The notes beneath the pieces were generated by a model. That model searched no databases. It worked only from the letters and a program-made list of their open reading frames with translations, and was not told the DNA's origin. From positions 1 to 32,923 of the forward strand of contig JAGCZO010000161.1 in NCBI GenBank assembly GCA_017959965.1: a DNA stretch of 32,923 nt, read 5' to 3'. Shown here one piece after another: positions 1 through 32,923 of the stretch; position 1 is the first letter of the stretch; the number at the start of each line of letters is the position of its first letter. The stretch is from Clostridia bacterium (lineage in GTDB: Bacteria > Bacillota > Clostridia > UBA1212). The position numbers were made by a program, and so were the translations under genes.

Positions 1-29
1 GCCAATCCTTCCAGTACGTTAAGCAACAT
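1..29 (-). CDS. Possible 5' end of a gene leaving the window
   Basis: An ATG at 29-27 on the minus strand opens a frame reading MLLNVLEGLA to the window edge. A purine-rich stretch with GGGGA lies 8 nt upstream and could be its ribosome site. A good leftward promoter and two palindromes lie just upstream, so some leftward gene is expected here. Only ten residues are visible, so no function can be given and the exact start is uncertain. Confidence 0.3.
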
Positions 30-45
30 GACTTAGTCCCCGCCT

Positions 46-65
46 TTGTTAGCCGTAGCTAACAA
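46..65. promoter_or_regulatory. Palindromic operator-like site, copy 1
   Basis: TTGTTAGC-CGTA-GCTAACAA is a perfect 8+8 inverted repeat with a 4-bp centre. An almost identical copy lies at 125-144, with centres 79 bp apart. This copy lies between the promoter at 144-172 and the possible start codon at 29. It could be a DNA operator for a dimeric repressor or, in the transcript, a small stem-loop just ahead of the ribosome site. The regulator cannot be named from the sequence. Confidence 0.6.
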
Positions 66-124
66 GTTGTTTAAATAATATAGAGCAGTCGCTCTGATCC
101 GATTGTAAATTTTGCAAGCGGCTT

Positions 125-144
125 TTGTTAGCCGCCGCTAACAA
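125..144. promoter_or_regulatory. Palindromic operator-like site, copy 2
   Basis: TTGTTAGC-CGCC-GCTAACAA has the same 8-bp arms as copy 1; only the 4-bp centre differs. The site abuts the -10 box (144-149) of the leftward promoter and covers the expected transcription start. That is the classic place for a repressor to block RNA polymerase. The GTTAG/CTAAC core loosely recalls sites of metal-responsive DtxR-family regulators, but the arm spacing differs, so this is only a suggestion. Confidence 0.65.
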
Positions 145-172
145 GTATATAGCCGTCATTGTTTTTTGTCAA
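144..172 (-). promoter_or_regulatory. Leftward sigma-A promoter
   Basis: On the minus strand TTGACA (172-167) is followed after exactly 17 bp by TATACT (149-144), a near-consensus housekeeping promoter. It points to the left edge and overlaps palindrome copy 2. The leader to the possible ATG at 29 would be about 110 nt. The rest of 173-291 is AT-rich and holds no gene or convincing terminator that I can see. Confidence 0.75.
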
Positions 173-291
173 TAGAAATAATCGTTTTTTTAAGGAATTA
201 TTAAAAAAAGAAATGCAGTCCGTAATAAACAAAAGGTTGCGGCTTGTGAGAGAATACTAAACGAAATAATTTGAATGTATAGAGTGATAAT

Positions 292-1122
292 TCAATAAAG
301 ATAACTGAAAAGCGAAAGCTCATTTGGCAGGAACACAAGCATTAATATGATCGACGAAGCAAAAGCAAGTGTGATCAGAGTCAGGATCAGATCGGCAGAC
401 GAAAACTTCAGTATCTTATATCTTGTTCTGTTCTTGCCGCCTCTGTAGCAGCGGGATTCCATTGCCGTGGAGAGGTCCTCTGCGCTCTTAAAAGCCGCAA
501 TAAACAAAGGTATAAGAACAGGAATGTAGCTTTTGACTTTTTTGAAAACGTTTCCAGAGTCAAAGTCCCCTCCCCTTGCAGCCTGAGCTTTTATGATCTT
601 ATCGGTCTCATCGGCAAAGGTAGGAATGAATCTTAATGCGATGCTCATCATCATTGCCAATTCATGGACCGGGACCTTGATCACTGATAAAGGTCTTAAA
701 AGAGATTCTATTCCGTCTGTTATCGCAACGGGAGTGGAAGTATAAGTAAGAAGCGAAGCGGAAATTATGAGCAATGTAACTCTGAGGATGGTTTTTATAC
801 TCATGGAGATGGCTTCGTAATATATAGGCTTCGTACCTATCATAAAAGCTACGTTTTCGCCTTTATAAAGGAAAAAATTGAAAAGTGCTGTTACGAAAAG
901 GATCACAAGGATCGCTTTCAGGCTTTGAAATACGAATTTAAACGAAACTCGGGAAGCTATGAAGCAGCCGATGACAAATACAGCAGCGACAGCGTATTCT
1001 ATCCAGTTTTTGCAAAGCAGAACAAAGACCATCATAAGTATCGTCCAGATGATCTTGGTCCTTGGGTCGGATCTGTGGAAAAGGGAATTGCCGGGTACGA
1101 ATCTTCCGAGGGATATCTTCAT
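292..1122 (-). CDS. ecfT: ECF transporter transmembrane protein EcfT
   Basis: This is the membrane scaffold of an energy-coupling-factor vitamin/metal importer. It couples the ATPases EcfA1/EcfA2 to exchangeable substrate-binding S components. The 276-residue protein has several hydrophobic segments and the two cytoplasmic coupling motifs of the family, AQAARGGDF and AMESRCYRGG, each with the Ala-Arg-Gly or Ala-x-Glu-Ser-Arg core that contacts the ATPases. Its ATG overlaps the ecfA2 stop as ATGA, so the two are probably translationally coupled. No S-component gene lies nearby, which suggests a shared group II module serving several unlinked S proteins. It is the last gene of the ruv-ecf run. 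Confidence 0.93.
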   Translation of the reverse strand: MKISLGRFVPGNSLFHRSDPRTKIIWTILMMVFVLLCKNWIEYAVAAVFVIGCFIASRVSFKFVFQSLKAILVILFVTALFNFFLYKGENVAFMIGTKPIYYEAISMSIKTILRVTLLIISASLLTYTSTPVAITDGIESLLRPLSVIKVPVHELAMMMSIALRFIPTFADETDKIIKAQAARGGDFDSGNVFKKVKSYIPVLIPLFIAAFKSAEDLSTAMESRCYRGGKNRTRYKILKFSSADLILTLITLAFASSIILMLVFLPNELSLFSYLY

Positions 1123-1973
1123 TGGACCAGCCTCCCTTCAGAGATCAGTTTTTCAATAAGAGCCTTGCCCTGAGCCTTAGTGGTAACGACGGGAAGGGAA
1201 AGTCCGGATCTTTCGGAAAAAGCTCTGAACATTTTAGTGATCTCTGGTATATCAAGTCCCAAAGAGCCGATAAGCACCGGATCCGAAAAGATCTGCTCAG
1301 GAGTTCCGTCAAGAGCGATCCTGCCCTTGTTCATAACAATAACTCTTCCCGCGGTCTCGGCAACGTCATCCATGCTGTGAGAAATAAGGATCACGGTGAC
1401 GCCCTTCGCATTAAGCTGCTTTAAAAGGTCCAGCATCTCCCTGCGGCCTTTCGGATCAAGGCCTGATGCGGGTTCGTCAAGGAGAAGATATTCAGGTTCT
1501 GAAACAAGTACTCCGCATAAAGCGGCTCTTCTTTTCTCGCCGCCGGAAAGCTCAAATACCGAGCTCTCAAAAAGGCCTGCGTCAAGGCCCACAAGCTTGG
1601 CGGCCTTCTCGATACGTTCCTTTGTTTCTTCCTCGGTCAAGCCGAACCTTTTAAGACCGAAGGCAATATCTTTATAGACAGTATCGGCAAACAACTGATG
1701 CTCGGGATACTGGAATACAAATCCCACTTTTTTTCTTATGTCATAGAGATTCTTTTTGACGATCTTTTCACCGTCAACGTATATCTCACCCTCTGTGGCG
1801 GTCAGAAGTCCGTTGAAATGCTGCAGGAGCGTTGATTTTCCTGAGCCTGTGTGGCCGATAACAGCCACGAACTCTCCTTTATTGATCTCAAGATCGATAT
1901 CGGAAAGAGCCTTCTTTTCAAAAGGAGTCTTTGGCATGTATGTGAAATTCAGATTTTTTACAACTATCGACAT
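1119..1973 (-). CDS. ecfA2: ECF transporter ATPase EcfA2
   Basis: This is one of the two nucleotide-binding subunits of the ECF importer. The Walker A region GHTGSGKSTLLQHFNGLL is typical of the A2 paralogue. The Q-loop (FVFQYPEHQLF), signature LSGGEKRRAAL, Walker B with catalytic Glu (LLLDEPASGLD) and switch His (LISHSMDD) are all present, so it should be catalytically competent. The ATG lies 6 bp after the ecfA1 stop and the gene overlaps ecfT by 4 bp. Length (284 aa) is normal. Confidence 0.93.
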   Translation of the reverse strand: MSIVVKNLNFTYMPKTPFEKKALSDIDLEINKGEFVAVIGHTGSGKSTLLQHFNGLLTATEGEIYVDGEKIVKKNLYDIRKKVGFVFQYPEHQLFADTVYKDIAFGLKRFGLTEEETKERIEKAAKLVGLDAGLFESSVFELSGGEKRRAALCGVLVSEPEYLLLDEPASGLDPKGRREMLDLLKQLNAKGVTVILISHSMDDVAETAGRVIVMNKGRIALDGTPEQIFSDPVLIGSLGLDIPEITKMFRAFSERSGLSLPVVTTKAQGKALIEKLISEGRLVQ

Positions 1974-1979
1974 TCTATA

Positions 1980-2909
1980 TTACCCGCCAAAGTTCCAGTT
2001 AAATTTATTCATCAAGGCCTCTACGCCCTGTTCGGGGGAGAGGACCGTCATCCCGAAATCATAATTTTCTATGGACTCAAAAACCCCTGCCGCCGGAGGC
2101 AGTTCAAGGGAAAGCTCGGATATAAGTTTCTTGTCGGAAAAGATATCCGCTGGAGAGCCCTCTTTAACGATCCTGCCCTTATCCATCACGATAACGTTGT
2201 CGGCATCCACGATCTCATCCATGTGATGAGTTATCAAAACAACGGTGATATGCTCCTCTTTATTGAGTTTTTTAATAATATCCATAACGCTTTGCCTGCC
2301 CTTGGGGTCAAGCATTGCCGTTGACTCGTCAAATACGATGCAGGCAGGCTTCATCGCGATAATGCCTGCGATTGAGACTCTCTGTTTCTGGCCTCCGGAA
2401 AGAAGATGTGGTTCACTTTGGCGCAGGTCGGAAATGCCGCAGACAGCCAATGCCTCGTCGACTCTTCTGATCATTTCATCTCTCGGCACGCCAATGTTCT
2501 CAAGGCCGAAAGCAACGTCATCCTCCACGGAGGTCGCGATGATCTGGTTGTCCGGATTCTGGAAAACGATACCGACAAGCCTTCTCACTTCCCAGATATC
2601 TGTGTCATTCTTAGTGTCAAAGCCTGCGGAAATAACTGTCCCTTTGCCTGGAACAAGAAGTCCGTTCATAAGCTTCGCCAACGTGGATTTTCCTGAACCG
2701 TTGTTTCCTATAATACAGACAAATTCACCTGAGCCGACGGAAAAGAAGACGTTTTCGACAGCGTTCTTGCGCTTTCTTGGCATATGAGTATCGGAGGCAG
2801 CTGTTTCGTCCACCTGGGATCCGTTGTCTGCAGCCGTATCCGTATCATCGTCAAAATAGGAAAAAGTGACATTCTGAAATATTATAAAGTCTTTATTTGT
2901 CGTCTCCAT
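1980..2909 (-). CDS. ecfA1: ECF transporter ATPase EcfA1
   Basis: This is the second ECF ATPase, pairing with EcfA2. Walker A ([18 protein letters not shown]), Q-loop (VFQNPDNQI), [13 protein letters not shown] and switch His (LITHHMDE) are intact. The Walker B end reads [11 protein letters not shown], as is usual for A1. I start it at METTNKDF (2909): homology begins there, and an upstream in-frame start would lie further inside ruvB. It still overlaps the ruvB 3' end by 17 nt. Oddity: about 30 residues (roughly 19-48) rich in Asp, Thr and Ala and ending in MPRKRK separate the first two beta strands, where most homologues have a short turn. Confidence 0.92.
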
Positions 2910-3903
2910 TATATGGTATTTCCATATGCTTGTATGCGCCCTCTGTGGCAACACGTCCTCTCGGGGTCTTGTTTATATAGCCAAGCTGAATAAGGTAAGG
3001 CTCGTAGATATCTTCAATGGTGGAAACATCCTCGCCTGTCGCCGCGGAAAGAGTGTCCAGTCCCACAGGACCGCCTCCGAATTTTACGATAATGGTGCTC
3101 AGAAGGTTCCTGTCAACGTTATCAAGACCGATCTCGTCGATATCAAGAGCCTTAAGCGCAGTCGCAGCGATATTTTCCGTAATAATAGGCTCGCCAAGTA
3201 CTTCCGCAAAGTCCCTTGCTCTTTTAACCAGACGGTTGGCGATCCTGGGGGTGCCTCTTGATCTCTTGGCGATCTCATATGCGCCCTCCTCGCTGATGGA
3301 AGACTTAAGGATCGAAGCTGTACGTCTAACGATAAGCATGAGCTCCTCGGGCGTATACAGCTCAAGTCTGTTTATAATACCGAATCTGTCACGGAGAGGA
3401 GCGGAAAGAAGTCCGGCCCTTGTGGTGGCGCCGATAAGAGTGAATTTCGGAAGGTCAAGTCTGAGGGACCTGGCCGAGGGACCCTTGCCCATGATGATAT
3501 CGAAGGAAAAATCCTCCATGGCAGGGTAAAGGATCTCCTCAACGGATTTGTTGAGGCGGTGTATCTCGTCGATAAACAGGACGTCCATCTCGTTGAGATT
3601 TGTCAATATGCCCGCAATGTCGGCCGCCTTCTCAATGGCGGGACCTGAGGTGATCCTGATATTGACACCCATTTCCGAAGCGATAATACCCGCCAATGTG
3701 GTCTTGCCGAGTCCGGGAGGACCGTATAGAAGAACGTGGTCTAAAGACTCGCCCCGCTTTTTGGCGGCACCTATAAATATCTTCAGATTTTCCTTGACCT
3801 TGCTCTGCCCGATATATTCCTCAAAACGCCTTGGCCTTATGGAAGCTTCAAAATCGTCGTCCGGCAAATATTCGCCTGTTGTAATTCTACCGTTTTCGTC
3901 CAA
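2893..3903 (-). CDS. ruvB: Holliday junction branch-migration ATPase RuvB
   Basis: This is the hexameric AAA+ motor that drives branch migration of Holliday junctions with RuvA. It shows Walker [13 protein letters not shown], Walker [13 protein letters not shown], the sensor/arginine-finger region [18 protein letters not shown], sensor 2 [19 protein letters not shown], and a C-terminal winged helix ([16 protein letters not shown] onward). Length (336 aa) is standard. The start codon is TTG at 3903-3901, preceded by AAAGGTG at 7-nt spacing. No better ATG gives a full N terminus. It lies 39 bp after ruvA and overlaps ecfA1. Confidence 0.96.
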
Positions 3904-3942
3904 TTTAGTTCACCTTTAACAAAAATACATGAAGATCAATGA

Positions 3943-4545
3943 TCAGACCGAAAGAGACGCCTTGACGATATCCTCAAGGGCCATGCCTTCCTTGTAAACA
4001 CTGGCAACTATCGCCCTGGCCTTAGCCGGGTTATGGCCTAGAACTATCAGCGCTTCAACCGCGTCCTCAAACACCGGATCCTTGCCGAACAAAGCGTTTC
4101 CGGAAACCTTTACCTCTGCCTGAGGCAAGTCTTCTGTCTGAACAGAGCCTACGAGCCTGTCCTTAAGCTCAAGAACGATCCTCTGGGCAAGCTTTGGACC
4201 GATTCCTTTGACCTTAGAAAGAAGCTTGTGATTTCCCGTTACGACAGCCGCGGAAAAATCGGAGACGGATATCTGGGAGAGCACAGATATCGCTACCTTG
4301 GGACCCACACCGTTTACGTTGATGAGCTCCTTAAATATTCTCAGCTCGCTTAAGGTCAGAAAGCCGTATAAAGAGATGTCGTCCTCCTTGACCGAAAGAT
4401 AAGTGAAAAATTTAACGTTTTCACCCTCCTCGCAGCCTGCGGCGGACGTCTGGGATGTAAATATTTTAAATCCTACGCCGTTTACGTCCACGACGACGCT
4501 CTCGCTGTCTTTTCCGGCGACAAAGCCTTTTATAAACTCAAACAA
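3943..4545 (-). CDS. ruvA: Holliday junction DNA-binding protein RuvA
   Basis: RuvA binds four-way junctions as a tetramer and loads RuvB. The 200-residue protein has the N-terminal OB fold, two helix-hairpin-helix elements (NVNGVGPKVA and KVKGIGPKLAQRIVLELKDR), and the C-terminal RuvB-binding domain (AVEALIVLGHNPAKAR). The start is TTG at 4545-4543, with a strong AAAGGAG seven nt upstream. It lies 15 bp after the ruvC stop. Like ruvB, it therefore uses a TTG start. Confidence 0.95.
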   Translation of the reverse strand: MFEFIKGFVAGKDSESVVVDVNGVGFKIFTSQTSAAGCEEGENVKFFTYLSVKEDDISLYGFLTLSELRIFKELINVNGVGPKVAISVLSQISVSDFSAAVVTGNHKLLSKVKGIGPKLAQRIVLELKDRLVGSVQTEDLPQAEVKVSGNALFGKDPVFEDAVEALIVLGHNPAKARAIVASVYKEGMALEDIVKASLSV

Positions 4546-4560
4546 TGAAGTTCTCCTTTC

Positions 4561-5046
4561 CTATACTCTTTCCGCGGTGATCATTGAGTGGGCGTGGCAG
4601 ATGGCTATTGCCAATGCGTCAGCCGCGTCGTCAGGTCTCGGAATAGAAGGCAAATTAAGTATTGCCTTGACCATCTGCTGTACCTGTCTTTTTTCAGCCC
4701 TTCCGTAGCCTACGATGTTCTGCTTTACCTGGAGAGGAGTATATTCATAGCACGGAAGACCGGCTTTGGTGCAGGCGAGCATTGCCACGCCTCTACCGTG
4801 GGCGGCCATGATGGCGGTCTTGGCGTTGTTGTTGAAAAACAGCTCCTCGATGGCCATGCAGTCGGGCCTGTACTTCTCGATAGTCTCAGAGAGTTTGTCG
4901 TAGATCGACTGAAGCCTTGAGGAAAAAAGCTCGGATTTATCGGTGCTCACAACGCCGTAATCAATGACCTTGAATTTGTTGCCGATATATTCAACTACTC
5001 CGTAACCCGTGATGGCAAATCCGGGATCTATGCCGAGAATAATCAT
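4561..5046 (-). CDS. ruvC: Holliday junction resolvase RuvC
   Basis: This RNase H-fold endonuclease cuts Holliday junctions symmetrically. The four acidic active-site positions are present: Asp in [14 protein letters not shown], Glu in [15 protein letters not shown], and two Asp in [16 protein letters not shown]. Length (161 aa) is usual. The ATG lies 9 bp after the stop of the upstream glycoside hydrolase. The region before it has only a weak ribosome site, so translation may depend on coupling to that gene. Confidence 0.95.
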
Positions 5047-5055
5047 GATCTGTTA

Positions 5056-8040
5056 TCACTTAAGCTCTATATCGGCTCCGTATCTTACAAAGGCATATCT
5101 GGGGCTGTAAAGCGGGCACTGTCCGTCTTTCCACATATTTTCAAGAGAGAAAGTTACGGGACCAACGCTGTAGGGTTCCGGATCCGCGAAATGATGAGGT
5201 CCCAGAAGGTTTCTGTTGGAATTGCAGAAGGTTACAGTAAGCAGGTTTTTGCCCTTCTTAAGGAATTCACCGATGTCGCAATGGTCTGTGAACATCAGCT
5301 GTTTGACGAATTTCCCGTTGACCGAAACGTCGGCGTAAGCGTATCTGCCCTTCACCCAGAGGACCTTGCCTTCTCCGCTGTAATCGAATTCTTTGGAAAC
5401 AGTGATCCTGCCGGCGAAGAACGGGAAGCCGTCTTCGGTAAGGTCGGATACGTTGGCAGTATCCGTCGATCTTTCAAGCGCGAAGCTGCCTGTATATTCA
5501 AGGCTGTTTCTGACGTTTGGCACGAATTCACTGTCGCAGGCAACCTTAAAATCGCCGAAAAGGTATACCGACTCAACCTCGGTATTAAAATTCAGACAGT
5601 TTCTCAAGGACTCCATAACGTTTCCGTAAAGGACCTCATAAACGTAAGGATCCTGGAAATAGCCGAAAGTGACTGTGATGTCATTGGCGCCTGTCTTAAG
5701 AAGCTTCGTTATATCGGATATCTTAAAGCTTCTGTCAAGCCAGTAGCCTTCCTCAAAGCCGATGTCCTTTCCGTTGACCTTGACGCTCTTATAGTTAAGA
5801 GGCTCCGCGGCAACCTTTACAAGCTTCGGTATTTCGTTAACGGTGAAGGAATATTTCACGGTTAGATCGCCTTCATAACGTTCTCTCAAGAGCTCGTCAA
5901 AGATCCTTATAATGGGCTTCTTTTCGTCAAACGAAGCGCCGCCGTCCTTTGAGATCTGTGCGAAGTCGAGGGTAAGAGCGTTGACCGGCTTTGTATCGAG
6001 CTTAAATAAGCCTGATATCTTCTGCCCCTCTTTGCTGCGGCAGGAAAGATCGTCCTCCTTGGCGGGGATTTCAGAAACTCCGGGATCTTCGATGAAAAGC
6101 CTGGATTTGCCGATTTCAAGGGAAATTTTAATAACAAGACCCTCTGGTGTCTTCTTAAAGTCTGCCTTGCGGACAGCTTTGCCGCCTACAAAATCATTCT
6201 GCTCAAGGAATATCTCGGAGACCCGGTCGGCATCCTTTAAGGTGATCGTAACGTCATCGTAATCGGAGGGGCTGACGTTGGCAACAAAATAAAGCTTGCC
6301 GAACTCAGTGTCCCTGGTCATCGATTTAACGCCTGAGAGGATACCGCCCTCTGGCGTCCTGACTGTGCAGGAAGCGTCCTTTTCGATATCGGAAACGGTA
6401 ACGTTAGGCCTAAGCCATGAAAGATCCGCGACCCTTCCGTCGATCCTTGTGGGCATACCGTCAAACAAAGCTATCTTTCCGCCCTGCTCCAGCAGCTTCT
6501 TGAGGAGGGACACAGTGGAGGAATCAAGAGTATAGATCTTCGGAAGCACAACGTAGTCGTAAGTCATGAGGCCGATCTTTAGCTTTCCGTTCTCAACTGA
6601 GCCGTGTCTTCTCATAATTGACTCGTCGCCGAAATGGTAGGAGATCTGCCTGTCGGAGAAATAGTTCATTATATTAACTATACCGTTGTCCAGCTCATCC
6701 GTGGTAGCTCTGTCCTCCTTGCGCTTGTAATTAAGATAGCAGCTGTGGATGGGATGGATAATGAGGCATTTAACGTTCTCATTGCCAAGAGAAAGAGTGA
6801 AGCCCAGGCGGTTATAATACTTAACAAAATCGCCGAAGGCGTCCTGCCAGGGAAGATGCTCAGAGTAGTTGGCGGGATAGTCTCTCTTTCTCTGACCCCT
6901 GATGGAGTAGGCGTAGAGGTGATGGCACATTATGTTGACGCCAGCGGAATACTGCAGATCGGCAATACGCTTAAGCTCCGTGGGTGAAACGTCCCAACCG
7001 CAGCAGGCAAAGGTCTCTGTGAGAACCTTCTTCTTGCCAAGCTGAGCAGCAACCGAGCCAAGCTGTTTCGGAGCAAGGTCAGTCTGAATGCCTCTCCCAA
7101 GATAGTCCATACCGGGCATATGCTCAAACTCGTAGAAAGGCATAACGCCGCCGCAGCACCACATCTGCATGTTAAGAGTTGATTCCTCGACAGCGTGGCC
7201 TGTAAGCTTTGCCCCGTTTTTTTCGCACCAGTCGTAGATCTGTTTTGCGAAGGCGTTCATGAAGAGGTCATGGATCAGGTAATAATAATCATATCTGAAT
7301 TCCATTGCCCCATCAAAATCAACGAACAGAGCAATAAGCTTTTCAAATACGTCATATCCGTATCTTTGCTTAAACCTATCGGGGATTATCTTGGACCAGG
7401 GGGTCTCATACCTGTAATACTGCGGCTCGTCGGTGAAAAAGCCTGGCATTGCCTTACCGAAATCATCGCCAAGTCTTGCTTTATAATCCTCATGAGTGAC
7501 TTTAATAAATTCTGCGATGACTTTTTCGTCAAGTACGTCAACGTAGGAAGGATCATAGTCAAGGACCACACTGTAATAAGTAACGCCGGAGTCATTTACG
7601 GGCCTGTCGACCCTTTTATAATTATCTCCGTCCTTAACATAAACGCCGAGGATCATCTTCTCGGGAGCAGGCTTATTAGTGATATCCGGGAATTCAGTGC
7701 TTTCAGAAAGCTTAAGAAATTCGGCAAAATTATAAGGATCGTTCAGCACCTTTCCTCCGCCGAAGCCGCTGGGCCATCCGTTTTCATCGTAAGCCCAGGA
7801 TTCCATGTCAAGCTTCTTTCCCTCGTCAACGCAGGCGTCAACACAGTCGAACCAGTCCTCAGACAGATAATCAGTCTCAAGGCCGCCTCTTGCATGCATA
7901 AAATAGCCTTTCATGCCAAGGTCGTGCATGACGTTGATCTGACGTCTCAATTCCTCGGGAACAAGCTTATCGTTCCAGCTCCAGAAAGGAATGCCGCCGT
8001 AATTGCTCTGGTTTTCTTTCACTTTTGAAATATAGTCCAT
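5056..8040 (-). CDS. Large cytoplasmic glycoside hydrolase, GH106/alpha-L-rhamnosidase-like
   Basis: A 994-residue protein with no signal peptide, so it probably acts in the cytosol on imported oligosaccharides. The N-terminal TIM-barrel-like region starts with GGIPFWSWNDKL, then GYFMHARGGLE and WAYDENGWPSGFGGG. Further conserved acidic patches are FFTDEPQYYR (Glu205) and VLTETFACCGW (Glu342), which are good candidates for catalytic carboxylates. The GVNIMCHHLYAYSIRG stretch also fits the barrel. The C-terminal third (from about residue 650) is beta-rich with a galactose-binding-like module. This pattern recalls GH106 and related clans; the substrate is not certain. SD AAAGGAG lies 6 nt before the ATG. 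Its place directly ahead of ruvC is unusual. Confidence 0.7.
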   Translation of the reverse strand: MDYISKVKENQSNYGGIPFWSWNDKLVPEELRRQINVMHDLGMKGYFMHARGGLETDYLSEDWFDCVDACVDEGKKLDMESWAYDENGWPSGFGGGKVLNDPYNFAEFLKLSESTEFPDITNKPAPEKMILGVYVKDGDNYKRVDRPVNDSGVTYYSVVLDYDPSYVDVLDEKVIAEFIKVTHEDYKARLGDDFGKAMPGFFTDEPQYYRYETPWSKIIPDRFKQRYGYDVFEKLIALFVDFDGAMEFRYDYYYLIHDLFMNAFAKQIYDWCEKNGAKLTGHAVEESTLNMQMWCCGGVMPFYEFEHMPGMDYLGRGIQTDLAPKQLGSVAAQLGKKKVLTETFACCGWDVSPTELKRIADLQYSAGVNIMCHHLYAYSIRGQRKRDYPANYSEHLPWQDAFGDFVKYYNRLGFTLSLGNENVKCLIIHPIHSCYLNYKRKEDRATTDELDNGIVNIMNYFSDRQISYHFGDESIMRRHGSVENGKLKIGLMTYDYVVLPKIYTLDSSTVSLLKKLLEQGGKIALFDGMPTRIDGRVADLSWLRPNVTVSDIEKDASCTVRTPEGGILSGVKSMTRDTEFGKLYFVANVSPSDYDDVTITLKDADRVSEIFLEQNDFVGGKAVRKADFKKTPEGLVIKISLEIGKSRLFIEDPGVSEIPAKEDDLSCRSKEGQKISGLFKLDTKPVNALTLDFAQISKDGGASFDEKKPIIRIFDELLRERYEGDLTVKYSFTVNEIPKLVKVAAEPLNYKSVKVNGKDIGFEEGYWLDRSFKISDITKLLKTGANDITVTFGYFQDPYVYEVLYGNVMESLRNCLNFNTEVESVYLFGDFKVACDSEFVPNVRNSLEYTGSFALERSTDTANVSDLTEDGFPFFAGRITVSKEFDYSGEGKVLWVKGRYAYADVSVNGKFVKQLMFTDHCDIGEFLKKGKNLLTVTFCNSNRNLLGPHHFADPEPYSVGPVTFSLENMWKDGQCPLYSPRYAFVRYGADIELK

Positions 8041-8102
8041 TATGTGCTCCTTTTCAGCCCCGAACAGGCTCGTTATGTAAGGCGATACAAGTATTAGTTA
8101 TA

Positions 8103-9686
8103 TCAGTCGGTAAGTACGTTTACCGGAAGAACGTCCGCATCAAAATCACCGATCACGGATCTGACGCCGTTTTTAAAGTAGTACAGCGTTCCCGAGTCAT
8201 AGTATATGATCCCTGAGATATCTTTGTCGTATATGATACAGGAGGAATTGCAGCTGTTTGTTATGCGTTTTGCCTCGCTGCCGTTAACAAGATCAAGTGA
8301 AACGGTAGATTTTCCTGTAATTGACCTTGCCTTCAGGTAAATGGAATCGGATTTGCCGTAAAGTCTGAATTCCGTTGCGGGGTACGTTTCTATGCCGGAC
8401 TGTTTCAGGATAATAGTCTTGGTCTTAAAATCTTTGGAATATACAACGGAGAAAGGCTTTCCGAAATAAGGCGCAACGGTGCCGATGCCGCCGGAGGCCT
8501 CGAAATCAGAACGGTGCTTGTCGAATATGTCAATGGTATTGATGGTATTGTCGGCGTTGATCAGGTAAAGCAGATCCGATGATACGTCATAATAAACGGA
8601 GGTATCGAAGGGTGCCTTTGTTATCAGATCGGGCCTCGAACCGGGCCTCACGGAATAGATCAGGTAGTCTCCGTCTTCCTCGATGGAATAGATCAGCGTT
8701 GAATACTTTTTGCTGTAGTTAATAATTGAGTGGACCTTTTCGGCGATCTTGTTTCCGGTTACGGATCTGAGACTTACGCTGATCTCATAGATATCACTTC
8801 CTGAGGAGTTCGGATCGGAGGTGCCGGTGTAGTAAAACTTGATATTCTCGGAAGCGTCAAAACCTGTGGGAGGAACAAGAAGAAGCTCCGCATAGGCAAA
8901 GTCATTGGTCCTCACAAGAGAGGCGTTGCCGGGCACGGTAAGAGCCTCACCGCTCCTTGGCGAAACGCAAAGGCCTGCATCTGTATAATAAGCTACGGCT
9001 GTGTCATTGGCAAGAATAACAGGAGATTTGGTATAAAAAACGCCCTCGCTAAGTGTCACGATATCGCCGCCTGAAAGCCATTGCTTCAGAGACGCGGTGC
9101 CCTTGTCCAGGTCGAAATTATCAAAGAAAACTATTGAGTTTTTACCGAGAACAAAATCAAGAGCGGATGAAGGCAATGTACGGTACTCTGTTTCAACGGG
9201 CTCGCGGATAACGGAAGATGACTTTGAATTAAGGGAATAAAGCTTTATGGATCCGTCGGTGGCGTTGTACGGAATGTTAGTACGCTCTTTAAAAAGCTTG
9301 AAGGATTCAACGCCGGGGCAAAGCATCACCCTGGTCTTATTCTTCACGTCGTACTCGTAGAGCTCGTTTGAGGGACTGTAGATATAGTAGACCTTTTTGA
9401 GGTTATTGTCGAGGATGGCATTTGAAGTATTATTGTCAATATCAGAGACGTTAAGGTCCTCATCCACCGCGTAAAGATCGTCGCCGGAGGAAAACACGAA
9501 AGGAAACACCGATGCTCTGGAAAGGCCGCCGGTGCCGTCCAGCCATGCGTCAGTCTTCCTTCCAACCACAAGATAGAAGATGACCATCACGAAGCCGAGG
9601 GCAAGTAGAAAGCAAAGAATGGTCAGGAAGACCTTCTTTCGCATTATAGAAACGTCGGATATGACTTTATAGTCCTTTTTTTCCAT
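8103..9686 (-). CDS. Membrane-anchored protein of unknown function, possible beta-propeller
   Basis: I do not recognise a named family. The 527-residue protein has a short basic cytoplasmic N terminus, one strong transmembrane segment (about residues 17-42, VFLTILCFLLALGFVMVIFY) and a long extracytoplasmic part. That part is rich in Tyr, Ser, Asp and short beta-like repeats such as DLYAVDEDL, KVYYIYSP, SIKLYSLNS and DLLYLINADN. The rhythm of 'display value, next strand' suggests a propeller like the DUF5050 or TolB-like proteins, but this is inference. GGAGG lies 5 nt before the ATG. It sits between metA (28 bp upstream) and the glycoside hydrolase. Confidence 0.75.
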   Translation of the reverse strand: MEKKDYKVISDVSIMRKKVFLTILCFLLALGFVMVIFYLVVGRKTDAWLDGTGGLSRASVFPFVFSSGDDLYAVDEDLNVSDIDNNTSNAILDNNLKKVYYIYSPSNELYEYDVKNKTRVMLCPGVESFKLFKERTNIPYNATDGSIKLYSLNSKSSSVIREPVETEYRTLPSSALDFVLGKNSIVFFDNFDLDKGTASLKQWLSGGDIVTLSEGVFYTKSPVILANDTAVAYYTDAGLCVSPRSGEALTVPGNASLVRTNDFAYAELLLVPPTGFDASENIKFYYTGTSDPNSSGSDIYEISVSLRSVTGNKIAEKVHSIINYSKKYSTLIYSIEEDGDYLIYSVRPGSRPDLITKAPFDTSVYYDVSSDLLYLINADNTINTIDIFDKHRSDFEASGGIGTVAPYFGKPFSVVYSKDFKTKTIILKQSGIETYPATEFRLYGKSDSIYLKARSITGKSTVSLDLVNGSEAKRITNSCNSSCIIYDKDISGIIYYDSGTLYYFKNGVRSVIGDFDADVLPVNVLTD

Positions 9687-9714
9687 CCATGCCTCCGGTA
9701 ATTAATTTTAAGAA

Positions 9715-10683
9715 TCAGATCAGCTCCTCATCCTCGCTGACGCCTTTTCTGTCAGGCTTGAACGAAAGATCGATCTCATCAAGGTTATAAGGCGTGGCCT
9801 GATATACGTAGTAATTAAGCCAGTTTCCGTAAAGAAGATAGGCGTGGGACCGCCATTGGTGAAAAGGCTTTTCGTTAGGATCGTCGTTTGGGAAATAATT
9901 CTGAGGGATCTTAGGGTCAAGACCTTTTTCAACGTCCCTTTCATATTCAAGCTTAAGTGTCTCCCTGTCGTATTCAAGGTGGCCGGATACGAATATCCTT
10001 CTGCGGTCCTTGGAAGCAACTATGGATGCGCCGGCGATCTCGGACATAGCCATTATGTCAAGATCCGGAACTGCCTCAATGTCTTTGATGTCGTTGTACG
10101 TATATCTCGAGTGAGGAATATAAAACTTATCGTCAAAGCCTCTGAGAAGTCTCGCCCTTTTATTGCAGGGATGATGTTTGTATACTCCGGAAAGCTTTTC
10201 CGGAAGAAGCTTTTTCTGTATGCCGTAATGATAGTAAAGGCCTGCCTGAGCACCCCAGCAGATGTGGAGTGTGGTGGTGACGTTTGACTTTGACCATTCC
10301 ATTATGGAGCAAAGCTCCTGCCAATATTCCACCAGCTCGAATTCAAGAAGTTCCACCGGCGCACCGGTGATGATAAGTCCGTCGAATTTGTCGTTTTTAA
10401 CGTCGTTGAAAACCTTATAGAATTCAGAGAGATGGCTGCGGGTAACGTGTTTGGAAAGATAACTTTCAGGGTGCAGAAAAGTCACCTCTACCTGGAGAGG
10501 CGAATTACTGAGAAGTCTGAGAAGCTGAGTCTCAGTGACGATCTTCGTGGGCATCAGGTTCAGTATGGCTATCTTAAGAGGCCTGATGTCCTGATGGAAA
10601 GCCATGCGTTCCTTGATCACAAAGACGTTCTCGTTGGATAATATAGTACTGGCCGGAAGGTTGTCCGGAATTCTTATAGGCAT
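9715..10683 (-). CDS. metA: Homoserine O-acetyltransferase, MetA type
   Basis: It activates homoserine in the first committed step of methionine synthesis. The class I glutamine-amidotransferase-like fold is marked by the nucleophile Cys142 in [15 protein letters not shown] and by [10 protein letters not shown], which supplies the catalytic His/Glu region. Position 111, which decides acyl donor in this family, is Glu (TGAPVE) rather than the Gly of E. coli. That predicts acetyl-CoA, not succinyl-CoA, so it should make O-acetylhomoserine despite the succinyltransferase name often attached to MetA. Length (322 aa) is usual. It has its own promoter (10733-10761) and GGGAG eight nt before the ATG. 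Confidence 0.94.
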
Positions 10684-10732
10684 AAATTGTACTCCCTGAA
10701 GGAAGGTAATGCGCTTTGTACGCGCCCATTAT

Positions 10733-10761
10733 ATTATAAACGAACCGGCGCCGGTTTTCAA
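10733..10761 (-). promoter_or_regulatory. Promoter of metA with palindromic spacer
   Basis: On the minus strand TTGAAA (10761-10756) and TATAAT (10738-10733) are separated by 17 bp. The -35 box overlaps the surE stop codon. Nearly all of the spacer is the 14-bp perfect palindrome AACCGGCGCCGGTT (10743-10756), a possible repressor site. The leader to the metA ATG is only about 45 nt, too short for an S-box riboswitch, though it contains a small GCGC...GCGC stem. Confidence 0.65.
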
Positions 10762-11489
10762 TTAAATGTCATCTCTTCGTAAGCCTTATAGTCGGTCCTT
10801 CGGGTGGAAAGAGGAGTCACCGAGCAATAGCCAAGGAGGACCGCGTCGATATCAACGGAAGGATTTATAACAGTCTCCGGCGACCTGGCAAGGGTATACT
10901 CCGCATAATACATATTGGGCTCCTCCGCGGGCAGGAATTTGTCCTTGTAATATTCTCTTCCCTGGGTAGTAAGAAGGATGCCTTTTGGCTCCGGCGGAAT
11001 GTTGACGTTAAAGATGCCGCAATGGGAAAACGCATCTTTTGAAAGGAGATAATCCCAAACAGGTCTCAGGTATTCGGCCGCCTGCTTTATATGTTTTGAT
11101 TTTGCGGAAAAAGCAACCGATCTCACTCCCGAAAGGCCTGCCTCAAAGCAGATCCCGCAGGTGCCGGAGTAGGAAATATCGTTGCCGATATTGAGGCCGC
11201 TGTTGATCCCGGCAAACACAAAATCGAATCTGTCCGGGAAATAATCCAAGGAAAATCTTACGCAGTCCGCCGGCGTGGCGTCGATCCTGTAGGCCCTGGC
11301 GCCGATATAGTCAAAAGTATCCAGTTCGACCACTTCAAAGGGTCTGTCAATTATAACGCAGTGAGATTTCGCGCTCTGCTGATATTTAGGCGCGGCGACA
11401 GTGACTTCTCCCAAAGAGGAAGCAAATTCGGCAAGATATCTTAGGCCTTCCGCTTCTATCCCGTCATCATTGGCAACAAGAATCTTCAT
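10758..11489 (-). CDS. surE: 5'/3'-nucleotidase SurE
   Basis: This metal-dependent phosphatase acts on nucleoside monophosphates and is linked to stationary-phase survival in several bacteria. The family's metal ligands are visible: the adjacent Asp pair in ILVANDDGIEAEGL, Ser in YQQSAKSHCV and Asn in FAGINSGLNIGND. The GTCGICFEAGLSGV segment is also conserved. Length is 243 aa, close to the usual 250. AAGGGA lies 8 nt before the ATG, and the gene follows nrnA by 42 bp. The two form a small nucleotide-salvage pair. Confidence 0.93.
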   Translation of the reverse strand: MKILVANDDGIEAEGLRYLAEFASSLGEVTVAAPKYQQSAKSHCVIIDRPFEVVELDTFDYIGARAYRIDATPADCVRFSLDYFPDRFDFVFAGINSGLNIGNDISYSGTCGICFEAGLSGVRSVAFSAKSKHIKQAAEYLRPVWDYLLSKDAFSHCGIFNVNIPPEPKGILLTTQGREYYKDKFLPAEEPNMYYAEYTLARSPETVINPSVDIDAVLLGYCSVTPLSTRRTDYKAYEEMTFN

Positions 11490-11531
11490 AATATCGTTCC
11501 CTTAAAGCAGTTTAAAACAGTTGATCTGCAA

Positions 11532-12512
11532 TCAAAAATATTGAGGATTATTTTTCTTGAATTCCGAATGGCAAACGTCAAGATCACGAATAAATCTTTC
11601 CATTTCGTCGGCGGAACGGATGGTGGCTCCGGCTGCGCAGGCATGGCCTCCTCCGGAATAGTTTCTGGCGATAGGTTCGATCTCGACGAACCTTGACCTA
11701 ATCCTGGCTCTGAAAGTACCGTCCGGATTCTCAATAAGGACAAGCCATATGAGGCTGCCTTTAATGTTTTCAATGATCTGCGTGGAATTGTAGGCTGTTG
11801 CCTGAGTAAGATTGTAATCCGACATTATCTGATTTGTGATAATAATATAAGCTACGCCTGAATCAGTCATCTTTAAATGGGAAACAAGCCTGGAATCGTT
11901 AATGACGTCAACGTAATCCTTAACATCGATGTAGGCGTATATCCTCTCATAGTCGACGCCAAGCTCAAGAAGCTTTGCGGCAAGATTAAGAGTCTTAGGA
12001 GAGGTCCCGCGGAATCTGAATCTACCCGAATCAGTAACGATCCCTGTATAAAGGCATTCGGCCGCTTCCTTTGTGATCACAAACTCGTCTTTAAAATCAA
12101 AGAAGAACTCGGTGATCATCTCGCAGACTGAGTTTCTGTGATCCTCCACCCAGGAAAAATCACCGAATTCGCCCTCTTTGATGTGATGATCTATAACGAC
12201 AAGCTCTTTTCCCTTCAAAAAGTTATCGGAGGATACCCTTTTCGGAACACCCGTATCAAGCACTATGACAAGCGCGCCGTTAAGATCCGCTTCCTCAGGG
12301 AGAGCGCCCTCGCTTCCCAGAAATGCCACCTGATCAGTCTCATCCTTCCTGTCTATGAAAACTCTTTTACAGGGAAAAGATGCCTCGATAACTTTTTTCA
12401 TCGCCAATGAGGATCCGACCGCGTCTCCGTCAGGTCTTATATGACGGCAAAGGATTATCGTATCGTATTCCTTTATCTTATTTAAAATGACCGTTTTTAT
12501 GTTTTCATTCAT
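11532..12512 (-). CDS. nrnA: DHH/DHHA1 phosphoesterase, NrnA-like
   Basis: Probable bifunctional oligoribonuclease / 3'-phosphoadenosine-5'-phosphate phosphatase, which finishes RNA decay by degrading very short oligonucleotides. The DHH domain has RHIRPDGDAVGSSLA, a VLDTG motif and the name-giving VIDHHIKEG. The C-terminal DHHA1 domain carries the substrate-binding GGGHACAAGATI. Length (326 aa) is typical. The ATG at 12512 has a weak GAGAGA ribosome site. It is the first gene of the leftward run. Confidence 0.9.
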   Translation of the reverse strand: MNENIKTVILNKIKEYDTIILCRHIRPDGDAVGSSLAMKKVIEASFPCKRVFIDRKDETDQVAFLGSEGALPEEADLNGALVIVLDTGVPKRVSSDNFLKGKELVVIDHHIKEGEFGDFSWVEDHRNSVCEMITEFFFDFKDEFVITKEAAECLYTGIVTDSGRFRFRGTSPKTLNLAAKLLELGVDYERIYAYIDVKDYVDVINDSRLVSHLKMTDSGVAYIIITNQIMSDYNLTQATAYNSTQIIENIKGSLIWLVLIENPDGTFRARIRSRFVEIEPIARNYSGGGHACAAGATIRSADEMERFIRDLDVCHSEFKKNNPQYF

Positions 12513-12565
12513 GGTAAAAATCTCTCGTCCGGCGCCTGTTATATGAGATACAAAGCGCCTCTGAT

Positions 12566-12571
12566 ATTATA
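12566..12571 (-). promoter_or_regulatory. Probable -10 box for nrnA-surE
   Basis: A perfect TATAAT lies on the minus strand 54 bp upstream of the nrnA ATG. The -35 region 17 bp further upstream (TTTAAT) is poor, so the promoter may be weak or need an activator. The leader contains a GGCGC...GCGCC inverted repeat of 5-bp arms. Confidence 0.45.
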
Positions 12572-12666
12572 TGACAAACGGAGGGAAAATTAAACCGAAA
12601 TTGATATGTTTTGAATCATGGAAACCCCTAAAGAGCCTTAAAAAACATTACCGGGAGCAAATCTTA

Positions 12667-12695
12667 TTGAGAAACATAGCCGTATTTATTATAAT
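12667..12695 (+). promoter_or_regulatory. Promoter of the M50-like gene
   Basis: TTGAGA (12667-12672) and TATAAT (12690-12695) are spaced by 17 bp, followed by CAGGAGG and the ATG at 12727. This is divergent from the nrnA promoter about 100 bp away. Confidence 0.75.
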
Positions 12696-12726
12696 CTAAA
12701 CGATCGATCGATACAGGAGGATAAAA

Positions 12727-13434
12727 ATGTTAGGTCTGTTCAGCGTTGAGTCATTAATGGCGATGCTTCTGTCGGTTCCCGGCGTCATATTTGCTTTCAC
12801 TATGAAAGGCTTCGGTCAGGCCCTTGTGTCCAAATGGCTGGGCGATCCAACCCCCGAGGACAACGGCAGGCTGACTATGAATCCCCTTGCCCATATAGAC
12901 TGGATAGGCCTTGTGTGCATGGCGGTATTCGGCTTCGGCTGGACAAAACCGATGCCCACCAACAGCAGATATTACAAGAACTACAAAAGGGACACGGTCC
13001 TTTATTCTCTCAGCGGCTCAATGACTTTGGTCCTTGTAAGCTTTATTATGGCGTTTTTTCACGTTCTGTTTTTGAATCTTACTTACAGAGCCGCAGAAAC
13101 GGTAGTCGGAAACGTCTTTTACTACATCACACTGATCTTTTACTACGCACAGAGATATCCTCTGATTCTGGCTTTGTTTTATCTGCTGCCCCTGCCCGGT
13201 CTTGACGGGTATAAGATCATTACCACATTCACGCCCTACAAATGGAATACATTTCTCTACAAGGTGGAAAGATACAGCATGTTTATATTCCTGGGTTTTA
13301 TTTTGCTTATGAGGTTCACTGTGATAGGGGATTACATATTCTACCCGGCGATAAAGCTTTCAGAGCTGTTTGATTTATTCTGGCAGATGCCGCTTGGCTT
13401 CATATCCGGCTCCACATTAACAGGAGCTCTTTAG
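12727..13434 (+). CDS. M50 (site-2 protease) family homologue lacking the HExxH zinc motif
   Basis: A polytopic membrane protein of 235 residues with the YwhC-type M50 layout. After the first helix come a conserved LGDPTPEDNGRLTMNPLAHID segment and FGFGWTKPMP; the later helix carries LLPLPGLDG with Asp160, the usual third zinc ligand. In active members the first helix reads HEFAH just before the LGD segment. Here the aligned residues are Lys27-Gly28-Phe29-Gly30-Gln31, so both zinc-binding His and the catalytic Glu are gone. It is probably a non-proteolytic membrane binder, by analogy with inactive rhomboids (inference). AGGAGG six nt before the ATG and an intact frame argue against simple decay. 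Confidence 0.85.
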   Translation: MLGLFSVESLMAMLLSVPGVIFAFTMKGFGQALVSKWLGDPTPEDNGRLTMNPLAHIDWIGLVCMAVFGFGWTKPMPTNSRYYKNYKRDTVLYSLSGSMTLVLVSFIMAFFHVLFLNLTYRAAETVVGNVFYYITLIFYYAQRYPLILALFYLLPLPGLDGYKIITTFTPYKWNTFLYKVERYSMFIFLGFILLMRFTVIGDYIFYPAIKLSELFDLFWQMPLGFISGSTLTGAL

Positions 13435-13440
13435 ACAACA

Positions 13441-13487
13441 AAAACCGTCCTTGGGAACAAACGAAATCCCCGGGACGGTTTTCTTTT
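13441..13487. terminator. Bidirectional intrinsic terminator
   Basis: AAAACCGTCC and GGACGGTTTT form a 10-bp stem, flanked by an A run on the left and a T run on the right. A further GGG/CCC pairing can form inside the loop. It lies between the convergent M50-like and DD-carboxypeptidase-like genes and can serve both. Confidence 0.88.
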
Positions 13488-13506
13488 TAAAATTAATAAA
13501 ATCAGG

Positions 13507-14793
13507 TCAGTATTGCATCAACCCTAAAAACTCAAGTATCTTTCTCAGAAATCTGACGAACCAGTTGGCCCTGTCCATATCCTCGTCAATGATAAGGTCA
13601 ACACTGCCGATCTCCTCGTACCTCTTTGTTCCGTCGGGCTGGGCAAAAGCCTTCTGGTAGACCACCTTTCCGGCGATATCGCCCTTGGAGACAGGCGCCT
13701 CAATGACCCCGTCAAGAACTATCTTTTTCTCGACCGTATATTTCTCATTAGTATTGGCGATATAGTCAATTGACTGTCCCGTAACGGTCTTGACCTTGAG
13801 GGATTTTCCGTCCTTGACGGAGATCATTCTGACGTATGTGCCTTCCTTGTCAAGCTCCTTCCATTCAAAGACCTTGGAAGTCATATCCAGAAGGAACTTG
13901 AGCTCGCCGGCTCTGTCTTCGGGAGTTTTCTCGCCGATGACAACGGCGACGGTCCTCTCGCCGTCAATAAGAGCCGACGCGGCCTGAGCGTAAAGGTCGG
14001 CGGTGGAATAACCCACAAGCAGACCGTCAGCGCCCTCCAACATACCTGAATAAACCAAAGCGTTGGAGCTTTGCATATTGGTGTCAGGCTGGCCTGTAGA
14101 CGAATGTACGAACGTGCCTGAAGTTATACGGGTGTAATTCAAAACGGCCGGGAAATCCTTTATAATGCGATATGAGAGCATACAAAGGTCGTAGGCACTG
14201 GTATACTGACCGTCGGTTATGATCTTGATGCCCGTGGAATCAACGTAATGGGTGTCGTTAAGGCCCAGGGCGGCCGCCTTCTCATTCATTTTCTCAACGA
14301 AAGCGGCTTCATTGGAGCCGGAAAGATGCTCCGCCAGGGCATAAGCGGCGTCGTTGGCGCTGCCGGCGATTATGGCTATGATAGCCTCCTCGACTGTTAT
14401 GACTTCTCCCTTCCCGCTGTCAAGAAAGACACGTTCTCTGCCAACGGAAATGTTCTGAGCAGCCCTGGAGACCTTGACGCCTGATTTAAGACTGGTCTTG
14501 CCGTTTGAGACCGCCTCAAAAGCCAGGTACAAAGTCATCAGCTTGATAAGATTTCCGACGGAAAATCTGTCGTGGCAGTTATCACTGCTGAAGGAGACCT
14601 TTCCCGAGTCAAAATACATTGACGCATAGGCCTTCGCCTTCATTTTGCCGAGAGAAGCGGAGGACGCCACGGAATTGGCCTGAGCCTTGCTGAAGGCATA
14701 GGAATCGGTGGGCGTTAAGGGGATCAGGAACAGACCCGCCGCGATAACGACCGTTGTTATAAAACAGAGAATTCTTTCAAATTTCTTTTTCAT
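13507..14793 (-). CDS. DD-carboxypeptidase (S11)-like protein with degenerate active site
   Basis: The family trims the stem-peptide D-Ala of peptidoglycan outside the membrane. The 428-residue protein has a signal peptide/anchor (about residues 8-25), a PBP5-like transpeptidase domain, a PBP5 C-terminal beta domain, and an amphipathic tail (WFVRFLRKILEFLGL) fit for membrane binding. Two of the three penicillin-binding motifs are altered. The SxxK box is Asn81-Leu-Ile-Lys84 (GNLIKLMT), so the acylated Ser is missing. The KTG box is Leu259-Val260-Gly261 (DGLLVGYS). The SxN box is kept as Ser145-Ala-Asn147. It should not acylate beta-lactams or cut D-Ala-D-Ala. No clear ribosome site precedes the ATG, so the start is less certain. 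Confidence 0.87.
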   Translation of the reverse strand: MKKKFERILCFITTVVIAAGLFLIPLTPTDSYAFSKAQANSVASSASLGKMKAKAYASMYFDSGKVSFSSDNCHDRFSVGNLIKLMTLYLAFEAVSNGKTSLKSGVKVSRAAQNISVGRERVFLDSGKGEVITVEEAIIAIIAGSANDAAYALAEHLSGSNEAAFVEKMNEKAAALGLNDTHYVDSTGIKIITDGQYTSAYDLCMLSYRIIKDFPAVLNYTRITSGTFVHSSTGQPDTNMQSSNALVYSGMLEGADGLLVGYSTADLYAQAASALIDGERTVAVVIGEKTPEDRAGELKFLLDMTSKVFEWKELDKEGTYVRMISVKDGKSLKVKTVTGQSIDYIANTNEKYTVEKKIVLDGVIEAPVSKGDIAGKVVYQKAFAQPDGTKRYEEIGSVDLIIDEDMDRANWFVRFLRKILEFLGLMQY

Positions 14794-14859
14794 ATGAATT
14801 GATAATAGCTTCTGTAAAAGTATCTTCGGAAATGCAAAAGATAAAAATAAGTGACAGGA

Positions 14860-16350
14860 TCAGCCCGAAACGTAATCCTTGAGCTTTCTGCTTCTTGAAG
14901 GATGCTTCAGCTTTCTGAGTGCCTTGAACTCTATCTGTCTTATTCTCTCTCTGGTTACGTTGAAATGCTTGCCAACGTCTTCAAGAGTCTTGGGCTTGTT
15001 ATCGTCAAGGCCGAACCTCATGATAAGGACCTGAGCTTCGCGCTCGTTAAGATTCTGAAGCGCCTCGTCAACGTCGATCTTAAGATTTTCCTTTCTGGAG
15101 TATTCCACGGGGGAATTGGTCTCGTCATCCTGAATGAAGTCGCCGATATTGCTTTCATCCTCGTCGCCGATAGGTGTTTCGAGAGAGATGGGTTCCAGAG
15201 CGATTCTAAGCATGTCTCTCACCTGCCCAGGTGTTTCGTTGATCTCTTTGGCGATCTGCTCGGGCGTAGGATCCTGGCCAAGCTCCTGAGCAAGCTGCCT
15301 CTGGGCCTTGACCATTTTGTTGATCTTTTCGTGCATGTGCACAGGGATCCTTATGGTCCTACCCTGATCAGCAATGGCCCTCTGTATGCCCTGCTTGATC
15401 CACCTGGTGGCGTAGGTACTGAATTTATAGCCTTTTCTGTAGTCGAACTTTTCAACGGCTCTCATCAGGCCGAGATTGCCTTCGGACACAAGATCCTCAA
15501 AGAGAAGTCCTCTTCTGACGTATTTTTTCGCGATACTGACAACGAGTCTGAGGTTGGATTCGATCAGCTTATCGCGGGCCTCAAGGTCGCCGTTTTCGAT
15601 CCTTATAGCAAGGTCCTTTTCCTCGTCAAAGGTAAGAAGGGAAACTTTGCCGATATCGTGAAGATACATTCTGACGTCATCCTCAACGTTTATGCCCTCC
15701 GCGGATCCGACGCTGTCGGTGTAGATCTTTCCGTCGGATTTGGCGTCGTTAAGATCTCCGCTGATTATAATGCCGTTCTTTTCGGCCTGCTCGTAAAATT
15801 TGTCGAAGAAATTGTCGGAGAACTTATAATCGCCCGCCTGGTCGTTGATCTCGTCTGCATATATGATGCCGGTCTCCTTGGCGCTTTCTATAAGCTTTTT
15901 TATGAACTGATATTCAAAATCGTCCTCGTCGTTGATCTTGTCATCGTTAAGATCGTCATTGGAAACGGACTCAATAAGCGACGTAAGATCGGCGTCCTCG
16001 GTATCGTCGGAGTCGTCGTCAAGGTCATCGATCTCGTCGTCAAGATTCATAAGATCCTGATCGTTGAAATCGTTTTCGCAGTCCTGAAGATCCTCGTCGT
16101 TGGGCTCCTCCTCGATGGGCTCCTCCTCGGTCTCGTCAGCCTCCTCGGCAAGATAATCGTCGTCAGTCGATTCATCGTCGTCCCTGATGCGTATTCCCTC
16201 GTAGATATCGTCAAAATCTTCTTCTTTCTCGGAAGCTTTAACGGTACGGGATTCTTTAGTCGGTTTCTTTCTGGACGGTTTTACAGTCTCTGCGGGAGCA
16301 GCGTCAACGGGAAGAATATCATTTTCATCTTTTTTCTTAGTCTTTGCCAT
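14860..16350 (-). CDS. rpoD: Primary sigma factor RpoD with long acidic N terminus
   Basis: Housekeeping sigma-70 factor. It has region 1.1-like residues (about 145-200, [18 protein letters not shown]), region 1.2 ([16 protein letters not shown]), region 2 ([20 protein letters not shown] and [20 protein letters not shown]), region 3 ([12 protein letters not shown]) and the region 4.2 helix-turn-helix ([19 protein letters not shown]). At 496 aa it is about 100 residues longer than common Bacillota RpoD. The excess is an N-terminal segment in which I count 50 Asp/Glu among residues 41-140. GGAGG four nt before the ATG supports the long form. It follows dnaG, as in the macromolecular-synthesis operon, and has its own candidate promoter. 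Confidence 0.96.
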
Positions 16351-16396
16351 GATACCTCCAAAGAATGATTTTTCATCATTTCCTGATTACATTAGA

Positions 16397-16425
16397 GTTA
16401 TACCTTTATTTTCAATGTTTGTAAA
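16397..16425 (-). promoter_or_regulatory. Internal promoter upstream of rpoD
   Basis: Minus-strand TTTACA (16425-16420) and TATAAC (16402-16397), each one mismatch from consensus, are spaced by 17 bp within the 96-bp dnaG-rpoD gap. A small AATGAT/ATCATT stem lies between it and the rpoD ribosome site. It would let rpoD be expressed apart from dnaG. Confidence 0.6.
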
Positions 16426-16446
16426 ATTCACAGGCTCAGATTTAAA

Positions 16447-18249
16447 CTATTTTTTAGCTTTCAGGGACTGGAATTCCATAATATATTTTATCTTTTCGTC
16501 TCTCGGGACAGTCGGATCGTCAATAATCCTCTGAAGCTCTTTGAGCCTGGACTGCTTCTTATTGTCCTCCATACGTTTAAGAAGCTCGGAAAAGGCTTTT
16601 CCGGCATTGTCCTTCAGAATATCGTAATTCATATAGGCGCCTGCAAGAGCGTTGTCGGCGGAGGGACTGATGGGAGGAATATCCCTGTAGCTTTTTACCG
16701 TACCCTTTTCGCAGCACTCGGATACTGTATCAAATATCTGTCTGTTGATCTCGGAAGTAAAGAGCGGTCTGATGTTCAGATTTTTGATCTTTCTGTAGAA
16801 CTCCGGATTTTCCGCAAGGCATATGAGAAGAGTCTTTTCATCGGCATATGGTTTCTTATCTTCTTCGGATAGCTCGTATTCGCTTTCCCTTGAGCCGAAT
16901 TCGCTTTCGGGAATGAATATTCTGTTGGCTTTGGAGGCGTCTGGTTTTGAGGAGAATCTGTCGGGTTCTCGGGTGCTCAGCATTTCCTTTACGAACCCGT
17001 ATTTTTCTCCGAACTTTTCGTAGACCCAGACGGTGTAAACGTCACGGTCGGTCTCAGGAAGCCTTGACAGAAGTTTCTTTACGGAATTCAAAAAGCCGAT
17101 CGTATCCTCGTTAGTGCCTGCCGGAAACTTTTCGGAAATGATGAGGCACTTGTATTCAAAGAGGCTGCTTGAATGGGAAAGCTGATTTTCAAACTCCTCC
17201 GCTGTATGTGTCCTCAGAAATTCATCTGCGTCTTTGGCACCGCTGAGCCTGAACACCTTTACGGTCAGGCCGGCCTCCTTGAGGATGTCAAGGCTTCGCA
17301 GAGTAGCTTCCTTTCCCGCGGAATCGTTGTCGAAGGCCACGATGACCTCGGAAAAATATCTTTTCAGAAGCTTGGCCTGCTTGGGGGTAAGAGCGGTACC
17401 AAGGGAGGCCACGGCGTAATCGATCCCCTTCTGGTGGATAGCGATGCAGTCCATATAACCCTCAACGATAATGGCTCTCGGAGAGGAGGACTTTTTGGCG
17501 ATATTCAGTCCGTAAAGATGGTCGCCCTTGACGTAGACGGGGGTCTCCTGGGAATTGATATATTTTGCGGATTTTTCATCCTTGTCAATGATCCTGCCGC
17601 CAAAGGCGATAACGTTGCCGGCGTCGTCAAAGATCGGGAACATGACACGGTCCCGGAACCTGTCAATAAAACCGTTTCCTTCGTTCTTTTTGCTTGCAAG
17701 GCCGGACCTTAAAATGAGCTCATCCGTGATGCCCTGACTCTTGAAATGCCTGTAAAGAGCGTCCCAGGAATCGGGAGCATAACCAATGCCGAACTTTGTG
17801 ACCGTTTCGGGAGATATTTTACGCTGTTCAAGATATTTCTGAGGTTTTAAATTAGTCTTAAGACTGCTGAAGAAAAACCTGGCGGCTTCCGCATTGAGGG
17901 ATCGGATATCGTTTCTCAGTTTAAGGACCTTATCGTCTGTCTCCTTATATTTTGCGTACTTGATGCCGCAGAAATCCGCAACTTTCATTATGGCTTCAGG
18001 ATACGAAAGCTTGTCTGCCAATGAAACAAAACGGATTGCATTTCCGCCGACGCCGCATGCAAAACATTTAAAGATCTGCTTCTGCTCGCTGACAAACAGA
18101 GAAGGACGCCTGTCGCCGTGAAATGGACAAAGGCCGACATAGTTTGCGCCCTGCTTTTTGAGCGGGACATACTGGCCCACAAGAGAGACTATATTGACTG
18201 AAGACAATACTTCATCGGCAGTCAGATAATGATTTCCGTTGTTCTGCAT
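16447..18249 (-). CDS. dnaG: DNA primase DnaG
   Basis: Makes RNA primers at the replication fork. The N-terminal CHC2 zinc domain has Cys41, His44, Cys62 and Cys65 (LCPFHGDRR and FKCFACG). The TOPRIM catalytic core has the Glu in IIVEGYMDCIAIHQKG (around residue 263) and the Asp pair in VIVAFDNDSAGKEA. The C-terminal helicase-binding part is more divergent. Length (600 aa) is usual. AGGAGG five nt before the ATG fixes the start. No rpsU precedes it in this window; the neighbour upstream is the DNA glycosylase, 135 bp away. Confidence 0.96.
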   Translation of the reverse strand: MQNNGNHYLTADEVLSSVNIVSLVGQYVPLKKQGANYVGLCPFHGDRRPSLFVSEQKQIFKCFACGVGGNAIRFVSLADKLSYPEAIMKVADFCGIKYAKYKETDDKVLKLRNDIRSLNAEAARFFFSSLKTNLKPQKYLEQRKISPETVTKFGIGYAPDSWDALYRHFKSQGITDELILRSGLASKKNEGNGFIDRFRDRVMFPIFDDAGNVIAFGGRIIDKDEKSAKYINSQETPVYVKGDHLYGLNIAKKSSSPRAIIVEGYMDCIAIHQKGIDYAVASLGTALTPKQAKLLKRYFSEVIVAFDNDSAGKEATLRSLDILKEAGLTVKVFRLSGAKDADEFLRTHTAEEFENQLSHSSSLFEYKCLIISEKFPAGTNEDTIGFLNSVKKLLSRLPETDRDVYTVWVYEKFGEKYGFVKEMLSTREPDRFSSKPDASKANRIFIPESEFGSRESEYELSEEDKKPYADEKTLLICLAENPEFYRKIKNLNIRPLFTSEINRQIFDTVSECCEKGTVKSYRDIPPISPSADNALAGAYMNYDILKDNAGKAFSELLKRMEDNKKQSRLKELQRIIDDPTVPRDEKIKYIMEFQSLKAKK

Positions 18250-18373
18250 GGCATCCTCCTATTTAAAATAACCTTCAGGTCCGTATACAATATACCCTTG
18301 AAAAAGAAAATCATAAATAGTCAAAAACGTGAGAATACTGATCGAATATAGATTTTTGTTATGACAAATATCG

Positions 18374-18396
18374 CACTGCAGGTATTATTTGCAGTG
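18374..18396 (-). other. Stem-loop at the 3' end of the glycosylase gene
   Basis: CACTGC and GCAGTG form a 6-bp stem with an 11-nt loop across the ogg stop codon. There is no run of U after it, so it is at best a weak terminator or an mRNA end stabiliser. The rest of the ogg-dnaG gap is AT-rich, with TTGACT and TATATT boxes too far apart (24 bp) to call a promoter. Confidence 0.35.
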
Positions 18397-19272
18397 GATC
18401 TGCCTTATGTAGTAAAACAGATACTGCTGGGCAAGTCCCGCATATTCACCGAAGTAGCTTTTACCGTATTTTTCAAGATAAGTTCTGTCGCAGTTCTCAA
18501 ATCCGTAGAGCTCGCCCATCATTCTTTCCACCCATACGTCCACGGGGAAAGAGCTTCTGTCGAGGCCCGTGAAAAGCATAATGCAATTTAGTACTTTGGG
18601 ACCGACACCCTGAAGGCCCAGAATATACTTAGCGGCATCGCAAGGAGCTTTTTGCATAAGGCTGTCTTCCGAAACGGCTCCGGAAGCGAATCTTTCAGCA
18701 GTATTGACTATATAGGGTCCACGGTAGCCCACCTTGCAAATTTCCGTAAGCTGCTTTGGATCTGCAGACGCCAAAGCCTCCGGAGCCGGAAAGGCGTAAA
18801 GACCGTCGCCAATACGGTTCCCGTAATTAAAACAGACGTTTTCGATGCATTTCTTTATCCTGGGGATATTGTTATTTGCGGAAATGATAAAAGAAATAAC
18901 GGTCTCGAATATATCCTGACGAAGAAGCCTGATGCCCGAAGAACATTTCACCGCTTCCTTCATGACCCGGTCTTTTTCTGCAAGGAGAGTCTCTAAAAAG
19001 GAATAATCGGTACCGACGTCAAAATATCTGTCAAGAAAAACGCAGAAATGAGCGTCGGGAACGCCTGCGGTGCATTTTACAAAGACACTTGTTCCGGATC
19101 GGCGGAGCGTAAGAGCCCTGCCTCCGGCGATACCCCGGAAGGAGCCGTCAGAGCATGAATTCCATCGGAAACACTGACCGCAGTCAAAGGTCTTCGCAGG
19201 GTCAAAAACAAAGGAAGGATCATCGAGAACATAAGTGTCGACACCGTTAAAAACAAATCTCTTAGCACTCAT
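18385..19272 (-). CDS. ogg: 8-oxoguanine DNA glycosylase/AP lyase, OGG1 type
   Basis: Removes oxidised guanine from DNA and nicks the abasic site. The N-terminal OGG domain (FDCGQCFRW) is followed by the HhH-GPD domain. In that domain LQGVGPKVLNC carries the catalytic Lys226 and FPVDVWVERMM carries Asp245. Their 19-residue spacing equals that of human OGG1 Lys249/Asp268. Length (295 aa) fits clostridial OGG enzymes. It lies 53 bp after tyrS, and its own ribosome site is weak. It is the last gene of the long trpS-led run. Confidence 0.9.
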   Translation of the reverse strand: MSAKRFVFNGVDTYVLDDPSFVFDPAKTFDCGQCFRWNSCSDGSFRGIAGGRALTLRRSGTSVFVKCTAGVPDAHFCVFLDRYFDVGTDYSFLETLLAEKDRVMKEAVKCSSGIRLLRQDIFETVISFIISANNNIPRIKKCIENVCFNYGNRIGDGLYAFPAPEALASADPKQLTEICKVGYRGPYIVNTAERFASGAVSEDSLMQKAPCDAAKYILGLQGVGPKVLNCIMLFTGLDRSSFPVDVWVERMMGELYGFENCDRTYLEKYGKSYFGEYAGLAQQYLFYYIRQIHCK

Positions 19273-19325
19273 TTCTACGCAAGATCCTTCCGATAATTCA
19301 ATAAGATCACTCAGGCTTCAGGAGG

Positions 19326-20543
19326 TTAAGCCGTAAGCTTGTGAAAAGTCTTTTTGCCTTTTCTGATGATAACGCCTGAAGAAACGGCATCTTTTGTTAT
19401 AACCGCATTTCTGTCGGTGATCTTTGTCTCGCCGACTGTGACAGAACCGGAATCGATAAGGCGCCTTGCCTCGGATTTTGACGGAGCAAGGTTTGTTATA
19501 ACAAGAGCGTCCACAACGGAGATCCCATCGTCGGAGATATCGTCAAGCTTCGTTGTGGGAATGTCGTCATTGTCCTTGGAGCCGCCGAAGAAGGATTTGG
19601 CTGCCGCTCTTGCCTTCTCAGCCTCTTCCTCGCCGTGAACTATCTTGGTGATCTCATAGGCGAGAGTTTCTTTGGCGATATTGATATCGGAGCCCTCCAG
19701 CTTTCCGAGTCTTCTTACCTCCTCCATGGGAAGGAAGGTGAGGAGACCGAGGCACTCTTCGACTTTGACGTCCTCGATATTTCTCCAGTACTGGTAGAAC
19801 TCGTAAGGAGAGGTCTTCTCGGGGTCGAGCCAGACGGCGCCCTTCATGGTCTTGCCCATTTTGATGCCGTCGCTGGTGGTGAGAAGCTTGAACGTGAGAC
19901 CGTAAGCGGGTTTTCCCAGCTTTCTTCTTACCAGTTCAACGCCGCCGATGATATTGGACCACTGGTCGTTTCCGCCCATTTCAAGCTCGCAGTCATACAT
20001 TTCGTGAAGCTTCAGGAAATCGTAGGACTGCATGATCATGTAGTTGAACTCAAAGAAGGTAAGGCCTCTCTCCATTCTCTGCTTGTAGCACTCCGCGGCC
20101 AGCATTCTGTTGACGGAGAAATGAGCTCCCACTTCTCTTAAAAACTCAACGTAATTGAGGTTGAGAAGCCAGTCCGCGTTATTTGCGACGATGGCTTTTC
20201 CGCCGTCGAAATCGATAAACCTGGAAAGCTGCTTAAGGAAGCACTCAGCGTTGTGGTCAATGGTCTCCTTGGTCATGATCTTTCTCATGTCGGACTTGCC
20301 GCTGGGGTCGCCCACCATGGTTGTACCGCCTCCAAGGAGAGCTATCGGTCTGTGCCCTGCCTTCTGCATGTGCATCATAGCCATTATGGTAAGAAAGTGG
20401 CCGGCGGTAAGGGAGTCTGCCGTCGCGTCAAAGCCGATATAAAAAGTAACTCTTTTTGAATCAAGAAGCTTTCTGATCTCTTCCTCGTCAGTAGCCTGTT
20501 CTATAAAGCCTCTTTCGACAAGTATGTCATATACGTTTTTCAT
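19326..20543 (-). CDS. tyrS: Tyrosyl-tRNA synthetase
   Basis: Class I synthetase charging tRNA-Tyr. The ATP-site signatures are TAGHFLT (the HIGH-type motif) and [12 protein letters not shown] (the KMSKS loop, here KMGKT), with [12 protein letters not shown] and [10 protein letters not shown] also typical. The C terminus has the S4 RNA-binding domain ([19 protein letters not shown]). Length (405 aa) is normal. AAAGGTGG lies 11 nt before the ATG. The gap to rarA is only 17 bp, so there is no room for a T-box leader. Confidence 0.96.
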
Positions 20544-20560
20544 TGATCAAAATTCCACCT

Positions 20561-21871
20561 TTATGTTTTATTTTTGTTCTTTTCCTTCATCGTATCAACG
20601 AATTTCAGATATTCGACGATGTTTTTTTCATAGCCGTTGCCGTCCGGGAAATAATATTTTGTCCCACGTAGCTGTTCGGGAAGATACTCAAGATCCGCAA
20701 CGTGACCTTCAAAATCGTGAGCGTATTTATATCCGACGTGGTATCCAAGGTCCTTCATACCCTCCGTTGCGGCGTTTCTCAGATAGAAGGGAACCTCACC
20801 GGTGTCTTTCGTTCTGACGTCGTTAAGAGCTGCTTCAACCGCCAGGTAAGAGGAATTGGATTTGGGACTGGTTGCGACTGTGACAGCGGCCTGGGAAAGG
20901 AGGATCCTTGCCTCAGGCATTCCGATCATTCTCACCGCTTCCTGAACCGCAGCGCACACCAAGATCGCATTGGGGTTGGCCATGCCGACGTCCTCGCTGG
21001 CGCAGATAGTGATGCGTCTCGCAAGAAAATTGATATCCTCTCCGGCGTAGAGAGCTCTCGCCAGATAAAAAACCGCGGCGTCCGGATCCGATCCCCTCAT
21101 GGATTTGATCATTGCGCTTATATTGTCGTAATGACCTTCTCCGGATTTATCGTACTGAACGACCTTTCTCTGCAGACACTCGGCAATCTCGTCACGGGTG
21201 ACCGTAAAAGGCTTCAGAAGATCCCTGTCAGTGCCCATTACAGCCAGTTCCAAGGCGTTCAGGGCGATCCTGGCGTCGCCTGCGCTGGTGACGGCAAGAA
21301 AATCGAGAGCATCTTTTTCAAGCGTTATATCGATATTGCCGTAGCCACGTTCCTTATCATTAATGGCATTGGCAATGATCGATTTAATATTTTCCTCACT
21401 GAGAGGATAAAGCTGGAATACCGTCGATCTGGATATAATAGCTTTATTGACCTCAAAGAAAGGATTCTCGGTAGTGGCGCCAATGAGTATGATCGTTCCG
21501 TTCTCAACGGATGGCAGAAGCGCGTCCTGCTGGGCCTTGTTAAAACGGTGGATCTCGTCAATAAACAGGACGACTCTTCCGCCGGGGTAAAGCATTTTAT
21601 TCTCCGCATCACTGCAGATTTTTTTAATATCGGATACGCCGGAGCTTACCGCATTCAGCTTTTCAAATCCGCAGGAGGTGGTCTCCGCTATGATCCTGGC
21701 AAGAGAAGTCTTTCCGGTGCCGGGAGGTCCGAAAAAAATGACAGACGAAAGACGGTCGGCTTTTATCATACGGTATAAAAGCTTACCTTTTCCCAGAATA
21801 TGCTCCTGCCCGAAGAACTCTTCGATAGTTCTCGGACACATTCTGTAAGCAAGAGGCTCTTTCGAAGCCAT
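20561..21871 (-). CDS. rarA: Replication-associated recombination ATPase RarA/MgsA
   Basis: A clamp-loader-like AAA+ ATPase acting at stalled replication forks. It has Walker [16 protein letters not shown], Walker [21 protein letters not shown] and sensor 1 [15 protein letters not shown]. The C-terminal MgsA helical domain includes [24 protein letters not shown] and the conserved [10 protein letters not shown] near the end. Length (436 aa) is standard. GGAGG lies 8 nt before the ATG, and the gene is 51 bp after glyA. Confidence 0.94.
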
Positions 21872-21922
21872 TTGAAGGTCCTCCGTGGTAGTTAAATAAA
21901 AGAATCGGCGAAAAAATATCGA

Positions 21923-23182
21923 TCAGGGGATCAGGTCAGGGTAAAGAGGAAATCCGGAAAGGAATTCTTTAACCTCGGAGGCGACCGCTTCCTTTTCGCC
22001 CTCGTAATCTTTAAGGGTCCTGACGATAAGATCAGCGATAACCGACATATCCTTTTCCTTCATGCCCCTGGTGGTCACTGCCGGAGTGCCCAGCCTTATA
22101 CCGGAAGTAACTGTCGGCTTTTCGGGGTCAAAGGGTATGGTGTTTTTATTGCAGGTAATGAGTACCTCGTCAAGACGGTGCTGAGCGTCCTTGCCGGTGA
22201 CACCGAAGCTGCTCTTGACGTCAACAAGCATCATATGGTTGTCAGTGCCGCCGGAAACAAGCCTTGCGCCTTTGTCAAGAAGACTGTCGGCAAGAGCTTT
22301 GGCGTTTTTTACGATCTGAAGCTGGTATTCCTTGAATTTCGGCTTAAGAGCTTCCTTCAGAGCAACGGCTTTTGCCGCGACTATGTGGCAAAGCGGACCG
22401 CCCTGCACGCCTGGGAATATGGATTTGTCGATGGCTTTGGCAATAGCTTCGTCCGTAGTGAGGATCATTCCGCCTCGAGGGCCTCTCAGCGTTTTATGAG
22501 TAGTTGTGGTGACTACGTGAGCAATGCCGACAGGACTTGGATGAAGACCTGCCGCCACAAGACCTGCCACGTGGGCAATGTCAGCCATAAGATAAGCTCC
22601 GACTTCGTCAGCGATCTCCCTGAGCTTTTTGAAATCGATAATTCTGGGGTATGCGCTGGCGCCGGAAACGATGAGCTTAGGCTTCACCTTAAGAGCGGTC
22701 TCTCTCAGCGCGTCATAGTCGAGCCTCTCGGTCTCTTTGTTGTAGCCGTAATGGACCACGTTGAACCATTTTCCGGAAATGTTAACAGGGCTGCCGTGTG
22801 TAAGATGTCCGCCCTGGTTAAGATCCATTCCCATGATAGTGTCGCCGGGGTTCAGTAGAGCAAAATATACGCTGATATTCGCGGAGGATCCGGAATGGGG
22901 CTGGACGTTGGCATAATCAGCTCCGAAAAGCTGTTTCGCCCTTTCTATGGCCAGATTCTCGCAAATATCAACGACCTCGCAGCCGCCGTAATATCTTCTT
23001 CCGGGATAACCCTCGGCATATTTGTTGGTAAGTACGGAGCCTGCAGCCGCAAGTACTGCGGGCGATACGAAATTTTCGGATGCGATGAGTTCGATCTTGT
23101 CCTGCTGTCTTTCCTTTTCGGCACGGATCGCGTTGTAGATATCGGGATCCTCAATTCTCAATTGCTCAAATATGTCCATCAT
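21923..23182 (-). CDS. glyA: Serine hydroxymethyltransferase
   Basis: PLP enzyme that converts serine and tetrahydrofolate to glycine and 5,10-methylene-tetrahydrofolate, the main one-carbon source. Family motifs are [47 protein letters not shown] and [15 protein letters not shown] with the PLP-binding Lys. Length (419 aa) is usual. Two adjacent ATGs (23182 and 23179) follow a G-rich ribosome site, and either could be used. A small GC hairpin (23218-23231) in the 52-bp gap to the fusion gene has no U tail. Confidence 0.96.
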
Positions 23183-23234
23183 GTCCCCCCACTCAAATAA
23201 AATAAATGATCATCCGTCGGGTGATTACCCGAAT

Positions 23235-25667
23235 TTACTTATAAATATTCTCCGCCACCTCGGAAAGGAAGCCGTCAAGATCAAGCGTGACCTTATCCTC
23301 ACAAGAGGAAAGCTTCACAAGATCACCTGTCATTCTTCCGCTGCCTACAAGCTCTATAGTCGCTTTTTCGGTCCTGTCTGCAAAATCGATCAAAAAAACG
23401 TTGCCGTCAAGTTCGCCCCTCTTGCGGAGAGCTCCTGTCCAAGCGAACAGTGTCGCAATAGGATTGGTCGAGGTGGCTTCTCCGTTCAGATATCTCTTGT
23501 AGTGCCTTGGTATCGTTCCGTGGGCAGCTTCATACTCAAAGCAGCCGTCGGGAGAGACCAGAACAGAAGTCATCATGGAGAGGCTTCCGAAGCAGGCGGC
23601 CAGCATATCCGAGAATACGTCGCCGTCATAATTCTTGCAGGCCCATACAAAACCGCCTTCCGAGCGAACTACTCTCGCAACAGCGTCATCGATAAGAGTA
23701 TAGAAATAAGTTATGCCCGCCTCGTCAAATCTGTCTTTAAACTCATTATCGAATATCTCCTGAAAAATATCCTTAAAGCGGTGATCGTAGGTCTTTGAAA
23801 CGGTGTCCTTCGCCGAGAACCAGAGATCCTGCTTCACTGAAAGAGCGTAATTCATGCAGGACCTGGCAAAGGAGGCAATGGACTTGTCCGTGTTATGCAT
23901 GCCGAGAACGATACCGTCTGTATCCTTGAAATCATGCACCGGGATCTCCGTGGAAGTGCCGTCATCCTTTTTCAGGGTAATGAAGGCCTTTGAGCCCTTT
24001 TCAGCCTTAGTCTCAACAGCGGCGTAGATATCACCGTACGCGTGTCTGGCGATGACGATGGGCTTTTTCCAGCCCTTAACCATGGGATCGATGCCTTTAA
24101 CGATAACAGGTGATCTGAAAACGGTCCCGTCAAGTATCTCTCTTATGGTGGCGTTGGGGCTTCTCCAAAGCTTCTTGAGACCGTATTCGGTGACTCTCTG
24201 AGCGTTTGGCGTGATGGTGGCGCATTTCACACCCACCTTCAGTCTTTTTATCGCCAATGCGGCTTCCTTAGTCACGCTGTCGTCGCTGGAATCTCTGCTC
24301 ATGATGCCAAGGTCATAATACTCGGTGTTGAGATCGATATAAGAAGAAAGAACAATGTCCTTGATCTTCTGCCAGACCACTCTTGTCATCTCGTCACCGT
24401 CAAGCTCGGCGATCTTATTCATCTGAATTTTGTTTCTGCGGTAGTAAAGATCCCTGGCGGAAGCGGGGCTGTCAATGCCGGTTGCATTCTTTATCGGCGC
24501 GAATTCGTCCTCCCGTTTGATCCTGAAGGCGGTAACGTCGTCAATGTAATTGAAAATATCAAAAAGGAACATCTCCAGCTTAACGGAATCCGGCTTCTCA
24601 GGTTTGAAAAGTATGCCGTTTTCGTCAAGTCGCTCCACCTTCTTAATGTATCTGTGGTAGGGAAGACCGTTTCCTGCAACCTTCTCAAGGGCGGACTTTT
24701 TGAAGAGATAAATGCCTGCGTTGACGTCGCCGTAAACGAAGCTGCCGTCGGGATTAGACATATTGGCCATTTCGGGAGAGACTTCCGTATATTCTATAAC
24801 GCAAGGCTTTCCGTTTTTGACGCAGTAAACACCTGCCTTCTCGTCGGGGCCTGTCTTCATAAGAGTCTTCGTAAGGCAGGACTTTCCGCTGGCAAGAGCG
24901 CAGCCAATAAAAACAGGGTCGCAAAGCCGGGCAAGGCAGTTGTCGATCTGGGAAATGTATACGAATTCGGCTTTTTTTCCGTCCTCCGAGTCGAGAACTC
25001 CGCCGGAGATGAGCGCGCTGAAGATGCCGCCGTTTCCGTCAGCGGCGGTGACCACCTTGTCTTTTGCGGCAAGCATCATATTGCCGTTCAGATCAAAAAC
25101 AGGGATCATATTCTGGCAGAAGAAGCTGATCTTGTCCTTGGGATATCCGAAATAACCGTTCTCTTCAAAGAAGTCGCAGGTCCCCTTATGGTTGATTTCC
25201 GAGGTCATAATGAAGAGATGAACGTAAGCGCCGGTCTTCTTTGCCAGCTCTGACAGTTGATCCACCTGAAGTTCAAAAAGTGATTTGTGTGTGGGAAGCC
25301 CCATATCAAAAGTGCCCTTGGGTCCCTCGTGTCCGAGCCTTGAGCCCTGGCCCCCTGCCATGGTAACGGCTATAACGCCGCCGGCCTTTATGACTTCAAT
25401 TCCCTTGTCATGGTAAGCCTTGTATTCAGCAGTGTTTTCCGATGGCTTTTCGATGACACTGATGGGCCTTATGTCGTCCTCGGAAATATCTTCGCCTGCG
25501 CCGGAGCCGGTTTTTGACAAGGCATTAAAAGACTTCTCGAAGTCCACGCTTTTTATGCTTGCGTATAATTTATCTCTGCCTTCTCCGTCAAGAACGTCCC
25601 AGTATTTCAGGAGGTGCTCCTGACCGTATTTCTTGGTAATATCAAGTAATTCACTATATTTGTCCAT
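23235..25667 (-). CDS. Fusion: UDP-sugar pyrophosphorylase + NADP isocitrate dehydrogenase
   Basis: One 810-residue frame holds two complete enzymes. Residues 1-408 are a eukaryote-like UDPGP/UAP domain (uridylyltransferase on glucose-1-P or GlcNAc-1-P): MAGGQGSRLG at 103-112, PKGTFDMGLP, IDNCLARLCDPVFIG, VIEYTEV, and a C-terminal FAPIKNATGIDSPASAR. From about residue 413 an NADP-type isocitrate dehydrogenase follows (MNKIAELDGDEMTRVVW). Ser503, Asn505, Arg509, Arg518 and Arg541 match in spacing the human IDH1 substrate residues Ser94, Asn96, Arg100, Arg109 and Arg132. LIDDAVARVV (metal Asp) and YEAAHGTIPRHY (NADP) are also present. I start at MDKYSELL (25667), where AAGGAA sits 11 nt upstream; citrate synthase ends 7 bp before. 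No ribosome site precedes the IDH part. Confidence 0.93.
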   Translation of the reverse strand: MDKYSELLDITKKYGQEHLLKYWDVLDGEGRDKLYASIKSVDFEKSFNALSKTGSGAGEDISEDDIRPISVIEKPSENTAEYKAYHDKGIEVIKAGGVIAVTMAGGQGSRLGHEGPKGTFDMGLPTHKSLFELQVDQLSELAKKTGAYVHLFIMTSEINHKGTCDFFEENGYFGYPKDKISFFCQNMIPVFDLNGNMMLAAKDKVVTAADGNGGIFSALISGGVLDSEDGKKAEFVYISQIDNCLARLCDPVFIGCALASGKSCLTKTLMKTGPDEKAGVYCVKNGKPCVIEYTEVSPEMANMSNPDGSFVYGDVNAGIYLFKKSALEKVAGNGLPYHRYIKKVERLDENGILFKPEKPDSVKLEMFLFDIFNYIDDVTAFRIKREDEFAPIKNATGIDSPASARDLYYRRNKIQMNKIAELDGDEMTRVVWQKIKDIVLSSYIDLNTEYYDLGIMSRDSSDDSVTKEAALAIKRLKVGVKCATITPNAQRVTEYGLKKLWRSPNATIREILDGTVFRSPVIVKGIDPMVKGWKKPIVIARHAYGDIYAAVETKAEKGSKAFITLKKDDGTSTEIPVHDFKDTDGIVLGMHNTDKSIASFARSCMNYALSVKQDLWFSAKDTVSKTYDHRFKDIFQEIFDNEFKDRFDEAGITYFYTLIDDAVARVVRSEGGFVWACKNYDGDVFSDMLAACFGSLSMMTSVLVSPDGCFEYEAAHGTIPRHYKRYLNGEATSTNPIATLFAWTGALRKRGELDGNVFLIDFADRTEKATIELVGSGRMTGDLVKLSSCEDKVTLDLDGFLSEVAENIYK

Positions 25668-25674
25668 AACAGTA

Positions 25675-27036
25675 TCAGTTCCTTGCGGACAGCACAACGT
25701 ATCTCTTGGTGCCGCCAACGTTTTTATATGCGGGTCTGATGATCCTGGGATCCACAGTCAGTTCTTCGATCCTGTGAGCGCACCAGCCCGGAAGTCTCGC
25801 AATAGCAAATAAAGGAGTGTAAAGTTCCGGAGGAATGTTGAGCATTGAGTAGACAAAGCCTGAATAAAGGTCTACGTTTGCGCAAAGAATAACGTCTTTT
25901 CCCCTGAGCTCCGACATTGCCTTCGGAGTCAGTTTCTCGATGAGAGTGTAAAGATTGAATTCCTTGTGAACGCCTGTTGTAAAAGCAAGCTCCTCCGCCT
26001 TTTCCTTGAGCATTACGGCTCTCGGATCCGAAAGAGTGTAAACAGCGTGTCCCATACCGTATACAAGGCCGGTATTGTCGAAGGCTTCGCCCTTCAATAT
26101 CTTCAGCAGATAATTGTAGACCTCATCCTCGTCGCCAATGTCATTTACGTGGTCCTTGATGTCCTCCACCATTGCCATTACCTTATGGTTGGCGCCGCCG
26201 TGCTTCGGACCTTTGAGGGAATTGATGGCGGACGCAACCGCGGCATAGGTGTCCGTTCCTGTTGAGCTGACGACTCTCATCGTAAAAGACGAGTTGTTTC
26301 CGCCGCCGTGCTCCGCGTGAAGCATCATGCAGAGATCAAGCAGCTCCGCCTCCTGTCTTGTGTAGGTCGAATCGGGCCTGATCATGGAAAGGAAGTTCTC
26401 GGATGTAGACAGCTCCGGATTGGGAGCGTGTATAACCAGGCTCTTGTTGTCAAAGTAATAAAGCTTAGCCTGGTAGGCGTAAGCCGCCATGGTGGGAAGC
26501 TGAGCGATAAGATTAAGGCTCTGTCTGATCACGTTGACAAGAGAGGTGTCGTCGGGATCGTCGTCATACGAATATGAAGCCATGACGGATCTGGCGATCT
26601 TGTTCATGATATTGCGGATGGGAGCCTTCATGATCATGTCCTCAGTAAAGCCAAAGGGAAGGAATCTGTGATTTGCAAGGTAATCCTTTAGCTCGGCAAG
26701 TTCCTTTTCATTGGGAAGGTGCCCTGTGAGAAGCAAAAAGCAGCACTCCTCAAAGCCGAATCTTCCCTCGGCCTGAGCGGCGTTCACAATATCATATACG
26801 TCGTACCCTCTGTAAAACAGACGGCCCTCCTCAAGTATCTTTTCTCCGTCCTCGGTGTGGTAGCCCCGTACGTCGCCGACTCTGGTCATTCCGACAACGA
26901 CGCCTGTTCCGTCAGCGTTTCTGAGGCCTCTTTTCACATTATATTTGGTATAAAGCTGAGGGTCGTTGGTTTTGACCGCTCCCGCGCTTTCACAAAGACT
27001 CTCCAGAAAAGAATCATATTTATCAGTATCGGACAT
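25675..27036 (-). CDS. gltA: Citrate synthase
   Basis: Condenses acetyl-CoA and oxaloacetate to citrate. The catalytic set is visible: His in MLHAEHGGGNNSSFT, His in GMGHAVYTLSDPRA, and Asp in CANVDLYSGFVYSML. GPKHGGANHKVMAMVED is also typical. I start at MSDTDKYD (27036) because GGAGGTGAAACC precedes it directly; an upstream in-frame start would lie in that ribosome site. The protein is 453 aa with an N-terminal extension of about 40 residues before the core. It is followed at 7 bp by the isocitrate dehydrogenase fusion, so two steps of the citrate-to-2-oxoglutarate branch are adjacent. No aconitase is seen in the window. Confidence 0.95.
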   Translation of the reverse strand: MSDTDKYDSFLESLCESAGAVKTNDPQLYTKYNVKRGLRNADGTGVVVGMTRVGDVRGYHTEDGEKILEEGRLFYRGYDVYDIVNAAQAEGRFGFEECCFLLLTGHLPNEKELAELKDYLANHRFLPFGFTEDMIMKAPIRNIMNKIARSVMASYSYDDDPDDTSLVNVIRQSLNLIAQLPTMAAYAYQAKLYYFDNKSLVIHAPNPELSTSENFLSMIRPDSTYTRQEAELLDLCMMLHAEHGGGNNSSFTMRVVSSTGTDTYAAVASAINSLKGPKHGGANHKVMAMVEDIKDHVNDIGDEDEVYNYLLKILKGEAFDNTGLVYGMGHAVYTLSDPRAVMLKEKAEELAFTTGVHKEFNLYTLIEKLTPKAMSELRGKDVILCANVDLYSGFVYSMLNIPPELYTPLFAIARLPGWCAHRIEELTVDPRIIRPAYKNVGGTKRYVVLSARN

Positions 27037-27087
27037 GGTTTCACCTCCTGCCGTCTTGATCAAGAATAATTCCTTGGATGTATTTTA

Positions 27088-28089
27088 TCAGTAAACGATA
27101 AATCCAACCTTTTCGTAAACTTCTTTTATGGTTTTTTCGGCGTGCTCCCTTGCGATCCCGGCATTCTTTTTAAAGATGCCGTCAAGATATGCCTTATCCG
27201 CAATATACTCATTATATCTCTTTTGAATCGGATCCAGAGTCTCGGCAACGGCGCTGCCCACGGCGATCTTGAAATCTCCGTAGCGCTTGCCTTCAAATTC
27301 CTTCATTACCTCTTCCCTGGACATATCGTTCACTGAAGCGTAAATGTTGATGAGGTTCGAGATGCCGGGCTTTTCCGCTTCGTTGTAAACTATCTCGCAG
27401 CCGGAGTCCGTGACGGCTCTTTTGAATTTCTTCATGATAACGTCCGCGGGATCCGTAATGAGAATGAAATTGTTAACGTTTGTGTCGGACTTGGACATTT
27501 TTTTGTCGGGCTCCTGCAGGCTCATGATCTTGGCGCTGTTCTGCGGAATAAACGGCTCAGGAACAACAAAAGTGTCTCCGTAGATGTTGTTGAATCTTTC
27601 GGCAATGTTTCTGGCAAGCTCAAGGTGCTGCTTCTGGTCAACGCCAATGGGAACGAGATCCGTTTTGTAAAGCAGAATATCGGAGGCCATGAGCACCGGG
27701 TAAGTGAAAAGACCGCCGTTGATATTGTCCGCGTGACGCTGGCTCTTGTCCTTGAACTGAGTCATTCTGGAAAGCTCGCCGATGTATGTGTAGCAGCCCA
27801 GGATCCAGGAAAGTTCGGCGTGACAGGGAACGTGAGACTGCATAAAAAGCACGTTCTTATCCGGGTCAAGTCCGCAGGCAAGATAAAGAGCCAGAAGCGC
27901 ATAGGATCTTTCTCTGAGATCCGCAGGGTTCTGTCTTACGGTAAGCGTGTGCATATCAACAACACAGTAATAACAGTTATAGCTGTCCTGAAGCTTTCCG
28001 AAATTTCTGAGAGCGCCAAGGTAATTGCCAAGGGTCAAAGAACCTGAGGGCTGTATTCCGCTGAAAATAATTTTTTTATTGGGATCCAT
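27088..28089 (-). CDS. trpS: Tryptophanyl-tRNA synthetase
   Basis: Class I synthetase charging tRNA-Trp. IFSGIQPSGSLTLGNYLGAL contains the HIGH-type motif and DKKMSKSDTNVN the KMSKS loop. GVDQKQHLELARNIAERFN is also conserved. The ATG at 28089 lies 8 nt after AAAGGAG. A TTG six bases upstream is too close to that site to be the start. The protein is 333 aa, a normal length. It is the first gene after a good promoter, and the leader is about 30 nt, too short for a T-box. Confidence 0.96.
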   Translation of the reverse strand: MDPNKKIIFSGIQPSGSLTLGNYLGALRNFGKLQDSYNCYYCVVDMHTLTVRQNPADLRERSYALLALYLACGLDPDKNVLFMQSHVPCHAELSWILGCYTYIGELSRMTQFKDKSQRHADNINGGLFTYPVLMASDILLYKTDLVPIGVDQKQHLELARNIAERFNNIYGDTFVVPEPFIPQNSAKIMSLQEPDKKMSKSDTNVNNFILITDPADVIMKKFKRAVTDSGCEIVYNEAEKPGISNLINIYASVNDMSREEVMKEFEGKRYGDFKIAVGSAVAETLDPIQKRYNEYIADKAYLDGIFKKNAGIAREHAEKTIKEVYEKVGFIVY

Positions 28090-28125
28090 CGCCAAAACTC
28101 CTTTGCTGGTCCGGGATAAATTTTT

Positions 28126-28154
28126 ATTATAATATTGTGAAGCAATAAATTCAA
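28126..28154 (-). promoter_or_regulatory. Promoter of the trpS-led operon
   Basis: Minus-strand TTGAAT (28154-28149) and TATAAT (28131-28126) with a 17-bp spacer, just downstream of the terminator of the preceding leftward gene. Gaps further on (51, 7, 52, 51, 17 and 53 bp) show no convincing terminator, so transcription may reach ogg. Confidence 0.78.
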
Positions 28155-28177
28155 TATCTTTTGAAAACTAAACACAA

Positions 28178-28225
28178 CAAAAAAGCCGGTCGTTTTAACA
28201 CAAATGACAAAGCATCAGACCGGCT
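28178..28225 (-). terminator. Intrinsic terminator of the leftward membrane-protein gene
   Basis: On the minus strand AGCCGGTC and GACCGGCT form an 8-bp GC-rich stem with a 26-nt loop, followed at once by TTTTTT. It lies about 45 bp after the stop at 28273 and insulates the trpS operon. Confidence 0.85.
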
Positions 28226-28272
28226 GAAAGTCATTTTTCATTACGAAAAAATATCATCTCTTGTTATTCGGA

Positions 28273-29133
28273 TCATTGTCTTAGGCTGCTCAGGACCTTT
28301 TCTCTCCTCTTTTCAGCAAAATACACGCCTGAAAAACCGCATATGATCAGCGGGACAAGAAAAGCGGCAAGGTCCATCGGCGAAGGATGGGCGGTTATGT
28401 TGCCGAAATAGAAATAGGCGTAATGCACCACGGGAACCGCGCAGAGGATGAAGCAAACTATAAGAAATACGACGTTAGGCTTTTTTCCCCTCCTTAAAAA
28501 CACAGGAATAGTTAAAACGCCAAAGACAGCCGCAAAGGTCAGAAGTCCCTGGGATATGCAGTTGATCATGACTCTTAAATCACCGTCGTCCCTGTCAACA
28601 GGTTTTCTGGAAAGCTCAATAACAGTCCTGGCAAGTCCGGAAACAATAAACAAACCGACGAACAGTATTATCGCAAATATCGCGAACAGTATCATGAATG
28701 CCTTGGCGGTCTTTATTCTTTTTTCACAGCTTGAAATATTTTTGATATTGACTTTCTCCTTGGCAATATCAGTATAACCGCCCTTTTCACGCTTATAGGC
28801 GGCTTTTGCGGCATCAAGCTTTTCATATCTTATTTCGGAGCCGGCGCAAATGAACGCAAATACTGAAAGACACAAGAATGCCGCAAGGTTAATTAAGTAA
28901 TAAGCGTTGAAAGGCAAAAGATTTGGAAGACCGTCCCGGAAGCCCGAGAAGGCTTTGAGATAAACAGAATTGGATGACCAGAAGCCAAAGACCGCACCCA
29001 TCGCGCCGGCAACACCCAGTGCAATGCAAAGGAACATACGCATATTTCTGAAAAATATCTCGTGCTCGTCCTTTTTCAGTGAATCTTCGGATCTTACATT
29101 CGCATTAAAATTCCCCGGAACGTTTTCGTACAT
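28273..29133 (-). CDS. Polytopic membrane protein of unknown function
   Basis: I do not recognise a family. The 286-residue protein has about six hydrophobic helices. The first pair lies near residues 33-55 and 75-97. A charged soluble loop (about 100-140, with KLDAAKAAYKREKGGYTD) follows, then a helix at about 143-166, and three more in the C-terminal half. It has no signal-peptide cleavage motif and no enzyme signature that I can see. GGGAGA lies 7 nt before the ATG. It stands alone between its terminator and the divergent asp23 operon; no strong promoter is evident. Confidence 0.8.
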   Translation of the reverse strand: MYENVPGNFNANVRSEDSLKKDEHEIFFRNMRMFLCIALGVAGAMGAVFGFWSSNSVYLKAFSGFRDGLPNLLPFNAYYLINLAAFLCLSVFAFICAGSEIRYEKLDAAKAAYKREKGGYTDIAKEKVNIKNISSCEKRIKTAKAFMILFAIFAIILFVGLFIVSGLARTVIELSRKPVDRDDGDLRVMINCISQGLLTFAAVFGVLTIPVFLRRGKKPNVVFLIVCFILCAVPVVHYAYFYFGNITAHPSPMDLAAFLVPLIICGFSGVYFAEKRREKVLSSLRQ

Positions 29134-29253
29134 AACAGTGTCTCCCGATCATCAGTTCTGTTCTATTTTATCAAAACAAAACGATAAATGAAACATCATG
29201 ATCATCAAACTTCGGTAAAATTTTAAATAATATTTCAACTTTTTCTGGTCAAC

Positions 29254-29282
29254 TTGAATTCCGGCAGCTTCTGTGTTATCAT
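29254..29282 (+). promoter_or_regulatory. Promoter of the asp23 operon
   Basis: TTGAAT (29254-29259) and TATCAT (29277-29282) are spaced by 17 bp. The leader to the ATG is about 70 nt. The remaining divergent intergenic stretch is AT-rich without other clear signals. Confidence 0.6.
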
Positions 29283-29356
29283 TGGCGCGTAGACAAGTGA
29301 TTTAAGGTTCGTATCCTTTGCCGAAATAAAGGTACATTCTTTTGCCGGAGGACATG

Positions 29357-29788
29357 ATGGGCGAAAAATCCTTTGAGATCAACGGAAATTCCGATGAGGA
29401 GATCCTGGAATACGAGCTTCAGGCCGACAATGACGCAGGAACCGAGGACGTGATCATCACTGAGGAAGTGGTAGCCATAGTCGCGGGTCAGACCGCAATA
29501 TCTACTGACTACGTCGCTTCCATGAGCTCAACCGTTGCTGGAAATATAGTTGAATCCTTTGGCGTTAAGAATCCCACCAAGGGCGTAACCGTAAGGACCA
29601 AGGACGGAAAGGTGATACTCGACCTTTACGTGATCGTAAGGTACGGCGCCAAGATATCCGACGTTGCCTGGAACATACAGGAAAACGTGAAAAAAGAAGT
29701 TGAAAATATGACCGGAGCCGTTGTGGATTCCGTCAACATTCATATTACAGGCGTTGATTTCTCGCCAAAGCCAAAGAAAAAGGCTTGA
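29357..29788 (+). CDS. Asp23/Gls24 family envelope stress protein
   Basis: A small cytoplasmic protein (143 aa from MGEKSFE) of the alkaline-shock family. In staphylococci Asp23 lines the membrane and is tied to cell-wall stress. Characteristic segments are ITEEVVAIVAGQTA, GVTVRTKDGKVILDLYVIVRYGAKI, and NIQENVKKEVENMTGAVVDSV. The N-terminal tail is acidic and the C terminus is a short Lys-rich tail (PKPKKKA). Two ATGs (29354, 29357) follow GGAGG; the second has the better 5-nt spacing. It leads a three-gene cassette with an AmaP-like anchor and DUF2273. Confidence 0.92.
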   Translation: MGEKSFEINGNSDEEILEYELQADNDAGTEDVIITEEVVAIVAGQTAISTDYVASMSSTVAGNIVESFGVKNPTKGVTVRTKDGKVILDLYVIVRYGAKISDVAWNIQENVKKEVENMTGAVVDSVNIHITGVDFSPKPKKKA

Positions 29789-29832
29789 TTTCACAGACAA
29801 AGGCCCGGGATGACTTCCCTCAGGAGGAATTT

Positions 29833-30372
29833 ATGAATACATTTTTCAGGATAACCGTTGCGATCTACGCATTTATTTCCACCGTCATTTTCGCGGTGGT
29901 CATGATATCACCCTTTGGCGAGAAGAAGCTTATGTCATTCCTTCTGGAGCGTGCGGAGATCAATCTTTACCAGTCCAACAGATACGACGTGCTTGTATTT
30001 ATTATCGGTCTTGTGTTCGTGCTTGTGAGCATCGCCATACTTTCCAGCGGTATCAGGGGCAAAAGATCCTCAAAATACATTTCAAGAACAAATGACGGAG
30101 GCACGGTCAATATTTCCGCCGCGTCCATCGAAAACATTGCCCTGGCAATGTCCAAAAGATTTCAGGGAGTAAAGGACGCCAAAGCCAAAGCCCTTTTCAA
30201 CAAAAACGAGCTCAGTATCTCAATTAAGCTTCAGGCCTACACCGACGTGAATCTTCCTGAGCTTTGCAAGGGGATCCAGGAGAGAGTAAAAGAATCTGTC
30301 GAAAGTTCTACGGATATCAAAGTAAACAACGTTACCGTAAACGTGGAAAACGTTTCGCAGCAAGGGGAATAA
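29833..30372 (+). CDS. amaP: AmaP-like Asp23 membrane anchor
   Basis: A 179-residue membrane protein: helix 1 (about residues 4-25, FFRITVAIYAFISTVIFAVV), a periplasm-side loop, helix 2 (about 54-72), then a cytoplasmic Asp23-like domain (NDGGTVNISAASIENIA and ELCKGIQERVKESVESSTDI). In staphylococci AmaP holds Asp23 at the membrane; the order here fits that role. AGGAGG five nt before ATG 29833 fixes the start; upstream in-frame codons lack a ribosome site. Confidence 0.88.
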   Translation: MNTFFRITVAIYAFISTVIFAVVMISPFGEKKLMSFLLERAEINLYQSNRYDVLVFIIGLVFVLVSIAILSSGIRGKRSSKYISRTNDGGTVNISAASIENIALAMSKRFQGVKDAKAKALFNKNELSISIKLQAYTDVNLPELCKGIQERVKESVESSTDIKVNNVTVNVENVSQQGE

Positions 30373-30425
30373 TCGTATCATTCCGTTATTTATCATTGAC
30401 GCTTTTAAAGGCGGGAGGCTGAGTT

Positions 30426-30653
30426 ATGCTTCGCAAGATCTACAAATTCTACAGAAAATATCACTTCTGTATAAACGGCGCTCTGATAGGACTTATCACG
30501 GGTCTTATGCTGGTGTTTTTCGGAATACTTAAAACCATTGTTATATTGGCGTGTATCTATGCCGGATATTTTATCGGCAAGAAGTTGATGCAGGACAGAG
30601 ACTTTATCAAAAAGCTTCTTGACAGGATACTGCCGCCCGGTTCATACAGATAA
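30426..30653 (+). CDS. DUF2273 small membrane protein
   Basis: A 75-residue protein with a basic N terminus (MLRKIYKFYRKYH), two close helices (GALIGLITGLMLVFFG and TIVILACIYAGYFIGKKL) and a basic C terminus. This matches the DUF2273 family that commonly accompanies asp23/amaP genes; its role is unknown. GGGAGG lies 7 nt before the ATG. Confidence 0.88.
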   Translation: MLRKIYKFYRKYHFCINGALIGLITGLMLVFFGILKTIVILACIYAGYFIGKKLMQDRDFIKKLLDRILPPGSYR

Positions 30654-30681
30654 TGCCCAAAAATATTTGCCGGCTTTTTTT
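30632..30681 (+). terminator. Possible terminator of the asp23 operon
   Basis: GCCG...CGGC with a long loop is followed by TTTTTTT, and a second T run follows. The stem is only four pairs, so this is a weak candidate. It overlaps the last codons of the DUF2273 gene. The next 120 bp to the pilin-LRR gene show no clear promoter. Confidence 0.4.
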
Positions 30682-30803
30682 ATTTTTTTAGTATTACGAT
30701 ATTGATTGTTTGCATACTGTTTTCGAACTCCCCGTTGTCTGCTCCTTTAACAGTCGAAACATTAAAATGAACGGTCAAACAACTGATAAAGGGTATTGAC
30801 GAC

Positions 30804-32843
30804 ATGAGACCATACAAACGGGGCTTTACTATAGTCGAACTGGTGATCATAATGGCTGTTATAGCCATACTTGCCGCTGTTCTGATCCCCACCCTCTCGG
30901 GAATGATCACCAAAGCCAACTACAGCAAAATGATCAGCGACTGTACCAATGCCCTGATACAGTACAAAACCGAAAATCCGTTAAGCAACGTTCAAAGCGG
31001 AAACGACAGGTATTCTTCCGCGTATTTTATTGTCAAAAACAAAGATAGGCTTTATTATTTCATGTCAGGCTCTGAAAAGAACATCACAGAGATATCGGAG
31101 GTGGACCTTCCGGATTTTTCAGCCTGCGCCTACGCGGACCTTTACATCGGAAATCCCATAGAACTTGCAGAGGACGAGCGTATATCACAGATTGTAAACT
31201 ATTACAGGATCGACGACCTCAGCTATAAATGCAGCGTTTATTTTCTTGCAAGCCCGTTTGACGAAAACGGTATAAAGTCAATTTTCATCGTTACGGATTT
31301 TGCCAAGGAATACTATTTCCTCAATGAAGATTATTATACGTTGACAAAGCTTTCAGACGTTGTCTTAAACGAAGAAAGAGCGCCTCATATCGATCCGGAA
31401 ACCGGATATATAGAAGATCAGAACGGTATAAGATATTCATCAAAACTCGACGGGACCTCAGAGATCGCAGGTTACGTCGGAACTTCCGGTGAGCTTGTGA
31501 TACCGAGGTATTCGCCGGACGGTAAGCTGGTCACGTCCATCGGCCTTAGCGCCATAGAGGCCAACAAGAACGTTGTCAGCGTCGTACTTCCCGAGGGGCT
31601 TACGACCGTAGGCGGAAGAGCTTTCTATAATTGTTCAAATCTCGAGACTGTTTCATTCCCTTCAACGCTGGAGAATCTGGAGAGCGCATCTTTTTACGGC
31701 TGCAACAGGCTATCCGGAGTTACGCTGCCTCAGTCATTGAAACTGATCTCAAAAATGACATTCTGCGGGTGCCCTGCCGTTTCTGATCTTGTTCTTCCGG
31801 TAAACGCCACATTGAAATCAGGATGCCTGGCAGGTGTCAAGGGTTTGACCTTCGCCGGAGACAACGCATATGAAACGGACAAATACAAGATCGACGGCAA
31901 CTGCCTGATCGATAAAACAACAGGAATTCTGATATCGGGAAATACGGAAAGCGTTATCCCCACGGACGGTTCGGTGACAACCATTGGAGAGAACAGTTTT
32001 TCATACATCCGAAACAAATATCAGCTGAACATTCCCCAAAGCGTCACAAAGATCAGTGAAAACGCATTTTACGGCAGCGGCGTTACAGAATTGACCGGCG
32101 GAGAAGCATTGAGGGCCCTTGGTGACTCCGCATTCTGCGACTCCGGACTTACGGCGTTTACATTATCATCCTCCATCGAAAGTATGGGAATTTCCGTGTT
32201 TTCAGGATGCTCAAATCTTAAACTGACCATTGAAAACGGGATCATTATCGACAACAGTATTTCAGGCGGTTTGAAAGAGATAGTGATCCGGGATGACAAT
32301 CCGGATTACAAAAAAAGCGGTTCTGCGATAATAAAAAGATCAAACAATACGATAATAACGTCGGAAAAACAGTACGCATTTCCCTCCGAGCCCGGTGAAT
32401 ATATCGTTGGGCAATCCGCATTCGCAGTTTGCGCCACTCCGGAAAATTACGTCCTGCCCGAGAGCATTAAATACTTAGGGAACAATAGTTTTTCAAGGAT
32501 CACAAGCAAAACAATAAAGGTAACGGAAAACGTGGAATCCATCGGCGCCGCGGCTTTTTCCTTCTGCTACGAGCTGATATCCATAGAAATAGCCTGCCCC
32601 ATAAAGATAATTGACTCATTGACCTTTAGAAATGACAGGAAGCTGACCGAAATAAAACTGCCAAAGACCATCGAACTTATATCCTCCAACTGTTTCATGG
32701 AATGCGTCAGTTTAAGCAGGATCTATTTTGAGGGCACGCGGAATCAGTGGAAGGCGATACAGTTTGAGCCCGGATGGAATTCCGATCTTCCGTCATACAC
32801 CGTATACTGTTCGGACGGAGAGTTGTCGATGATCAAATCTTAA
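30804..32843 (+). CDS. Type IV prepilin-like N terminus fused to BspA-type leucine-rich repeats
   Basis: A 679-residue protein. The N terminus MRPYKRG-FTIVELVIIMAV is a class III/prepilin signal: a basic leader, Gly before the cleavage point, Phe+1 and Glu+5, then a 20-residue hydrophobic helix. Residues about 35-200 form a pilin-like region of unknown detail. From about 230 come BspA/LRR_5 repeats, for example VVLPEGLTTVGGRAFYNCS, FPSTLENLESASFYGCNRL, IPQSVTKISENAFYGSGV and LPESIKYLGNNSFSRI. Such repeats usually bind surface ligands. It would be processed by a prepilin peptidase and displayed on a pseudopilus or held in the membrane. No pilus assembly genes are nearby. AAAGGG lies 10 nt before the ATG. 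Confidence 0.9.
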   Translation: MRPYKRGFTIVELVIIMAVIAILAAVLIPTLSGMITKANYSKMISDCTNALIQYKTENPLSNVQSGNDRYSSAYFIVKNKDRLYYFMSGSEKNITEISEVDLPDFSACAYADLYIGNPIELAEDERISQIVNYYRIDDLSYKCSVYFLASPFDENGIKSIFIVTDFAKEYYFLNEDYYTLTKLSDVVLNEERAPHIDPETGYIEDQNGIRYSSKLDGTSEIAGYVGTSGELVIPRYSPDGKLVTSIGLSAIEANKNVVSVVLPEGLTTVGGRAFYNCSNLETVSFPSTLENLESASFYGCNRLSGVTLPQSLKLISKMTFCGCPAVSDLVLPVNATLKSGCLAGVKGLTFAGDNAYETDKYKIDGNCLIDKTTGILISGNTESVIPTDGSVTTIGENSFSYIRNKYQLNIPQSVTKISENAFYGSGVTELTGGEALRALGDSAFCDSGLTAFTLSSSIESMGISVFSGCSNLKLTIENGIIIDNSISGGLKEIVIRDDNPDYKKSGSAIIKRSNNTIITSEKQYAFPSEPGEYIVGQSAFAVCATPENYVLPESIKYLGNNSFSRITSKTIKVTENVESIGAAAFSFCYELISIEIACPIKIIDSLTFRNDRKLTEIKLPKTIELISSNCFMECVSLSRIYFEGTRNQWKAIQFEPGWNSDLPSYTVYCSDGELSMIKS

Positions 32844-32865
32844 GCAAAATATTTACATAACAAAA

Positions 32866-32907
32866 CTGCCCGCCGATCGGAATTCCTGCGGCGGGCAGAT
32901 CTTTTTT
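32866..32907 (+). terminator. Strong intrinsic terminator
   Basis: CTGCCCGCCG and CGGCGGGCAG form a perfect 10-bp GC-rich stem with a 13-nt loop, followed by ATCTTTTTT. It lies about 20 bp after the stop of the pilin-LRR gene. Confidence 0.93.
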
Positions 32908-32923
32908 ATTATAAGATCAACAA

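Follow-up and report, generated by a model that had tools for sequence, protein, structure and literature searches.

The gut-bacterial gene at positions 12727..13434 (forward strand) of the window, the 32,923-nucleotide stretch of Clostridia bacterium DNA analyzed here, encodes a 235-aa homolog of the M50 (site-2) proteases in which the HExxH motif has been lost, and this loss is real. At the level of sequence comparison, the HExxH helix is shown to have lost all its zinc-binding and catalytic residues, and the LDG helix its Asn, with a basic-Gly-aromatic-x-Gln motif fixed instead; the remainder of the membrane protein is shown to be under purifying selection, which extends to the LGD..G.LT.NP..H block and to the Asp of LDG. 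The protein is very probably unable to cleave other proteins, and it is highly probable, judging from these patterns, that it is kept for a selected non-proteolytic function. The best explanation overall, which we regard as probable rather than secure, is that of an intramembrane pseudoprotease whose non-proteolytic role is conserved and whose zinc would be replaced by a basic residue beside the Asp that is kept.

The frame is intact, as reported in the initial annotation of this DNA, starting with an ATG and ending with a TAG, and it is preceded by a sequence for a ribosome-binding site (AGGAGG, 12715..12720, +) and by a sigma-70-type promoter-like site (TTGAGA-17-TATAAT, 12667..12695, +), recognized by consensus match only (11/12). 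The scan gives about as many promoter-like matches as chance would (3 found versus 2.2 expected in shuffles), so the site at 12667-12695 is weak evidence of expression, and the original description of the gene as well expressed is not borne out. On the 3' side of the stop codon lies an inverted repeat with perfect 10-bp arms and a T tail (AAAACCGTCC...GGACGGTTTT, 13441-13450 / 13473-13482, no strand assigned), which was read directly, as the hairpin scan covered loops of 3-8 bases only and this repeat therefore fell outside its output. It is likely a terminator, possibly one common to the M50 gene and the converging gene for a D-Ala-D-Ala carboxypeptidase (Peptidase_S11, DacF-like; 13507..14793, reverse strand; Pfam 1e-39). 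Divergent from the pseudoprotease gene are genes for a DHH/DHHA1 (NrnA-like) phosphoesterase (11532-12512, Pfam-checked), a surE-like gene (10758-11489) and a metA-like gene (9715-10683), the latter two named by appearance, and the order of these three is kept in two other genomes of the same genus.

In the column alignment with relatives, residues K27-G28-F29-G30-Q31 (KGFGQ, codons 27-31, 12805..12819, +) stand where the relatives possess HEFAH or HEYAH, just as the initial annotation had proposed. A scan of the whole 235-aa protein finds no second HExxH, as its only histidines are H56 and H112. Both the HExxH and the LDG motifs of site-2 proteases have been described, and NxxPxPxLDG has been proposed as a substrate-binding motif (PMC9672952). 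The equivalent of the latter is YLLPLPGLDG (codons 152-161, 13180..13209, +, by alignment to relatives), in which the Asn is lost (Tyr152) and the third-ligand Asp160 of LDG is kept. Two membrane Asn residues that are invariant in active relatives, at positions 101 and 145, are likewise lost. LGD at positions 38-40, then GRLTMNPLAHID, is present, and the conserved block LGDPTPEDNGRLTMNPLAHID (codons 38-58, 12838..12900, +) is common to active and inactive members, with L38, G39, D40, G47, P53, and H56 invariant in both inactive clades recognized below and in the active rows. The LGD block and Asp160 are as originally described; the losses of Asn at positions 101, 145, and 152 went unmentioned there.

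The Pfam model PF02163 scores 16.1 bits on the window protein, below the curated cut-off of 27.2, and therefore membership in M50 needed independent proof. The same model matches 21 of the 24 orthologs of the order with E values no higher than 0.1 (1.9e-06 for the best), and it matches 24 of 24 HExxH-bearing active relatives. Comparing the profile of the 24 orthologs (the window protein included) with one built from 24 HExxH-bearing Clostridia M50 proteins, hhalign reports a probability of 100 and an E of 1.6e-62 over 217 columns, pairing the KGFGQA segment with HEFAHA, and it is this profile-profile match, together with the trees and the common gene order, that secures the homology. The window protein and the short HExxH Clostridia M50 proteins are also similar in length and in helix pattern. 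The AlphaFold model of the window protein is confident (pLDDT 88.9, pTM 0.85) and has as its top solved-structure match in the PDB the Methanocaldococcus jannaschii site-2 protease (3b4r), itself an active zinc protease; the Foldseek match has a probability of 0.87 but is weak in similarity (E 0.18, TM-score just 0.33). 3b4r also comes first for a control model, that of an active relative (probability 1.00, E 0.012, TM 0.46).

As to the age of the loss, 31 genomes of the order were sampled, of which 24 carry the gene (the window protein counted), and these orthologs, spanning five families and 34-74% identical, include none with HExxH at the catalytic site, whether in the genus, the family or the order (0/24); a recent mutation in a single strain is thus rejected. 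Since HExxH is found neither in an ortholog nor elsewhere in the protein, the reading offered in the initial annotation, of a homolog deprived of the ligands of its zinc helix, stands on both counts. The conservation of the K-G-F-G-Q motif, for which that annotation had asked, is seen as Lys or Arg at position 27 in all 24 orthologs (16 Arg, 8 Lys), Gly at position 28 in 23 (Ser in one), and Gln at position 31 in 21 (Glu in two, Lys in one). Asp160 is present in 24 of 24; position 152 is occupied by Tyr, Phe, His, or Leu and never by Asn, versus Asn in 28/28 active rows; the Asn residues at 101 and 145 are lost across this inactive clade too; and Ser96 is found in all of its 24 members, versus Ala in 27/28 active rows. 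The 24 orthologs form one fully supported clade in two trees, the second of which was built without motif columns 27, 28, 31, 152, and 160, and the support with these columns removed is 100/99. The nearest two named records are both metagenome-assembled genomes from rumen projects (Clostridia bacterium JAFSVU010000026 and uncultured Ruminococcus sp. CACZNV010000163).

All 24 reading frames are intact, and dN/dS is 0.08-0.19 over the five ortholog pairs with measurable dS (L061/L087, 0.076 by NG86 and 0.107 by YN00; L059/L086, 0.099; L053/L055, 0.118; L048/L049, 0.144; L050/L051, 0.185), a range that comes from other orthologs, as every pair containing the window protein is saturated in dS. Together with the conserved replacement motif, these values bear out the proposed selection for a non-proteolytic role, whose exact nature we infer below. 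The seven genomes of the 31 in which a copy is absent are mostly incomplete, but two of them are 91-95% complete, and therefore the gene may be dispensable.

Losses of HExxH are also apparent elsewhere in Clostridia. Our comparison set of 117 Clostridia homologs from outside the order favored close matches, so that the following counts are not frequency estimates: HExxH is kept in 86 of the 87 homologs sampled outside both the order and one genus, g68, and in 15 of the 30 sampled from g68. Related families keep HExxH, the Asn and LDG. Most of the g68 losses belong to a second inactive clade, of 14 rows (L187-L190, L192, L193, L202, L203, L206, L208, L212, L213, L215, L216; support 100/98), with the motif QGY[AGS][KR], Ala or Val in place of the Asp and, as a rule, an intact Asn; this clade and HExxH-bearing orthologs occur within one genus. 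Two single losses, L196 (G441, HSYAK) and L141 (G128:C439, HSFVQ), are placed among active sequences in the tree, and possibly represent intermediate stages of active-site loss. Parsimony on the tree gives four state changes, and on this reconstruction there are at least three further independent losses in Clostridia beyond the order of the window protein. Replacement of Glu with Gly is common to two of the four events, and the same two replaced one His with Gln and the other with Lys or Arg, in mirror order. A single step in the genetic code leads from His to Gln or to Arg, and likewise from Glu to Gly, so that this parallel is partly expected. Asp160 is kept wherever residue 27 is His, Lys, or Arg and is lost only in the clade with Gln27, a co-occurrence that rests on four events.

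Gene order tells of the same ancestry. In most of the genomes examined from the class, scpA and scpB come after the HExxH gene, and ytfJ and a D-Ala-D-Ala carboxypeptidase gene often follow; the arrangement '<scpB <scpA M50> <dacF' is identical in inactive f5/f6 genomes and active f30 ones; therefore the orthology is positional too. A dacF-like neighbor adjoins the M50 gene in many relatives, active and inactive; in the genus of the window protein dacF remains beside it and scpAB do not adjoin; and in g68 no homology to scpA, scpB, or dacF is found in flanks of ~1.5 kb, whether the copy is active or inactive. No active paralog of the subfamily was found in the genome of the window protein, where the one other M50 match at the Pfam level is RseP-like (HEWGH), on another contig. 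A few genomes of the order encode proteins of a different M50-like type, of ~390-400 aa (L185 and L186), with HExxH as VIIHEAGH or VIIHELGH. Loss of sporulation as the cause is unsupported, the Spo0A_C domain being present in 28 of the 31 genomes sampled and SASP or YtfJ genes being located near some of the pseudoprotease genes. A gene for a small acid-soluble spore protein directly adjoins the pseudoprotease gene in related genera, at L053:6755-6946 and at equivalent places in g3/g4 genomes. The best Spo0A_C matches in the window's own genus are in short frames of ~136-167 aa (e.g., G000:C49:15364-15675), most of the order's other genera having longer frames, ~260-310 aa.

In the scenario that we propose, the window gene would be the vertical ortholog of the short Clostridia M50 gene beside scpA-scpB and dacF, and a single conversion in place, no later than the base of the order, would have given it its present state. 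The resulting pseudoprotease would no longer cleave peptides, and its retained S2P cleft would hold a membrane partner, perhaps a former substrate or a partner in a complex, with a binding or regulatory action akin to that of iRhoms and Derlins among rhomboids; the chances that the protein is a partner-binding scaffold appear to us evenly balanced. The buried Lys or Arg at position 27, with Gln31, would take the place of zinc and neutralize Asp160, and the core helices would be held without a metal. An ion pair between residue 27 and Asp160 is suggested tentatively by the pattern of substitutions, and Asp160 could also be retained for helix geometry alone. Two of the loss events founded conserved clades, proposed to be long-lived, one of them covering a whole order. 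It is conceivable, if somewhat doubtful, that short M50 proteins of Clostridia have repeatedly and in parallel turned into pseudoproteases, via Glu to Gly or Ser, His to Gln, and His to Lys or Arg, forming a widespread bacterial, metal-free class of the S2P fold, in which a basic side chain would stand for zinc in the membrane, with a common non-proteolytic function.

The recurrence of the losses could be read differently, with the short M50 proteins beside scpAB/dacF having had a structural role from the beginning, catalysis being an extra that could be dropped and the old function being kept. The independent losses in Clostridia, numbering at least four (the order, the g68 clade, L196, and L141), with the gene intact each time, are in line with such a role, as is the conservation of the LGD..G..NP..H block in active and inactive members. 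Nevertheless, the 86 of 87 sampled homologs that keep HExxH outside the order and g68 imply that catalysis is strongly selected in most lineages, and simple dropping of catalysis would not require the replacement motif itself to be conserved; we consider this reading rather unlikely.

Regulation of RseP, with the pseudoprotease competing with it or assisting it by binding the membrane substrates of RseP, is another proposal, by analogy with the iRhoms, which provide a precedent among rhomboids (PMC3149277), and RseP is the sole other M50 protein found in the genome; its gene being on another contig, linkage lends no support, and the proposal seems to us improbable. The distribution of Ser96, in 24 of 24 members of the clade versus Ala in nearly all active rows, could hint at a hydrolase of new chemistry, with Ser96 and the basic residue 27 as a different catalytic site, but Arg, a poor general base, occupies position 27 in 16 of the 24, and no other known catalytic motif is present, making such an enzyme very improbable. 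The genome being a draft with 8.35% estimated contamination, an assembly artefact or a decaying pseudogene might also be considered, but the same gene, in the same state and with the same neighbors, is found in independent genomes of the genus, and the intact same-motif orthologs in 24 genomes, with their low dN/dS, refute either, leaving them next to no probability.

The closest known proteins are the short HExxH-bearing M50 proteins of Clostridia (PF02163; 'YwhC-type' in the initial annotation), which have in common with the window protein the profile, the tree, the gene order, the LGD..G.LT.NP..H block, and the LDG Asp, but which keep HExxH and the Asn of NxxPxPxLDG, both replaced across the order of the window protein. 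Derlins are rhomboid pseudoproteases that keep the fold of an intramembrane protease without catalysis. iRhoms are likewise rhomboid pseudoproteases, and bind partners (PMC3149277). The likeness of both to the window protein is one of logic only (fold retained, catalysis gone, partner binding), as they are eukaryotic, of an unrelated fold and of another catalytic class. Another example is EGY3, a chloroplast S2P homolog of Arabidopsis that, like the window protein, lacks HExxH and has been described as proteolytically inactive (PMC12389704). However, EGY3 is a plant paralog beside the active EGY1 and EGY2, whereas the window protein has no active paralog found in its subfamily, and its inactive state is fixed throughout an order of bacteria. 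Intramembrane pseudoproteases as such are thus already known (iRhoms, EGY3), but no description of a conserved bacterial M50 pseudoprotease, nor of an order-wide conversion in place with recurrent parallels, was found in the open-access literature searched.

Overall, annotation of the M50 proteins of this order by homology would mis-state their activity. That catalysis was lost naturally and repeatedly while the gene was kept offers a direct route to the non-cutting roles of these proteins, and the same losses pose the question of whether a Lys/Arg-Asp pair may replace zinc in the core of a membrane enzyme.
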